The notes under the pieces: generated by a model
Database searches by the model: none
What the model saw: only the letters and a program-made list of their open reading frames with translations
What the model was told of the DNA's origin: nothing
Origin: Marinicella sediminis
GTDB lineage: Bacteria; Pseudomonadota; Gammaproteobacteria; Xanthomonadales; Marinicellaceae
Direction of reading: 5' to 3'
Assembly: GCF_002000055.1 (NCBI RefSeq)
Contig: NZ_MVBD01000003.1
Span: 248,001 to 312,000 of the forward strand
Length of the DNA stretch: 64,000 nt
Position numbers and translations under genes: made by a program
Part shown: piece after piece, positions 1 through 64,000 of the stretch
How positions within the stretch are numbered: position 1 is the first letter of the stretch
How the letters are laid out: the number at the start of each line of letters is the position of its first letter

Positions 1-1139
1 TCTTTATCGCTCAATGCCCGGGTAATCTCTGCCCGGGCCAGGTGGTATGGCAGGTATTGGTTGAGGTTATCCTCATTCAGTTGTTCGATGACGTGCTGGG
101 CTTGTTGAGGTTTTTTGGCAAAGCTCAGCGCTACCGCAAGATTGATCTGCACCGTATCAGTGCATTGGTGCATCAGTAATTTCTGGTACAAGGCCACGAT
201 CTGTGGCCAGTCGGTGTCTTCCCAGCAAGTTGCCTGGCTATGAACACCACTGATGGCTGCCTGGATTTGATAGCGGCCGGGTTTTCGGCACCGGATGGCT
301 TGTCTGAACCAGTCATTCGCCTGGTCAATCAATTCTCTGTTCCAAAGTCCGCGGTCTTGTTGCTGCAAGCTGATAAACGCCTGGCTGCCCTGGCGTGCTT
401 TGATGCGTGATTGATGAAAACACATCAATGATAATAAGCCCATGATTTCGGCCTGTTGAGGTAATAAATGATTGAGGGTGGCGCCCAGGTATAACGCTTC
501 TTCTGTCTGTTTGTCATCCACCAATGAAGGGGTGTCGTGGCTGTAATAACCCTGGTTATAGATCAGATAAATCACTGTCAGTACATTATCAAGCCGGTCA
601 GGCAAGTCCTGGCTGGCAGGAACCTGGTAGGGTATGCTGCTGAGTTTGATTTTCCTTTTGGCCCTGACCAGGCGTTGTGCCATGGTAGGGGTTTTTATGA
701 TGAATGCTGCTGCAACCTGCTGGGTGCTGAAGCCACAGACGGTATTGAGGGTCAATGCCACCTGGCTGTTGTTATCGAGGGCCGGGTGGCAGCAAGTGAA
801 AATCAATTTAAGTCGTTCATCTTCAAGGTATTCATCTGGGTTCTCAGCAGAATCATCACAGCCCACTGCCAGAGACTGCAGCAGTGGTTGTTTGCGGCGG
901 AAAGACTGCGTTCTGCGTAGTCCGTCAATGATGATTCTGCTGGCAGTGGTCATCAACCAGCTCAGGGGATTGTCAGGCACGCTGTCCTGCCAGTGAATCC
1001 AGGCTTTGCTGAACGCTTCCTGTAAAGCGTCCTCTGCCAGTTCAATGTCCCTGAATCGACTGATCAGCCCGGCCAGCAGGCGGGCCCGGTGCTGTCTAAC
1101 CAGATCATCAATGTGTTGTTTCAGCTGGCAGGGTTTCAT
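1..1139 (-). CDS. ECF sigma factor with C-terminal helical extension (ECF42/DUF6596 type), 3' part cut by window edge
   Basis: Translating the minus strand from the ATG at 1139 gives an open frame that runs off the left edge, so the C-terminus is missing. Residues about 1-170 are a sigma-70 region 2/4 pair: region 2 carries DAL-QEAF and the W-L-TT motif, and region 4 carries T-V-GF-T-Q-VA-AF followed by QRLVRAK. After this comes the extended helical domain of DUF6596 sigma factors, with [15 protein letters not shown] and a late HLARAE motif. This family guides RNA polymerase to stress or nutrient promoters and is typically encoded beside a DGPF protein, which is the case here, 9 bases upstream. 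No anti-sigma gene is visible. The sigma function is secure; the target genes are unknown. Confidence 0.88.
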
Positions 1140-1148
1140 CTATTGATT

Positions 1149-1502
1149 TCAGTCTGACAGATTCATAATGGGCCTGATTTCAATGCTGCCATAGGCTGCC
1201 GTGGGAATTTTAGCTGCATATGCAATGGCTTCGTCCAGATTTTCGCAGTCCAGGAGATAGAATCCCCCCAAGGCTTCTTTGGTTTCTGCGAATGGTCCGT
1301 CAGTGATTTCCTGCTGGCCATTTCTGACGCGCACCGTGGTTGCGGTGTTGATCGATTCAAGTGGTTCACCGGCCACGTACACGCCATCGTTCTGGGTTTC
1401 ATCGTTGAATGACTGGTATTCTCCAAGCATCTTCATAAACGCTTCGGTGCCTGGTTGCGGACCGGCATCTTCTGCACTGTATATCATCAGTAAATATTGC
1501 AT
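1149..1502 (-). CDS. YCII-related DGPF-domain protein
   Basis: A 117-residue protein starting MQYLLMIYSAEDAG. It has the DGPF motif followed by ETKEALGGFYLL and an alpha/beta dimeric ferredoxin-like pattern. I chose the ATG at 1502 because AGGAG lies 7 bases upstream; a start at 1532 would add 10 residues without support. DGPF proteins are small soluble proteins of uncertain biochemical role, usually encoded with ECF42-type sigma factors. The sigma gene follows after 9 bases, so the two are almost certainly cotranscribed. The pairing supports a shared role, perhaps in signal sensing, but the chemistry is unknown. Confidence 0.9.
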   Translation of the reverse strand: MQYLLMIYSAEDAGPQPGTEAFMKMLGEYQSFNDETQNDGVYVAGEPLESINTATTVRVRNGQQEITDGPFAETKEALGGFYLLDCENLDEAIAYAAKIPTAAYGSIEIRPIMNLSD

Positions 1503-1705
1503 GTTTTTTCTCCTTTGGTAATTAAACATCATAACTCAATAACAATTGGTTAGTCATTGGGCACGTGTGGTATCCACCCTGCGGTAGGTGCAGGGGTTCT
1601 GTTGTTCAGGTTCTATGACCTTATGGTTAAGACGTATGGAGTGTCCGGATTTCGACACACTGGAGGAAAAAGTTGACAATTGGGTGCTTTATGTGCCTAA
1701 ATGAT

Positions 1706-1729
1706 ACCTATAGGTTACATTATGTCACC
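1706..1729. promoter_or_regulatory. Overlapping palindromes upstream of the membrane protein/XRE pair
   Basis: ACCTATAGGT (1706-1715) is a perfect palindrome. GGTTACA-TTA-TGTCACC (1713-1729) is an imperfect inverted repeat (6 of 7 positions match). A TTGACA hexamer sits at 1673-1678. These lie 30-55 bases before the ATG at 1760 and could be a promoter with an operator for the XRE regulator encoded next. Low certainty; no consensus for this regulator is known to me. Confidence 0.3.
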
Positions 1730-1759
1730 TTAAACTATCTTAAATAATGGAGAAAGGGC

Positions 1760-2239
1760 ATGAATACTGATCATTGTGCAGAAAAGATTGACCGCATTTA
1801 CTCAAGAATGGCCTGGGGTATGTTACTGATGGGTTTGATGTTTGTTTTCAAATTGATTGAACTGGTGGTTGCCGCCGACTGGCAAGCATGGATTACCGCA
1901 ATCACACCATGGATGGGCTTGGTGGTCAGTTTACTGATAATATGGACCTTGGGGCCATCGGTGTTCAGTAAACTGAAAAACAAACAACCCATGCAGCAGG
2001 AACCTGAGGGCTTTTCTGCTGAGATGATCAATCAGGCATTGGCCATTTCCTGGGGGGCGACCATTTGCGGTTTGGTTCTGATGCAATCTGTCAGCAAGGT
2101 TTTGTTTTCCCATGAATTGAACGGAGCGGTTTATTTCAATGCTGCCATGGCTTTGCTGTTCATATCTGCCAGTTCGACATTTTTGTATCTGACTCATTCC
2201 GGCTACGATCAGATTCAACCGGATGAGTGGAGCGAATGA
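1760..2239 (+). CDS. Four-helix inner-membrane protein of unknown function, paired with an XRE regulator
   Basis: A 159-residue protein with four predicted membrane segments at about residues 18-38, 46-65, 91-112 and 125-145, joined by short polar loops. GGAG lies 9 bases before the ATG. The stop codon overlaps the start of the XRE gene (ATGA at 2236-2239), so the two are translationally coupled. Small multi-helix membrane proteins next to a compact XRE repressor are a recurring arrangement in bacteria. The function is not known from sequence. I see no catalytic motifs. Confidence 0.85.
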   Translation: MNTDHCAEKIDRIYSRMAWGMLLMGLMFVFKLIELVVAADWQAWITAITPWMGLVVSLLIIWTLGPSVFSKLKNKQPMQQEPEGFSAEMINQALAISWGATICGLVLMQSVSKVLFSHELNGAVYFNAAMALLFISASSTFLYLTHSGYDQIQPDEWSE

Positions 2240-2451
2240 AAGGTCAACTTAACAACCGCATCAGGGTGTTCCGGGCCGAGCACCGGATCAGTCAAAGTGA
2301 ATTGGCAGCGGCCATAGGCGTATCCAGGAAAACCATCAGTACCATCGAGGTAGGACGTTTTGTACCCTCTACGGTCATCGCCCTGAAAATTGCCCAATAT
2401 TTTGCTGTAACTGTTGAAGATGTTTTCAGTTTATCCGGCTCCAATACCTGA
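2236..2451 (+). CDS. Small XRE-family helix-turn-helix regulator
   Basis: A 71-residue protein that is nearly all helix-turn-helix: N-RIRVFRAEH-ISQSELA-IGVSRKTIS-IE-GR-VPS, then LKIA-YF-V-VEDVF. This is the YozG/Cro-like short XRE class. The ATG at 2236 is preferred over 2227 because it overlaps the upstream stop in an ATGA junction. It probably represses or tunes its own operon; the palindromes at 1706-1729 are the obvious candidate site. Confidence 0.9.
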   Translation: MKGQLNNRIRVFRAEHRISQSELAAAIGVSRKTISTIEVGRFVPSTVIALKIAQYFAVTVEDVFSLSGSNT

Positions 2452-2457
2452 GGTGTC

Positions 2458-3423
2458 ATGAAAGTCATAGTTTGTAAGTTTTATGGAACAACCGATGTTT
2501 TGTCATTGGCACAGCAGGCTGTGCCGACACCTGGCAAGCATGAGGTATTGATCGAAGTAAAGGCTGCTTCGGTTAATCCGGTGGATTGGAAAATCCGGTC
2601 CGGACGGTTGTTGATCAAGACTGGTCTGCGTCCTCCAAAGATACTTGGATCTGATTTTTCCGGGGTCATTCAGGCAATTGGTTCACAAGTGAACGAGTAC
2701 GCCGTTGGTGACGAAGTTTGGGGTAAGTTTGATTCATTCAAAGGTGGCTCATATGCCCAAATGGTGGTTGCCAGAACCAGTCAGATCGGTCTGAAACCGG
2801 TTAATCTGGATTTTTTCCAGGCCGCGGCGGTACCCAATGTCGGCCTGACAGCTTATCAGGCGATGGTTCATAAAGCCAGGTTACAGCCAGGACAACAGGT
2901 GCTCATCAATGGAGCTTCCGGAGGGGTTGGACTGATGGCGGTACAAATGGCCAAAGCCATGGATTGCGAGGTCACTGCGGTGTGCAGTGGGAAAAACCAG
3001 GCCCTGGTCAGGTCCATGGGTGCTGACCATGTTCTTGATTACCGGCAGGATGACATTCTGGCAGCCAACAAAGCCTATCAGGTGTTTTTTGATTGTGTGG
3101 CCAATCAATCGTTCTTTCGGGTTTACCGAACCCTCAAACCAGGGGGCGTGCACATCAAAACCATGCCAGACATGTACACAATGACTGGTCAGCTGATCAG
3201 GCCACTGTCAGTCAGGAGGCCGGATCACATCATGGTCAAACCCAGTCATGGCGACCTCGAGCAATTGAAAAAATGGATTGAAGAAGGTCAATTGAAACCA
3301 GTGATCCAGCAGATTTTCCCATTGTCTTCAGTGGCGTCGGCTCATCGCTTGAGTGAAACCGGGAGGGTGGTAGGAAAACTGGTGCTGGATGTGGCATCAG
3401 TTGACATCAATCAGCCCAATTGA
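2458..3423 (+). CDS. NAD(P)-dependent alcohol dehydrogenase / quinone oxidoreductase (MDR superfamily)
   Basis: A 321-residue medium-chain reductase. The N-terminal GroES-like fold has ASVNPVDWKIRSG, the LGSDFSG motif and VGDEVWG. The Rossmann part has NGASGGVG followed by A-AMDCEVTAVCS and the MGADHVLDY signature. There are no catalytic zinc cysteines, so it belongs to the zinc-free quinone-oxidoreductase branch that reduces quinones or enones with NAD(P)H. It starts 6 bases after the XRE gene and is likely in its operon. Its last 13 bases overlap the end of the convergent MarR gene. Confidence 0.92.
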   Translation: MKVIVCKFYGTTDVLSLAQQAVPTPGKHEVLIEVKAASVNPVDWKIRSGRLLIKTGLRPPKILGSDFSGVIQAIGSQVNEYAVGDEVWGKFDSFKGGSYAQMVVARTSQIGLKPVNLDFFQAAAVPNVGLTAYQAMVHKARLQPGQQVLINGASGGVGLMAVQMAKAMDCEVTAVCSGKNQALVRSMGADHVLDYRQDDILAANKAYQVFFDCVANQSFFRVYRTLKPGGVHIKTMPDMYTMTGQLIRPLSVRRPDHIMVKPSHGDLEQLKKWIEEGQLKPVIQQIFPLSSVASAHRLSETGRVVGKLVLDVASVDINQPN

Positions 3424-3869
3424 TCGAGGGCATCATACACCCGGTTCATGATGATGAGGTTGGTTTCAATTTCCTGGTCACTGAGCACTTGAGTCATGGC
3501 CTGGACAACTTCAATTTGCACGGCCATCGATTGTTGTAGTTTGGCCAGTCCATGGGGGGTCAGGAAAAGCAACTGTTGACGACCATCCTGATTGCTCTTG
3601 CGTCGTTCAATAAACCCCCGTTCTGACAGTTTTTTCAACAACGCAGAGGTGTTGCTTTTTACCACCAGTAACCGGTCGCTGAGTTGTTGCTGAGAACTGC
3701 CTGGTTTGTGAAACACATTCATCAAAATTTCATGCTGTGCTGTGGTCAGATCCAGCCTGGCCAGTTTCTGGTTCATGACTTTCTGGCACTTTAGGTAGCA
3801 TTTGACCACAGCCAGCCATGAGGCGTGGCCTTTGATGTCGGCGGGTCTGAATGATGGAGTTGGTTGCAT
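3411..3869 (-). CDS. MarR-family transcriptional regulator
   Basis: About 152 residues with the winged-helix MarR core: LTTAQHEILMNV, then SQQQLSDRL-V-KSNTSALLKKLSERGFIERR, and DGRQQLLFLTPHG in the wing. The start is the ATG at 3869 or the GTG at 3875; neither has a clear Shine-Dalgarno. It is divergent from a hydrolase/thioesterase pair, and the gap holds a long inverted repeat, suggesting repression of both directions. MarR proteins usually release DNA on binding small phenolic or lipid-like ligands. The acyl-CoA thioesterase next door hints at an aromatic or acyl ligand, which is inference. Confidence 0.9.
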   Translation of the reverse strand: MQPTPSFRPADIKGHASWLAVVKCYLKCQKVMNQKLARLDLTTAQHEILMNVFHKPGSSQQQLSDRLLVVKSNTSALLKKLSERGFIERRKSNQDGRQQLLFLTPHGLAKLQQSMAVQIEVVQAMTQVLSDQEIETNLIIMNRVYDALDQLG

Positions 3870-3878
3870 ATTCACAAA

Positions 3879-3931
3879 TGGTTCACATATGAACTATATA
3901 CTGTATAATGAATCTACCCATATGTAAACCA
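3879..3931. promoter_or_regulatory. MarR-type operator pair with promoter between divergent genes
   Basis: TGGTTCACATATG (3879-3891) and CATATGTAAACCA (3919-3931) are inverted copies, matching at 12 of 13 positions, centred on the intergenic gap. The left copy also forms a local palindrome GTTCA-CATA-TGAAC. A TATAAT hexamer lies between them at 3904-3909 and would serve the rightward hydrolase gene. The arrangement is typical of MarR autoregulation, with occluded promoters in both directions. Confidence 0.65.
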
Positions 3932-3945
3932 TGGAGCAAAATAAT

Positions 3946-4683
3946 ATGTATTCATCCTCAGTTGGTCCATTGAAACCGCCTGGTAAGTTCAATACCCTGA
4001 AAGAGATGCGTGCGCCATTGGAATGGCTGTTCAGCTATCAGAACAGGCGAAAGCTGGCCCATGTGCCCCGCGGTCAGGGACAACTGGTGGTACTGGTTCC
4101 GGGTTATGGCGCCGATGAATGGTCTATGCGACCACTGAAAAAGTTCCTGACCGGCATCGGCTACCGGGTCTTCGACTGGGGCCACGGACGTAACCGGGGA
4201 CTGGTTACTCACGACACCCAACGGTTGGCTGTCACTGTTGAAAACCTGTATAAAAAGCATGATCAGCAAGCGGTACATTTGATTGGCTGGAGCCTGGGTG
4301 GGGTATTGTCCAGAGAAGTGGCACGGTTGCACCCACATTGGGTCAGTCAAATCATCACCCTGGGTACCCCCTTGATCGGTGGACCCAAATACACGGTGGT
4401 GGCCAATCGATATGCCAAAAGCATGAACATGGATCTGGATGCCTATGAAGCAGAGATTCATGCCATCAATGAGCAGGGTTTGAGCCAACCACTGACAGTG
4501 ATATACAGCAAGTCAGACGGCATTGTTGGTTGGCGAGCTGCATTGGACGCTTACAATCCCCAGGCCAGGAACCTGGAGGTCAGTTGTTCACACATGGGTA
4601 TGGGGGTGAGTGCAGAAGTCTGGGACATCATTGCGCATACCCTGGCTGATTCTGATGTGGAGACCAATGATGCACCTGGATGA
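3946..4683 (+). CDS. Alpha/beta hydrolase (lipase/esterase-like)
   Basis: A 245-residue protein. It has a VVLVPGYGADEWS oxyanion-loop region, the nucleophile elbow GWSLGG (Ser near residue 110), a late Asp in YSKSDGIVGW, and a C-terminal His in SCSHMGMG, giving a complete Ser-Asp-His triad. The ATG at 3946 is chosen because GGAG lies about 9 bases upstream; the ATG at 3931 sits inside the operator and has no ribosome site. No signal peptide, so probably cytoplasmic. It overlaps the thioesterase gene by 17 bases. Substrate unknown; the PGYGADEWSM pattern resembles PGAP1/lipase-like esterases. Confidence 0.88.
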   Translation: MYSSSVGPLKPPGKFNTLKEMRAPLEWLFSYQNRRKLAHVPRGQGQLVVLVPGYGADEWSMRPLKKFLTGIGYRVFDWGHGRNRGLVTHDTQRLAVTVENLYKKHDQQAVHLIGWSLGGVLSREVARLHPHWVSQIITLGTPLIGGPKYTVVANRYAKSMNMDLDAYEAEIHAINEQGLSQPLTVIYSKSDGIVGWRAALDAYNPQARNLEVSCSHMGMGVSAEVWDIIAHTLADSDVETNDAPG

Positions 4684-5476
4684 TTTACTGCTGGCTTTGG
4701 CGAAAACCGGTCAACACGGTCTTTGTATCCCGGATACCTGGGCCCAGGGCCGAACGGTTTATGGGGGGCTGACGGCGGCATTGGTGCTTCGCGATATGCA
4801 GCAAAAGATGAGCCGGCAAAACAACGATCACCGACCGGTGAGGTACCTGAATGTCAGTTTTGTAGGTCCACTTAAAGTCAATGTACCCATCCATTTTGAA
4901 TCAACGGTCTTGCGATCGGGGCGCAGTGCCACACAAGTCATGACTACGGTCTTACAGGCCGGTCAGACCTGTGTGGTAGCTCAGGGCTGTTTTGCCATCG
5001 AACGTGATTCTGCGATTCATTTGACCGATCGGTGTGGTCATGAGATGACACCTCCTAAAAAAGCCAATTTCATTCCGCAGATTCCTCGGGTGGTGCCTCG
5101 TTTTCTGCGTCATTTTGAGATCAACTTGCAAGCGGGTCGTTTACCATTCATGCGCGGTACAAAAAGCCATTTGCATGGTTGGATGCGGTTTAAAAAACCA
5201 CCTGCTGTGCTGCATGAAGAACATGTGATTGCAGCGATTGATGCCTGGCCCAGCACAGTGCTTCAACAATTGAAAAAGCCAGCAGCCGCCAGTACCATGA
5301 ACTGGAATCTGGCATTCACTCAAACGGCACAGTTACCAACTCAAAATGACTGGATGGCATATCAGGCAACGACTGCTCATGCCGCCAGCGGTTATGTCAT
5401 TGGTGATGCTCATATCTGGAACAGTCAGGGTCAGTTAATGGCTTTAAGCCGACAGACTGTAGGGGTGTTTGGTTAA
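4667..5476 (+). CDS. Acyl-CoA thioesterase family protein (TesB-like double hot-dog)
   Basis: A 269-residue protein with the N-terminal hot-dog pattern W-QGRTVYGGLTAAL, then RYLNVSFVGPL, E-TVLRSGRSATQV and a second C-terminal half with NWNLAFTQ and GYVIGDAHIW-SQGQLMA-SRQT. This matches the TesB/thioesterase-like superfamily that hydrolyses acyl-CoA. The start at 4667 (or the adjacent ATG at 4670) follows GGAG by 5-8 bases. It is coupled to the hydrolase gene by a 17-base overlap, so both are under the MarR operator. The substrate could be a medium-chain or aromatic acyl-CoA; this is not decided by sequence. Confidence 0.87.
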   Translation: MMHLDDLLLALAKTGQHGLCIPDTWAQGRTVYGGLTAALVLRDMQQKMSRQNNDHRPVRYLNVSFVGPLKVNVPIHFESTVLRSGRSATQVMTTVLQAGQTCVVAQGCFAIERDSAIHLTDRCGHEMTPPKKANFIPQIPRVVPRFLRHFEINLQAGRLPFMRGTKSHLHGWMRFKKPPAVLHEEHVIAAIDAWPSTVLQQLKKPAAASTMNWNLAFTQTAQLPTQNDWMAYQATTAHAASGYVIGDAHIWNSQGQLMALSRQTVGVFG

Positions 5477-5485
5477 TTGTGACAT

Positions 5486-6781
5486 TTATTTGACAAACCT
5501 TTTCAGACCATTGGTGGTGAACATTTGGTCTGGCAATGGCTCAGCAGAGTAATCGGTACTTTTGGGTGCCTCATTTTTAAGCCCCATGACATGGTAACTG
5601 CGTTGGTTCAAGTCATGATAGGTGTTTACCACTGGTAATGTGCCTGGCAGTTGATGTTCCTGTCTGAGGAATGACAGGCTGACCCTGAACAATTGACCTT
5701 GTTTATTGTATTGATCGGCCATCACCACTGACCAGGAATCTTCGTCCACATAAAAATCCCGTTGACTGTAAATATGTCGCCATTGGTCTTTCAGGCTGGC
5801 TCTGATCACCCACACCCGGTGGGCTTCAAATCGGGTATATACCGGGTTCAGATGACCCGCTGTCAATAATTGGTCCAGGTGCAGGTCATCATCGGCGAGT
5901 TTTTCATTGTTGTAAGGTATATAGAGGATGCGTTGGCCAAGTAATTGCCAGTCAAACCGATCCGGAGAGCCATTGATCATGTCGGTGTCATCTGCTGTGC
6001 GCAGTCCGTTGGCACTGCTAACCGGTTGGTCATAAGCCACATTGGGGGCCCTGATAACCCGCCGCCGTCCGTTGTCCCACAACCAGGCCGTGCGCGATTC
6101 AGCCATTTGATCCAATGGTTCCAGTACCAGGCCGCCGCCACCGGATTGAGTGGCTGGTGCGGTGATTTTGGACAGTGCTGAAAACAGTCTGTTGTTGTTT
6201 TTTTGCAGGTAATGGTCAAAACGGATCAGGGTCTCCCTACTGACCAGTTGCCACTGGCCTTTGGCATTGACATTGGCGTCACTGGCAAAACTGCGAATGT
6301 ACTGACCACGCCATCGGGCCAGGTGATTGAAGTACACTTCCAGCGCCGATTTGGGTATAGGGAAGGGAATGCCTGACAGGGTATTTGTCAGGCCTGTTTG
6401 GTCAGGATTCAGTTCAGCCTGAGTGGCATTGCGTCGGGTGTTTTCATAGACCCAGTCGGGTGCTGAAAAAGTCCGGTGACTGGGATAAACCGGAATCTGA
6501 AAGTGTTGTGGGTAGGTCTTCAGTAGGGCCTGCAACCCGGCTGACAGTCGTTCCTGATGTGCGCCCATGTTGTGCTGATTAATGAAAAACAGGGGTTTCT
6601 CATCGGATGCTATGTGGGTTACATCCTGCCAGGCGGGGATGCCAGCCTGTTCATCTGCCGGACCTGCTCCCATAACGGTCAGCGTTCGTCCCAGTTGCTC
6701 CGCCTCAGCTTCACTGACTTTGGCGTTCACTGTTACCCCGGTCAACAGCAAACTGGCCAACAGCATAGGTTTGACTTTCAT
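5486..6781 (-). CDS. DUF1329 secreted protein
   Basis: A 431-residue protein with a signal peptide (cleavage near NA-KVSEAEA). It shows the DUF1329 signatures: AEQLGRTLTVMGA, G-PFPIP, the W-GQYIRSF region, a mid-protein RRVIRAPNVAYDQP, and YIPYNNEKL near the middle. Members are periplasmic or outer-membrane proteins often found with RND exporters and fatty-acid or phenol metabolism, and are structurally related to LolA/LolB-like lipid carriers. Its biochemical role is not established. The gene follows the GNAT gene with an ATGA overlap and so shares its transcript. Its end is convergent with the thioesterase gene, 9 bases away. Confidence 0.88.
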   Translation of the reverse strand: MKVKPMLLASLLLTGVTVNAKVSEAEAEQLGRTLTVMGAGPADEQAGIPAWQDVTHIASDEKPLFFINQHNMGAHQERLSAGLQALLKTYPQHFQIPVYPSHRTFSAPDWVYENTRRNATQAELNPDQTGLTNTLSGIPFPIPKSALEVYFNHLARWRGQYIRSFASDANVNAKGQWQLVSRETLIRFDHYLQKNNNRLFSALSKITAPATQSGGGGLVLEPLDQMAESRTAWLWDNGRRRVIRAPNVAYDQPVSSANGLRTADDTDMINGSPDRFDWQLLGQRILYIPYNNEKLADDDLHLDQLLTAGHLNPVYTRFEAHRVWVIRASLKDQWRHIYSQRDFYVDEDSWSVVMADQYNKQGQLFRVSLSFLRQEHQLPGTLPVVNTYHDLNQRSYHVMGLKNEAPKSTDYSAEPLPDQMFTTNGLKRFVK

Positions 6782-7257
6782 GTTGAGCCTTTGGCGGTTT
6801 GATCCAGCCGCATTTCAACCAGGTGATGAACAAAGCCGATTTTTTCATAGGCTTTGATGGCTCGTTCATTGCTGGCATAAACATGCAGGATGATTTCGCT
6901 GATGCCCTGATGGTTAAACCAATTCCTGATGTTGTCAATCAACGCTTCTGCAAGCCCCTTTCCCCGGTGTTCTGGTTTGACATACATGAAACCGATGTAA
7001 CCCAGATGGGAAGTTTGGAAAAAGGGTTTTCGCGGTCTGATCTGACCATACAGACTACCCACTACCTGACCATCATGGTTTTCGGCAACCAGTACCTGAG
7101 TGTCTTTGGCATCCAGGTATTCTTCAAGCGGATAGTAACTGATGGGCTGATCCTGGATCAGGGTGGGGTCCATGGGGCGTTCAGTGGCAATGATTTGTTG
7201 TTCAAAGGCCAGCAGGGTCGGTAGATCTTCGTGGATGGCCTGACGAATGTGGCTCAT
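6778..7257 (-). CDS. GNAT-family N-acetyltransferase
   Basis: A 159-residue GNAT fold: N-terminal I-EDLPTLLAFEQQI, the beta4 strand GYIGFMYVKPEHRGKGLAEALI (acetyl-CoA loop R-G-K-G), and C-terminal YASNERAIKAYEKIGF. The substrate cannot be read from the sequence; small molecules or protein N-termini are both possible. The ATG at 7257 is upstream of all homologous parts. The 3' end overlaps the DUF1329 start in an ATGA junction. Confidence 0.9.
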   Translation of the reverse strand: MSHIRQAIHEDLPTLLAFEQQIIATERPMDPTLIQDQPISYYPLEEYLDAKDTQVLVAENHDGQVVGSLYGQIRPRKPFFQTSHLGYIGFMYVKPEHRGKGLAEALIDNIRNWFNHQGISEIILHVYASNERAIKAYEKIGFVHHLVEMRLDQTAKGST

Positions 7258-7322
7258 GATAATCTGCTCAAAACATCAATGCTTCATGATAGGTCAAAAC
7301 AGCCACAGATAAAACCAGTTTT

Positions 7323-7353
7323 TGACCAGGATGAGTGGAGTTCATCCTGGTCA
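7323..7353. terminator. Strong 12-bp inverted repeat between SDR and GNAT genes
   Basis: TGACCAGGATGA and its exact reverse complement TCATCCTGGTCA flank a 7-base loop. It lies just past the stop of the minus-strand SDR gene, so it may end or stabilise that transcript. There is no T-run on the minus strand after the stem, so it is not a textbook intrinsic terminator. Confidence 0.5.
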
Positions 7354-7361
7354 GGTGTGAA

Positions 7362-8105
7362 TCAGTTTGATTCTGGTAAAGGCTCAACGATGTTGACTGC
7401 ATAATCATGATACTGGGTTTCAAAATCTTTGGCCATGGTGTCCGGAAACAAGTGGAATTGGCCGGATTGCAATGCCTCTACAATACCTTCTGAGACCAGT
7501 TCCGCCGGGTCAGCACCTTCTGACATTCCAGCCTCATTGGCCATGTCAGTGGCGATTGGTCCAGGGTGCACAGACAACACCTGAATGTTGTGATCCGCCC
7601 AACTGTCTTTCAGCCCTTGTGTTAACGAATAGGCTGCTGCTTTGGAAGCTGAATAAGTGGTGAAAGGTGCGAAATTCTTGATCGATGCCACGGAGTTCAA
7701 TTGCACAAAAGCAGCCTTTTCTTTGTCAGCCAGAATGGGTTGATAGGCCTGTGCCATGCGCAGCAGCCCAAAGGTATTGATGTTGAGTTCGAAGTTCAGA
7801 GCATCTTCGGCAGTTGGATCAAGCACATCGGCCGATTTCAGGACTCCGGCGTTATTGACCACCACGTCAGCATCAGTGGTTTGGGCAGCCAGGTTTTTGA
7901 TTGCAGCAGGATCTGCCACATCCACTTGAACGGGTTCAACGCGTGATCCGTATTGTTCGACCAGTGATTGCACTGAATCGGTGTTACGCACAGCCAGATA
8001 GACTTTTTTGGCACCATGCTTAAGAAATGATTGGACGATGGCCAGTCCGATGCCGCGATTGGCGCCGGTTACCACAGCGATTTTATTGTTGATTTGAAAG
8101 GTCAT
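7362..8105 (-). CDS. Short-chain dehydrogenase/reductase (SDR)
   Basis: About 247 residues with the classical SDR order: VTGANRGIG for cofactor binding near residue 15, D-ADVVVNNAGV, the catalytic Ser in LNSVAS, the YSASKAA motif (Tyr and Lys), and HPGPIATDMA. It would oxidise or reduce an alcohol/ketone with NAD(P). The start is ATG 8105 or GTG 8117; neither has a good ribosome site. It is divergent from a TetR regulator with two operators in the gap, so it is very likely the regulated target. The physiological substrate is unknown. Confidence 0.92.
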   Translation of the reverse strand: MTFQINNKIAVVTGANRGIGLAIVQSFLKHGAKKVYLAVRNTDSVQSLVEQYGSRVEPVQVDVADPAAIKNLAAQTTDADVVVNNAGVLKSADVLDPTAEDALNFELNINTFGLLRMAQAYQPILADKEKAAFVQLNSVASIKNFAPFTTYSASKAAAYSLTQGLKDSWADHNIQVLSVHPGPIATDMANEAGMSEGADPAELVSEGIVEALQSGQFHLFPDTMAKDFETQYHDYAVNIVEPLPESN

Positions 8106-8183
8106 TGATGTGTTCACTATGTTGTTGTTGATGAATGCTGTTATTCAGCGCGGCTCGCCGATCGATTGATTTTGTTTAATGTG

Positions 8184-8224
8184 TACCGATCGGTATGTTT
8201 GCAATATTATACCGAGCGGTATAA
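8184..8224. promoter_or_regulatory. Two TetR-type operators in the SDR/TetR divergent promoter
   Basis: TACCGATCGGTA (8184-8195) is a perfect 12-bp palindrome. TTATACCG-AG-CGGTATAA (8207-8224) is a perfect 8+8 inverted repeat. Both share the core TACCG..CGGTA, and their centres lie about 26 bases apart. They sit between the starts of the SDR gene (minus) and the TetR gene (plus), as expected for joint repression and autoregulation. The core resembles sites of other TetR regulators of oxidoreductases. Confidence 0.8.
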
Positions 8225-8264
8225 AATTAACAAGGATTAATTTTAGCAATTTCTTCAGGAACCA

Positions 8265-8870
8265 ATGGCAGCAGGCAGACAGCGAACATTTGATAAACAA
8301 CAGGCCCTTGAACAAGCAATGCGGGTTTTCTGGCAGAAAGGTTTTGTAGGCGCTTCACTGGCTGACTTAACCCAGAGTATGGGCATCAATAAACCCAGTA
8401 TGTATGCCGCCTTTGGAAACAAAGAACAATTGTTTATCCAGGCCACAGAAAACTACATGGCTCATTATGCATCAGGACATGCCCGCTTTTTACAGGCTGA
8501 TGACCAGCCCATGGCATTGCGCCTGAAGAATTTCCTGTTGTCAGCAGTGGCAGCTCAATGCGGCGAACATGGCCCCAAAGGCTGTTACCTGTCAGTCTGT
8601 GTTTCAGAAGCGGCCAGTCTGGATTTTCCAGATCAGGCCCATGCCACCATAGAACAGATGAAAAACATCACAGAAGAATTATTGGTGGGGTTTTTCAGCC
8701 AGGCTCAGCAAAAGGCTGAAATCAGTCAGTCAGCCAATGTCCGGCAACTGGCTGCATACTATGTGACTCTATTGCATGGCACAGCGGCCATGGCCCGGGC
8801 AGGTAAGTCATTGGCTGCACTCGAACAGACCATTGACCTGGCCTTACAACTGATTGATGAAGGTGATTGA
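8265..8870 (+). CDS. TetR/AcrR-family transcriptional repressor
   Basis: A 201-residue protein with an N-terminal TetR helix-turn-helix: G-QRTFDKQQALEQAMRVFWQKGF-GASLADL-QSMGINKPSMYAAFGNKEQLF. The C-terminal ligand domain is all-helical and contains KGCYLSVC. This pattern is close to the YcdC/RutR-like group that controls divergent SDR or oxidoreductase genes. The two palindromes upstream are its probable operators. The DUF4442 gene follows 3 bases later and should be cotranscribed. Confidence 0.93.
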   Translation: MAAGRQRTFDKQQALEQAMRVFWQKGFVGASLADLTQSMGINKPSMYAAFGNKEQLFIQATENYMAHYASGHARFLQADDQPMALRLKNFLLSAVAAQCGEHGPKGCYLSVCVSEAASLDFPDQAHATIEQMKNITEELLVGFFSQAQQKAEISQSANVRQLAAYYVTLLHGTAAMARAGKSLAALEQTIDLALQLIDEGD

Positions 8871-8873
8871 CTC

Positions 8874-9359
8874 ATGGGTATTTTCAAAAAATTTTCGACA
8901 GTCAATCAGGCGGCTAAACTCAAAAAACTACTCAATTGGTATGGGCCTTACCTGGGTGCAGGGATCAAACTTGAATACATTGCTGATGACTGGCGTGAAG
9001 TCAGGGTGGCGATGCACATGAAGTGGTATAACCGCAATGCGGTTGGCACTCATTTTGGTGGATCATTGTATGCGATGATCGATCCGCACTACATGCTGAT
9101 GCTGATGAAGTTACTGGGTAAGGACTATGTGGTATGGGATAAGGCTGCTCACATTGACTTCATCAAACCTGGCACCGGCACTGTCAGGGCCACCATGTTG
9201 ATCACCGATGAACAACTTGAGGAGGTCATAGAACAAACCAGCAGTGGACACAAGTTTCTGCCCAGGTTCATCGCTGAAATTCGTGATGAAACCGGAGAGC
9301 TGGTCGCCAAAGCCACCAAAACCCTGTATGTCAGACGCAGACCCATTCATCATCGATAA
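8874..9359 (+). CDS. DUF4442 / PaaI-like hot-dog thioesterase
   Basis: A 161-residue hot-dog protein. The diagnostic stretch is W-NRNAVGTHFGGSLYAMIDPHYMLMLM, where a GG turn precedes the central helix, followed by VWDKAAHIDFIKPG and the strand ELVAKATKTLYVRR. DUF4442 members are related to acyl-CoA thioesterases, but most lack biochemical proof. It lies in the TetR operon, so its expression may follow the same ligand as the SDR. Confidence 0.87.
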   Translation: MGIFKKFSTVNQAAKLKKLLNWYGPYLGAGIKLEYIADDWREVRVAMHMKWYNRNAVGTHFGGSLYAMIDPHYMLMLMKLLGKDYVVWDKAAHIDFIKPGTGTVRATMLITDEQLEEVIEQTSSGHKFLPRFIAEIRDETGELVAKATKTLYVRRRPIHHR

Positions 9360-9478
9360 CATTCAAAATACCTGAGCCATGTTTAACAAGGACATCAACG
9401 TCTTTGATTTGCTGAATTGATCACAGAAAACAGTCATTTGTGTTGTGATAGAATAATGCAAAAAAATGTGCTCGAAAC

Positions 9479-9856
9479 ATGGACCAATCAACCATCAGTA
9501 TCACCATCAATGGCAAAACCCATCAGCTCAGGCTGGATGATCCTGAGGGCATTAAAAGCTTGCCATGGGAAGACCGCAAACAGCTGATTAAAGTGCTCGA
9601 AGTGATCCATCAGGCTGAGCACGTCAAAAAACCTGACAGCCAAGCCGTGACCCCAATCAGGCCTGACATTAAACCCGACAAACCAGTGGCCAATAAGAAA
9701 ACCGCGACAGCTTCATCACAGGACATTGATGTATTGATGAGTCAGCTGATCATTGAGGACCGTAAAAATCAAACCCCCATTCCTGATCGCTCTGTGGCCA
9801 TCAAATGGATGTTGGCGATTATTCTGGTCATCATTGTGTTGAGTTTGTTGTTCTGA
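9479..9856 (+). CDS. Hypothetical protein with C-terminal membrane anchor
   Basis: A 125-residue protein. Residues 1-50 form a small soluble domain (ISITINGKTHQLRLDD then LPWEDRKQLIKVLEVI). The middle (55-105) is a proline/lysine-rich linker. Residues about 105-124 are a hydrophobic tail with MLAIILVIIVLSLLF at the end, so it is likely tail-anchored with the N-terminus in the cytoplasm. An extended -10 (TGATAGAAT, to 9454) lies 25 bases upstream. The next gene, a membrane-bound winged-helix regulator, follows after 8 bases; a partnership is inferred. I do not recognise the family. Confidence 0.75.
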   Translation: MDQSTISITINGKTHQLRLDDPEGIKSLPWEDRKQLIKVLEVIHQAEHVKKPDSQAVTPIRPDIKPDKPVANKKTATASSQDIDVLMSQLIIEDRKNQTPIPDRSVAIKWMLAIILVIIVLSLLF

Positions 9857-9864
9857 ATAATTCA

Positions 9865-10749
9865 ATGAAGCTACACATTGGCCCTTATTCTGTTGATCCG
9901 ACCAACACCAAAGTGCTTAAAAATGGCAAACCGGTGAAATGGGGTGAAAAGGCCAGCCAATTGTTCATGCTGCTACTCAGAAACTCCCCAACCACCACCA
10001 GTAAAGAAGCCATTTTTGATTATGTCTGGAAAGACCGCGTGGTGACGGAAAATTCATTGTACAAAATCATCAGCAAACTGCGACAGGAATTAGCAGCTGA
10101 TGGCATTGAAGTTGAATCAGTTTTTGGAGAAGGTTATCGTTTAACCAACCTGACAGAGATCTCAGAATCTACTGAGCAGGTCAGTCAGAATAAAGGTGGG
10201 TATGCGATGCATCTGATAGGTGGATCAATCCTTCTGTTGATTACATCTGTCCTGATGTGGTGGTTAATGCATTTGCGTCAACAAGATCATTTGCTGGCTA
10301 AAATGGTCGAGTTGGATCGCACGCTGGCAGTGACCAAGCAGGCTTTTATCAGTCAAATCAACCGCCGGAATGAGCTGGGTGAATTGTTGCAACAGCGGCT
10401 GCCATGGCGGGCAGAGGATTCGTGGGAAAAGCGTTTTTATGGTTATTATGACCAAATGAATGAACAGGAACGGTTTTTGTGCCAGCAAACCCGGGCATAT
10501 TCTGAAGGCCCTTTGCTGGAGCACAATCAGGCTGCATTGGATTTATTGAAAGCCAACCCGGATATGGTGGAGGCTTTGCCACTGGCACCGGATTTGATGA
10601 CCCACCTGACGATTTGGTTGAATAAATACCACCGGGTTTTTGCCGATGCTGAAAAAATGTGCCTGCTCTATGTCGGTGTAGAAGACGGGGCCAGTTATCC
10701 TCAAGGTTTTGATCAACAACTCAAAGATTGGATCATCGAACACCAATAG
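9865..10749 (+). CDS. CadC/ToxR-like membrane-bound transcriptional regulator
   Basis: A 294-residue protein. Residues 1-95 are an OmpR/CadC-type winged helix (LKNGKPVKWGEKASQLFMLLLR, then KEAIFDYVWKDRVVTENSLYKIISKLRQEL and FGEGYRL in the wing). A single membrane helix follows at about 114-136, and residues 140-294 would be periplasmic, beginning with a coiled-coil-like stretch. This matches one-component regulators that read a periplasmic signal and bind DNA from the membrane. The ATG at 9865 fits the domain start but lacks a clear ribosome site, so coupling to the upstream gene is likely. The target is unknown. Confidence 0.87.
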   Translation: MKLHIGPYSVDPTNTKVLKNGKPVKWGEKASQLFMLLLRNSPTTTSKEAIFDYVWKDRVVTENSLYKIISKLRQELAADGIEVESVFGEGYRLTNLTEISESTEQVSQNKGGYAMHLIGGSILLLITSVLMWWLMHLRQQDHLLAKMVELDRTLAVTKQAFISQINRRNELGELLQQRLPWRAEDSWEKRFYGYYDQMNEQERFLCQQTRAYSEGPLLEHNQAALDLLKANPDMVEALPLAPDLMTHLTIWLNKYHRVFADAEKMCLLYVGVEDGASYPQGFDQQLKDWIIEHQ

Positions 10750-10778
10750 CCACAGACCAGAACCATTCGATCTGTGGC
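10749..10778. terminator. Hairpin in the convergent gap between regulator and anchor-J gene
   Basis: GCCACAGA (10749-10756) pairs with TCTGTGGC (10771-10778). It overlaps the stop of the plus-strand regulator and lies 8 bases from the end of the minus-strand gene, so it could serve as a bidirectional terminator. No long T-run follows on either side. Confidence 0.45.
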
Positions 10779-10786
10779 CGTTCCGG

Positions 10787-11536
10787 TCAGTTTCTTTTGG
10801 GGTTAAAAGTAAACAGCAATGCAAACCACATCAGGATCATAACAGCCAGCACCAGGATGCCTGCCAGCCCCAGGCCAGGGACGGGTATCGGGTTATTGCC
10901 GGCTGGAGTAACAGGCCCAATACTCAGGCTGTCGATGCCAATCAGATTGCCATTGAACGGTGCCTGACTGACGTTCTCAACAAAGTAAACCAAAGCCAAC
11001 CGCCCAGCACCATTGACCGGTACATGAAAAGCCGTCCATTGTTGTGGGTAACCGTTGGTCACCAAGTCGGGATTGACGCTGGCCAAAACCTGAAAATCAC
11101 CAAAGTCAGTCCCACTACCCCCATTACCATTGGGTTGGTCAGTGATACAGGGGCCGGTGTTGGTGCTGCCGGTTGGGCTGTGGACCACCATCAGCCGATC
11201 TGCAGCCATAGAGCCGGTTTCGGTGCGGGTGAAAAAATTCAATTGTTCAACAAAGCCAATATCTGGCAGGATCAACCAGTCACACAATACATTGCCTCCG
11301 GTTTGGCCAGCCCCGCCAAGGATGTAGGAATCATCCGGACCGGCTTCTGCAGGAAATACACTGGCAAAGCCCTGATTCCATGATAAGTCGCCAATGAAAT
11401 CAGAGCGGTTATCAAATACCCAGCCCTGTCCGGTCAGTTGATTGATGTTTTCAAATCCTTCCTCGAAGCCACCGGCGATGGCCTGTCCGGCAACGATGGC
11501 CCAAACCAGTAAGCTGTATTTAATATGTTTATTCAT
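10787..11536 (-). CDS. Secreted choice-of-anchor-J-like protein with C-terminal sorting-type tail
   Basis: A 249-residue protein with a signal peptide (cleavage near AIA-GGFEEGFE). The body begins FENI, has GW-FDNRSD, DSYILGG and CDWLI-PDI, typical of choice-of-anchor J surface proteins. The C-terminus is tripartite: PVPGLGLAG, a hydrophobic helix, and basic NPKRN. Such tails are recognised by rhombosortase/exosortase-like systems or simply anchor the protein. The ATG at 11536 has AGGA 8 bases upstream and the signal peptide follows directly. The exact ligand or role is unknown. Confidence 0.8.
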   Translation of the reverse strand: MNKHIKYSLLVWAIVAGQAIAGGFEEGFENINQLTGQGWVFDNRSDFIGDLSWNQGFASVFPAEAGPDDSYILGGAGQTGGNVLCDWLILPDIGFVEQLNFFTRTETGSMAADRLMVVHSPTGSTNTGPCITDQPNGNGGSGTDFGDFQVLASVNPDLVTNGYPQQWTAFHVPVNGAGRLALVYFVENVSQAPFNGNLIGIDSLSIGPVTPAGNNPIPVPGLGLAGILVLAVMILMWFALLFTFNPKRN

Positions 11537-11745
11537 GAGACATTCCTGTGATAATGAAAAGTGCCCCAAGTGTAGGTAAGTGTGCTGGAATCACCGAGTG
11601 AATCATTCTGAAGAATTCTGCCCACTTCTGAATGGCGCTGGATTCAGACAGATAAACATGCTGATCGGGAATCATAAAGCCAGGGTGAAATGCGTGCCCT
11701 GAGTGATGTATATTCAATTCAGGACACGCGCAAGGGCTTGGATGT

Positions 11746-13356
11746 TCAATCAAAATCATCAGCAAAAATCAGGTCAGGCAAAGCAAAAGTCATGACTTGA
11801 ACCGAACCGGTGTCATTTTCGGCATCCGCAGAATCATCACCAGGCATTCCCACCACCAGTTCAGCGCCGTTGCCGAAATCGCCGAGTGTCAATGAGCGAG
11901 TCATTTCATCGCCTAAACTGGCCCCCAGGGTGTGGTAGGTGTTGCCGGAAAGGGTGAGACCACCAGGACCTCCATGGATGACATTAAATGCGCCACGCAA
12001 TGAATTCTCCCGTGGAATTCCAACCACCAGGTCATCATAATCGTCATAATTGATGTTACCGGCCACCAAACTGTCACCAAATTGATCTGCGGCTTCAGCC
12101 AAGCCATTGAGGCTGTTTTGACTGGGCGAGCTTTGGTGGAATATCTGATTGCCGGTGGTGGTCAGACCGCCAGCAGAACCATAGATCACATTGACCGCGC
12201 CGGCATCGTTGATGCCATCGACATTGATGTGTTCATTGGGCACGCCAATGGCCAGGTCTTCAGCGGCATCGCCATCAAAATTGCCGGTGGTCACGGAGGT
12301 GCCAAAACGATCCAATGCTTCAACGGCGCCCTCAATGGAGCCAGCTTGCGACCAGATTTCATCACTGCCGGTGGTGATGCCACCGGATGATCCATAAAAC
12401 ACCTGCACACCTCCGGCATTGTTCAGGCCATTGATGTCTTCGCCAGGGATGCCTACGGCCAGATCATCAAAAGCAGAGCCGTCCCGGAAGCGACCGGCAG
12501 CCAGACTCAGGCCAAATTGATCGTTGGCGTCAGTTGAACCTTCTGCACCAGCTGAATTTTGACTCATGCGCTGACGGTTTTCGCCAGTGATGCCATCTGT
12601 CGGGTGACCAAAGAAAATATCAATCACTCCTCCGTTGGCGATTTGATTGGCATTGCCAAAGTCTTCAAATGGGGTGCCCACCGCCAGGTCATCACAGGCA
12701 TGGCCATTGTCAGCATCACCATCAAAATTACCGCTGGTCATGCTCCAGCCAAATCGGTCACCGTCTTCTATGAAGTCAGAAAACAAGGCTCCCTGACCCG
12801 TGCCCTGCCAGATGAAAGTTGAACCCTGGCCATTGTCTGGGAAGCCAGTTTGAGCGCCATAGAAAATATTGATGGCCCCCACCGCATTGAGTAATTCGCC
12901 GGAGATGGTTACTGATTCATCCGGGGTGCCAACCGCCAGGTCAGTGAAGCCATCACAATTGAAGTCGCCGCTGGCCATCGCATGGCCAAAAAAATCATTG
13001 GCTTCAATGCCATTGAGGGTTTCCAGATTGGATCCTGAATTATCAAAGGTCTGAAACAGGTATTGTTCATCATTGGTCGATAACCCGTTGGCTGAACCAT
13101 AGATCACCAGCACGGTGCCGGTGTTGAGAATCGCACCACCAAAAAAATCATGATTGGGTATCCCGATGGCCAGGTCATCGATGCCGTCACCATTGAAATC
13201 CCCCCTGGCCACAGTTTCTCCAAACCGATCGATGGGTTCATTGGCACCACTGATACCGGCGGTATCAAGGTTCCATTTAACGTTGTCGGTGATCACCGCA
13301 GCTGGAAGGGTGTGGCTCACCAGCACGCACCCACATAACAGTAAAGTCTTGTTCAT
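11746..13356 (-). CDS. Secreted FG-GAP repeat beta-propeller protein
   Basis: A 536-residue protein with a signal peptide (LLLCGCVLVSHTLPAA). It consists of about seven repeats of the form D-FG-SV--GDFDGDG-DDLAVGIP-E, the integrin-alpha-like FG-GAP blade with a calcium loop DxDGDxxxD. Repeats start near residues 45, 105, 180, 260, 325, 390 and 450. The protein ends LPDLIFADDFD, an acidic aromatic tail. FG-GAP propellers act in adhesion or protein-protein contacts outside the cell. GAGGAG precedes the ATG by 6 bases. A Cys at the signal end (LCGC) leaves lipoprotein processing possible but not convincing. Confidence 0.9.
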   Translation of the reverse strand: MNKTLLLCGCVLVSHTLPAAVITDNVKWNLDTAGISGANEPIDRFGETVARGDFNGDGIDDLAIGIPNHDFFGGAILNTGTVLVIYGSANGLSTNDEQYLFQTFDNSGSNLETLNGIEANDFFGHAMASGDFNCDGFTDLAVGTPDESVTISGELLNAVGAINIFYGAQTGFPDNGQGSTFIWQGTGQGALFSDFIEDGDRFGWSMTSGNFDGDADNGHACDDLAVGTPFEDFGNANQIANGGVIDIFFGHPTDGITGENRQRMSQNSAGAEGSTDANDQFGLSLAAGRFRDGSAFDDLAVGIPGEDINGLNNAGGVQVFYGSSGGITTGSDEIWSQAGSIEGAVEALDRFGTSVTTGNFDGDAAEDLAIGVPNEHINVDGINDAGAVNVIYGSAGGLTTTGNQIFHQSSPSQNSLNGLAEAADQFGDSLVAGNINYDDYDDLVVGIPRENSLRGAFNVIHGGPGGLTLSGNTYHTLGASLGDEMTRSLTLGDFGNGAELVVGMPGDDSADAENDTGSVQVMTFALPDLIFADDFD

Positions 13357-13463
13357 ATCGTTCTCCTCTTAACACGAAAAAATCATTGTCCTGTGGGTTA
13401 AGCATCGAAGATTGACTGAATTTGTTTACCGCATAAGCAGTTTGGGAAGTGTGAATCAAGACA

Positions 13464-13497
13464 TTGACCCGGATAACCAGTAAGCTGTCCGGGTCAA
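13464..13497. terminator. Inverted repeat downstream of the S9 peptidase gene
   Basis: TTGACCCGGA (13464-13473) and TCCGGGTCAA (13488-13497) are exact inverted copies with a 14-base loop, 10 bases past the peptidase stop on the minus strand. Probable transcript end. A T-run is absent, so intrinsic termination is not certain. Confidence 0.5.
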
Positions 13498-13507
13498 TTA
13501 AGAGGGT

Positions 13508-15415
13508 TTATTGTTTCAGGTAAGTGTCAAGAAACGCCAGGTATTTGTTCGAAGCGGCGATGCGGTTTTCTTTCTTGCTAAAGCCATGGCCTTCGTCATC
13601 AAATAACAGGTAATCCACGTAAGTACCACCCTGACGGATGGCGTCCACCATTTCGTCACTTTCGATCTTCAGCACCCGTGGGTCGTTAGCGCCCTGAACC
13701 ACCAGTACGGGGCTTTTCACCTGATGACCGAAAAACACCGGAGAAATGTTATACAGGCGTTCTTCGTCGGTTTCCGGATCGCCCAGTTCGTCATACAGCG
13801 ATTTCCTGAAGGCTTCCCAGTAAGGTGGTATGCTTTTCAGGGTTCTTACCCAGTTGGTGACCCCAAAAATATTTACGCCTACTTTGAATTCATCGGTGAA
13901 AGCCATTGCCGCCATGGTCAGATAACCTCCGTAGCTGCCCCCCATGACACCAATTTTTTCATCATCAACCCAATCCAGTGATTGCAGGTATTTTTTGTTG
14001 TAAACCACGTCCTTGAGGTCATGGTCGCCATGTTTTTTATCATCCAGGTGAAAAAAAGTTTTACCATAACCACTGGAGCCCCGGTTATTGATTTTGAAAA
14101 CGGCATAGCCATTGTTGACCAGGTGTTGGGTGAGGGCGGAATAGCCAAAGCGTGACTGGCCTCCAGGTCCGCCATGGATGAAGATCAGAGCGGGCACTGG
14201 TCCGTTGGCCGCTTGTCTGGGCTTATATAAAATACCAGGAATTTCCAAACCATCAAAGCTTTGAAAGCGTCTGACTTCGCCGGCAACCAGGTGTTCTTCC
14301 CGGATCTGTGGGTTGCCATTGTTGGTCAGCCTGATGACTGCATTTGTGCCCAGCTCATAGGTATACAGATTGGATGGGGAAGTGTCTGAATTCAGGTAAA
14401 ATACCATGCGACTGGCATCGTCACTGAAGTTAACTCCGCGTAAATCGCCGGCAGGTAAATCTGGCAGCTCCACGGCATTGCCGTCTGTGGTGTTGGTGAT
14501 GCCTAAAATGGTTTGCGCGTCCTGGTTGATGCCTGTGACACGGTATTGGCCATTCTTTGAAAAGTACATAAAACTGACATCCCAATCGGCCTGGAAACTG
14601 ACCTGGTGGGATTTGGTGTGGATGTCGTAGGCCATGGCCTGATTGAATTCACCCATGGCATTGCTGCCGTATATTAATTGGCGATTATCCGGGGTGAACG
14701 TATATACACTGTGGGCCACATCCCTGGGGTCATTGCCGGCCACCATCATGGGTTTTTTGTCTTCAGAGTGCAAGTCAATCAGAAACAAATCTGAATCGGC
14801 ATTGCTGTTGTTTTTGCTGACCGCCAGCCAGCGGCCATTGGAACTGATGTCTTCCAATTGATGCCCGGAGTCATTTTGATAAACCATTTGGTGACTGTAG
14901 TCAGCGACCTGATACAGGTACACATCAAAGAACTTAGGATCACGTTGGTTATTGAAAACAAAAAAGGATTGATCCCCTTCGTGCCAACCCAACAGTCCTG
15001 CTTTGAGGTTTTCGCCAGGTGTCAGATCAACCACCGTGCCGTCCAGATTTCTGACATACAAATGATCCAATTCATTGCCTCCCTGATCTGCACCATAAAG
15101 AATGCGGTCATCTTTGGGGAACCAGCTATAGGCATTGATTGATTCGGTATCAGAGTGGGTTAACTGCACTTTGGCTGAACCATCCAGGGGGACCCGGTAA
15201 GCATTGAAAATACCGGTTTCATCGCTGCTGACCAGGACAGCTGTCTGATCATGGTTGATTGATGAGCCAAAAACGGTCGTGGTTTTGAAAAAAGCCTCGG
15301 CCGAGTATGTTTGAAAATCGGAGCTGGCTGTGGTTCGGTTGCTGTTTTGCTGGCAGCCAGTCAGCCAAAAGGCCAACAGCAGTAAGCTGAGTATATGTGA
15401 TGGTTTTGGCATCAT
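13508..15415 (-). CDS. S9-family prolyl-oligopeptidase-like lipoprotein peptidase
   Basis: A 635-residue protein. The N-terminus is a lipoprotein signal with the lipobox LTGC (Cys 21), so it is probably membrane-anchored in the periplasm. Residues about 40-370 form a WD40/DPP-like beta-propeller (DETGIFNAYRVPLDG, SWFPKDDRILYG). The C-terminal alpha/beta hydrolase has HGGPGGQSRFGYS, the nucleophile GGSYGGY, an Asp in GANDPRV and the His in EGHGFSKKEN, so the triad is complete. It would cleave short peptides, often near proline. A start at the second ATG (15412) gives better spacing from GAGG. Confidence 0.92.
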   Translation of the reverse strand: MMPKPSHILSLLLLAFWLTGCQQNSNRTTASSDFQTYSAEAFFKTTTVFGSSINHDQTAVLVSSDETGIFNAYRVPLDGSAKVQLTHSDTESINAYSWFPKDDRILYGADQGGNELDHLYVRNLDGTVVDLTPGENLKAGLLGWHEGDQSFFVFNNQRDPKFFDVYLYQVADYSHQMVYQNDSGHQLEDISSNGRWLAVSKNNSNADSDLFLIDLHSEDKKPMMVAGNDPRDVAHSVYTFTPDNRQLIYGSNAMGEFNQAMAYDIHTKSHQVSFQADWDVSFMYFSKNGQYRVTGINQDAQTILGITNTTDGNAVELPDLPAGDLRGVNFSDDASRMVFYLNSDTSPSNLYTYELGTNAVIRLTNNGNPQIREEHLVAGEVRRFQSFDGLEIPGILYKPRQAANGPVPALIFIHGGPGGQSRFGYSALTQHLVNNGYAVFKINNRGSSGYGKTFFHLDDKKHGDHDLKDVVYNKKYLQSLDWVDDEKIGVMGGSYGGYLTMAAMAFTDEFKVGVNIFGVTNWVRTLKSIPPYWEAFRKSLYDELGDPETDEERLYNISPVFFGHQVKSPVLVVQGANDPRVLKIESDEMVDAIRQGGTYVDYLLFDDEGHGFSKKENRIAASNKYLAFLDTYLKQ

Positions 15416-15515
15416 GGATCCTCTTTGTTAATGAGCCAATCATACTGCCTGTGATGCGTTGAATTGTCAATGGCTGCCAGAAAAGGTCAGCAGAATCAGG
15501 TCATCAGAACGGCAG

Positions 15516-16010
15516 TTACCTGAGTTGAATCAGTCTGCCCCGTAGCCAGCGTTTTTTGGCTGTGCCGAGCAACTCTTTGCGATCAGCGGTCAATGGTCGG
15601 AAGGTTTTCAGAATGATGGGTTTTTGGCGACTGCCAAGGATGCCAAAAAACAGGTATTCTTTGTCGTAAACAATGGGGTTGCAGTTGCGTGGCGTGGGCA
15701 TGTCATCGAGCTCAATGTCCAGGGTTTTCGGTACCTGGCCCTGCCAAACATTTTTACTTTCAAGAAAACTGAGTTGCTTATCCTGAAAGCGGGAACCCCG
15801 GCGCAAAGTGGCTGAAAACACAAAATCATATGCACGGTTTTCGAGCATATCGTGATCAGCTTTCAACAAGGCCTGAGAATTTGCCTGAGCGGCCTGAACC
15901 CATTGGCCATTGATCAATTTGGGGGGCGTTTCGGGCTTGGCCATTGGTAAGCAGGCGTGTAAGGGACTGTGTGCCAACAGCAAACAGGTGATCAGTGAAA
16001 TATGTTTCAT
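15516..16010 (-). CDS. Hypothetical secreted protein, coupled to dtd
   Basis: A 164-residue protein with a signal peptide (ISLITCLLLAHSPLHAC). The body has a conserved-looking core FVFSATLRRGSRF, then a tail KKRWLRGRLIQLR. Four cysteines (HACLP early, RNCNP late) suggest possible disulfides. The ATG at 16010 overlaps the dtd stop in an ATGA junction; longer starts would run into dtd. A Cys at the end of the signal allows lipidation, but no good lipobox is present. Family not recognised. Confidence 0.72.
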   Translation of the reverse strand: MKHISLITCLLLAHSPLHACLPMAKPETPPKLINGQWVQAAQANSQALLKADHDMLENRAYDFVFSATLRRGSRFQDKQLSFLESKNVWQGQVPKTLDIELDDMPTPRNCNPIVYDKEYLFFGILGSRQKPIILKTFRPLTADRKELLGTAKKRWLRGRLIQLR

Positions 16011-16447
16011 GAGGCCTCCAGCCAAAAAGTCACTGGACCGTCATTGATCAGGCTGACCTGCATGTCGGCTCCAAAGCGTCCGGTCTGGACATGCAACCCG
16101 GTTTGTTGGGCCTGTTTAACCAGCTCATTGAAGATGTGTTCGCCGTGTTCGGGAGAGGCGCCTTTGGAGAAGCCCGGGCGAGTGCCTTTTCGGGTGTCGG
16201 CCACCAGGGTGAATTGCGAGACCAGCAACAATTCACCTTTGATGTCCAGCAGTGAGCGGTTCATGCGGTCTTCATCATCAGGAAAAATCCGGTAACGAAG
16301 CATTTTACTGAGCAACTTCTCTGTCGTTTGAATGGTGTCTTCCCGCTCCACACCAACCAGTGCGAGGATGCCCTGGCTGATGGCTCCAACGGTCTGGTCA
16401 TTGACTTTGACTTCGGCCTGCTTGACCCTTTGAATCAGAATTTTCAT
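16007..16447 (-). CDS. dtd: D-aminoacyl-tRNA deacylase
   Basis: A 146-residue protein, the usual DTD length. It starts MKILIQRVKQAEV, and has the catalytic SQFTL motif (mid-protein) and the C-terminal GPVT motif followed by FWLEAS, which together form the chiral-proofreading pocket. It removes D-amino acids (and Gly) mis-charged on tRNA in the cytoplasm. The ATG at 16447 matches the family start; 16498 adds an unlikely 17 residues. Coupled to the downstream secreted protein gene. Confidence 0.96.
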   Translation of the reverse strand: MKILIQRVKQAEVKVNDQTVGAISQGILALVGVEREDTIQTTEKLLSKMLRYRIFPDDEDRMNRSLLDIKGELLLVSQFTLVADTRKGTRPGFSKGASPEHGEHIFNELVKQAQQTGLHVQTGRFGADMQVSLINDGPVTFWLEAS

Positions 16448-16542
16448 GTACTTGATGAGGTGTTCAAAAAAGATCCTGTATAACCAACCTGCCATCAAAC
16501 TTCTCTGCTTGATGGTTTGGGTGGTCCCCTGGTTTCTGACTG

Positions 16543-17478
16543 TTATTCATGCAAAAAGTTTTCAACCTGGTGTTGTAATTTCTTCAGATAATCCGCTTGC
16601 ATAGGATCCAGCCAAATGGCATTGGCCTCTTTGCGCAGCCAGGTCAGTTGTCTTTTCGCCAGTTGCCGGGTGGCGGCGATGCCCTTAAAGATAAATGTCT
16701 CAAGATCAGTATCACCTGATAAATGTTCCCAAGCCTGGCGATAGCCAACCGAACGCATGGATGGCAGCTCCTGATGGTTCCTGGAATCGGCCATCAGGGT
16801 GCGCATCTCATCGAGAAAACCAGCTTCCAGCATCGATTCAAAGCGCCGCGCGATGCGTTCATGCAGCACGCTGCGATCTGCCGGTGAGATGATGATTTTC
16901 AGGGTGTCATATTCCAGCGATTGGCCCTGGTCACGGGCATACAGCTCGGTCATGGTTTGACCGCTGAGCAGATACACTTCGTAAGCCCGGTTGATGCGTT
17001 GTGGGTCATTGGCATGAATTCTGGCTGCACTCTGCGGATCGACTTTTTTCAATAAGTCATGGACATGTTGCCAGCCATGCTCGTCGGCCAGCTGTTGTAT
17101 CTTTTGACGAACCTCAGGATTGGCTTCTGGAAGTTGTGACAAGCCATTTTGCAGGGCGTTGTAGTACAACATGGTGCCGCCGGCCAGGATGGGTATCCGT
17201 CCGACGTCATTGCTGGCCTGCATCAGCTTCAGGGCATCGGCACAGAACTGGGAAGCAGAATAAGGCTCCCAGGGTTCGCAAATGTCCACCAGGGCATGCG
17301 GCGCACGCCTGAGGGTTTCGGTATCCGGTTTGGCGGTGCCGATGTCCATGCCTTTGTAGACCAAGGCAGAATCCACCGAAATGATGTCGCCGGCATACAG
17401 TTCATGCAGACAAATCGCGGCATCGGTTTTACCCGCTGCGGTAGGCCCCATCAACATGATGGCTTTGGGTAAAGTCAC
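16543..17478 (-). CDS. miaA: tRNA dimethylallyltransferase
   Basis: A 311-residue protein of standard length. It has the P-loop GPTAAGKT, the DSALVYKGMDIGTAKP substrate region, AGGTMLYYNALQNG, and the C-terminal SVGYRQAW and R-LAKRQLTWLR signatures. It transfers a dimethylallyl group to A37 of tRNAs reading UNN codons. It begins 1 base after the mutL stop, so both share a transcript, the classic mutL-miaA order. No hfq gene follows, unlike enterobacteria. Confidence 0.97.
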   Translation of the reverse strand: MTLPKAIMLMGPTAAGKTDAAICLHELYAGDIISVDSALVYKGMDIGTAKPDTETLRRAPHALVDICEPWEPYSASQFCADALKLMQASNDVGRIPILAGGTMLYYNALQNGLSQLPEANPEVRQKIQQLADEHGWQHVHDLLKKVDPQSAARIHANDPQRINRAYEVYLLSGQTMTELYARDQGQSLEYDTLKIIISPADRSVLHERIARRFESMLEAGFLDEMRTLMADSRNHQELPSMRSVGYRQAWEHLSGDTDLETFIFKGIAATRQLAKRQLTWLRKEANAIWLDPMQADYLKKLQHQVENFLHE

Positions 17479-17479
17479 A

Positions 17480-19312
17480 TCACTGCCCTCTGAGGAACAA
17501 TTTATCCAGCTGCTTCATGTCCAGTTGGGTCCAGGTGGGCCGGCCGTGGTTACACTGGTCTGATCGCAACGTTTGTTCCATGTCTCTGAGCAATGCATTC
17601 ATTTCCATGATGGTCAGCTGGTGGTTGGCCCGCACCGAACCGTGGCAAGCCATGGTCGACATGATTTCATTGATGTGAGCCTCAATTTTCTGGCTTGAGC
17701 CCATAGCCACCATCTCAGAAAGTACATCCTTGATCAGGTTTTCTACATCGGCATTGGCCAGCAGCGCCGGTATTTTGCGGATCACCAGGCTTTCCTCTCC
17801 GGTGACGCTGATCTCGAACCCCAGCTGAGCAAAACGTTCGGGGTGATTTTCCACCACATTGACTTCGCGGCTGGAAACATTGACTTGAATGGGCACCAGC
17901 AATTTTTGGTTTTTCAACTGGTCTTCGGCAAATCGCTGTTTCATGCGTTCGTAGGTGATGCGCTCGTGGGCGGCATGCATGTCGACAATGATCAGTCCAT
18001 GCTGATTCTCAGCAATGATGAAGACCCCGTGAATCTGAGCTTTGGCATAGCCCAATGGCGGAATGTCCTGATCATCACCATCATCCTCTGGCAAGACCAT
18101 CGGAGGAGCGGATGGGTATTCACTGAGTTGCTGACTGGCTTGAGCGGCCTGGTTCAGGTAGTTCAGACCGGCTTCTCTGATGCCCTGCGGAGGCAGGGTT
18201 GAGCCGGGCTGGCCAAGGGCAGTGTTTTGGCCGCCAAGGTTGAGCCGGTGTTGCATCTGCCGATAATCGGGCAGTGGTTGATCACTGGTGGTTGGCGTGG
18301 CCGACATGGCTCCAACCCGGGTTTGTGCCAATGATTGGTGGATCGAACCAAAGATAAAATCATGCACCAGCTTTGAGTCACGGAAACGCACTTCGTGTTT
18401 GGTTGGATGGACATTGACGTCCACCAGCTCCGGATCGATGTCCAGATACAACACAAAAGCCGGGAATCGCCCATGAAATAACACATCCTGATAAGCCTGC
18501 CGAATGGCATGGCCAACCAGTTTATCCTTGATCATGCGGTTGTTGATGTAAAAAAATTGCCGGTCTGGCTGGGCCCGGTTCCACGAAGGCTTGGCCACCC
18601 AGCCGGACATTTTCAGATTGCCGCGTTGTTGTTCAATGAAAATGGCGTTCTCAATGAAGTCTTTACCACACAGCTGGTTGATGCGCTGATGCCTGAGGAC
18701 ATCGGTGTCTCCACCCTGGGCATTGCGGATCATTTTGCCGTTGTGGCTGAGGCGGAAGGTGACATCAAAGCGTGACAAAGATACGCGTTTGATCAGGTCG
18801 TCAATTCTCAGGTATTCGGTTTTGTCGGTTTTCAAAAACCGCCTGCGTGCCGGGGTGTTGAAAAACAGATCAGCAACGATCACGGTGGTGCCCACTGGGT
18901 GGGCCGCTGGCACCGGGCCTTCAATGTCACCACCATGGGCACTGACCTGATAGGCCATTTCTGCATCCTGGTGTCTTGAAATCAGGTCAAAGCGGCTGAC
19001 CGAAGCAATGCTCGGCAGGGCTTCGCCACGAAAACCCATGGACAACAAGGACTCCAGATCATCCAGTGAATGAATTTTACTGGTGGCATGGCGCTGCAGG
19101 GCCATGGCCAGATCATCCTGGCTGATGCCCTGGCCATTGTCGGTGATTTTGATGCGCTTTTTACCACCGGTCTGAACGTCGATGTCAATCACCGTGGCAC
19201 CGGCGTCCAGGGCATTTTCAACCAGTTCTTTGACCACCGAAGCCGGTCGTTCGACCACCTCACCTGCGGCGATCTGGTCAATCAGTTGATTGGGGAGTTT
19301 TTTAATCAGCAT
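17480..19312 (-). CDS. mutL: DNA mismatch repair protein MutL
   Basis: A 610-residue protein. The N-terminal GHKL ATPase has E-VVERPASVVKELVENALDAGA, ITDNGQGI, and GFRGEAL-SIASVS. The transducer domain follows (VGTTVIVADLFFNTPARRRFLK, then HPTKHEVRF). A variable linker (about 335-420) leads to the C-terminal dimerisation domain with DMHAAHERITYE and the late ACHGSVRANHQL. There is no DQHAX2EX4E endonuclease motif, so it is probably the nuclease-free type that works with MutH or another nicking route. It acts as the matchmaker between MutS and downstream nucleases. Confidence 0.97.
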   Translation of the reverse strand: MLIKKLPNQLIDQIAAGEVVERPASVVKELVENALDAGATVIDIDVQTGGKKRIKITDNGQGISQDDLAMALQRHATSKIHSLDDLESLLSMGFRGEALPSIASVSRFDLISRHQDAEMAYQVSAHGGDIEGPVPAAHPVGTTVIVADLFFNTPARRRFLKTDKTEYLRIDDLIKRVSLSRFDVTFRLSHNGKMIRNAQGGDTDVLRHQRINQLCGKDFIENAIFIEQQRGNLKMSGWVAKPSWNRAQPDRQFFYINNRMIKDKLVGHAIRQAYQDVLFHGRFPAFVLYLDIDPELVDVNVHPTKHEVRFRDSKLVHDFIFGSIHQSLAQTRVGAMSATPTTSDQPLPDYRQMQHRLNLGGQNTALGQPGSTLPPQGIREAGLNYLNQAAQASQQLSEYPSAPPMVLPEDDGDDQDIPPLGYAKAQIHGVFIIAENQHGLIIVDMHAAHERITYERMKQRFAEDQLKNQKLLVPIQVNVSSREVNVVENHPERFAQLGFEISVTGEESLVIRKIPALLANADVENLIKDVLSEMVAMGSSQKIEAHINEIMSTMACHGSVRANHQLTIMEMNALLRDMEQTLRSDQCNHGRPTWTQLDMKQLDKLFLRGQ

Positions 19313-19383
19313 GACATGAATTTTAACATGCCCGGCACAGAAATAGCGGGTCTCAATCAGTGATTATTGAACTGCTTTTGTCG

Positions 19384-21591
19384 TCATTGAATGTTGAGTG
19401 GGATGACCCGCTGGGTTTGCTTGTTGGCATGTCTTTTCAGCAACAGGTAAAAGATCACCAGTGCGGCCAGACAACCAGTTAACCAGAGGCCGGCAAACAA
19501 CGGTTGGGTGTTGAACGTCACCACCTGGTAAAAACTACTGGCAATCAGGTAAGCAATGGCCGTTGAGTAAGTCGCTGAAAACACGGCCCATTTTTTGCCG
19601 GATTCTTTGGCAATGGTGGCCACCACCGTGACACAGGGGAAATACAATAACACAAATAACAGGTAAGCATAAGCCGCCCATGCACTGGTGAATTTATCCT
19701 GTAAAATGCCGAATAACTGGCTGGATACACCTTGATTTTCAGCCATGCTTTCCACGGCATCAATTTCAGTCAGTGACAAGCCCAGTGGATCGATCAGGGC
19801 ATCAGCCAGACCAGCGGCCTTATCAGGAATGGATTGCAAGGCTTCCTGTAACTGTTCTCCTATGGTGGCTTCGCTGTCATCCACTGATTTTGAATAAATC
19901 GCATCAAGGGAGCCGACCATCACTTCTTTGGCCAGTAAGCCGGTGAACAGGCCAACCACAGCCGGCCAATTGTCTTCATCAATGCCCATGGGTGCAAACA
20001 AAGGAGTTGCCAGTTGAGAGCCGGCAGCCAACAACGATTCATCGACGTCTTCATTGCCCCAGCTGAAATCCCGGCCCATGGATGAGATGATCTGTAAAAT
20101 CAACACAATGATGATGATGATTTTTCCGGCATCAACAATGAAACCACGGAGTTTGTGCCAGGTAGACCGGACAATGAACTTCACCCCGGGGAATCGCCAT
20201 TTGGGTAACTCAATGACAAATGGATCCGGTTCGCCCGGGAGGATGGTTTTGCGCATCAGCAGACCTGTGGCGATCGCCACCACAATACCGGTGAGGTACA
20301 GTGACAACACAATCAATGCCGCATGCTCAGTAAAAAAGGCCGCCACAAACAAGGCATAAACTGAGAGCCGGGCACCACAGGACATGAACGGCGCCATCAG
20401 GGTGGTGATGATGCGTTCATCCTTTCTGGCCAGTTGCCGGGTGGCCATCACCGCCGGGACATTACAGCCAAAACTGACAATCAGGGGCACGAAGGCTTTG
20501 CCAGACAAACCGATTTTCTGTAACCAGTTGTTCATCACAAATGCTGCCCGCACCATGTAACCGGATTCTTCCAGTAAAGTGAGGAACAGGAATAAAAACC
20601 CGATGACCGGGATAAAGGTGGCCACCGTCTGGATACCGGCACCCACTCCGTCAGCCAGGATCACCGCGAGCCAGTCAGGTGCATGCATTGCATTGAGCAG
20701 TTGTTTGGTGCCATCAATGAAAATCGCCCCGGTGGCTATGTCAAAAAAATCAATGAACACATCTGCCACATTGATGGCAAAAAAGAACATCAGGTACATC
20801 GCCAGCATAAAAGCCAGTGAGCCACTGAATGGACTGGTCAGCCAGCGGTCAACGCGACTGAATGTGGCTGACTTTGAGGAAGGTGTTGCCCCGGCAGACG
20901 CCTGACGGGTGACGGCCCTGGCCATTTCCAGCGACTGTTGAAAGCGGGCTTCAAAAATCCGTTTACTGTCGCCTATGATCTGTTCAGATGACCGCACATA
21001 ACGTTTGATGGCGGCAGCCCGGGTTTTGGCTTCTGGCAGGTCTATGTCATCAGGTAATTCAGTGTGTTGATGATCGGGGGCTGCTGCAGAAGAAAGTTGT
21101 GCCGCGATGGCATCAAACAAAGCAACCATGCCGACGTTTTTGATGGCGGTGGTGGTCAGCACCACACAGCCGGTCAACTCAGCCAGTTTGATGGTGTCCA
21201 GGTCTTTGCCACTGGCAGCCCGCTCATCGTCCATGTTTAACACCAGGATGGTGGGTTTGTCCAGATCCAGAATTTCGGTGGTCAGGAACAAGCCCCGTTC
21301 CAGGTTGGTGGCATTGAGGACATTGACGTACAGGTCAATGTCGTCCTTGTCGATGGCTTGCTTAACAACCAGTTCATCCTGAGACAATTCAGCCAGAGAC
21401 AATCCATAGATGCCAGGTAAATCAACCAATTCAAATTGAGTGTTGTGACGCACCAGTCTGGCTTTCGATTCACTGACGGTGACACCAGCCCAGTTGCCGG
21501 TTTTTTTGTTTTGCCCCGCAAGGGCGTTGAACAGGGTGGTTTTACCACTGTTGGGATTACCAATCAGGGCGACTTTGGCAGGTTGATTCAC
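19384..21591 (-). CDS. feoB: Ferrous iron transporter, GTPase-permease FeoB
   Basis: A 735-residue inner-membrane protein. The N-terminal G domain has GNPNSGKTTLFN (G1), DLPGIYGL (G3) and NMDDE (G4). Then come about ten membrane segments, including two gate-like stretches (GCNVPAV and CGARLSVYAL). It imports Fe2+ under low-oxygen or low-iron conditions. The start is a GTG at 21591 (MNQPAKVALIG). feoA lies 12 bases upstream in the same direction, and a Fur box precedes feoA. No feoC is visible. Confidence 0.96.
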   Translation of the reverse strand: MNQPAKVALIGNPNSGKTTLFNALAGQNKKTGNWAGVTVSESKARLVRHNTQFELVDLPGIYGLSLAELSQDELVVKQAIDKDDIDLYVNVLNATNLERGLFLTTEILDLDKPTILVLNMDDERAASGKDLDTIKLAELTGCVVLTTTAIKNVGMVALFDAIAAQLSSAAAPDHQHTELPDDIDLPEAKTRAAAIKRYVRSSEQIIGDSKRIFEARFQQSLEMARAVTRQASAGATPSSKSATFSRVDRWLTSPFSGSLAFMLAMYLMFFFAINVADVFIDFFDIATGAIFIDGTKQLLNAMHAPDWLAVILADGVGAGIQTVATFIPVIGFLFLFLTLLEESGYMVRAAFVMNNWLQKIGLSGKAFVPLIVSFGCNVPAVMATRQLARKDERIITTLMAPFMSCGARLSVYALFVAAFFTEHAALIVLSLYLTGIVVAIATGLLMRKTILPGEPDPFVIELPKWRFPGVKFIVRSTWHKLRGFIVDAGKIIIIIVLILQIISSMGRDFSWGNEDVDESLLAAGSQLATPLFAPMGIDEDNWPAVVGLFTGLLAKEVMVGSLDAIYSKSVDDSEATIGEQLQEALQSIPDKAAGLADALIDPLGLSLTEIDAVESMAENQGVSSQLFGILQDKFTSAWAAYAYLLFVLLYFPCVTVVATIAKESGKKWAVFSATYSTAIAYLIASSFYQVVTFNTQPLFAGLWLTGCLAALVIFYLLLKRHANKQTQRVIPLNIQ

Positions 21592-21603
21592 AGGCGGTGG
21601 AGA

Positions 21604-21846
21604 TTAAATCAGCGAAACAGAAATGGAATTGATCAGGTCGGAGCCCACAGCGATGTTGCCAAAAGGGGTTTTAACCACTGCACCATGTTTGTAAAGGGCG
21701 ATCAATTCGATCATCATGCCCAGGCCCAGGCCCATCAGCGTGAGCTTTTGACTCATCGATTCAGAACAAACATTCTGGCAAACCTGATAGGTTCGGCCTG
21801 CAGTGGCTTTGGACAGTTGCACTGATTGATCACGGGGTTCTGTCAT
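21604..21846 (-). CDS. feoA: Ferrous iron transport accessory protein FeoA
   Basis: An 80-residue SH3-like protein: LSKATAGRTYQV, SQKLTLMGLGLGMMIELIAL, and the final strand GNIAVGSDLINSISVSLI, the usual FeoA pattern. It sits just before feoB and is thought to stimulate FeoB in the cytoplasm. The divergent gap to argS holds a Fur box at 21867-21885, so feoAB should be iron-repressed. Confidence 0.93.
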   Translation of the reverse strand: MTEPRDQSVQLSKATAGRTYQVCQNVCSESMSQKLTLMGLGLGMMIELIALYKHGAVVKTPFGNIAVGSDLINSISVSLI

Positions 21847-21866
21847 GGCAGGGAGTTAATCTAAAT

Positions 21867-21885
21867 AATAATGGTTCTCATTATT
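21867..21885 (-). promoter_or_regulatory. Fur box upstream of feoAB
   Basis: The 19-mer AATAATGGTTCTCATTATT matches the classic Fur consensus at 14 of 19 positions, with both ATAATG and CATTAT half-sites intact. It is centred 30 bases before the feoA ATG. Iron-bound Fur would block feoAB transcription. Confidence 0.85.
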
Positions 21886-21925
21886 GTGTATTGGGTGTAA
21901 ATAATCAAGCCTCAAATCGGAAAAT

Positions 21926-22069
21926 ATGAAAAAGTTTGATCTTTATCATACCGCTGCCGGTCAATTGTTCTGCTCAGCCGATGCCATCAGTACAAAGTCT
22001 GCCGAATTGATTGGTTTACCGGGCCTCTATTTGATAAAATCAGCCGTTTATTTTGACTGGAATCATTGA
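21926..22069 (+). CDS. Possible 47-aa small protein translationally coupled to argS
   Basis: An ATG at 21926 (with CGGAAAAT just before) opens 47 codons that end in TGA at 22067-22069, overlapping the argS ATG as TGATG. The product begins MKKFDLYHTAAGQ and ends AVYFDWNH; it has no arginine, two short hydrophobic patches and no recognised family. The stop/start overlap is typical of real coupling, but the ORF is short and could be chance. Confidence 0.35.
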   Translation: MKKFDLYHTAAGQLFCSADAISTKSAELIGLPGLYLIKSAVYFDWNH

Positions 22070-23850
22070 TGATTGGACACATTCAGGAATTGATTGAAAA
22101 TGCCCTGGAACATTTGCAGGCCAAGGGCGAGTTTGAATTGACCGAAACCCCGGCGATCACCATCGAAAGAACCCGCAACAAAAGTCATGGCGATTACGCC
22201 TCAAATGTGGCCCTGACCCTGGCCAAGCCACTGCAGTCCAATCCGCGGGCCATTGCCGAACAAATCATTGCTGAACTGGCTGAATCCAGTCATGTCAAAA
22301 AAGTAGAAATTGCCGGACCTGGCTTCATCAATTTTTACCTCACCGATGCCTGTCGTTTACAGGTCATCAAGCGCATACTGAAGCACAAAGGGGATTACGG
22401 CAGCAGCCAATTGGGCCAGGATCACCCGATCACTGTGGAGTTTGTTTCCGCCAATCCAACCGGCCCGTTGCATGTAGGGCATGGTCGAGGAGCGGCATTT
22501 GGTTCGTCACTGACCAACCTGTTGAAAAAAGTCGGTTATCAGGTACATGCTGAATACTATGTCAATGACCATGGCCGGCAGATGGACATCCTGGCCACCT
22601 CGGTGTGGTTGCGGTATCTGGAATTGTGCGGTGAGCCCATCACCTTTCCGGTGAATGGTTATAAAGGTGATTACATCATCGACATTGCCCGTGATGTGCG
22701 TCAGCAGTATGGTGATGATTTTCGTCATCAGCAAGCAGAGGTGTTTGCTCAGGTCAGTCCGGATGAACCGGCCGGCGGTGATAAAGAACAGCACATCGAT
22801 GATCTGGTGATCAATGCCAAAGACATCCTGGGCAAGGGTTATCAGAAAATTTTCAAGAAAGCCCTGAAGTCGATTTTGTCGGGCATTGAAGATGATCTGG
22901 AGTCATTCAATGTGCATTACGACCAGTGGTTTTCCGAAAAATCACTGCACAAATCAGACACCATTGAACGGGCCCTCAATAAGCTCAAAGCAGGTGATCA
23001 CCTGTATAAAAAAGAAGGTGCACTGTGGTTCAATGCCACACACTTTGGCGACGAGAAAGATCGGGTGGTGATGCGGGAAAATGGCTTGAAAACCTATTTT
23101 GCCTCTGACGTGGCGTACCTGCTTGATAAATTTGAGCGGGGATTTGAGAAATCCATCTATGTGTTTGGTGCCGATCATCACGGCTATATTCCACGCCTGA
23201 AAGCGGCGGCCAAAGCCATGGGCTTTGATGCCGATAAAATTGACATCCTGTTGGTACAATTTGCGCACCTGTTCAAAGGTGGCGAAAAACTGCAGATGTC
23301 CACCCGCTCCGGTCAGTTTGTCACCCTCAATGAATTGGTTTCTGAGGTGGGTTGCGACGCAGCGCGGTTCTTTTATGTGATGCGCTCCCATGATCAGCAC
23401 CTGGATTTTGACATGGACCTGGCCAAATCGCAGTCCAATGAGAATCCGGTTTATTACATTCAATACGCCCATGCCCGGATTTGCAGCATCCTGCGCAAGC
23501 TGGAAGAGCAAAACATGACCCACAACATCGAAATTGGCCATGTGTCGATTGAGTTGTTGATCGAGGAACAGGAACAAGACCTGATCAAGGCATTGTCACA
23601 GTACCCTGAAACCATCGAAAAGGCCGCAGTCAATTATCAGGTACACACCGTGGCCAATTACCTCAGGGAACTGGCCCAGCTGTTTCACAGCTACTACAAC
23701 GCCCATCAGGTACAGATTGATAACGAAAATTTACGCAACGCACGGCTAAACTTATGTCTGGCGACCCGTTATGTGCTGGCCGATGGCCTGGCACTGTTGG
23801 GTTCTTCGGCACCTGAAGAGATGCGTGCAGAGGACAAAACACCCGCATGA
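22069..23850 (+). CDS. argS: Arginyl-tRNA synthetase
   Basis: A 593-residue class I enzyme. It has the N-terminal Add-1 domain, V-EFVSANPTGPLHVGHGRGA (HIGH box), the DHHGYIPRLKAA region, and KLQMSTRSGQFVTL in place of KMSKS, as usual for ArgRS. The C-terminus has the DALR anticodon-binding helices ending in NLCLATRYVLADGLALLG-SAPEEM. It charges tRNA-Arg with arginine in the cytoplasm. The true start is the ATG at 22069; the TTG codon at 22066 is upstream. It overlaps the next gene by ATGA. Confidence 0.97.
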   Translation: MIGHIQELIENALEHLQAKGEFELTETPAITIERTRNKSHGDYASNVALTLAKPLQSNPRAIAEQIIAELAESSHVKKVEIAGPGFINFYLTDACRLQVIKRILKHKGDYGSSQLGQDHPITVEFVSANPTGPLHVGHGRGAAFGSSLTNLLKKVGYQVHAEYYVNDHGRQMDILATSVWLRYLELCGEPITFPVNGYKGDYIIDIARDVRQQYGDDFRHQQAEVFAQVSPDEPAGGDKEQHIDDLVINAKDILGKGYQKIFKKALKSILSGIEDDLESFNVHYDQWFSEKSLHKSDTIERALNKLKAGDHLYKKEGALWFNATHFGDEKDRVVMRENGLKTYFASDVAYLLDKFERGFEKSIYVFGADHHGYIPRLKAAAKAMGFDADKIDILLVQFAHLFKGGEKLQMSTRSGQFVTLNELVSEVGCDAARFFYVMRSHDQHLDFDMDLAKSQSNENPVYYIQYAHARICSILRKLEEQNMTHNIEIGHVSIELLIEEQEQDLIKALSQYPETIEKAAVNYQVHTVANYLRELAQLFHSYYNAHQVQIDNENLRNARLNLCLATRYVLADGLALLGSSAPEEMRAEDKTPA

Positions 23851-24419
23851 CCCGGAAAACCACAAAGAAAACCACAAAAAGGAAAACCACCCGCAAAGCC
23901 GGACACAAAAGGCCGGTGCCAGGTTGGATCATTCTGCTCAGCGGGGTACTGTCCGGCTTGTTGCTGGCGGTGTTGATTTACGTCAAAGGTTGGGTGCCAC
24001 AACCGATACAGAACAACCAACCGGTGCCCGGTGTGGCCGAAGAGGTGGTACAACCGGTCGAAGACGTGTCACAGACGGTGTCAAAAAAACCCGACTATGA
24101 TTTTTACTCGGTGTTGCCGGAAATGGAAGTGGTGATTCCCCGGGAAGAGCTTGAACAACAAGCCGCCCGTGACAGCAAAGAATACACATATATTTTACAG
24201 GTGGCATCGTTTAATAACCGCCAGGATGCCGAAGAGCTGAAAGCCCGGATTGCCTTCACGGGGCAGATCGCTCACATACAGGCCATTGATGTCAATGGCA
24301 CAGAATGGCACCGGGTGCGTGTGGGACCATTCGATTCCAGCCGCGAAGCGGATAAACAAAAAAGACAACTGGAACAAGGAGGACACAAGCCCCTGGTGTT
24401 GAAAGAAACCAAAACATAA
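23847..24419 (+). CDS. SPOR-domain (FtsN-like) membrane protein
   Basis: A 190-residue protein. Residues 1-23 are highly basic (K/R/T-rich), then a single membrane segment at about 27-47. A linker leads to a C-terminal SPOR domain at about 110-188 (YILQVASFNNRQDAEELKARI, then VRVGPFDSSREADKQKRQLE). SPOR domains bind denuded peptidoglycan at the division septum, so a role in cell division like FtsN is likely. Coupling to argS (ATGA) is the same as in other gammaproteobacteria. Confidence 0.92.
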   Translation: MTRKTTKKTTKRKTTRKAGHKRPVPGWIILLSGVLSGLLLAVLIYVKGWVPQPIQNNQPVPGVAEEVVQPVEDVSQTVSKKPDYDFYSVLPEMEVVIPREELEQQAARDSKEYTYILQVASFNNRQDAEELKARIAFTGQIAHIQAIDVNGTEWHRVRVGPFDSSREADKQKRQLEQGGHKPLVLKETKT

Positions 24420-24428
24420 GGTGAATAC

Positions 24429-27400
24429 ATGAAAACCTTACATACCTTGTTGCTGTTACTCCTGGTTGGGGTACTCAACCAGGCAGCGGCCAAAAAGCCT
24501 CCGCAACCAACCCACAAGCAGCTGATTCCGCTAACGCTTCAGACCCGCGCCAATGAACCACAAAAAATCATTCGCCACAGCACTGCAGTGGCAGCCGGTG
24601 AATCGCTTCAGTCCGGTGGCAAAACCGACCACCTCAGCACCGCTCGGCAATACATCGATCAGGTACTGCAACAACAGCCACAACTGAACGCTGCCGAAGT
24701 TGATCTGGTACTGGTCAGTGAACGTCAGGGCTTGGCTCTCAATACCTACCGTTTTCAGCAACAACACCAGGGACTTGAAGTGATCGATGGTCATTTCACT
24801 GTGAGCATCAACCAGCAAGGCGTGGTGCGCCATGCCAGCCATCAATTGTTTGCCACAGATAACCTGCAGACCCCCAAAAAATTACTCTCCGATGACCAAG
24901 TCATGTCACGTGTGACCGGTTATTTCAATCATCAACAGGCCAGGCAAAAATCTGCCGCCAGAACAGCAAAGATCTGGGCTCATGGCGACCGGCCACGGTT
25001 GGTCTGGCAAGTGAACTATGCTTTTGACCAGGATACATCCAGGTGGCTGTTGCTGGTGGATGCCAACGATGGTGAAGTGATCAAAGCCATAGATAACAAA
25101 CATTACAATACGGTACCAGTTAATGTGTTTGATCCGGATCCATTGAGTTCCTCAGGTCAGTCTTATGGCGGAGGATTGGTCGATGGTGGCGATGCCAACA
25201 CCCCTGAACTGACAGCACAGCTGCAAAGCAGAACATTGGAGGTGCTGCATCAGGATGACAGGTATTTCATCACCAATGAGTGGGCAGAATCCATCGATAT
25301 CAGCGAACCATTGGAGGGTGATTATTCGCAGGACAACGATGATTTTCTGTACAACCGGTCTGATCCTTCATTTGAAGCCGTGAACATTGCCTGGCACCTC
25401 AATGAATACATGTCCTATTTGAACAACACCCTGGGCTTGAATGTACGGCCTTATCAATACGATACCGGGGTGCGTTTTGATGCCCATGCCAGAAACAACG
25501 CAGATGCCTCGAGTTATTTTACCGGTGATGGCACCCTTGAGTTTGGTCAGGGATGTGTTGACGACGGTGAAGATGCTGATGTCATCATTCATGAATTGGG
25601 TCATGGCATTCATGACTGGGTGACAGATGGCAACTTGTCTCAGGTGGATGGTTTGAGCGAGGGTCTGGGTGATTATTTTGCCCAAAGTTACAGCCGCAGC
25701 CGTCCGGGTTATGCCTGGACACCGGCGGATCCGGAATATCATCAGGTGTTCTCCTGGGACGGACACAATGAGTGCTGGGGTGGGCGCATCACCAATGATC
25801 AGCGCACTTACCCGGATGATCTGGTGGGTCAAATCCACACCGATGGGCAAATCTGGTCTTCTTGTCTGATGAATATCTGGGAAACAGTAGGGCGGGAGCG
25901 CACCGATACCATGGTCATTGAAGGCCTGGCGATGACTGATTCCAACACCGGACAACAAGATGCCGCTCAGGCCATGCTGCTGGCAGCGGAGGAACTGGGG
26001 TACACCGATGACCTGTTGTTCATAGGTCAGTCATTCCAGTCCTGTGGTTACAACATCAATTTGCCACAGGGGCAATTGACGGTGCAGATCAATGCCAGTG
26101 ACCCACAGCCCGAGCTGGGTCAGCAGGTGACTTTTTCAGCCAGCGTAGCTGGTGCCAGCGGATTGCTGAGTTTTGCCTGGGACATCAACGGCGATGGCCA
26201 CACCGATGGTACCCAAAGCAGCATCACGGTGACCTATTCTCAAGCATTTGCCGGCACCGTTCAGGTGCTGGTACAGGATGTCGGCGATCAGTTTGGATTC
26301 GGGCAATTGGCACTGAAGACCGACAGTCCGGACATTCAGATTTCAGCAGCTGGTGACCTCACTGATCAGTTGCAACAGGTCTGTGGCAATGATGATCAGG
26401 TGATTGATCCCGGTGAACGCTGGCAACTGGAACTGGCAGTGAGCAATCAGGGTACCCAGGCGGCCAATGATGCCTGGCTGGCCTTATCCGGCAACCGCTC
26501 TTTGACATTCGCTGACGGCCGGGATCAGTACGGTAACCTGATCGCCAGTTGTGAACGGACATTCATTGACATCACTGAATCAGGTACCTTACATGAATGG
26601 CAGGCGGCAGGCAGTGAATTTACCGCTGCTGATGAAGGTTTTGTAACCATCTCGCTGGCTGACAGTTTTGACCATTATGGTGAAACCATAAATACCCTGG
26701 TGGCCTCCACCAATGGCTACCTGAGCACATCAGTTGATGCCAATGGCTCAGACTGGAGCCCGGACTGTCCCTTACCAGCCAATCCGGATTTTGATTCGGT
26801 TGGTGGGCGGATCATACCGTTTCACAGTGATTTACGGGACGCCTTGTTTTATCATCAGTCATTCACTGATTGTCCCCGCCTTGCAGATGATGGCAACGAT
26901 CAATCCTGTGAGGTGTTTTCCTGGTTGGGTGCAGACCTGTGGGCCACCAGTGGAGCGGTCGAAGCGATTGATGTTCAGGCAATTTTGTATCCAGCCACCT
27001 CGCAATGGGTGTTTCAGTACGGCGGTGAAGGCTTTTCAGCAGCCAACCCCACCATTGGTTTGCAAAATGCCGCTGCCGATGACGGTTATGCCTATACCTG
27101 TAATGGGCAAAACAACATCAGTGATTCCGCCGCGGTGTGTGTGATCAACGCGGCATTTGCCCCGCCTTTGGTCTCCAGCATCACCGGTGTCAGCCTGGAG
27201 TCACCAGTCATCAGTCTGGCTGATGTTGGCATTAATCAGACGCGACAAGCGATGCTGAACTTTGCCGTTACCGAGGATGCCAGCTGTGGCCTGCCAATTG
27301 GTTTTGATCACCAGGCCAGTGTGTTCCTTGAGGGGTTCAACACCGGTAACAATGGATTTTTCACCACACAGGTGGGTGATGATCAGGGTTTGTGTGAAGC

Positions 27401-28181
27401 GGTGAATGATTGTGGTGTGGGTATCAGTACTGAACGTTCCGAAAGCAATGATGTGAAACCGCGAAATGGCCTGTGGTGGAATCCTGCCCGTTCGGGCAAT
27501 GGAGTGGATCTGCACGTCAGTAACCAACAATCCATGTTGTCAGTGATGTACACCGCCCGGGAAGACCGCAGCCCAATCTGGTACCTGGCCAATGGTGCGG
27601 ACAGCGCCAACAACCAATACCGCAATGATTTGTATGAGGTCTTATTTCCAGGTGGTTTTGCCCTCGGTGATCAGCGATTCAGCCAGGTTGGCTGGGCTGA
27701 AACCACGTTCATTGATGACTCCCGGGCGGTACAGGTACGGGAAATCAACGGACAGCTCAGTGCAGATTTGATGGTCCTGGACCAGTTTGCTGCTGACCAG
27801 ACACCCAATATGCACACCGGTCATTATTTTTCCCCTGAACAGGATGGCTGGGGCCAGTCGGTGATTACCCTGGGCACCGCCCGGGTGGTGATCAGTTATA
27901 TCTATGACCTGTTGGGCAATCCCATGTGGACCATTTCCAGTGGGACCAATGACAGCAGCACCCGTGATGTGTTTCATGCCAAAGCATTCTGTCCGCACTG
28001 TCCGGTGTTGTTACAGGAAGGTGAACAGATCGGCACATTGGGCATGGAATTCAATGGTCAGCAAAATGGTCAAATCAACCAATACATCATCAGTTATCCA
28101 CCTGCACCCATGCAGCCGCAGGCAACCTGGGATATCCGTGATTTAACGATTTTTAATGTGGTGCCTGCTGAGCAGGATTGA
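24429..28181 (+). CDS. Large secreted gluzincin metallopeptidase with PKD domain and C-terminal W-N-P module
   Basis: A 1250-residue protein with a signal peptide (to about residue 21). The propeptide (about 75-215) has an FTP-like part and a PepSY-like LVWQVNYAF. The catalytic zinc site is HELGH at 388-392, with the third ligand Glu likely at 411 (GLSEGLGDYF), so it resembles M4/M36 enzymes. A PKD-like domain (about 545-630) has FAWDINGDGHTDG. Further beta-rich domains follow, and residues about 1038-1250 contain NGLWWNPARSGNGVDLH, a module that also appears in the protein at 37051-39183. It begins 9 bases after the SPOR gene and probably digests extracellular protein. Confidence 0.9.
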   Translation: MKTLHTLLLLLLVGVLNQAAAKKPPQPTHKQLIPLTLQTRANEPQKIIRHSTAVAAGESLQSGGKTDHLSTARQYIDQVLQQQPQLNAAEVDLVLVSERQGLALNTYRFQQQHQGLEVIDGHFTVSINQQGVVRHASHQLFATDNLQTPKKLLSDDQVMSRVTGYFNHQQARQKSAARTAKIWAHGDRPRLVWQVNYAFDQDTSRWLLLVDANDGEVIKAIDNKHYNTVPVNVFDPDPLSSSGQSYGGGLVDGGDANTPELTAQLQSRTLEVLHQDDRYFITNEWAESIDISEPLEGDYSQDNDDFLYNRSDPSFEAVNIAWHLNEYMSYLNNTLGLNVRPYQYDTGVRFDAHARNNADASSYFTGDGTLEFGQGCVDDGEDADVIIHELGHGIHDWVTDGNLSQVDGLSEGLGDYFAQSYSRSRPGYAWTPADPEYHQVFSWDGHNECWGGRITNDQRTYPDDLVGQIHTDGQIWSSCLMNIWETVGRERTDTMVIEGLAMTDSNTGQQDAAQAMLLAAEELGYTDDLLFIGQSFQSCGYNINLPQGQLTVQINASDPQPELGQQVTFSASVAGASGLLSFAWDINGDGHTDGTQSSITVTYSQAFAGTVQVLVQDVGDQFGFGQLALKTDSPDIQISAAGDLTDQLQQVCGNDDQVIDPGERWQLELAVSNQGTQAANDAWLALSGNRSLTFADGRDQYGNLIASCERTFIDITESGTLHEWQAAGSEFTAADEGFVTISLADSFDHYGETINTLVASTNGYLSTSVDANGSDWSPDCPLPANPDFDSVGGRIIPFHSDLRDALFYHQSFTDCPRLADDGNDQSCEVFSWLGADLWATSGAVEAIDVQAILYPATSQWVFQYGGEGFSAANPTIGLQNAAADDGYAYTCNGQNNISDSAAVCVINAAFAPPLVSSITGVSLESPVISLADVGINQTRQAMLNFAVTEDASCGLPIGFDHQASVFLEGFNTGNNGFFTTQVGDDQGLCEAVNDCGVGISTERSESNDVKPRNGLWWNPARSGNGVDLHVSNQQSMLSVMYTAREDRSPIWYLANGADSANNQYRNDLYEVLFPGGFALGDQRFSQVGWAETTFIDDSRAVQVREINGQLSADLMVLDQFAADQTPNMHTGHYFSPEQDGWGQSVITLGTARVVISYIYDLLGNPMWTISSGTNDSSTRDVFHAKAFCPHCPVLLQEGEQIGTLGMEFNGQQNGQINQYIISYPPAPMQPQATWDIRDLTIFNVVPAEQD

Positions 28182-28182
28182 A

Positions 28183-29085
28183 TCAGGACTGAATGTCGGC
28201 TGATTGATCCGGACGGTAAGGGATGTGACCATCAGGTTGGATGCTGAAGCGTTTATATGTCCACTGATATTGCGCTGGATTAATCGCCACCATGGATTCA
28301 ATGGTTTGATTCAAGGCGCTGGCTGATGCCTCCGGATTACCGTAAATGCCAGCCGGAGCGGCCTTGAAATGCAGGTCAAAGCCGCGGCCATCGGCCAATC
28401 GTTCTGCCACTGCAAACACCACTGGCACTCCGGTTTTTCCGGCGATTTTTCCAAACAAAGTCATGGTCAGTGCCGGATGCCCCATGAAGGGCACAAAAAC
28501 CCCTTGACCGGCTTTGGGCTGTTGATCAGGCAGTATGGCCAGAATGTGTTGTTGTTTCAGTACTTTGAATATTTGACGCACGCCTTTGGGATTGGCGGTG
28601 ATTTGATTGGCTCCGCCGGTCCCCCGGTACTTCAAAAGCAAGCGTTCGATGCTGGCATCTTCCGGTGGTTTATACAGGAATGAAAACCCCGGGTGCCGGG
28701 AGAGCCACAGGTTAAGTACTTCCCAATTACCAAAGTGTGGTGCTGCCAGCAGCAGCCCCTGTTTTTGTTCCAGTGCCTGTTCCAGCACCTCGCGGCCATG
28801 GATTTGTCCGATCAGAGGGTCGATGTTACGACCATGTTTTTTCCAGATGATACCCAGTTCAAACATGGCTTTGATGGTTTCGGTCAGGCTGTCCCTGGCC
28901 AGTTGTTTTTGTGCGGGCTTCTTGAGGTCCGGATAACACAGACGTATGTTGGTGAGGGTGATGCGGCGTTGTTTCTCACTCCAACGCCAAACCATGGCAG
29001 CCACCCAACTGGCCCAACGATGCGCACTGCGCAGTGACATCCAGCTGGTGAGGGTGATGATGAATTGAAACAGAAAAGCCCGCAT
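28183..29085 (-). CDS. LpxL/HtrB-like lipid A acyltransferase (lysophospholipid acyltransferase family)
   Basis: A 300-residue protein with an N-terminal membrane anchor. It has the HX4E catalytic motif HFGNWE near residue 115, then YKPPEDASIERLLLKYRG, the DQQPKAGQGVFVPFMG signature and a C-terminal QWTYKRF. Such enzymes add secondary acyl chains to lipid A at the inner membrane. Which chain position is acylated cannot be decided. The gene ends 1 base from the convergent metallopeptidase gene. The sRNA locus lies just upstream. Confidence 0.9.
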   Translation of the reverse strand: MRAFLFQFIITLTSWMSLRSAHRWASWVAAMVWRWSEKQRRITLTNIRLCYPDLKKPAQKQLARDSLTETIKAMFELGIIWKKHGRNIDPLIGQIHGREVLEQALEQKQGLLLAAPHFGNWEVLNLWLSRHPGFSFLYKPPEDASIERLLLKYRGTGGANQITANPKGVRQIFKVLKQQHILAILPDQQPKAGQGVFVPFMGHPALTMTLFGKIAGKTGVPVVFAVAERLADGRGFDLHFKAAPAGIYGNPEASASALNQTIESMVAINPAQYQWTYKRFSIQPDGHIPYRPDQSADIQS

Positions 29086-29123
29086 GGCGGTATTGTAACA
29101 AAAGGCAGGCGATTGTTGAGGTC

Positions 29124-29154
29124 AAAAAAAACCGCCATCAAAAAGACGGCGGTT
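29124..29154 (-). terminator. Rho-independent terminator of the candidate sRNA
   Basis: On the minus strand AACCGCC pairs with GGCGGTT over 7 bp across an 11-base loop and is followed directly by eight T. This is a textbook intrinsic terminator, positioned 39 bases before the acyltransferase ATG, so it insulates that gene from upstream transcription. Confidence 0.9.
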
Positions 29155-29315
29155 AATTTGCGAAGGCACAAACACGAGCCTTCCTGTCCTTGATCCCCGA
29201 GTGTGGTACTTCATGTACCGGGCAATCACTCCTTGTTGACTGCCTTGTTAAGAGACCATTCCTTAAGTCTTCCTTAAGTGCCTCACTGGCTGGCAACTCC
29301 TGTTGCCTGATCCCT
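29124..29315 (-). ncRNA. Candidate CsrA/RsmA-sequestering small RNA (CsrB/RsmZ-like)
   Basis: The 320-base gap between the acyltransferase and fmdB has no good ORF. Read on the minus strand from about 29315 to 29124, it contains about eight GGA motifs. Several sit in loops: GGCAAC-AGGA-GTTGCC is a perfect 6-bp stem (29292-29307); an 8-bp stem at 29221-29244 holds ACAAGGAG in the loop; a third at 29253-29270 exposes AAGGAA. More AAGGA and CAGGA motifs lie in the 3' half. A strong intrinsic terminator ends it. A TAATAT -10 element lies at 29321-29326. This is the architecture of RNAs that titrate CsrA. It does not resemble 6S RNA. No csrA gene is in the window, so the link is inferred. Confidence 0.68.
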
Positions 29316-29372
29316 TGGGGATATTATGTGATTTCTATGGAGGTTGTGTCTGTCCAATGATTATTACCAGCT

Positions 29373-29390
29373 TGTAAGAAAATATAGACA
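29373..29390 (-). promoter_or_regulatory. GacA/UvrY-like upstream activating site for the sRNA
   Basis: The 18-mer reads TGTCTA-N6-CTTACA on the minus strand, against the GacA consensus TGTAAG-N6-CTTACA. One half-site is perfect and the other keeps TGT. Its centre is about 65 bases upstream of the proposed sRNA start, a usual distance for such activators. The match is partial, so confidence is modest. Confidence 0.4.
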
Positions 29391-29409
29391 AAGCGGTGTG
29401 TTCATGGCA

Positions 29410-29646
29410 TTAAGGGTCGCTGGATGTGGTGTTTTTACTGCTTTCAGTGGTTTTTTTGTTGGATTTGTTTTTGAAATCAGTTTCATACCAACCGGTCCCC
29501 TTGAGGCGGAATCCGGCAGCTGAGACTTTTTTTTGCAGGCCATCGGTTTCACAGGATGGGCAATCGGTCAGCGGTGCATCTGACATTTTTTGAAGTTTTT
29601 CCAACTCATGGCCACAGGATTGGCACTGATATTCATAAATCGGCAT
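29410..29646 (-). CDS. FmdB-family zinc-ribbon protein
   Basis: A 78-residue protein starting MPIYEYQCQSCGHELE, with a second CPSC pair giving a four-Cys zinc ribbon at residues about 8-37. The tail is Lys/Ser-rich and disordered. FmdB proteins are small putative regulatory zinc ribbons of unclear role. The gene lies between clpB and the sRNA; a hairpin separates it from clpB. Confidence 0.9.
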   Translation of the reverse strand: MPIYEYQCQSCGHELEKLQKMSDAPLTDCPSCETDGLQKKVSAAGFRLKGTGWYETDFKNKSNKKTTESSKNTTSSDP

Positions 29647-29682
29647 GGCAATATGGCTCCTTAATGTAACAACAAAACATTG

Positions 29683-29712
29683 GCAGACGACACCGGTTCA
29701 GGTGTCGTCTGC
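29683..29712 (-). terminator. Strong hairpin downstream of clpB
   Basis: GCAGACGACACC (29683-29694) pairs exactly with GGTGTCGTCTGC (29701-29712) around a 6-base loop. On the minus strand it is followed by a T-containing stretch (CAATGTTTTG). It probably terminates clpB before fmdB. Confidence 0.75.
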
Positions 29713-29726
29713 ATGAGATTGCGCCA

Positions 29727-32309
<2,583 letters not shown>

Positions 32310-32341
32310 GATTCCCAATTAAAAATTCTAGATTGACAAAG

Positions 32342-32369
32342 AAATGGGGGTGCCCCGTCTGTTTTTCAA
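32342..32369 (-). promoter_or_regulatory. Sigma-32 heat-shock promoter of clpB
   Basis: On the minus strand TTGAAA (32369-32364) is followed after 14 bases by CCCCATTT (32349-32342). This matches the sigma-32 consensus (CTTGAAA, 11-16 bases, CCCCATNT) at nearly every position. It lies 33 bases before the clpB start and predicts heat induction. Confidence 0.85.
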
Positions 32370-32455
32370 TTGTGCCACAAAGCCCACAGACCGCTGGTAT
32401 GACATCGATCAAGTTTGGTTATAATGAAGGTGAATCAAGGATTGGAAATCAAACC

Positions 32456-33343
32456 ATGAAAACTTTTTTCATCAGCATGATACTTATCTGGAATCAGGCA
32501 AATTCTACCACTGTGCTGTCTGATGGCATTGAAGCCAGTGATGAATTGAACAAGGAGTCCAAGCCTGAATATACAATAATGGTTGGACGCTTGCAAAGAC
32601 AAGAATATGTAGATGATGTCATGCCAACACGTTGTATTGAAGCTGTTTGTATGAGTAGCTTTTATCATTATCACATCAAAGTTGATGATGTGATAGTTGG
32701 TGAGTCATTAAGCAGAAAGATCAAAGTTGCCCGATTTCAACACGCCAAATATCTGTTCAGAAGCAGTCAAACGGCGTTGTTTGTGATTGAGCGGGTTACG
32801 AATCCGAGTTGGGAACAACATTTGGATACACCTTATAATCTCGTGGAGTTTTCACAATTGAAAGCAGAGCATTGTTTGATCTATCCATTTAAAAAATACA
32901 GCAGTTACTTTGGCGATGATGAATCCTGCATACAGACCAAACTAATAAATGCAAAAGGAAATCTCATCGCTGATGAGTTGAGATATGAAATGTTCAATGA
33001 AGTGGTTGAACGGGTTCAGTACCGGTTAGACAAGGACGACATTTTGCGTTCTGTGGAGGATCACCAGTTAAGTGATGGAACACATGTGGTTGATACTGAA
33101 GACCAGGAAGAACGTTGCTATGATGTGGATTTTGACAAAAATTTCAAAAAGCGTGATTGTGATTTTTCTGAATATTACGACTTACTCAGATATCAGTTGA
33201 CCAAAGGTCAGGGCGAAGCCGCCATGGAACTCTTTAAACAAGAACTCAATGCATCCCGGTTAAACCTGAAGCCTTTTGACATCCGTTACCGGGTCATTGA
33301 ACACGATGAGTACAGTGAGTTTCAGGTGCACTACAATTACTAA
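32456..33343 (+). CDS. Hypothetical secreted protein, AT-richer than neighbours
   Basis: A 295-residue protein. The ATG at 32456 gives a signal peptide (FFISMILIWNQANS); a TATAAT lies at 32419-32424. The body is rich in Tyr, Asp, Glu and Lys, has several Cys (ALCMSSFYHYH-like pattern is reduced to AVCMSSFYHYH) and ends EHDEYSEFQVHYNY. The codon use looks AT-richer than in the flanking genes, and the gene stands alone in orientation, so recent gain is possible. Family not recognised; no catalytic motif found. Confidence 0.72.
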   Translation: MKTFFISMILIWNQANSTTVLSDGIEASDELNKESKPEYTIMVGRLQRQEYVDDVMPTRCIEAVCMSSFYHYHIKVDDVIVGESLSRKIKVARFQHAKYLFRSSQTALFVIERVTNPSWEQHLDTPYNLVEFSQLKAEHCLIYPFKKYSSYFGDDESCIQTKLINAKGNLIADELRYEMFNEVVERVQYRLDKDDILRSVEDHQLSDGTHVVDTEDQEERCYDVDFDKNFKKRDCDFSEYYDLLRYQLTKGQGEAAMELFKQELNASRLNLKPFDIRYRVIEHDEYSEFQVHYNY

Positions 33344-33366
33344 GTCAGGTTAACTTCAGTGCTGTA

Positions 33367-33983
33367 TCAACAACTCACATCACAAGCGAGAAAACCCTTG
33401 ATGCTGCGGAAATAAGCCGGTTTGAGATCGATGTCGTTGTGCCCGGCATCCAGTTCACCGGCAGGATCGGCATCAGTTTGGCTGCCACCGCCCGCAGGCT
33501 GTCGAATGGGGTGACCAGGATCAATTGCGCCACTTCCCGCTGACTGGCGACATAGGTGGCGATGCCACTGCCCAAAGAGCGGCCCATCACCGTGACCGGG
33601 TGGTTGGTCTGACCCTGCAGGTGGTCAAACAACGCCAGGGCGTCAGCAAACAAAGCGGCTTCGCTGGGTGAGCCCCCGCTGCCACCATAACCGCGGTATT
33701 GCATCAGCAGCACCCGGGTGTTGGGCAGGTGGTGTAAAAAATCACTGGCACTGTAGGCCACCTGTTCGGCATTGCCACCCAAATACAACAACACCCGTTC
33801 ACCCTGAGGATTCAGCTGCACCGCATTGATGGTGGCCTCAGCGGTGGTCAGTTGCAGGGTTTGATGGGGGTGTTCAATGGTCGGTGGCGGATGGTAAATC
33901 AAGCGGTTTTGCAACAGATAGACTGCCAGCATCAGCAGCAGGTAGGCACTGAGCAGGGTTTTGATGAGGGGCCAGACAAACAT
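33367..33983 (-). pseudogene. Alpha/beta hydrolase with internal deletion and frameshift
   Basis: The first about 180 codons look like a normal membrane-anchored hydrolase: anchor (LLSAYLLLMLAVYLL), LYLGGNAEQ, QYRGYGGSGG, and the nucleophile GRSLGSG, then LVTPFDSL and LPVNW. The frame then runs to an early stop at 33375. In the next frame the DNA right at this point reads ELDAGHNDIDL and continues to a stop at 33367-33369. That is the typical C-terminal segment carrying the catalytic His. The usual 50-60 residues between, including the catalytic Asp, are missing. Probably a deletion between short repeats. The start is ATG 33983 or GTG 34052. Confidence 0.75.
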
Positions 33984-34073
33984 GGAGTGATGGACAGCGT
34001 TGGTCAGCAATGGTTCTCTGCTGAGCCATTTGCCGTACCCATGAAGGGGCACGGCAAGCAGCTGTTCAGACGA

Positions 34074-36302
34074 TCAAACCAGGCGCAGGTCCTTCAGTGG
34101 CAAACGGCGGTGACGTTGGCCATTGGCGGCAAAGATCGCGTTACACAACGCCGGAGCCACGGGTGGTAGTCCGGGTTCGCCCACGCCCGTTGGGATGGCG
34201 GTGCTGTTGACCAGGTGCACATGTACATCGGGTATTTGGTTGATGCGTGTCATCTGATAATCATCAAAGTTACCTTGTTCGATGATGCCGTCTTTGGCGG
34301 TGATTTCACCGTAAAAGGCCAAAGAAGCACCAAAGATCAGTGAACCTTCCATCTGCGATTTGACCCGATCAGGATTCAGCAGTTGACCGGCGTCGACCGC
34401 CATGTGGACATCTTCGATTTTCACCTGATTGCCGTTGGTGGAAACCTTAATGACCACGGCGATGTAACTCAGAAATGAGCGCCAGGCGGCGATGCCCATA
34501 CCCGTGCCCTCAGGTAGTTTTTCGCCCCAGTTAGCTTCTTTGGCGGCCAGTTGAATGACGTTTTTCAGGCGGCTGGTCTCGGCGGGGTATTGTTCAGCGG
34601 GTTCGCCGTAGTTGCTGTACTCAAAACCGTCTTTGCTGAAATCTTCTATCCGGTCATCACCGATCAGTTCCAGCAGAAAGTCTTTGCTGTCTTTACCGGC
34701 GGCATGGGCCATCTCGTCAACGAAGGATGAAGCAGCAAACACATTGTTGATGTTGGTTACCGAGCGCACCCAGCCGATGCGCATAAAGGTGTCGGTTTCG
34801 CCCAATGCGATCTTGATATTGGGCACATCAAACATCATGTCGCCCTGGCCGAGGTCGGTGCTGCCGGCCAGTTTGGCGGTGGGATCAAAGGTTGAGCTGA
34901 TCGGATGATTAACCATGGCGTGGTACCAGCTGGTGACCCGGTTGTTTTCATCCAGGGTGCCTTTGAGCTGTTGGTAGCTGGGACTGTGGTAGTAACCGTG
35001 TTTGATTTCGTCTTCACGGGTCCATAAGACTTTGATGGGCATCTTGGTTTGGTGTGCCAGGTAGGCCGCTTCGGCGACAAAATCAGGTTTAGACTTGCGA
35101 CCGAATCCACCACCCAGCAGGGTCACATTGATCTCTACATTGGCAGCGTTTTCCTGCGGGATTTCCAGGGTGCCCATGACGTTGCGTTGTGAGGCCTGTG
35201 GGGTTTGGGTGCAGGCCCAGACTTCCACCCGATCGCCAGTGATGCGGGCGGTGGCTGCCGGTGGTTCCATGGTGGCATGGGCCAGTCCTGCGACATGATA
35301 ATCAGCCTCAATGGTTTTCGTTGCATTCGCTTTGGCTTGTTCCACATCACCACGGGATCGCACCACTTCTTTGGGGTTTTCCAGGGCTTTGATGAACACT
35401 GCTTCATGATCGTTGGTGGAGTAACTGCTGTTGCTGCCATGGTTCCATTCAATGTTGAGTTTTTTTCGCCCCTCAATGGCAGCCCAGGTGTTTTCAGCAA
35501 TCACTGCCACCCCACCGAGCATTTTGAACAGGGCCGGTGGTGTCAGTGCAGGCAATTGCACCACTTTGACCACGCCAGGCACTTTCAGGGTTTCACTGTC
35601 ATCGACGCTTTTCACGGTGCCAAAGACCACTGGTGGTCTGGCGATCACCGCGGTTTTCATGTCATCCAGCTGAACGTCGTAGCCAAACACCGCTTTACCG
35701 GTGACGATGTCTGCACCATCGAGCAGGGCCATGTCCGGCTTGCCGACGTATTTTTGTTCGGCTGCGGTTTTCAGTTTCAGTGTATCCCGTTCAGGAACCT
35801 TCAGTTTGCTGGCGATCTTGACCAGCTCTTTGAAGTCCAAAGCTTCATCTTTGTGGTGCGCCTGATGATGCTCGATGCGAACCTGGTCGACGGGTACTGA
35901 CCAGACCTGGGCAGCGGCCTGTTGCAGCATGGTGCGCATGATGGCGCCGGCTTCTTTGAGTTTTTGGAAGTTTTTCCGCACACTGCGCGAGCCGTCGGTG
36001 TTCTGGCTGCCGTATTTGGCATCACCCAGGGCCTGTTTGACCGTGACCCGGTTCCAGTCTGCTTCCAGTTCATCGGCAACCAGCAGTGGCAGCGTGCTGC
36101 GGATGCCCTGGCCCATTTCACTGCGGTGGGAAATGATGGTGACCTGGCCAGTGCCATCCATCGAAACAAACACATCCGGAGAAAATTGAATTTCACCATG
36201 GTGTTTGGCCATCAGCGGCGAGAATTGTACGCCCAGCACCAGGGTGCCGGATGCCAGTCCGGTGCTTTTAAGGAATTGTCTGCGATTGAGCTTTTTGATC
36301 AT
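34074..36302 (-). CDS. Molybdopterin-binding subunit of a periplasmic xanthine-dehydrogenase-family oxidoreductase
   Basis: A 742-residue protein with a twin-arginine signal ([15 protein letters not shown]). It has the features of the IorB/aldehyde-dehydrogenase type: [34 protein letters not shown], and the C-terminal [18 protein letters not shown] with the conserved catalytic Glu. It would hydroxylate an aldehyde or N-heterocycle using a molybdopterin-cytosine cofactor. It is exported folded by Tat, together with the 2Fe-2S subunit, whose gene overlaps the start by ATGA. The electron acceptor is not encoded here. Confidence 0.93.
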
Positions 36303-36781
36303 GATTGTGCTCCTTCATCCGCTTGTTTCAGCTTGGCGGCCTGTTTGATGGCAGCCCGGATTCTGGGGTAGGTGCCACAACGACAAATGTTCCCTGCCAT
36401 GGCACCGTTGATGTCCTCGTCTGAGGGATTGGGGTTGTTCTCCAGCAACGCGACAGCTGACATGATTTGTCCGGATTGACAATAGCCACATTGGGCCACA
36501 TTGAGGTTTTGCCAGGCTTGTTGTACCGGATGGTCGCCTTGTTCTGATAGGCCTTCGATGGTGGTTACTGATTTGCCTTTGGCATAAGACATGGGTGTGA
36601 TGCATGAGCGCATCGGCTGACCATCAATGTGCACCGTACAGGCACCACAAATGCCCTTACCACAACCATATTTACTGCCGGTTAATTTGGCCACATCGCG
36701 CAATGCCCACAGCAGCGGCATGTCTTCACTGACTTCGAGTTGGGTCAGTTGGCCATTGATTTTGAGTTCTGTCATTGTCAT
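36299..36781 (-). CDS. (2Fe-2S)-binding subunit of the molybdenum oxidoreductase
   Basis: A 160-residue IorA-like protein. The plant-type ferredoxin part has [15 protein letters not shown] (with an upstream Cys in SKYGCG), and the second cluster domain has [10 protein letters not shown] and [13 protein letters not shown]. It passes electrons from the molybdenum centre. No Tat signal, so it travels with the large subunit. First gene of the pair; coupled to it by ATGA. Confidence 0.94.
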
Positions 36782-37050
36782 ACCCCGGTTTTTATCAAGC
36801 CAATAAGTATAACATTGCTGGTGTTTAAAATTGTTGACGGCTCATTGTTTGTGATTTTTTTGACAAGTTTTATCAGGAATATTCGTTTTAATAGATGGAG
36901 GCTTGAAATTGAGCGCAAGTGTATCAGTTGGCAGTGCCTTGTCCCTGTTGTCCGGATAGGCTGTGTTTCAGACCTCTGATTGAAAAAAACTTCTGTTCAG
37001 TCTGCACACTGATCCGAATCATTTATTTGTCTTTTGCTGAGGAAAAAACG

Positions 37051-39183
37051 ATGAACAAACTGCTTTTATGTGTACTGATTCTGTTTGCTGAATCATTGTA
37101 TTCAACCAGTGCTGCAACGCAGCTGCCAGGCGCTTCACTGTCTGCTACATTTCACGGCTGGAGCGTTGATGTGGAAGGCGAAGTGGCTGTTGTGGGAGCA
37201 CCTTTGGGGTGGGTATCTGTGGGAGACGGTAGTGACCGGGCTGGTGCGGTCTATGTTTATCGGCAGCAGACCGGAGAATGGACCCTGGAACAGGTCCTTA
37301 ATCCGACTGATTTGGCAGCTGGAGATCAGTTTGGAGATTCTGTGCGGATACATCAAGGCCGGATTGTGGTGTCAGCACCTTATCATGACCCGGTTATAAA
37401 CAATGTGGTAACAGAAGATGCCGGTGTTGTTTATGTGTTTGAGTACCGCAACAGCGAATGGACCCAAACCAGTCAGATCATTCGACCCAATGCAAAAGCC
37501 AATGACTGGTTTGGTAAACAATTGACAGTGGGTGTTGACCGGATTTTCATATCGGCGCTTGAATTGGGCATGCCGGCCGACCAACAACGGGGTGCCATTC
37601 ATGTCTATGACCTGGTGGCAGGTGAGTGGACGGAGACGGCAGTCATCAGAAATGATCTGCCTTATGAGACAGGAGGTCTGTTGGGTAGCTGGCCCATGAG
37701 TTATCACCAGGGTCAACTGGCTGCCGCAGTCAACACTTTTCAAATGGATCAATACACAGGATATGTTCATGTGTATACCGAAGAGCAGGACAATTGGATG
37801 TTGCAACAAGTCATCAGCAGCCCCGATGGTATGCCAGGTGATTTCTTTGGTGCCAGTGTCAGTGTATTTAGCGATCACTTGCTGGTCGGGGCGTCCGCGG
37901 AGACAGGCAGCAATGGTGAAAGTCAGGCTGGAGCGGCGTATGTGTTCCAAAAAATCGGCGAACAATGGAGCCTGAGTCAGAAGCTGACAGCCAGGGTTGC
38001 CGATGAGAGCGATAATTTTGGTATTGAAGTCGTGATGGCAGATGAGCAATTGATCATTGGACAGAGGCATACTGGCACTGATGAAAACAACATCAATGGT
38101 CAGGTGTATGTATACAACCAGGAAGACTCTGGTTGGCAGCTTGTAAGGGTGATCAAAGCGGATACGGATACCAATCATGATGATTTTGGGCAGGCCCTGG
38201 GGTTGGATCATGATCGTCTGGTGGTTGGAGCTCCTTTTTCCTCCAGCCGGCAAGGCATGGCCTATGTGTATGACATCCAGCCCAATGCCGAACGCTTCAC
38301 ATTAAATGAAGGACTCAATGGTAACTGGTACAACCTGGAGACGCAGGGACAGGGCTTGTTTTTTGATGTCCGGCCGGAGCATGATTATGCCTATGCCGGT
38401 TGGTTCACTTATGACACCATGCCGGTCAGCGCTGGTGGAGACATCGGTGATGCCGGACACCGCTGGTTGGTGGGTAACGGTTTAATCAACCAAAGCACCC
38501 AATCAATCAGTTTTGATTTGTTGTACGCCGCCGGTGGTTTGTTTGACAACAACCAAGCGGTGATCGGCCCAGCGGTTAATCCATATGGATCCATGACGGT
38601 GGTGTTTGATGGTTGTGACCAGGCACAGGTCAGCTATCAGATACCATCGCAAAACCTGTCAGGCCAATTCACCATCAACCGGCCGGTGAACAGCGGTTCG
38701 GCGGTGTGTCAGGATTTCGCCAGTGGCAGTCTGGATCAATCACCTGATGTTTTTGATCAACGATTAACTGGTCACTGGTATAACCCGGACACCAGTGGTC
38801 AGGGCATGTTCATCGACCAGTTCTACGGGACCGATGCGGCGTTCTTGGGCTGGTTTACTTTTGACACCATGGATGCGGCCGATACCCCAGCGGCTCAGGT
38901 GGGTGCCAATGGTCAACGCTGGCTGGTTGGAGCTGGCCAGGTTGATGACATGAATCCGGCGGTGTTGAATTATCAATTGTATTACACCTCGGGGGGCTAT
39001 TTTGATGATCCGGCAGAAGTGAGCCTAGAAGGGGCCAACGGTTATGGCACCCTGCGCATTGAATTTCTGGACTGTGCCCATGCCGCTGTGTCATATGAGG
39101 TGCCGGCAGTTGGCGTGGCTGGCCAGTTTGAGATGATCAGGTTGTTCACTCAAGCCAGCGAACTATGTCCTGACATCAGGTAA
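37051..39183 (+). CDS. Secreted FG-GAP-like propeller protein with two C-terminal W-Y-N modules
   Basis: A 710-residue protein. The ATG at 37051 follows GAGG and starts a signal peptide (LLLCVLILFAESLYSTSAA). Residues 25-420 hold repeats of the FG-GAP type (WSVDVEGEVAVVGAP, DQFGDSVRIHQGRIVVSAPYH, DFFGASVSVFSDHLLVGAS). Residues about 425-570 and 575-710 are two copies of a module starting LNGNWYNLETQGQGLFFD and LTGHWYNPDTSGQGMFID, each ending in a Q-V-SYE/Q-IP strand pair. Role unknown, probably surface adhesion or binding. Confidence 0.82.
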   Translation: MNKLLLCVLILFAESLYSTSAATQLPGASLSATFHGWSVDVEGEVAVVGAPLGWVSVGDGSDRAGAVYVYRQQTGEWTLEQVLNPTDLAAGDQFGDSVRIHQGRIVVSAPYHDPVINNVVTEDAGVVYVFEYRNSEWTQTSQIIRPNAKANDWFGKQLTVGVDRIFISALELGMPADQQRGAIHVYDLVAGEWTETAVIRNDLPYETGGLLGSWPMSYHQGQLAAAVNTFQMDQYTGYVHVYTEEQDNWMLQQVISSPDGMPGDFFGASVSVFSDHLLVGASAETGSNGESQAGAAYVFQKIGEQWSLSQKLTARVADESDNFGIEVVMADEQLIIGQRHTGTDENNINGQVYVYNQEDSGWQLVRVIKADTDTNHDDFGQALGLDHDRLVVGAPFSSSRQGMAYVYDIQPNAERFTLNEGLNGNWYNLETQGQGLFFDVRPEHDYAYAGWFTYDTMPVSAGGDIGDAGHRWLVGNGLINQSTQSISFDLLYAAGGLFDNNQAVIGPAVNPYGSMTVVFDGCDQAQVSYQIPSQNLSGQFTINRPVNSGSAVCQDFASGSLDQSPDVFDQRLTGHWYNPDTSGQGMFIDQFYGTDAAFLGWFTFDTMDAADTPAAQVGANGQRWLVGAGQVDDMNPAVLNYQLYYTSGGYFDDPAEVSLEGANGYGTLRIEFLDCAHAAVSYEVPAVGVAGQFEMIRLFTQASELCPDIR

Positions 39184-39207
39184 TCCTGACGCACCATCGG
39201 TTTCCAA

Positions 39208-39235
39208 AGCCTGTCACTGTGTGGCAGGCTTTTTT
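39208..39235 (+). terminator. Rho-independent terminator after the FG-GAP/WYN gene
   Basis: AGCCTGTCAC pairs with GTGGCAGGCT (one mismatch) around a 3-base loop and is followed by six T. It ends the transcript 25 bases after the stop codon. Confidence 0.9.
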
Positions 39236-39355
39236 CATGTCAGTTTGATCTGCATCATGGTTTAACCCTTTTGCGTCCAGTTCTTGGCTATTTACCTGTT
39301 TTGTACATGGGCCTCAGGTATAATAACGAACGTTTGAACGATCAAAAAATAGAAC

Positions 39356-40939
39356 TTGAAAGAATTTGACTACATTGTGGTTGGTGCCGGCTCAGCCGGC
39401 TGTGTGTTGGCCAACCGGTTATCCGCCGATCAAAACAACCGGGTGCTGCTGATCGAAGCAGGCAGTACTGATTGGAACCCATTGATTCATATGCCAGCCG
39501 GCCTGGCCAAGCTGGTAGGCATCAAATCCATCAACTGGGGGTATGACACCGCACCTGAACCACAGCTCAATAACCGTCGGTTGTACTGGCCGCGGGGTAA
39601 GGTGCTGGGTGGTTCATCATCGATCAATGCCATGTGCTATTGTCGTGGGCATCGCAAGGATTATGACTTGTGGGAAAGCATGGGTAATCCGGGTTGGGGC
39701 AGTAAAGATGTGCTGCCTTACTTCATGAAGAGTGAAAATAATCAACGTCTGCAGAATGAATTTCACAGTGGTGACGGCTTGCTGTGGGTGTCGGATCATA
39801 TATACACCAACCCCCTGAGTGATGTTTTTCTGGCTGCGGCTGAAGAGGTGGGCTATGACCGCACAGATGACTTCAACGGACTCAGACAAAGGGGTTTTGG
39901 GTATTATCAGGTGACCCAAAAGAATGGCCAGCGGCACTCCACAGCCCAGGCGTTCCTGAAACCCGCAAAAAAACGTGACAATCTGACCGTCTGGACCAAA
40001 ACCATGGCTGAACAAGTGATCCTGACCGGTAAAAAAGCCACCGGGCTGCGGGTGAGAAAGGGCGGCCAGTCAATGGCTGTCAAAGCCACCAAAGAAGTGA
40101 TCCTCTCAGGTGGTGCGATCAACTCGCCACAATTGTTGATGCTGTCAGGCATTGGCCAGGCTGACGAACTGGCGGTACATGGCATTGATTGTGTTCATGA
40201 ATTGCCCGGTGTGGGTAAAAATCTGCAGGACCACCTGGATGTTTGTCTGGTTCAGCGGTGTACCCAGAAAATCACCTATGATACCGTCAGCGAAGTGCTT
40301 TCCGGTTTGAAGTATTATTTGTTTAAAGAAGGACCTGGTACCAGTAACGTGGCTGAAGCGGGTGGTTTCTGGCAAAGCCCGCAGGCCCAAGATGACCGGC
40401 CTGATTTGCAATTTCATTTTGTACCGGCAATGCTGGATGATCATGGACGCAACCGCCTGAAAGGCAGTGGTTATACCCTTCATATGTGTGTGTTGCGCCC
40501 GGAAAGCCGGGGACAGATCACCCTGAAATCCACTGATCCGGCTGAACATCCGCAGATTGAAGCCAACTACCTGAGTGCTGAGCAGGATCTGCAACTGATG
40601 ATCGAAGGTTTTAAAATTCAGCGCCGTATTTTTGGTGCTGGATCGTTCGATCCTTTTCGTGATGAAGAAATCTTCCCCGGCAGTGAGGTGCAGACCGACG
40701 AGCAGATCACGGAATTCATCCGAAATAAAGCCGAATCCATTTACCATCCCATCGGTACCTGCAAAATGGGCAGCGATGACATGGCTGTGGTTGATCACAA
40801 TCTGCAGGTTCATGGGATTGAAGGTTTGCGGGTGGTGGATGCCTCAGCCATGCCGACCCTGGTATCTGGCAACACCAATGCACCAACCATCATGATGGCC
40901 GAAAAAATCAGCGATGTGATCCTTGGTGAAAGCCACTGA
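39356..40939 (+). CDS. GMC-family FAD oxidoreductase (choline-dehydrogenase-like)
   Basis: A 527-residue protein. The FAD motif VVGAGSAGCVLANRLS opens it, then GKVLGGSSSINAM (GMC signature 1), GGAINSPQLLMLSGIG (signature 2), and the C-terminal YHPIGTCKMG with the catalytic His. The start is TTG at 39356: an in-frame stop TAG lies two codons upstream and no ATG precedes the FAD motif. A TATAAT at 39319-39324 could be its -10. It oxidises an alcohol with FAD; choline is not proven. The permease gene begins directly after its stop. Confidence 0.92.
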   Translation: MKEFDYIVVGAGSAGCVLANRLSADQNNRVLLIEAGSTDWNPLIHMPAGLAKLVGIKSINWGYDTAPEPQLNNRRLYWPRGKVLGGSSSINAMCYCRGHRKDYDLWESMGNPGWGSKDVLPYFMKSENNQRLQNEFHSGDGLLWVSDHIYTNPLSDVFLAAAEEVGYDRTDDFNGLRQRGFGYYQVTQKNGQRHSTAQAFLKPAKKRDNLTVWTKTMAEQVILTGKKATGLRVRKGGQSMAVKATKEVILSGGAINSPQLLMLSGIGQADELAVHGIDCVHELPGVGKNLQDHLDVCLVQRCTQKITYDTVSEVLSGLKYYLFKEGPGTSNVAEAGGFWQSPQAQDDRPDLQFHFVPAMLDDHGRNRLKGSGYTLHMCVLRPESRGQITLKSTDPAEHPQIEANYLSAEQDLQLMIEGFKIQRRIFGAGSFDPFRDEEIFPGSEVQTDEQITEFIRNKAESIYHPIGTCKMGSDDMAVVDHNLQVHGIEGLRVVDASAMPTLVSGNTNAPTIMMAEKISDVILGESH

Positions 40940-41863
40940 ATGATCAGCCTGGTGGTCAGGAGGTTGCTGTGGGGTATTCCCGTACTGTGGCTGATCCTGA
41001 CCCTGACTTTCTTTTTGCTCAGGGCAGCACCCGGTGGTCCCTTTGATCAGGAGCGCCAACTCAGCCCTCAGGTAGAACAACTGATCAACAGCAAATACCG
41101 CCTCGACCAACCGCTGAGTGAACAATACCTGAGCTACCTGAGTGATTTATTACAGGGCGATCTGGGGCCTTCTTTTCAATACGCTGATTTCACCGTCAAT
41201 GAACTGATCTCATTGGGTTTGCCGGTTTCGCTGGAATTGGGCTTTTATGCCTTGCTGCTGGCTTTGTTGCTGGGTGTTGGTCTTGGATTGGTGGCCGCAG
41301 CTCAGGCCAATCGCTGGCCTGATCTGGTTGCTATGCTGGTGGCGGTGATCGGTATCAGCACACCCAATTTCGTGATTGCGCCATTACTGATCCTGGGACT
41401 GTCTGTTCACGCGGGTTGGCTACCGGTGGGAGGCTGGGGAGATGGTCAGTGGCAGCATTTGATTTTGCCGGTTCTCACTTTGAGTTTACCGTTTATAGCC
41501 GCCGTGGCCCGCATCACCCGAAGTGCCGTGTTAGAGGTGATGAGTCAGCCATTCATACAAACAGCCAGGGCGAAGGGTTTGTCCGCCAGTCATGTGTTGT
41601 TCAAACATGGTCTGCGTCCGGCCATGCTGCCAGTGGTCAGCTACCTGGGCCCGGCGGCAGTTGGTTTGATGACTGGTTCGGTGGTGATAGAACAGATTTT
41701 TGGTTTGCCTGGAATGGGTCGTTATTTTGTTCAGGGTGCTCTGAACCGCGATTATACCCTGGTGCTGGGTGTGGTGCTGGTGATTGGCTTGATGATGTTG
41801 TTGTTTAATTTGCTGGTGGACTTACTTTACCGGCTGATCGATCCGCGGGTGGCCAGCCGATGA
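40940..41863 (+). CDS. Peptide ABC transporter permease (DppB/OppB family)
   Basis: A 307-residue inner-membrane protein with about six helices. It opens VVRRLLWGIPVLWLILTLTFFLLRAAPGGPF, and has the EAA-like loop IQTARAKGLSASHVLFKHGLRPAMLPVVS, diagnostic for OppB/DppB. It imports or exports oligopeptides with its OppC partner. The start follows the GMC stop without a gap. It overlaps the next permease by ATGA. Confidence 0.95.
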   Translation: MISLVVRRLLWGIPVLWLILTLTFFLLRAAPGGPFDQERQLSPQVEQLINSKYRLDQPLSEQYLSYLSDLLQGDLGPSFQYADFTVNELISLGLPVSLELGFYALLLALLLGVGLGLVAAAQANRWPDLVAMLVAVIGISTPNFVIAPLLILGLSVHAGWLPVGGWGDGQWQHLILPVLTLSLPFIAAVARITRSAVLEVMSQPFIQTARAKGLSASHVLFKHGLRPAMLPVVSYLGPAAVGLMTGSVVIEQIFGLPGMGRYFVQGALNRDYTLVLGVVLVIGLMMLLFNLLVDLLYRLIDPRVASR

Positions 41864-42660
41864 AACTGAAACTGGGCATATGGATGTTGGTGATGGTGAA
41901 TCTGCTGATCTGGTTGGGGCCGTTCTTCACTGTTCTGGACCCGGAAACCATCCATTGGGATCACATGGCAGTGAAACCTGATCAGACATTTTGGCTGGGT
42001 ACTGATGTGATGGGCCGGGATTTATTCATCAGGACATTGTTGGGTGGGCAGGTATCCATTCTGGTTGGATTGGTGGCCAGCATGGTCAGTGTGTTCATTG
42101 GTGTGCTGTATGGCATGCTGGCTGGCTTTGTTGGTGGGCGTACAGATGCCATCATGATGCGTCTTGTGGATGTCTTGTATGCCTTGCCGTTTTTGTTTTT
42201 GGTGATCCTGTTATTGGTGTTCTTCGGTCAGCAGCTGTGGTTGTTGTTTGTCGCCATCGGTTGTTATTTGTGGCTGGACATGGCGCGCATTGTTCGGGGT
42301 CAGACGATGATGCTTAAACAACAGGCCTTTGTTGAATCGGCTGTGGCCCTTGGGCAGTCACAGGTGGTCATTTTACGGCGGCATGTGCTGCCTAACCTTA
42401 TGGGCGTGGTGCTGGTTTATGCCACACTGATCATTCCTCAGGTGATCATGATTGAATCGTTTCTCAGCTTTCTGGGTCTGGGTGTGCAGGAGCCGATGAC
42501 TTCCTGGGGAGCGCTGGTCAATGAGGGAGCCGGAAACATGGAGCTGGCGCCCTGGGCTTTGCTTTTTCCTGCTTTATTTTTGTCCTTTACACTGGTAGGA
42601 TTCAACTTGCTGGGAGATGGGTTGCGGGATCGCTGGGACCCCTCTTGCCAAAAACAATAA
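41860..42660 (+). CDS. Peptide ABC transporter permease (DppC/OppC family)
   Basis: A 266-residue membrane protein: FWLGTDVMGRDLFIRTLLGGQVSILVGL is the OppC signature, and VESAVALGQSQVVILRRHVLPNLMG is the EAA loop that docks the ATPase. The coupling with the upstream permease by ATGA shows that both halves of the pore are made together. Confidence 0.95.
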   Translation: MKLKLGIWMLVMVNLLIWLGPFFTVLDPETIHWDHMAVKPDQTFWLGTDVMGRDLFIRTLLGGQVSILVGLVASMVSVFIGVLYGMLAGFVGGRTDAIMMRLVDVLYALPFLFLVILLLVFFGQQLWLLFVAIGCYLWLDMARIVRGQTMMLKQQAFVESAVALGQSQVVILRRHVLPNLMGVVLVYATLIIPQVIMIESFLSFLGLGVQEPMTSWGALVNEGAGNMELAPWALLFPALFLSFTLVGFNLLGDGLRDRWDPSCQKQ

Positions 42661-42681
42661 TTTGCCAGGAATGAGAGCCCC

Positions 42682-44400
42682 ATGAGCCATGCCGACAACC
42701 AAGCACTGCTGAACATCAAACAATTATCGGTTGATTTCAACACCGATGAAGGCAGGACTCAGGCGGTCAGTGATCTTGATCTGGTCATTCAGCCGGGCCA
42801 AACGGTGGGGTTGGTCGGGGAAAGTGGTTCCGGAAAGTCGGTGACCGCATTATCCATCCTGGGCCTCATAAAGCAACCACCGGGCCGCATTACCAGTGGT
42901 CAGATTTGGTTTGGCGGGCAAGACCTGCTGACTTTGTCTGAAAAGCAATTGCGACCCATTCGGGGAAATGACATCTCGATGGTTTTTCAAGAGCCCATGA
43001 CCTCACTGAATCCGGTTTTTCGGGTTGGGTATCAGATTGCTGAGGTGTTGCGGCTGCATCAAAAACTGAGTAAAAAAGCCGCCTGGCAGCGGACCATTGA
43101 GCTGCTTGATTGGGTGGGTATACCAGAACCCCATGTACGGGTCAGGAGCTACCCCCATGAATTGTCTGGTGGTCAGAAACAACGGGTGATGATCGCCATG
43201 GCGATTGCCTGTGAACCCCAATTGCTGATCTGTGATGAGCCCACCACGGCGCTGGATGTGACGATTCAACAACAGGTATTGAACCTGTTGCAGGATTTGC
43301 AGCGCCAGATGGGCATGAGCATGTTGTTCATCACCCATGACTTGGGTGTGATTGCCGATCTGGCAGATGAAGTGGTGGTGATGTACCGCAGCCAGAAAGT
43401 GGAACAAGCCAGCACTCGAAGTATTTTTTCCGGAGCCAGACATCCTTACAGCAAAGGCTTGCTGGCGTGTCGTCCTAAACTGCATGACAACCCTGGTCGC
43501 TTGTTGACCGTGGGTGATTACATGAGTGCCGATGGGCGGGAATTAGAACCGTCTGCTGAACAGCTTAAACCACAACAGAAAATCGATAAATCAGGGCAGC
43601 CTGTCTTGCTTGATGTGCGGGAATTGGCCACGCATTTTGTCCAAAAAAGCGGCTGGCTCCAACCTAAAAAACCACCCATCAAGGCCGTTGATGGTGTGAG
43701 TTTTACCGTCAGAAAAGGCGAAACCCTTGGTCTGGTTGGCGAATCAGGTTGTGGTAAAACCACCCTGGGCCGGACCATTTTGAGGTTACAGCAAGCCACA
43801 GCAGGCTCGGTCAGTTTCGATGGTATAGAGGTGTTTGATCAGTCGCCTGCACAGCTGCGTAAACTGCGTTCGCGCATGCAAATCATCTTCCAGGATCCGT
43901 ATGGCTCACTGAATCCCCGGATGCCCGTAGGCCGGGCGGTGATGGAACCCATACAGTTGCACCAAAGTCAGCTGAACAGATCCCGGCAGGATGATCAGGT
44001 TTGCGAATTGTTTGTCCAGGTGGGGCTCAATCCTGACCAGCGACATCGCTATCCCCATGAGTTTTCCGGCGGTCAGCGACAGCGGATTGCCATTGCCAGG
44101 GCATTGGCGGTGGACCCGGAATTCATCATCTGTGATGAATCGGTGTCGGCCCTAGATGTTTCTGTGCAGGCTCAGGTGCTGAATCTTCTTTTGGATTTAC
44201 AGGAGCAACGTGGCCTGACTTACATTTTCATTTCACATGACCTGTCGGTGGTGAATTTCATTGCTGACCGGGTGGGAGTGATGAATCAGGGTCGGTTGGT
44301 GGAGCTGGACACCGCAGAAAACATCTACCGCAATCCGCAAAATCCTTACACCCAACAGCTGTTGGATGCCATACCCAAAGGCAGACCTGAATGGTCATGA
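42682..44400 (+). CDS. Fused peptide ABC transporter ATPase (OppD-OppF type)
   Basis: A 572-residue protein with two complete nucleotide-binding domains. The first (about 10-265) has [16 protein letters not shown] and [10 protein letters not shown]. The second (about 300-570) has [15 protein letters not shown] and [10 protein letters not shown]. Each half ends in the oligopeptide-transporter extension ([24 protein letters not shown]). It powers the two permeases above. Notably no substrate-binding protein gene is adjacent. Confidence 0.95.
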
Positions 44401-44906
44401 AACTGATAAAACCCGAAGTTCGCTATCAGGCCAGTTACGACGCCTATGTTAAAGAGTTGGGAAATGAATCCAGGCATCCTTTCCCACTGGATTTCGATCA
44501 CCGTGATTTTCCCGCCTTACTGGACAAGATCAGGCATTATGAAACCAGTGATGATTTGCCTGAACCTTTTGAGCCCAGCAGCACGTTCTGGCTGGTGGAA
44601 GGTGATGAGATCCTTGGCATGTCAAACCTGCGACACCGCCTGAATGAAACATTACGGGATTCAGGCGGGCACATCGGCTTGGGCATCAGGCCTTCGAAAC
44701 GTGGTCTGGGACTGGGTTCTGAATTGTTGGGGCTGACAGTAGAGCAAGCCCATCAAAAAGGCATCACACAGGTGCATGTGCACTGTTATGCAGACAATCA
44801 GGCCTCCGCCAATATGATCAAAGCCTGTGGTGGAGAGCTTGAATCAAGCACCGCAGATGGTGACCGACAAGTTCTGCGGTTTTTGATCACCCAACCGGTT
44901 GATTGA
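44397..44906 (+). CDS. GNAT-family acetyltransferase in the peptide-transport operon
   Basis: A 169-residue GNAT protein: [38 protein letters not shown] (acetyl-CoA loop R-G-L-G-L-G), and [16 protein letters not shown]. The ATG at 44397 overlaps the ATPase stop as ATGA; the ATG at 44391 is an alternative. It may acetylate an imported peptide or antimetabolite, an inference from context only. Confidence 0.88.
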
Positions 44907-44932
44907 TTATTTTGGTCCTGGCTGTTAGTACT

Positions 44933-46066
44933 TTAACCCCACACAGCCTGAAACAGGCGCAGGAAATTCATCCCCAATACGTTCTCAATCAACCGATCTG
45001 AGTGTCCCCGTTTGTGTAAACGCCAGGCAATCATGTCCATGCGGCGTTCTGAATTGAGTTGTGGAATGAAAGGTGGCCGGTTGGGGGTTTCCCCGGGTGC
45101 TGAGATGCCGGCGGCCTGTCTTCTCAGTACTTCCTGGCGGATCGATTCGCGGTACTCTGGGGTGTCATTGATTGGTTTGATGCCCTGATCGGTGCCAATG
45201 CCTACATGTTCTTCGCCACACACTTTGAGGGCGTGTTCTATGTGACCAATCACTGTGTCGGCACCAATTTCATGTTCCCCACCTTCCAAAAATGGCATCA
45301 GATAGACCCCGAACACACCGCCTTGATCTGCCAGTGATTTGAGGTCTTCGTCGTCGTTGTTTCTTGGGTGTTGATACAACGAGTTGCAACCACTGTGGGT
45401 GATCGCCACCGGTTGTTTGCTGTGCTTCATGGTTTGTTGTACTGTGGCTTTGGCGGCATGCGATAAGTCGATCAATACCCGTTCGGCATTCATCTGTTCA
45501 ATGCCCTGGTATCCCAATGGACTGACCCCTTGGGCATTTTCGACAAGACAGCCATCAGCAAAATCACTGCGGCTGTTATAGCTCATCTGCATGATGCGTA
45601 TCCCCAGGTTGCTGAATACCGATACGTTTTCAACCGTACCTTCAAACATCTCCGTGGACTGAAAGCCCATGATCAGACCCAGCTGTTGCTGCTTTTTGGC
45701 TTGCAGTAAATCCTCCACAGTACGGACCACCCTCACCTGTTCAGGGTAGCGGTTGGCCCAATCAAGACAAGAGGAAACATTCTTCACAGCCTGTTTAAAA
45801 TCAGATCCCGGATACGTCACGGTCTCGTTGATGGCGGTGATGCCCGATTGACGGATGACTTTCAGGAATTCTTCCAGCTCCTCTGCCGGGGTATCCACCA
45901 AGCCTCTGACGGCAAAGCCCAGGCCGTCAATCACCAGCTTATTGTGATACGGTGCCCAGCTTTGTGCCGACTGGTCACTCATGGCCAGACTCTGAGCCGG
46001 TTTCAGGGCACTGGCGGCGATGAGCGAAGAATAGGTCAGAAATGTGCGTCTGTTGATGTCTGTCAT
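44933..46066 (-). CDS. M19 (renal dipeptidase-like) protein with Tat signal and incomplete metal site
   Basis: A 377-residue protein. The N-terminus carries a twin-arginine signal (INRRTFLTYSS). M19 landmarks are LIMGFQSTEMF, IMQMSYNSRSDFADGC, VLIDLSHA, VAITHSGCNSLYQHPRNNDDEDLKSLADQGGVFGV and HVGIGTDQG. The normal first metal pair H-x-D after VIDG is replaced here by GLGF, and the bridging Glu of the G-x-EG motif is not in place. The two later His residues remain. It may bind a single zinc or act on a different substrate. It lies 16 bases after the amidohydrolase-RidA gene on the same strand. Confidence 0.85.
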   Translation of the reverse strand: MTDINRRTFLTYSSLIAASALKPAQSLAMSDQSAQSWAPYHNKLVIDGLGFAVRGLVDTPAEELEEFLKVIRQSGITAINETVTYPGSDFKQAVKNVSSCLDWANRYPEQVRVVRTVEDLLQAKKQQQLGLIMGFQSTEMFEGTVENVSVFSNLGIRIMQMSYNSRSDFADGCLVENAQGVSPLGYQGIEQMNAERVLIDLSHAAKATVQQTMKHSKQPVAITHSGCNSLYQHPRNNDDEDLKSLADQGGVFGVYLMPFLEGGEHEIGADTVIGHIEHALKVCGEEHVGIGTDQGIKPINDTPEYRESIRQEVLRRQAAGISAPGETPNRPPFIPQLNSERRMDMIAWRLHKRGHSDRLIENVLGMNFLRLFQAVWG

Positions 46067-46082
46067 GTGGTCTCTCACTGAT

Positions 46083-47699
46083 TTATAACTGTGCCACACA
46101 GGTCAGTTCAACCCGTGCCCCCAATGCAAGGCCTGCCGCCGCAAAAGCGCTGCGGGCAGGTAAGGTCTGACCGAAAAATGTGCGGTATACTTCATTGGCC
46201 TGCCCCCATTCATTCATGTCTGCCAGCATCAGCGTACATTGCAGCAAGTCATCGAAATCCAGTTGCTGTTCCTGCAACACATGTCCGATGTTGATCATGG
46301 TTTGTTGCATCTCCGCTTTGATCCCGCCGGCAACCAGGGTTTTGGTACCTGGTACATTGCCTAACTGGCCGGACAGCCACAGTTGCCCCCCGCTTTTACG
46401 GGCTGCACTGAAAGGCAGTCCAGGGGGCATGCCACGATACACCATCTGACCATTTTTCAGCACATGTGACAGGCTGCTGAGGTGGCTGATGTTCGCGGTC
46501 GGGTCCTGATCAAACACCGCCAGATTGGCCTGTCTGCCGACTGTTATCTGACCATGTGTATCACCGATACCCAGCGCCAATGCAGCATGCCAGGTAGCCG
46601 CCTGAATGGCCTCTATGGGCTGCATGCCCACATCCTCTACCAACAGTTTGAGCTCACGGTACAGCATGGGTTCATCGGCCAGGTCTTGCACCGGAAAATC
46701 CGTGCCGGTGGTGATTTTGATGCCTTTTTGGTGGGCCGCTTTGGTCATGGCCTTGGCCAGTTCATAGCGTATCTGTGTCAGTTCTGACTGTTGACCCAAC
46801 TGTTCAAAGATCACCAGAGTGGCATCGAGGATCACGTCCTGATCAAGCATCTGTGTCATGACTTGATGATGATCAGCGTTTGCCAAAATTTCTTGGAAGT
46901 CTCGTCCACCTTGTTCAAACCAGGCGGTCACGTCACGCTTGCTGGTACCGACAAGTCCATCGGCATGAGATACCACTTGTACCCCGGCGTTGATTGCATC
47001 CAGTGGAGTGGCTGGATAAATATAGGTATGAGACCACACCTGAATGCCTTGTTTGTGGGCTTCGTTCACCAGCGGTTCAAGGATGTCACCCGGCAATTCA
47101 CGATAGATTTTGATGCCGGTGGCACCGATGCCTTGTGCCTGTTGAATGATTTGTGTCCAGTCTGAATCATGGGTGATGGCTCTGATCCAGGGTACCGTGC
47201 CCGATTGATGCCCCTTGCTGGAAGCTACGGTACGCGGATCGGTGAAAAATTCAGGTCCAGCGATGATGGCAGAATAATAGATGTCCGGAGCCTGAATGTT
47301 GTCAAGCAGGGCTTCACGTTTGTATCCCATCAACAGCCGCGCATCACCACCCATGTCACGGACTGCGGTGATCCCGTGCCTTACATAATGTTGGTAAAAC
47401 TGCATGGTGCGCGACCGGTTGTCATGGTGCTCGGGATCGGTGGCATGGTGCACATGAGCATCGATCAAACCTGGGGTGACAAACTTGCCACTGAAATCCA
47501 GACGGGTGATGTCGTTGGGAATACTTTTTCGGGCTTTGTGGTCTGGATAGATGGCTTTGATCTGTTGACCGGAAATCCACACGGTCTGTTCGTGATTGAC
47601 CGTCAGATTGCCGACATCAACCACCGACACATGTTCCAGCACCAGATCTCCGGCGTGGACAGCGGTCACCATCAACATCAACACAAGGGCTTTGATCAT
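46083..47699 (-). CDS. Secreted amidohydrolase fused to a RidA (YjgF/UK114) domain
   Basis: A 538-residue protein with a signal peptide (ALVLMLMVTAVHA). Residues 20-420 form the amidohydrolase barrel: TPGLIDAHVHHA gives the HxH metal pair, GIKIYRELPG the bridging Lys, VWSHTY and VVSHADG the two His, and TTGTDFP the Asp. Residues about 425-538 form a RidA trimer domain with GQLWLSGQLGNVPG and LPARSAF, plus a conserved Glu in VELTCVA, so the deaminase site looks intact. RidA removes reactive enamines and imines. The fusion suggests the barrel releases such a product. Confidence 0.87.
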   Translation of the reverse strand: MIKALVLMLMVTAVHAGDLVLEHVSVVDVGNLTVNHEQTVWISGQQIKAIYPDHKARKSIPNDITRLDFSGKFVTPGLIDAHVHHATDPEHHDNRSRTMQFYQHYVRHGITAVRDMGGDARLLMGYKREALLDNIQAPDIYYSAIIAGPEFFTDPRTVASSKGHQSGTVPWIRAITHDSDWTQIIQQAQGIGATGIKIYRELPGDILEPLVNEAHKQGIQVWSHTYIYPATPLDAINAGVQVVSHADGLVGTSKRDVTAWFEQGGRDFQEILANADHHQVMTQMLDQDVILDATLVIFEQLGQQSELTQIRYELAKAMTKAAHQKGIKITTGTDFPVQDLADEPMLYRELKLLVEDVGMQPIEAIQAATWHAALALGIGDTHGQITVGRQANLAVFDQDPTANISHLSSLSHVLKNGQMVYRGMPPGLPFSAARKSGGQLWLSGQLGNVPGTKTLVAGGIKAEMQQTMINIGHVLQEQQLDFDDLLQCTLMLADMNEWGQANEVYRTFFGQTLPARSAFAAAGLALGARVELTCVAQL

Positions 47700-47760
47700 G
47701 CAAACTTCCGGGGAATCAAAAGGTCATTGTCCCAAACTCTGAAAGCCAATGCCAAAGTTT

Positions 47761-47793
47761 TAAAGTTTACAGAGCATAAACATAAAGTTTACA
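47761..47793. promoter_or_regulatory. Direct repeats in the LysR/amidohydrolase divergent promoter
   Basis: TAAAGTTTACA occurs twice (47761-47771 and 47783-47793), 22 bases start to start, which is two helical turns. A further AAAGTTT lies just before. The site sits between divergent genes and is the likely binding region of the LysR regulator. Confidence 0.55.
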
Positions 47794-47821
47794 ATGGCAT
47801 GTAATCCATCCAGGTGGTGAC

Positions 47822-48721
47822 ATGCTTGACATCAAAAAATCCAGGGCCTTTTGTGCCATTGTTGAACACATGAGTTTCAGAAAAGCGGCCACCACTGTGG
47901 GGGTGTCACCGACCATGATGAGCAAATACCTGAAAGGACTGGAATCAGATGTCGGTTGTCACCTGATCAACCGCAATACCCGAGCCATCAGCCTCACCGA
48001 TGTCGGTCGCGAATATCACCGTCGGATCAAACCCATACTGCTGGAACTGGATCAACTCAATCAACAGATGTCCGCCTATGCCGGTGAAGTCCGGGGCCAT
48101 TTAAAGATCACCGCCACCATTGAATTCGGAGGCATTTATCTGGCTGAAGTGATCAAGCAATACCGCCAACAACATCCGCAGGTCAGTCTGGACTTTATCC
48201 TCACCAACCGCACCCTGGGTTTGTTTGATGAAGACATTGATCTGGCCATTCGGGTGGCACCCAAATTACCTGATTCGGGCCTGATTGCGATTCCCATTTG
48301 TCAAACCCACTTACGCACCTGGGCATCGCCCGGCTACCTTAAACGTTGCGGTGTGCCCAGAGACATGACTGCGCTGAAGCAACACGCCTGTTTGTTTTTT
48401 TCCGAGACCCCGAGGAAAAACAGTTGGTTGTTTCAGGTTGACGGTTGCGTCACAGAACAGCAGCTGCCCTGGCAGTGGCGCACCGACAATGGTCGCTTGC
48501 TGAATGAAGCTGCAGCCAACGACATGGGCATCATCCAGGCACCTGACTATTCAGTCAGTGAGTATGTGAAAAAAGGTGAGCTGATTGAAGTATTGGCCGA
48601 TTACCGACTTGAGCCATTTAACATTTGTGCGCTGTACCCACAACGCAACAGCGTGTCACCCAAGCTGACCCGTTTCATCCAATTGTTGAAAATGCATTTC
48701 AATGAACAGCCATTGTGGTGA
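47822..48721 (+). CDS. LysR-family transcriptional regulator
   Basis: A 299-residue regulator. The N-terminal helix-turn-helix is M-FRKAATTVGVSPTMMSKYLKGLESDVGCHLINRNTRAISLTDVG, and the C-terminal effector domain has GHLKITATIEFGG, DLAIRVAPKLPDSGLIAIPI and AANDMGIIQAPD. It is the DsdC/PecT-like branch. It is divergent from the amidohydrolase-RidA/M19 operon, which it probably controls. It ends 98 bases before the arginine leader ORF. Confidence 0.93.
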   Translation: MLDIKKSRAFCAIVEHMSFRKAATTVGVSPTMMSKYLKGLESDVGCHLINRNTRAISLTDVGREYHRRIKPILLELDQLNQQMSAYAGEVRGHLKITATIEFGGIYLAEVIKQYRQQHPQVSLDFILTNRTLGLFDEDIDLAIRVAPKLPDSGLIAIPICQTHLRTWASPGYLKRCGVPRDMTALKQHACLFFSETPRKNSWLFQVDGCVTEQQLPWQWRTDNGRLLNEAAANDMGIIQAPDYSVSEYVKKGELIEVLADYRLEPFNICALYPQRNSVSPKLTRFIQLLKMHFNEQPLW

Positions 48722-48819
48722 GGCCCCATGAGGCAGAAAAAACCCCCACATAACAAAAAAACATTTGCCATGGTGTTTCAAAGCGTGTTACGTTACGCAC
48801 AAATCACAGTAAATAACAC

Positions 48820-48930
48820 ATGACACAACAACTCGACAACCTGTTTAATTTAAACAATGCACCGGCTCAAAGCAGTGCAGTGGTTGTTCGTCGTCGCCGT
48901 CCGGTAAAGCGTATGGAGCTCTTTGGTTAG
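48820..48930 (+). CDS. Arginine-rich leader peptide of the arginine operon (proposed argL)
   Basis: A 36-codon ORF, too short for most ORF lists: it opens MTQQLDNLFNLNNAPAQ, then VVV, four consecutive arginine codons (CGT CGT CGC CGT at 48889-48900), PVK, a fifth arginine (48910-48912) and ends MELFG with TAG at 48928-48930. It is followed 30 bases later by an intrinsic terminator and then the arginine biosynthesis operon. In leader peptides of his, trp and leu operons a run of the end-product codons serves as the sensor, and here the run is of Arg codons directly before arg genes. No strong ribosome site is seen (only CACAGTAA). As a small secreted or antimicrobial peptide it would make less sense. 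Confidence 0.85.
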   Translation: MTQQLDNLFNLNNAPAQSSAVVVRRRRPVKRMELFG

Positions 48931-48988
48931 GCGTGTGATTCAGTAAAATAAAGAATTTAAAAACCCGGCCAAAGAGCCGGGTTTTTTT
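48918..48988 (+). promoter_or_regulatory. Proposed attenuator: antiterminator arm, terminator stem and T-run
   Basis: The terminator stem is AAACCCGGC (48961-48969) paired over 9 bp with GCCGGGTTT (48976-48984) and ends in seven T (48982-48988). The segment GCTCTTTGG (48918-48926), which lies in the last codons of the leader, is an exact reverse complement of CCAAAGAGC (48969-48977), made up of the terminator loop and the start of its 3' arm. Two G-U pairs could extend it. A ribosome stalled on the arginine run (to 48900) leaves 48918-48926 free to form the antiterminator. A ribosome at the TAG covers it, and the terminator forms. Confidence 0.82.
48961..48988 (+). terminator. Rho-independent terminator in the arg operon leader
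   Basis: A 9-bp GC-rich stem, a 6-base loop CAAAGA, and a T-run of seven. It stands upstream of argF with no gene end nearby except the 36-codon leader, so it serves attenuation rather than ending a normal gene. Confidence 0.92.
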
Positions 48989-49049
48989 ATACCCTGCTTT
49001 TTGGCTTTATCAAGAGACACCAACTGGTGTCTTAAAACAGGAAAAAACG

Positions 49050-50069
49050 ATGATAAAGCATTTTCTCAGCACCGAAGACTGGCCTCAGGGAGACCTGGAG
49101 GACCTGTTGACTGACGCCGGCTACCTCAAAGCCAATCCCATTCACAACCACTTACAGGGTAAATCCATCGCCTTGTTGTTTCTTAATCCATCGATGCGTA
49201 CCCGCACCTCTTTCGAACTGGGCATGCAACAACTGGGCGGCACCGCCATCGTCTTACAGCCGGGTCAGGATGCCTGGGGCATTGAATTTGAGCCTGGTGT
49301 GGTGATGGATGGTGACGCTGAAGAGCACATCAAAGAAGTGGCCGGGGTGCTCTCTTCCTATGTGGACATGATCGCCATCCGGGCCTTTCCTGAATTCAAA
49401 GACTGGTCGCAGGATCGCCTGGACCACAAAATCAAAGGTCTGGCCGCCCATGCCACAGTCCCGGTGATCAACATGGAAACCATTGTCCACCCCTGTCAGG
49501 AGCTGGCATTGATGATGACCATCAAAAACCACCTGAAAACCGTACACAGGAAAAAATTCCTGCTCACCTGGACCTATCATCCGAAACCTCTGAACACCGC
49601 AGTGGCCAACTCAGGACTGTTGATTGCTTCTAAATTTGGCATGGACGTGACCCTGCTGTGTCCCAATGAGCATTATCTGCTGGATGACCATTACCTCAAA
49701 GCAGCTCAGGCCCAATGCGCGGCCCATGGAGCGACTTTTACCGTGACCCATGACATCAAAGCGGCCTATCAGGGCGCTGATTATGTGTACGCCAAAAGTT
49801 GGGGAGCCTTGCCTTTTTATGGTGATCCGACGGCTGAATTGGCCGAGCGGGAACCTAACAAACATTTTATGGTGGATGGCGCCAAGATGGCACTGACCAA
49901 CAACGCCCGATTCAGCCACTGTTTGCCATTGAGGCGCAACATCAAAGCCACCGACGAGGTGATGGATGCTGATTATTGTGTGGCGCTGGAGGAAGCGGAA
50001 AACCGACTGCATGTACAAAAAGCATTGATGCTCAATCTAATGAACCAATCACTTAAAGAACAGGAATGA
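49050..50069 (+). CDS. argF': N-acetylornithine carbamoyltransferase
   Basis: A 339-residue protein. It has SMRTRTS (48-54) for carbamoyl phosphate, the QPGQDAW stretch with Trp near 76, MDGDAEEH with Glu near 92, HPCQ (147-150), and TWTYHPKPLNTAVANS and FSHCLPLRRNIKATD. These are features of the Xanthomonas-type AOTCase (EC 2.1.3.9), not ordinary ornithine carbamoyltransferase. The Glu near 92 argues for acetyl- rather than succinyl-ornithine. It carbamoylates N-acetylornithine to N-acetylcitrulline in the cytoplasm. First gene of the operon; it overlaps argG by ATGA. Confidence 0.93.
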   Translation: MIKHFLSTEDWPQGDLEDLLTDAGYLKANPIHNHLQGKSIALLFLNPSMRTRTSFELGMQQLGGTAIVLQPGQDAWGIEFEPGVVMDGDAEEHIKEVAGVLSSYVDMIAIRAFPEFKDWSQDRLDHKIKGLAAHATVPVINMETIVHPCQELALMMTIKNHLKTVHRKKFLLTWTYHPKPLNTAVANSGLLIASKFGMDVTLLCPNEHYLLDDHYLKAAQAQCAAHGATFTVTHDIKAAYQGADYVYAKSWGALPFYGDPTAELAEREPNKHFMVDGAKMALTNNARFSHCLPLRRNIKATDEVMDADYCVALEEAENRLHVQKALMLNLMNQSLKEQE

Positions 50070-51292
50070 CCATGAACTCAATTAATTCTGAATCGAACAA
50101 AACCATCGTGCTGGCTTTTTCAGGTGGACTGGACACCAGTTTCTGCCTCCATCAACTGGCCAGCCAGGGTCATCAGGTCCACACCGTACTGGTGGATGCC
50201 GGTGGCATGTCGGCCCAGGAGCTGAAGGCCATTGAAGCCAACGCCCTGAAGCTGGGTGCTCATCAGCACCACACCATCAACGCCCAACAAGCCATCTGGG
50301 ACGAATTTGTGGTTCCGCTGATCTGGTCCAAAGCCCGCATGCGGGGTGAATATCCGTTGCTCTGTTCAGATCGATATGTCATTGTCAGCTTATGTTTACA
50401 GCTGTGTGATGAGCTGAACACCCCGTATTTTGCCCACGGCTGTACGGCCATGGGCAACGATCAATTCCGCTTTGATCAGACCGTACACTCGCTGGGCGAT
50501 TACCAAATCATCGCCCCGATCAGGGACCTGCAGGCCGAAGTCACTGGCAACGTCCGGGATCATGAATTGGCGGTGCTGGGTGCCGCTGGCTTTGTCATGT
50601 CCAGCCAACACCAGCATTATTCCATCAATGAAAACATGTTGGGTGTGACCATTTCCGGCAGCGAAATCGATGCCTTTCAGGCGCCGACTGAAGCCAGTGC
50701 CAGCTGGGTGAAGGCCAAAGCGGATTGGCCGGCCACCCCGGGCCAATGGCAACTGACCTTTGCACAAGGCGTGTTGACTCAGTTGAATGGCCAGGCCATC
50801 GAAGGACCTGAGTTGTTGCAGCAACTGAACCAGCAACTGGCAGCTTATGGGATTGGCCGGCACATCTACACCGGTGATGTCAGTGTCGGACTGAAAGGCC
50901 GCATCGTCTTTGAGTGTCCGGGCATCGATGGTCTGATGATGGCCCACAAAGCGCTTGAGGATCTGGTCAACTCCAAATGGCAGAACCAGTTCCGCACCCA
51001 GGTGGCTGAGCGCTGGGCCGAGCTGGTCTATCAGGGTTTTTTCTATGAACCGCACAAAGCCGATCTGGAAGCTTACCTGCAAAACTCACAGTCACACATC
51101 AGCGGTACAGTGACCCTTGAAACCGCCGGTGGCAGTTTGCTGGCCACTGCAGTGGATTCGCCTTATATCGTCCAGGACCAGAATGCGGTTTATGCACAAT
51201 CTTGTGATTGGTCACCGGAAGAAGCCCTTGGTTTCATTAAACTCACCGGGCAGGGTGCCACCCTGGTCAATCAGGTCAGGAGGGCGTCATGA
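50066..51292 (+). CDS. argG: Argininosuccinate synthase
   Basis: A 408-residue protein. The ATP pyrophosphatase loop is LAFSGGLDTSFCLHQL; DAGG follows, and further motifs are YPLLCSDRYV, HGCTAMGNDQFRFD and KGRIVFECPG. It joins citrulline and aspartate. The start at 50066 overlaps argF by ATGA; an ATG at 50072 is the alternative. Belongs to the shorter-N-terminus group seen in Xanthomonads. Confidence 0.94.
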   Translation: MTMNSINSESNKTIVLAFSGGLDTSFCLHQLASQGHQVHTVLVDAGGMSAQELKAIEANALKLGAHQHHTINAQQAIWDEFVVPLIWSKARMRGEYPLLCSDRYVIVSLCLQLCDELNTPYFAHGCTAMGNDQFRFDQTVHSLGDYQIIAPIRDLQAEVTGNVRDHELAVLGAAGFVMSSQHQHYSINENMLGVTISGSEIDAFQAPTEASASWVKAKADWPATPGQWQLTFAQGVLTQLNGQAIEGPELLQQLNQQLAAYGIGRHIYTGDVSVGLKGRIVFECPGIDGLMMAHKALEDLVNSKWQNQFRTQVAERWAELVYQGFFYEPHKADLEAYLQNSQSHISGTVTLETAGGSLLATAVDSPYIVQDQNAVYAQSCDWSPEEALGFIKLTGQGATLVNQVRRAS

Positions 51293-52407
51293 CACAGGCA
51301 GCCAGACAAACTTCAGGTAAGGTCAATCAAGCCTCTATTCAACAAAGCATAGAACAACATCTGGCGATGTTAATCAGTCACGATACCTGTAACCCGCCAC
51401 GTGAAATTTGTTTTACCGATCCGCTATTCATCGGGTTGGAACGGTTCTTCAAAGCCTGGGGTTTCAAAGTTACCATGGCTGACTTTGCTGACGGCCGGGT
51501 GGCCTTTTATGCCCTGAGGGGGCAGCCCAAAGTGCTGTTCAATGTGCACCTGGACACGGTACCAGTCAGTGATGACTGGCGGCATGATCCGTTCACTCTG
51601 GTCAAGGAGAATAACCGATATCATGGCCGCGGGGTATGCGACATCAAAGGTGCTGCTGCCTGCCTGATGGCCTTGGCGGAGCGGTCATCTGCAGACATGG
51701 CGGTGTTGTTCACCACTGATGAGGAAGGTACCAACAGTTGCTGTGTTGAACAGTTCATCAGTGGCCATGATTTGTCAGTCTTTCACCAGGTGGTGGTGGC
51801 TGAACCGACTGGTTGTCATGCGGTGCTGGAACACCGGGGCTATGCCTCCGCGCATGGTGAATTCAGCGGCATCAGTGGTCATTCTTCATCACTCAATGCA
51901 CTGGCTGGTAATGCCGTCCATCAAGCCGCTCAATGGCTGAACCAGGCCACTGGATTTGCTGCCAATGCCCGAACTAAAGACAATCCGGCTGGGGTGTGTT
52001 TCAACCTCGGTTACATCACCGGTGGAGAAAAGAACAACATGATTGCTGCGTCTTGTCAACTGGGATTCAGTGTCAGGGTTCCGGCCGGGCAGTCTTCACA
52101 GGGGGTCTATCAGCAGCTGACCAAAGGGCTGGATAATCACGCCAGCTGGTACACGTCTATGCTGGCTCCAGCCTTGCCGGAACAGGCCGGCATGAGTGTC
52201 GAATCACTGGCCTTTTGTCAAAAGCATGATCTGCCCGTTGGTCAGCCGGTGGATTTCTGGACTGAAGCCGCATTGTTCAGCCAGGCGGGAATACCAGCCT
52301 TGGTGCTGGGGCCTGGAGACATAGCTCAGGCGCACACGGTGGATGAATGGGTGGCAGAGGAGCAGTTGCTGAATTGTTATCACTTGTATGCGGGGTTGCT
52401 GTCATGA
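51289..52407 (+). CDS. argE: Acetylornithine/acetylcitrulline deacetylase (M20)
   Basis: A 372-residue metallo-amidohydrolase. Zinc motifs are FNVHLDTVP, GRGVCDIKGAAA and TTDEEGT, with the catalytic Glu pair in DEEG and a late HTVDEWV. In this pathway the natural substrate is N-acetylcitrulline made by the upstream carbamoyltransferase, as in Xanthomonas. It overlaps argG by ATGA. Confidence 0.9.
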   Translation: MTQAARQTSGKVNQASIQQSIEQHLAMLISHDTCNPPREICFTDPLFIGLERFFKAWGFKVTMADFADGRVAFYALRGQPKVLFNVHLDTVPVSDDWRHDPFTLVKENNRYHGRGVCDIKGAAACLMALAERSSADMAVLFTTDEEGTNSCCVEQFISGHDLSVFHQVVVAEPTGCHAVLEHRGYASAHGEFSGISGHSSSLNALAGNAVHQAAQWLNQATGFAANARTKDNPAGVCFNLGYITGGEKNNMIAASCQLGFSVRVPAGQSSQGVYQQLTKGLDNHASWYTSMLAPALPEQAGMSVESLAFCQKHDLPVGQPVDFWTEAALFSQAGIPALVLGPGDIAQAHTVDEWVAEEQLLNCYHLYAGLLS

Positions 52408-53777
52408 AAACACTGAATGCTGCCCAAAGTTCTCCCAAACAGATCATCCAGAGTGCTTTGCATCAATTGACCAACAGTCAGGAGGCCAGGCACTATCTGC
52501 AACGTTATCACGCCCAGGATGACCTCAGGTTCGCGGTGGTCAAGGTCGGTGGCGGTATCCTTGCCCATGAACTTGAACAACTGGCTGAATCATTGGCCCT
52601 GTTGGCCAACCTCGGTCTGACGCCCATTGTGGTGCATGGGGCCGGTGAACAAATTGATCAGGGGCTTGCACAAGCAGGGATCGTCAGCCAGAAAAAATCC
52701 GGTTTCCGCGTTACCGATGAAGCCAGCATGGCGGTGATCAGGCCGATCATGTACCAGGTTAATCAACAACTGGTGGCTGCCATTGAACAACAGGGTGTGC
52801 GTGCCAATGGTGTGGTGCATGGGGTGTTTGAATGTGATTATCTTGATCAGGCTGAACTGGGTTTGGTTGGCGAAGTGCACAAAGTGCATTTGTCACCGAT
52901 CCGTCAGGCCCTTCACAGTGGAGCCATACCGGTGCTCAGCTGCCTGGGAGAAACCGGCAGTGGGCAAGTGATGAACATCAATGCCGATGTGGCCACCCGC
53001 GAACTGGTCTGGCAGATCAATCCGCACAAAATCCTGTTCGTCACGCCCACCGGCGGGGTATTGGATGGTGATGACAAGTTAATCTCCGCCATCCAGTTAA
53101 ACAATGACCTGGCCCACATGCTTAAGCAGGACTGGCTGCATTCGGGTATGTTGCTTAAGTTGCAGCAAATCCAGGAGATGCTTGAACCCCTGGGAGCGGG
53201 TCACTCAGTATCCATCACTTCAAGTCAGAACCTGGCCCGGGAGCTGTTCACTCATCAAGGGGCTGGGACTTTCATCAATCTGGGTGAAGCGATTCATGAG
53301 CATTCATCCATGACAGGCGAACTGGAAACGGTGCTCAATGCTTTGTTTGAACAGGCTTTTGAACGTCAGTTCAGACCGGGCTTTCTGTCCTCACTGCCCA
53401 TCACCGCGATTTACCTGGCCGAATCTCACCGGGCCGCAGCTGTGGTCACAGAGGGTTTTCGGGGCCATGCCTATCTGCATAAATTTGCAGTCACCCCGGA
53501 AGCCCGGGGTGAAGGCCTGGCCGGGGCGTTATGGCAACAAATCAAAGCCAATCATCCACAACTGTACTGGCGCTCAAGGCTCAGCAATCCAGTTAACAAC
53601 TGGTATTTCAAGCAAGCCGATGCCTCAATCAAGTCCACTGATCCCGATCATTCATGGGTGGGGTTTTCCTGTGGCTTCTTTCCTGCAGAATCAATGGCCT
53701 GTCTGCAACAGGCCTTTGCCGAAGACGCCGGATGGCAATCTGACGACCTGAATCAACAGGAGGTGAAACATGCCTGA
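52404..53777 (+). CDS. argB: Bifunctional N-acetylglutamate synthase-kinase
   Basis: A 457-residue fusion. The amino-acid kinase domain (about 30-300) has VVKVGGGI, VVHGAG, GFRVTD, NINADVATRELV and TPTGGVLDGD. The C-terminal GNAT domain (about 330-445) has the acetyl-CoA loop VTPEARGEGLAGAL. It carries out the first two steps of arginine synthesis and is the known Xanthomonas-type NAGS-K. The kinase part is likely the arginine-inhibited site. It overlaps argE by ATGA; the longer start at 52347 is not supported. Confidence 0.93.
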   Translation: MKTLNAAQSSPKQIIQSALHQLTNSQEARHYLQRYHAQDDLRFAVVKVGGGILAHELEQLAESLALLANLGLTPIVVHGAGEQIDQGLAQAGIVSQKKSGFRVTDEASMAVIRPIMYQVNQQLVAAIEQQGVRANGVVHGVFECDYLDQAELGLVGEVHKVHLSPIRQALHSGAIPVLSCLGETGSGQVMNINADVATRELVWQINPHKILFVTPTGGVLDGDDKLISAIQLNNDLAHMLKQDWLHSGMLLKLQQIQEMLEPLGAGHSVSITSSQNLARELFTHQGAGTFINLGEAIHEHSSMTGELETVLNALFEQAFERQFRPGFLSSLPITAIYLAESHRAAAVVTEGFRGHAYLHKFAVTPEARGEGLAGALWQQIKANHPQLYWRSRLSNPVNNWYFKQADASIKSTDPDHSWVGFSCGFFPAESMACLQQAFAEDAGWQSDDLNQQEVKHA

Positions 53778-54747
53778 ACTCATCAAAGCCGCCATCCTCG
53801 GTGCCCGGGGATATGTGGGTGTGGAGCTGATTCAATTGCTGGATGCCCATCCCAAAGTTCAACTGACTGCGGTTTATTCCAGGTCCTATGCCGGCCAGCC
53901 CGTGCATCAGGTGGTACAGGGCTACTCTGATCAGCAACTGATTTATGAAACCGGGGATTTTAACCAATTGGCTGAACAGTCGCTGGATGTGTTGTTTGTG
54001 GCCTTGCCCGATGGGCTGGCTGTCAGGCATCAGAAACTCTGGCAACAGATGGCACCTGACACCCTGATCATTGACCTCAGTGCCGATCATCGTTTTGATG
54101 ATGGCTGGGTGTATGGACAACCTGAGACCAACCAGGCTGCGTTGTCCGGCGCCCGGCTGATCGCCAATCCGGGTTGTTATGCCACGGGCATGCAATTGGG
54201 ACTCAAGCCTTTGTTGTCGTATCTGCTGCCAGCAGACCTGGATGTGCCAACTGCCTTTGGGGTATCTGGTTACAGCGGTGCGGGGACCACGCCATCGGAT
54301 AAAAACAATCCTCAACGCCTGGCTGATAACCTGTTGGCCTACAAACCCACTGACCACACCCATGAGCGGGAGGTCAGCCATGTATTGGAACACACCATCC
54401 GTTTTATGCCTCATGTGGCGGCTCATTTCAGAGGCATTCATCTGACCTTATCAGGTAAATTAAACCTGTCGTTGTCGGCAAACGAAGTCCGGAAACTGTT
54501 CATCAACCATTACCAGGAACATCCGTTGATCCAAGTAGAGCGGGCTGCTCCGGAAATCCAACAGGTGGCCAACAGTCATGATTTGATCATCGGTGGCTTT
54601 GCCTGCTCGACGAGTGAGCCAGGACACCTGGTGTGGAACGTTTGCCTGGATAATCTACTCAAAGGTGCCGCAACCCAGGCCGTACAAAATATGAACCTGG
54701 CGCTGGCCGTCAGTCACCAAACCAAAGCTTATGAGGGGATTTTATGA
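53770..54747 (+). CDS. argC: N-acetyl-gamma-glutamyl-phosphate reductase
   Basis: A 325-residue Rossmann protein: GARGYVGVELIQLL for NADPH, the active-site Cys in NPGCYATG (about residue 137), SGYSGAG and HVAAHFRG with the catalytic His, then the EHPLIQV region. It reduces the phosphorylated acetylglutamate to the semialdehyde. It overlaps argBA by 8 bases and argH by ATGA. The downstream aminotransferase argD is elsewhere. Confidence 0.94.
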   Translation: MPELIKAAILGARGYVGVELIQLLDAHPKVQLTAVYSRSYAGQPVHQVVQGYSDQQLIYETGDFNQLAEQSLDVLFVALPDGLAVRHQKLWQQMAPDTLIIDLSADHRFDDGWVYGQPETNQAALSGARLIANPGCYATGMQLGLKPLLSYLLPADLDVPTAFGVSGYSGAGTTPSDKNNPQRLADNLLAYKPTDHTHEREVSHVLEHTIRFMPHVAAHFRGIHLTLSGKLNLSLSANEVRKLFINHYQEHPLIQVERAAPEIQQVANSHDLIIGGFACSTSEPGHLVWNVCLDNLLKGAATQAVQNMNLALAVSHQTKAYEGIL

Positions 54748-56057
54748 ATGTGCACAAAAACAAAGGGCCCACAAACGTGCTCTGGTCCGGGGATCAGCAA
54801 TCCATGCCACCTGAAGTCATGGCTTTTCTGGCGGGTGAAGACGTCCGCCTGGATCGGGCTTTGTTTGTCTATGACATTCAGGGTACCCGGGCACATCTGA
54901 TCGGGCTGGCTGAAATCGGCATCATCAGCGATGCAGAACTGAATCAGTTCAAACAGGCACTGGAGGATTTGCAACAGGTCTATGCAAGCGGTGAATTCGT
55001 GCTCGACCAGCGCTTTGAGGACGGACATTCTGCCATCGAGTTTTTCCTTACCGAACAACTTGGAGCGCTGGGCAAGAAAGCCCACACCGGCCGCTCCAGA
55101 AATGACCAGGTACTGACCTGTTTGCGTCTGTTTATGCAGGATCAGCTGGATGAATTGAGTGATCAGGTCAGCGGTGTGATCGAACAACTGTTCTCTATGG
55201 CGGAGGCCAACCAGAACACACTGATGCCCGGTTACACTCATCTGCAGCGGGCCATGCCCAACACCGTGGCCGTGTGGTTACTCGGCCTGGCCGAAAGCCT
55301 GTTGGATGACCTCGAACACCTGAATGGGTTGAAAAAGTTACTGAACTCGTCACCATTGGGCACAGCCGCTGGTTTTGGTGTGCCGTTGCCCCTGGCTCGG
55401 GAAACCAGTGCCGCGGCCATGGGTTTTGCTCGGGTGCAGATCAACCCGGTGAGCACCCAGAATTCCAGGGGAAAATATGAGCTGATGGTACTGCATGGCT
55501 TGTCATACCTATTGACTGATGTGCGCCGATTTGCCTGGGATCTGAGTTTATACATGACCAGTGAATTTGATTTCGTGGGTCTGCAAAGCAGCCATACCAC
55601 TGGTTCCTCAATCATGCCCAACAAAAACAACCCCGATGTGGTCGAATTGATGCGTGCATCGGTGGCTGTGGTCGATGGTGCCGTGGCTCAGGTGCAGTCA
55701 TTGTTATCGCTGCCAGGTGGTTATCAAAGGGACCTGCAGCTGAGCAAAGAACCACTGATCAAAGGCATGCAGGCCACCCGTGAAGTCATCGGTTTGTTGC
55801 CTGGTTTGTTGGGTGCTGTGGTCTTCAAAAAAGACCACATGCGCACCGCCATCAGCCCTGAAATGATGGCCACCGATCAGGCCCTGCACAAAGTGGGACA
55901 AGGCCAGAGTTTTCGTGAAGCTTATCTGGACTCCAAACAGGACCATGAGTTGGTGATCACTCCGGAAGATTCTATCAAATCCCGGGTGTCCCTCGGCGGT
56001 GCAGCCAACCTGGGCCTGGAGCTGATGAAGTCAAGGCTGGAAAAGCTCACAGCATAA
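54744..56057 (+). CDS. argH: Argininosuccinate lyase
   Basis: A 437-residue fumarase-superfamily lyase: LWSGDQQSMPPEVMAFLAGEDV, HTGRSRNDQV, GYTHLQRAMP and the signature GSSIMPNKNNPDV (catalytic Ser loop near 287). It splits argininosuccinate to arginine and fumarate, ending the operon. A strong hairpin follows at 56089-56107. Confidence 0.96.
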   Translation: MNVHKNKGPTNVLWSGDQQSMPPEVMAFLAGEDVRLDRALFVYDIQGTRAHLIGLAEIGIISDAELNQFKQALEDLQQVYASGEFVLDQRFEDGHSAIEFFLTEQLGALGKKAHTGRSRNDQVLTCLRLFMQDQLDELSDQVSGVIEQLFSMAEANQNTLMPGYTHLQRAMPNTVAVWLLGLAESLLDDLEHLNGLKKLLNSSPLGTAAGFGVPLPLARETSAAAMGFARVQINPVSTQNSRGKYELMVLHGLSYLLTDVRRFAWDLSLYMTSEFDFVGLQSSHTTGSSIMPNKNNPDVVELMRASVAVVDGAVAQVQSLLSLPGGYQRDLQLSKEPLIKGMQATREVIGLLPGLLGAVVFKKDHMRTAISPEMMATDQALHKVGQGQSFREAYLDSKQDHELVITPEDSIKSRVSLGGAANLGLELMKSRLEKLTA

Positions 56058-56088
56058 GCGACAGTGCATCGAGGGGTTTGCGTTTCGT

Positions 56089-56107
56089 CCCCGGGCTTGG
56101 CCCGGGG
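56089..56107. repeat. CCCCGGGC hairpin downstream of argH
   Basis: CCCCGGGC and GCCCGGGG flank a 3-base loop, 31 bases past the argH stop. No T-run follows; it resembles the arms of extragenic palindromic repeats and may protect the arg mRNA 3' end. Confidence 0.6.
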
Positions 56108-56488
56108 GGCTCAGAAAGGTAACCCGGCCTTCAATTAGCCCAAATTGCGGCACAGGCTGCAACGCAGCCTCTTGCCAATAATCATGCCAGACAGCTTATG
56201 GTCAATACCGGTTCAGGCTTAGCAGATGCTGCACACCTTGTCCTTCAGCGCGCGCGAAGCACGACAAATTCCATTCGCTGGCCTGACAACATGTTCAGCG
56301 CGCAGCCACACCTCAACAGACTGAACCATGACAGCGACAGATGACTTTTTCCGGAGTCTGAATCAACGACCGGTTAAACAGTGATTGCCTTGTGTTTGAA
56401 ACCACATGGGACTGTAGTCCCAATTGATGGTTAAAAAACCGGTTCGGCGGTGCTGATGACAGGATTTATTTGCTTCTCCCTGTTAATC

Positions 56489-56575
56489 TGTCATTGTGAG
56501 CGGCTGGCGCGGTAGTCTCATGAATCCGGATAGTCGATTGGGTGTTGCCGAGGTCGTTCCTCGCTCGCAATGACA
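56489..56575. repeat. MITE-like palindromic element
   Basis: An 87-bp segment bounded by TGTCATTGTGAGCG (56489-56502) and CGCTCGCAATGACA (56562-56575), inverted copies with 13 of 14 positions identical. The TCATTGCGAGC termini are those of widespread bacterial extragenic palindromic elements. The interior also folds back (GGTAGTCTCATG with TTGCCGAGG). Confidence 0.65.
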
Positions 56576-56678
56576 TCATTGTTCTTTGCCCCCCGGGGCA
56601 GTCGGGGGCCCTGCTCGCTGGCGTCTTTCAAAATGGCACAGCCATAAAACAACGTCTTCTCAAAACATTATAATTTGT

Positions 56679-57329
56679 TCAGTTCGTTTCTTCCAACTGA
56701 TCAAGTTTAAACTCTATTTTCTGATTGAACTCATAGGACACCGACTGTCCGTTGTTCGTTTTGCTGTAGAAAGCCCATTTCTTCACGGCTTTGACGGCGG
56801 CTTCTTCAAACATCCGGGCCGGCTCTGAATCCACTACCTTCACCTGATCCACCTGACCTTGTTGATTGACGGTGATGCTGACCAGCACCCAGCCTTCGAT
56901 GTTGTTTAGCACGGCCTTGGGTGGGTAGACCGGCGGGATTCCGGCTTTGATGCCACCCTGACCCTCATGTTGAACCTGATGCGCAACGATACTGAATCCC
57001 GGGATGCTTGTCTGACTGAGTAAGTTGATGCTTTTGCTGTTCGAATATTCATTTGGATTCTCCAGCTGGATCTGCTCATTTTTGACCGCTTGAAGCCTGG
57101 GTACAGCCGGTGGCTGCGATGACTGTGGTTTTTCAGGCGGTTGCTTTTTGACCCTTTTGCGGACTTTGGTTTCTACATCAGGCCTGAAGTGGGTCATGGT
57201 CAGATCCAATTCCTGGGCGGACAGCGGATGGCTTTCTCCTTCCAGCAAGCCTTGCATGCCGATGAACAAAGCGGCCGTGATGCCCGCACTGAGCAGCGCG
57301 GATCCGGTGATTCTGGGCAAATGTGACAT
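56679..57329 (-). CDS. TonB-family energy transducer protein
   Basis: A 216-residue protein with an N-terminal membrane anchor (about 11-30), a proline/lysine-rich spacer (KKQPPEKPQSSQPPAVPRL, about 60-80) and the C-terminal TonB domain (IPPVYPPKAVLNNIEGWVLVSITVNQQGQVDQVKVVDSEPARMF). It normally links the inner-membrane ExbBD motor to outer-membrane receptors; no exbB/exbD is visible. It follows the S41 peptidase by 15 bases and shares its transcript. Confidence 0.88.
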   Translation of the reverse strand: MSHLPRITGSALLSAGITAALFIGMQGLLEGESHPLSAQELDLTMTHFRPDVETKVRKRVKKQPPEKPQSSQPPAVPRLQAVKNEQIQLENPNEYSNSKSINLLSQTSIPGFSIVAHQVQHEGQGGIKAGIPPVYPPKAVLNNIEGWVLVSITVNQQGQVDQVKVVDSEPARMFEEAAVKAVKKWAFYSKTNNGQSVSYEFNQKIEFKLDQLEETN

Positions 57330-57344
57330 GGCTGTGCTCCTGAT

Positions 57345-58661
57345 TCAGTCTGATCTGGGAAACTGGTCGGTGTAACCGTTATCGAACAGCCCCTGAACAG
57401 CCACCGCCTGGCCGTCATTCCGAATGATTTTCATGCGGAAACTGTGGTCCACATCCAGTTCAAACAGGTCCTCGGCCAGGGCATTCAATAACAATTTAGA
57501 GCCACCGGCACGTTGGTAGTAAAGCTGACCGTTTTGAGCGACCAGTGTTCTGGGTCCGTAGGTGCCGGCATAGCTTTGTAGCGTTGCCTGACTGAGGCTG
57601 ACCGGGTTCAAGCGGGCTTGTTGCGACACCAGAAACCATCGGTGCAGATCGCCATGTGACCCAGGAAATTTTTCTGACAGTCTCTGCAAGGCTTCCAGTT
57701 TGGCGACCTCCAGGGCTTCAGAGGCAGTTACCTGTGTGTCTGGTTGCACACCGGTGCCTTCCCAATTGGTACCGGTGACAGGATTGACCGAGCGACCATG
57801 GGGAACAAGCAAGACAAATTGGTTGCCGATTGGGACAAACTCCCCCGGATGGGCACCACCCATGGTCGATTCGCCGATCACCCGGGCACGTTTTAAATGC
57901 TTGAGATTGTAGCTGAATTCTTCAGCCGCTGAGTGGGTGTTTGCACTGGTCAGAATGAACACCTCTGCATCCGGGTTCCTGTTGCCAGGCACGTGGGGCA
58001 AAGTCCAGTGCTGAGTCTGCTTGTCTTCCGGGCGCCAGTAGAAACCACCCAAATGAACCGGGGTAGAATCAAACAAATAACTGCTGATCAGTTGAATCAT
58101 TTTCCAGGAGCCACCGCCGTTTTGTCGCAGATCAACGATGATGGCATCGGTTCGACCCAAAAAGTTCATCGCGGCCACTGCCACCTCAGAGGCATCTTCT
58201 GTGTCATAAAATACATCAAGTTTCAGATAACCGATATTGCCATCAAGGATTTTCACGGACTGAAAACCATAATTGAAGCGTTCCATGCCGGGTGATTGGC
58301 TTTTGATTTCCCAGGAGTGGGTAGGATTCTCCGCGTCTTTAAGTAACTGAGCTGCGTGTTCCGGATTATAGTCAAACATCAAATGACTGTCATTGACCAC
58401 CGCCAGCATATCTCCTTGAATTTGTTCGACCAGCTGTAACTCATCGGTGATGTCATCATATACCCCCCGGCGGTGGTTTTTGTTCAACACATTGGCAATT
58501 TTCCTGCCTTTTTCCGGATACACATAACGGGACTCCAGAATCTGTGCAACTGAACCGATGACCTGATCGATCTCTGCCTTTGACAGTTGCTGTGCATCAA
58601 CACCTGACCAGGATTTTGACATGTAGACGATAAAGGCTGTAACAGCGACCCATTTTTTCAT
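57345..58661 (-). CDS. Secreted S41-family peptidase (IRBP/tricorn-like)
   Basis: A 438-residue protein with a signal peptide (VAVTAFIVYMSKSWSGVDA). The N-terminal helical cap holds GSVAQILESRYVYP-KG. The core has DLRQNGGGS, the catalytic Ser in THSAAEEF, GESTMGGAHP and the wall strand WEGTGVQPD. A C-terminal beta domain follows. It cleaves peptides or may act on small C-terminal tails. The promoter region upstream is the large gap at 58662-59487. Confidence 0.92.
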   Translation of the reverse strand: MKKWVAVTAFIVYMSKSWSGVDAQQLSKAEIDQVIGSVAQILESRYVYPEKGRKIANVLNKNHRRGVYDDITDELQLVEQIQGDMLAVVNDSHLMFDYNPEHAAQLLKDAENPTHSWEIKSQSPGMERFNYGFQSVKILDGNIGYLKLDVFYDTEDASEVAVAAMNFLGRTDAIIVDLRQNGGGSWKMIQLISSYLFDSTPVHLGGFYWRPEDKQTQHWTLPHVPGNRNPDAEVFILTSANTHSAAEEFSYNLKHLKRARVIGESTMGGAHPGEFVPIGNQFVLLVPHGRSVNPVTGTNWEGTGVQPDTQVTASEALEVAKLEALQRLSEKFPGSHGDLHRWFLVSQQARLNPVSLSQATLQSYAGTYGPRTLVAQNGQLYYQRAGGSKLLLNALAEDLFELDVDHSFRMKIIRNDGQAVAVQGLFDNGYTDQFPRSD

Positions 58662-59487
58662 ACGCTTGACTCCTTTTGTTATTTTTATTTGTTTTTATGA
58701 TTCCTGCTGTTTCTGACCGGGGTTAGCTGAAATGGTTCATGGAGTTAGGCAGATACTTCTGCTACAGGTGCACTTCAGGTGAGCGACTCGGGCTGAGGCA
58801 ATCTCTTGAATCTGGATAACCATCATGAGATTAACTTACGGTTCCTGCCGTTTTCTACGCCACATAAGTAGCACACAATTAGGCCAATAATCTGTTTTGC
58901 CAGGTAACATCCATCTTCTACAGGGGTGGCGATGTTAGTGAGGAGACTGAATCAAAGATCGGGGGATATGCTGACGTTTGCACCTTCTTGTGGGATTTTT
59001 ACACATTTATTGAAATGGTATTCAGTGTATTAAGTTTGAAAGGTTTGACTTGACAATAAATCCAATAGTGACTGGGAAAATCATGATTGCAGCATATGAT
59101 CGATAACATATGTGCGATTATGACCAATGAGGAGAGTTTTGATATGTCATTATTCTGCAATTGAGAAATTATGTTTTAAAACTTGAGAAAAGCCTGTGAC
59201 CTTTTTAGAGTGGGCTGAATCAGTAATAGATTCTCTGGCTTGGGTAAGTGCTTTGCTATTTAATCAATGGGGTCAGTGTAACTGGTTTCACTGGGTATTG
59301 GCCAAATGAACATAAATCCTCGGGCCAAGCCGAGGATGACATGGGTTGGGGTTGGCTTGTTAAGTTTTTAGAGCAAAAAAACGCCCCAATGGGTACGGAA
59401 CTATTGAACCTCCCGGCAAACCGTTCGCTCTGTGGCTGTCGAAGGACTGCATGATTTGCTTTTATTTCATTCAGTCTTTCCCGATGT
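58662..59487. other. 825-base intergenic region between two divergently unrelated secreted hydrolases
   Basis: AT-richer than its neighbours. I see no real gene; the ORF at 59248-59454 has no homology features. It contains a GAGGAG ribosome site followed by a six-codon ORF (59144-59164), a palindromic repeat (59316-59337), and the S41 promoter at its left end. It may be the scar of a lost gene. Confidence 0.6.
59316..59337. repeat. CCTCGG palindromic repeat
   Basis: ATCCTCGG (59316-59323) and CCGAGGAT (59330-59337) flank GCCAAG, followed by GACATGGG. This is the CATCCTCGG...CCGAGGATG type of extragenic palindrome, related to the repeats after argH. Confidence 0.6.
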
Positions 59488-61656
59488 TTACGGCCTTAAT
59501 TGATCAATGAAACTGGCATCCACCCAGTATATATTGGCATTACCATGTTCATTGAGGCGGTGAAAAAACAGGTACTTGCCATCGGGTGTTACGCTGGCGG
59601 CAGCATCCCAGCCTGCTGAGTTGATTTCTGGTCCCAGGTTGATGGCTGGCCCCCAGCTGTTGTCGGCCTGGCGGAAACTGATGTAGATGTCGGCTCCACC
59701 AAAACCGCCTTCACGCCTGCAATCCCAGATCAGATAAGATTCATCCGGGGCGATGAATGGGTGAGCGTTGAAGGTACCTGCATTGATTGCTGATCCGAAG
59801 GCTGCAGGTGGCAGACGCTGGCCATCGACCTGCTTGGCGTAACGCAGCACACCGTCCCCATCTTCAGAGCCCACTTCATCGAACACCCAGGTGCCCATTG
59901 CAGAGCTGGTCATGCGCATGATCAGCAGGTCTTCATAGGGTTGTCCGAGCATCTGGGTTTCACTCCAGCCGCCTGCAGTGTGTTCTTTAAAGCGTTTGCC
60001 CAGGTGCAGGCGATGACCATCGGGGGAGAAAAAAGGTTGGCCGGCGATGTCATCCAGCAGTGTCATCTGCCACTGGTGATTGCGGTAGTGATAAGCCACG
60101 TATTCCATGTCGCTGCCTGCACCGGGGATTCTGCGGAAGTAGAAGGTCTGCATGTCAGGGGTGAATGCGGCACCATAGGAATAATGTTCGGTGGAAACCA
60201 GACCCGGCGCAAATACTTCAGGCGAGGACCCAGGTGGTCGTTGATTAAGATAGGGCCCTTCAACCCCATAGTTGTCACTGTGGTAATCGCTTTGAAACCC
60301 TGGTTTCAGAGTCAGGGCCTTGGCAAAAGCCATTTTTGCTTTATCAGATTCACCCATGCTGTGGTGAGCAAAGGCCAGGCTGTCATAGGCCTGTGGGGCT
60401 TCCGGAAACAGGTGAGTCAGGTAGTTCATGATGTCCAGTGCTTCGTCAAAGACCTTGTTGTTCAGTAACTGCATGCCCAGCTCATTGACCGGCCGGCCGA
60501 TGAATTGTTGATACCCCTGCCTGGTGTAGTGGTCTTTGAAGTTTTGATAAAAGGCTTGTTTGCCTTGGGTGATGTAATGGTCATAGGTCAGGTTTTTGGC
60601 CAGTGCCCTGATCGGTGGGTAACTGCCATTTCGCAGCCAGGCGAAAATCCTGCCGGAGATCCGTTCTGCCACCAGTTGGTCACTGTTGGCCAGAACGATG
60701 ATTTCGATGTTGTTTTCAAGGTCAACTTCAACGGCTGCACTGATGCCTGTGCCTCCTCCATATGAGCCCCAGTGTTGGTTGGGGGTTTTGAAGGTGTTTT
60801 GAAACAATTGACTTTTGTTGTTCAACAGACTTCCTTCATAAAATAAGGCACGGTACAGGCGTTGCACGTCAGCCACCGTTGATTCAATGCCGCCATCTGG
60901 CCCGGGGTGTTCGGTGATGCCTGTGGATTTGAGGCTGTTGTCATACAGATAAGTGTGGCGGGTGGATTGATTATTTGCTTTGGGGTCGGCTTGAAAAGTG
61001 GTGTTGGTGAGCTTTAATGGTTGCAGGATTTGTTGGTTGAGCAGCTCATCAAAGCGCTGTCCGCTGAGTTGTTCGAGAATTATACCGAGCACGATATAGC
61101 CATAATTGGAGTACCGCTGATCACTGCCAGGGATAAACAACAGCGGTTCATCTTTCAACAGGTTAAATTTCTTCTGTAACGTGTCATAAACCAGGGGGTC
61201 TTCACGGTAGGCGGCCACGAAAATGTCTTTGAAACCAGCGCGGTGAGTGAGCAGTTGTTGAATGGTGATTTGGCCGGCTTCTTCCGCTGCAAAACCCAGC
61301 GCAAAGCGATCCAGGGTATCGGTCAATTTCAGCTGGCCTGATTCAATTTGCTGTAGTACCAGTATCCGGGTCAGGTCTTTGATGATTGATCCGAGGTTGT
61401 ACCGGGTGTCGGGGCCGTTGGCGGTTTGACTGATGAGGTCCTGCTTCCCGTGGCTGAGGCTGACCACTGGCAGGTTGTTGTGGGTGATCAGCAGACTGCC
61501 GGAAAACCAGCCAAGTTGATGGTATTCAGCGGCAATGGCTGCGGCCGTCTGTTGCAACTGTGCGGTGTCGATTTTGCTGGCCAGGGACGGGGTGACAAAG
61601 GCTTGAGTTATGATCAGCAGGATGAACATCAGAATGGAGTTTTTCAGGTTATGCAT
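59488..61656 (-). CDS. Secreted serine hydrolase (beta-lactamase class C type) with TPR and PD40 propeller
   Basis: A 722-residue protein with a signal peptide (MFILLIITQAFVTPSLA). The beta-lactamase fold (about 25-390) has SIIK (SxxK; normal active Ser and Lys) in NLGSIIKDLT and YSNYGYIVLG (YxN). A TPR unit (about 405-455, AYDSLAFAHHSMGESDKA) follows, and then WD40/PD40-like propeller blades (about 480-715; PDMQTFYFRR, PFFSPDGHRLHLG, ASVTPDGKYLFFHR). The substrate is not a known drug class; these enzymes often act as D-aminopeptidases or esterases. Confidence 0.9.
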   Translation of the reverse strand: MHNLKNSILMFILLIITQAFVTPSLASKIDTAQLQQTAAAIAAEYHQLGWFSGSLLITHNNLPVVSLSHGKQDLISQTANGPDTRYNLGSIIKDLTRILVLQQIESGQLKLTDTLDRFALGFAAEEAGQITIQQLLTHRAGFKDIFVAAYREDPLVYDTLQKKFNLLKDEPLLFIPGSDQRYSNYGYIVLGIILEQLSGQRFDELLNQQILQPLKLTNTTFQADPKANNQSTRHTYLYDNSLKSTGITEHPGPDGGIESTVADVQRLYRALFYEGSLLNNKSQLFQNTFKTPNQHWGSYGGGTGISAAVEVDLENNIEIIVLANSDQLVAERISGRIFAWLRNGSYPPIRALAKNLTYDHYITQGKQAFYQNFKDHYTRQGYQQFIGRPVNELGMQLLNNKVFDEALDIMNYLTHLFPEAPQAYDSLAFAHHSMGESDKAKMAFAKALTLKPGFQSDYHSDNYGVEGPYLNQRPPGSSPEVFAPGLVSTEHYSYGAAFTPDMQTFYFRRIPGAGSDMEYVAYHYRNHQWQMTLLDDIAGQPFFSPDGHRLHLGKRFKEHTAGGWSETQMLGQPYEDLLIMRMTSSAMGTWVFDEVGSEDGDGVLRYAKQVDGQRLPPAAFGSAINAGTFNAHPFIAPDESYLIWDCRREGGFGGADIYISFRQADNSWGPAINLGPEINSAGWDAAASVTPDGKYLFFHRLNEHGNANIYWVDASFIDQLRP

Positions 61657-61704
61657 GATGAGTCCGGTCAGTGGTTGGTGAATGATTCATTGCGGGGAGG
61701 GTAT

Positions 61705-62367
61705 TCAGACCGCAGACAACGCGACGGTTTGTCCGATGGTGGTGTCATTGTCCAGGGCCTGGGCATGAAATGTCCCAACCAGCTGTCTTGAAATGTTCCA
61801 TTGTCCCACATTCAGCTGAGTGGAAGCCAGCAATTCATGGTCATCATCGGTGCGGTCAGATAAATGTACGGGTTGAACGATGGTCCAGTCAAGGCCACTG
61901 TTACGTACCAGCTGATCCTGTTGATCGGTGTCAGCGATTTGTGGTTTCAATACCCAGTCAAAGAACAGGCGGTCTACTGTCCGTAGCAATTGTTTACTGG
62001 GACCTGAGCCAAAGGTAGTCTGTACAATCAGTCGTTTGACGCCTAGTTCTTGCATCACCCGAATAACTGCCTGGGTGCCGGTACTGCGGATGTTAAGCGG
62101 GGTGTTTTTGGGGCCCAGCAAACGAACCCGGAATGGATTTTCACTGATGCCAAGGGTGATGATCACTGCGTCTTGTCCCTGAATGGCTTTTCTGAGCGTG
62201 GCCTGATGCAGCGCAGAACCATCGATGGTGCGCACCGGCGGTCTGAATTGTGCTGAAGCCTTGCGGGACAGGGCGGTGACCTGATGACCGCGGTGACGCA
62301 GGGCATAGACTGTCTGGCGTCCAGAGCCGCCGGTGGCACCTATCACTAAAATGTTTTTAACAGACAT
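61705..62367 (-). CDS. NAD(P)-binding SDR/NmrA-like protein
   Basis: A 220-residue Rossmann protein: ILVIGATGGSGRQTVYALRHRGHQV, VIITLGISE and LDWTIVQPVHL. It has the NmrA/HSCARG pattern without a clear SDR catalytic Tyr-Lys pair, so it may be a sensor rather than an enzyme. The ATG at 62367 has GGAG 8 bases upstream. Divergent from an AraC regulator, its probable controller. Confidence 0.87.
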   Translation of the reverse strand: MSVKNILVIGATGGSGRQTVYALRHRGHQVTALSRKASAQFRPPVRTIDGSALHQATLRKAIQGQDAVIITLGISENPFRVRLLGPKNTPLNIRSTGTQAVIRVMQELGVKRLIVQTTFGSGPSKQLLRTVDRLFFDWVLKPQIADTDQQDQLVRNSGLDWTIVQPVHLSDRTDDDHELLASTQLNVGQWNISRQLVGTFHAQALDNDTTIGQTVALSAV

Positions 62368-62474
62368 GTTGTGGTCTCCGATTGTTGATTGAAGTGTCAT
62401 TATCATGGATTAAAACAAGACTAACCATATCAGATTGTGCTTAAATGATTGCAGATCGTACATTTTGGTGATTT

Positions 62475-63455
62475 ATGAGTATGCACAACATCAATCAGGT
62501 TTTGCATTACCTGAAACTGGACAGCATGTATTACAGCCGCACAACCATGGGTGGAGATGAATGGGGTATTGATATACCGCCGTTTGAGCAGACCAGCATG
62601 TTTCACATCGTCACCACAGGGCAATGTCATGTGACCATCAATGATCAGCAGACTCAATTACAGGCCGGTGACCTGGTGTTCATCAGCCGGGCCTGCGGGC
62701 ACCAGTTGAAAGCCAGACCAGATAACCAGTGTACCGATTTATTTGCGCTGCCGATGCAGCAGATCAGTGAACATTATGAAACCATTGATGTGAACCCTGA
62801 GGCCGCGATAAAAACCCGTCTGCTGTGTGGCGTGGTGCGGATCAGCCACCCGGCCGGAGAACGCTTGATCAGCCAGATGCCCGAGGTGATTCACATCAGG
62901 CGGGATGAACATTTGTTTGGCGACATGCTGGGCGAACTGGTGCGGTTGGTGATTACCGAAGCTTCAGGGAACTTCCTCGGTGGAGAGACGGTTATCACCC
63001 GATTGGCTGATGTATTGGTGATCCAGGCCATCCGCACCTGGGTTGAACAGCACAGCGAAATAGGCGGACAATGGCTGGGTGCCATCAGGGATGAGAAGAT
63101 TGGCCGGGCCCTCAGTCAGCTGCATGCCCGTCCGGAAGTGGCCTGGACAATTGAGAAACTGGGCCGCGAAATCGGTATGTCCCGCACCGCGCTGGCCAAC
63201 AGGTTCAGTGAGCTGGTCGGACAGACGGTGTTTGCTTACCTGACCGAATGGCGCATGAACCTGGCTTTGATGAACATCCAGGCGGGTGACCGGGTTGATC
63301 TGGATTTCGCAGCCCGGCTGGGTTATCAATCAGAAGCCGCTTTCCGCAGGGCATTCAAGAAAACCATGGGCTACAATGTATCCGCAGTCCGCCAGCAAAT
63401 TAAGGACCAGGCAGCAGCTCAGACACCCAAACATGAACCGGTGATGAGTGGTTGA
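62475..63455 (+). CDS. AraC-family transcriptional regulator with cupin domain
   Basis: A 326-residue regulator. The N-terminal cupin (about 25-115) has the pattern FHIVTTGQCHVTI-D, then a linker. The C-terminal AraC domain (about 215-310) has WTIEKLGREIGMSRTALANRFSELVGQTVFAYLTEWRMNLALMNI and LGYQSEAAFRRAFKK. Typical of regulators of detoxifying or carbonyl-responding SDR genes. Divergent from the NmrA-like gene with about 107 bases between. Confidence 0.92.
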   Translation: MSMHNINQVLHYLKLDSMYYSRTTMGGDEWGIDIPPFEQTSMFHIVTTGQCHVTINDQQTQLQAGDLVFISRACGHQLKARPDNQCTDLFALPMQQISEHYETIDVNPEAAIKTRLLCGVVRISHPAGERLISQMPEVIHIRRDEHLFGDMLGELVRLVITEASGNFLGGETVITRLADVLVIQAIRTWVEQHSEIGGQWLGAIRDEKIGRALSQLHARPEVAWTIEKLGREIGMSRTALANRFSELVGQTVFAYLTEWRMNLALMNIQAGDRVDLDFAARLGYQSEAAFRRAFKKTMGYNVSAVRQQIKDQAAAQTPKHEPVMSG

Positions 63456-63618
63456 TTTGTTCGTCTGTCAGGGTCAACAGTCAATGTATCCGTTGTCAGC
63501 CGGTCTGGCGATGCTGGCCGGGTTAAGCAAGATGGCTTTCACAGCAGCGCAGCCGCCGTTGGTCTGGGTGGACTGATTGTTCAGGTCATGGAAGGGACTG
63601 CTGATGGCGCAGTCTTAT

Positions 63619-64000
63619 TCAGTCTTTCAGCAAACCCGTCCTCACCTCAATCTTGTTATGCAGCGTCCGGTGCACCGGGCATTTGTCGGCGATCACCAGT
63701 AATTTGTTGACCTGTTCATCGGTCAGCTCACCTTCGAAGTGGATGGTGCGGCTGATGACATCGACTTTGGGGTGTTCTTCATCACAGGCCTGGCAGTCAG
63801 CCCCATGTTCACGGCCATGACTGAGGGTGACGATGCTGTTGGTCAGAGGGATGTTTTTTAAATTGGCATACATGCGCAGGGTCATCACTGTACAGGCGCC
63901 TAATGAGGCCAACAGATGCTGGTAAGGATCGGGGCCGCTGTTGCCGCCGCCGACTTTGACCGGTTCGTCGGCCAACCATTGATGATCGGTGGTTTGCACA
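63619..64000 (-). CDS. OsmC-family protein, N-terminus cut by window edge
   Basis: A 126-residue minus-strand frame that is open to the right edge. It holds the OsmC motifs [59 protein letters not shown], and [11 protein letters not shown] with the two peroxidatic cysteines (LGAC and DKCP). The sequence starts at the very end with a codon that may be GTG but is not the true start; the strong upstream homology suggests more protein to the right, perhaps a fused alpha/beta hydrolase. OsmC proteins reduce organic hydroperoxides. Confidence 0.88.

Follow-up and report, generated by a model that had tools for sequence, protein, structure and literature searches.

In gammaproteobacteria, end-product control by a repressor is classically exemplified by arginine. 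The arginine attenuator peptide of fungi, a eukaryotic and translational system, is a short ORF that answers to arginine, and acts by nascent-chain arrest at high arginine. This fungal peptide is cited in the accessible part of PMC2928234, and ArgR is treated as the gammaproteobacterial arginine regulator in the portion of PMC5343134 that was available. Leader ORFs that sense arginine through Arg codons are also known in bacteria. According to the sections of PMC6386406 open to us, consecutive Arg codons in orf34 of the Salmonella speF leader sense arginine by ribosome pausing; that leader controls ornithine decarboxylase via Rho, masking of a ribosome-binding site and RNase G, and no intrinsic-terminator arg switch appears in those sections. 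In Staphylococcus aureus, the Arg codons of the rbfL leader ORF (the rare AGA and AGG) sense arginine supply and stop rbf translation at low arginine, as far as the available part of PMC13009471 goes. An earlier note on the DNA described here, made from its letters alone, had stated that no leader-peptide attenuator for arginine was known to it in bacteria. In that breadth the claim is too wide, because orf34 and rbfL are bacterial Arg-codon leaders already on record, but no leader-peptide attenuator of an arginine biosynthesis operon was found in the open-access full-text literature (subscription journals lay outside our scope), nor in the accessible parts of PMC1262725, PMC1382215, PMC12508126, PMC2659441, PMC2928234, PMC2965389, PMC5343134 and PMC8632094. 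The available text of PMC1262725 gives T-boxes as the then-known RNA-level control of arginine genes and reports no conserved arginine element in Actinobacteria, and the word arginine is absent from the main text of PMC2965389, whose supplementary tables were out of scope. The novelty narrows to an attenuator of arginine biosynthesis, of which an earlier mention cannot be excluded.

The window, by which we mean the whole analysed stretch of 64,000 nucleotides, comes from Marinicella (order Lysobacterales, Gammaproteobacteria) and contains an Arg-rich leader ORF and an intrinsic terminator in front of argF'GEBCH (Table 1). As the earlier note had read it, the leader has 36 codons with four consecutive Arg codons and a fifth nearby, is followed by a terminator at 48961-48988, and ends in GCTCTTTGG, a 9-base reverse complement of CCAAAGAGC; the sequence bears out all of these positions and the exact complementarity, and resolves the terminator into a core stem, A-T pairs that extend it and a T-run. 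The fifth Arg codon is present, but would not be a useful stall site because the antiterminator arm is only 8 nt away. Pfam and NCBIfam profile searches with the leader ORF returned no match, and inspection upstream of its ATG revealed no clear Shine-Dalgarno sequence. A sigma-70 consensus scan of the window sequence placed no promoter before the leader; in the candidate listed in Table 1, TACNTT is present in seven of eight aligned Marinicella loci and the -35-like part is more variable. Consensus scanning reported the terminator hairpin for the - strand alone, since the A-T pairs consume its T-run on the + strand.

Table 1. Features of the leader and operon, in window coordinates.
Feature	Position	Strand	Basis and remarks
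Candidate promoter, TTGCCA, 18 nt, TACGTT	48765..48794	+	inferred by eye; start expected near 48801
Leader ORF, 36 codons, MTQQLDNLFNLNNAPAQSSAVVVRRRRPVKRMELFG	48820..48930	+	ATG 48820, TAG 48928-48930; sequence check
Control codons, Arg x4 (CGT CGT CGC CGT)	48889..48900	+	sequence; Arg run conserved with synonymous changes
Possible 1:2 hairpin (anti-antiterminator or pause), Arg codons with post-stop sequence	48889..48942, approximate	+	RNAalifold and pair counts, 8 loci; not established
Fifth Arg codon, CGT	48910-48912	+	sequence
Antiterminator arm GCTCTTTGG, final ORF codons	48918..48926	+	sequence, pairing, folding
Intrinsic terminator core, CCCGGC-CAAAGA-GCCGGG	48964..48981	+	sequence, folding; A-T pairs extend stem
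CCAAAGAGC, partner of antiterminator arm inside terminator	48969-48977	+	exact reverse complement of GCTCTTTGG
Terminator T-run	48982..48988	+	sequence
argF', N-acetylornithine carbamoyltransferase, first gene of operon	49050..50069	+	NF003384, 525 bits, cut-off 288
argG, argininosuccinate synthase	50066..51292	+	best NF003385 and TIGR00032; 540 of 603 and 254 of 268 bits, both below cut-off
argE-like, acetylornithine deacetylase	51289..52407	+	NF006439, 350 bits, cut-off 345
argB, acetylglutamate kinase, long type	52347..53777	+	NF003387, 494 bits, cut-off 426
argC	53770..54747	+	TIGR01850, 272 bits, cut-off 234
argH	54744..56057	+	TIGR00838, 299 bits, cut-off 280

This arrangement occurs once in the window. 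Among its terminator-like sites on both strands (21 with the corrected finder, 29 with an earlier one), only the leader's has an upstream ORF with at least three Arg in seven codons; in related loci, other terminator-like sites have such an ORF in 8 of 71 cases. A search of the window genome for a second copy of the leader returned only the leader itself. No Rfam model matched the window at gathering score, hence no T-box or riboswitch model; the 35 matches below that score were chiefly to terminator-like models, and weak ones to Phe, Trp and Leu leaders (21-23 bits) lie over the ORF end and the terminator. Directly upstream of the leader and in the same direction is a gene for a LysR-type regulator (47822-48721), whose best NCBIfam match, YafC, is below cut-off.

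We put at about 90% the probability that the element is a ribosome-mediated transcription attenuator, sensing charged tRNA-Arg and controlling argF'GEBCH. RNA polymerase would start upstream of 48820, with a ribosome following into the leader ORF. With ample arginine, that ribosome would read the Arg run and reach the TAG, where its footprint would cover GCTCTTTGG; the terminator (48964-48988) would then fold and transcription would end before argF'. Under arginine shortage, it would be the Arg codons on which the ribosome stalls, and GCTCTTTGG would stay free to capture CCAAAGAGC as it emerges, in which case the terminator could not fold and the operon would be transcribed. The promoter position, leader translation, stalling and the response to arginine are inferred, with no experiment behind them. 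Evidence at the level of sequence supports the earlier note's attenuator through the anatomy and its conservation, two matching alternative helices, the spacing, the folding and the lack of a detectable ArgR.

The operon that follows the leader makes the amino acid that would be sensed. NCBIfam gene calls agree with the order argF'GEBCH given in the earlier note, with the matches for argG below their cut-offs. Because the ORF called argB overlaps argE, its true start is probably downstream of 52347. The best named match of the window ArgF', among the best 80 of 505 confirmed, is that of Marinicella meishanensis (87%). An ArgF' match is absent in eight of 17 Marinicella genomes, and another has only a weak one; the missing matches may reflect arginine auxotrophy or loss of the operon. 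Upstream of carA, a script found no similar Arg leader. A hairpin with a T-run (AAGTTGG-TTAGCC-CCAACTT, 1400-1419 of locus L187, on contig C40 of the window genome) does stand there without an Arg leader, some 80 nt upstream of the match to the carA domain (1501), and is possibly a separate attenuator.

Conservation was assessed in regions upstream of argF', with ArgF' as the anchor for finding relatives. The loci comprised 30 loci and 12 leftover upstream regions from 61 genomes, the best 80 of 505 confirmed named loci, 40 loci chosen by hand (mostly one per genus) among the matches listed for the 397 genomes of the order, 389 of which have an ArgF' match, and 12 more from the same search. 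Duplicate contigs and two loci with less than 200 nt of upstream DNA (L059 and L096) were left out. Within at most 350 nt before argF', a script sought an intrinsic terminator and an ORF ending ~15-60 nt before it, and counted residues per seven-codon window; the corrected terminator finder, which allows pairing beyond the T-run, was also re-run on loci outside the order and on ArgR-bearing and leaderless loci.

A terminator was found in 130 of 148 upstream regions, and in 128 of these 130 it is preceded by an ORF with at least three Arg in seven codons. At this threshold, other residues qualify less often in the 130 regions: Ala, which comes next, has a count of 67, about half that of Arg, followed by Val with 20 and Leu with 17, and no other residue exceeds eight. 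At a threshold of at least four the count is 61 for Arg vs 15 for Ala, the remaining 67 leaders having only three Arg. When regions sharing an exact 80-mer were merged, 136 groups remained, of which 118 have a leader, 16 have no called terminator and two have a terminator without an Arg run. Five of the 12 extra loci were duplicates and all seven new ones have the leader, so that overall 125 of 143 non-redundant regions combine a terminator with a preceding short ORF of at least three Arg in seven codons. The comparison of homologous arg operons proposed in the earlier note thus finds Arg run, ORF and terminator conserved far beyond the genus. The Arg codons vary synonymously while Arg is retained, and apart from Arg hardly anything in the peptides is common to different clades. 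Most Marinicella have VVVRRRRP..LFG; the sister genus has VVVRRNRRR, RRLRR or RRARRR, together with PGCE or AGV; other bins have RRPRR, RRLRRP and RRRRR; Kangiella has RRRS, a SAR86 bin RLRR, and 54 groups have MTSRARR. As a general motif, a proline following the Arg cluster was considered and rejected; it occurs at 33 of 76 loci, but at only 13 of 52 without the MTSRARR type.

The two terminators without an Arg run are at L050 and L089; the latter, in a SAR86 bin, has in the last 240 nt before argF' an ORF, MSSQNNKNLRGQLI, with an antiterminator-like arm, a terminator and one Arg codon only, and is either a decayed or a differently tuned version. Several of the 16 of 143 regions without a called terminator (L024, L025, L057, L064, L066, L068 and L071 are among these regions) belong to Wenzhouxiangella. 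One of them, L067 from a Wenzhouxiangella bin, is a miss of the finder: the last 300 nt before argF' contain an SPRRRR ORF and a CCCAGCC hairpin, and the region was counted as having no terminator because its run of four T is below the threshold. At L132 (genome G040), argF' lies close behind another gene. Two probable or evident assembly artefacts were also noticed: before the leader of L113, at about 140-176, is a stretch resembling sequencing adapter, which we take to be transposase-end adapter sequence, and at L021 the leader region is tandem-duplicated with N between the copies, probably through misassembly.

The end of the ORF matches its own terminator. At most loci it copies the terminator 3' arm, as in GGCTGGGT with terminator arm ACCCAGCC, GGCCGGGT with ACCCGGCC, and CCAGGTT with AACCTGG; the Marinicella pairing is between TCTTTGG and CCAAAGA. 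The earlier note's description of an arm that pairs with the terminator loop and part of the 3' arm is therefore the rule in the eight Marinicella loci, but does not extend to most relatives, in which the copied 3' arm would capture the 5' arm. An exact helix of at least 7 bp between arm and own terminator exists in 80 of 109 leaders, compared with 922 of 8030 swaps (11.5%), in which each leader was set against terminators from a different arm class, and with 3% of shuffles (165 of 5450); at 6 bp or more the figures are 91 of 109, 1877 of 8030 and 626 of 5450. Three loci (L152, L161 and L185) were excluded from an enlarged helix set. A match between arm and terminator across homologues, which the earlier note had named as a check, is thus far commoner with the leader's own terminator than with swapped terminators or shuffled leaders. 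Relative to the ORF stop, the arm occurs in all three frames (55, 26 and 12 of 93), as does the motif GCTGGG alone (19, 10 and 3 loci), which argues that the ORF end is conserved as RNA rather than as peptide. These data also bear on whether the ORF is simply the gene of a small functional Arg-rich protein that by chance ends in a terminator before argF', a view to which we attach next to no weight. Some peptide-level conservation among MTSRARR-type leaders speaks for it. Nevertheless, outside Arg the peptides differ almost wholly between clades, and the ORF end is kept as RNA in three frames and matches its own terminator. Moreover, in 10 of 109 groups only 18-25 nt separate the end of the terminator from the argF' match, too little to accommodate another promoter, so that the terminator must be read through for argF' to be transcribed.

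Spacing is likewise compatible with attenuation by a translating ribosome. The arm starts 9-31 nt (median 20) after the first base of the cluster's last Arg codon and ends between -24 and +9 nt (median -2) relative to the last base of the stop in 91 groups, so a ribosome at the control codons would leave the arm free and one at the stop would cover it; 14 of 93 loci, with the arm starting less than 13 nt after the last Arg codon, are borderline. The distance from ORF stop to terminator is 23-52 nt (111 loci), and the window leader ends 119 nt before argF'. These distances, together with the retention of a terminator and a matching antiterminator in most loci, count against a leader acting mainly via translation or Rho instead of via its intrinsic terminator. 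Such a mechanism has precedent, in that the bacterial Arg-codon leaders known from what was available of PMC6386406 and PMC13009471 act in this way, yet we regard it as scarcely credible here. By its downstream gene, which is argF' and not speF, the window leader does not fall into the speF orf34 type.

Folding with a ribosome footprint masked (from 25 nt upstream to 12 nt downstream of the A-site codon's first base) fits the two-state switch put forward in the earlier note: for the window leader, the predicted probability of the terminator is 0.00 with the ribosome at the first Arg codon, 0.01 at the fourth, 0.99 at the stop and 0.03 with no ribosome. Without a ribosome, this leader would favour the antiterminator, unlike classical leaders. 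Across 76 loci (a set of 79 minus L062, L084 and L098, which have merged hairpins or unknown bases), equilibrium folding gives a terminator probability below 0.5 in 37 with the ribosome at the first Arg, 32 at the last Arg, 2 at the stop and 17 with none. Equilibrium folding was rejected as a sole test, since it yields the expected switch in the window but in only about half of the relatives; in the others it keeps the terminator despite a stalled ribosome, and the switch there must rely on the order of folding during transcription. Reliance on folding order is normal for attenuators. For transcripts ending at the loop, 63 loci were folded, and the antiterminator helix exceeds a probability of 0.5 in 61 of them when the ribosome is at the first Arg, in 62 when it is at the last Arg and in none when it is at the stop, the last figure being dictated by the footprint mask itself; 13 of the 76 loci, without a 6-bp helix, were omitted.

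A third helix of the classical 1:2 kind is less well supported. In 18 MTSRARR-type leaders, mostly from Rhodanobacter, Dyella, Luteibacter and Frateuria, the ARMAA codons pair with the antiterminator arm in 196 of 198 cells, and a ribosome on the Arg codons would, by inference, cover this segment, as in classical 1:2 logic. No double-sided change occurs in this helix, however; shuffled columns score equally and slid versions pair in 10-45%. The eight Marinicella loci have a different 1:2 helix, between the Arg codons and post-stop sequence, with 88.3% of 103 cells paired and no covariation signal. A general test for a 1:2 hairpin was weak (mean z -0.54; 15 of 93 below -1.5).

The MTSRARR branch, which includes Rhodanobacter, Dyella, Luteibacter, Frateuria and Dokdonella, has the chain SARMA(A/S)GMTSRARRP and the codon pair CGA-CCG, and raises the possibility that the nascent leader peptide arrests the ribosome in response to free arginine or as an exit-tunnel signal, the Arg codons being a peptide motif and not a sensor of tRNA charging. 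We consider this quite improbable as the general explanation. Among 57 regions of this type, A-6 (57), R-5 (53), A-3 (57), G-1 (56) and P+7 (52) are conserved, and A-3 and G-1 are retained while their third codon positions vary; third positions are variable at -5, -3, -2, -1, +1 and +4 (1.1-1.9 bits). CGA serves as the final Arg codon in 55 of the 57, with CCG next in 51. Against these signs, M, T, S, R, A, R and R formed the search key of the set and are invariant by construction, A-6 and P+7 show hardly any third-position variation, and A-6, R-5 and A-3 lie inside the RNA helix with the antiterminator arm; once key and helix residues are discounted, G-1 alone remains as a clean indication that a peptide residue other than Arg is under selection. 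Leaders outside this type have little in common beyond Arg-rich runs. Moreover, for free arginine to repress the operon, a ribosome stalled at high arginine would have to promote terminator formation, and the geometry does not fit this. A contribution of the nascent chain in the MTSRARR type therefore has room in these data, without being established by them.

The codon pair itself may be under selection as a slow one. Slow translation of CGA-CCG is known from yeast. The two Arg codons before the CGA alternate between CGT and CGC.

The remaining evidence concerns ArgR. Control of the window operon by ArgR was rejected, because searches of the window genome with PF01316 and PF02863 gave no match, while positive controls such as E. 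coli were recognised. Among 61 relatives, each domain was found in 3, and across the order PF02863, the only one of the two models searched there, was not found in 392 of 397 genomes. The five ArgR genomes of the order belong to one family (f11) and have a much weaker ArgF' match (E 1e-56 to 1e-66; 37-40% identity in three of the five). In one of them, G059, argR is oriented divergently to neighbours that we interpret as argD, argF and argB. No leader was found before argD or argF in G059, nor before argF in G042. At L130, from an ArgR genome, an Arg-rich ORF before a terminator-like site at 1681 was rejected as a leader because it lies inside a 392-codon open frame; at L131 the first finder returned one Arg-rich ORF with a terminator-like site at 4225, ~600 nt before an argD-like gene.

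PF02863 was found in none of 16 further ArgF' genomes, including Kangiella and SAR86, for which completeness is not given. Of 370 sampled genomes of the class, 14 exceed the ArgF' cut-off, five from the order without ArgR and nine from outside it with ArgR. None of 11 loci outside the order, two of them below the cut-off, has a terminator or leader. Leader and ArgR never occur together in any genome examined for both. Some genomes have neither: those of the Wenzhouxiangella type where searched, G018 from the same family as the window genome, and G556 and G748, which are outside the order and below the ArgF' cut-off. Where searched, the genomes behind the regions with no called terminator (for example G040, G058, G037, G101, G113 and G149) are also without ArgR. 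Leaderless, ArgR-less genomes may have lost this control or may have another in its place. For the leader-bearing genomes, the best reading suggested by this distribution is that the attenuator stands in for ArgR.

An extended proposal is that a new, arginine-specific class of attenuator made good the loss of ArgR in the ArgF'-type lineage and that the MTSRARR branch added nascent-chain control, a single leader then responding to tRNA-Arg charging as well as to its peptide inside the exit tunnel. This remains speculative, and we think it unlikely in this full form. If the attenuator reading as such is true, most of an order would regulate its arginine operon by ribosome stalling, which would explain how these bacteria manage without ArgR, and more than 100 natural variants would be available for studying how a leader replaces a repressor. 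The leader also offers a directly testable arginine sensor.

Among known systems, the ArgR regulon shares the pathway and the principle of end-product control with this locus but depends on a DNA-binding repressor, which was not found in the leader-bearing genomes searched. The Cys leader uORFC-8-2 upstream of cysS was likewise proposed as a ribosome-mediated attenuator by comparative genomics, and differs in its amino acid, cysteine, and its setting in alphaproteobacteria, according to the accessible part of PMC8632094. The element works like the trp, his, leu, ilv, thr and phe attenuators of proteobacteria (Rfam RF00513, RF00512, RF00506 and RF01859 among them) on the reading favoured here; these similarly combine a short ORF with a run of end-product codons, an intrinsic terminator, a mutually exclusive antiterminator and, downstream, the biosynthesis operon of the same amino acid. 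By the structural features of such leaders, the arg element would qualify in all except the 1:2 hairpin, which is unsettled, and its arginine response is inferred. In contrast to the classical attenuators, the arg leaders have a 1:2 helix in part of the lineages only and without covariation support, the antiterminator arm is placed within the ORF or at its end, and the amino acid read is arginine.
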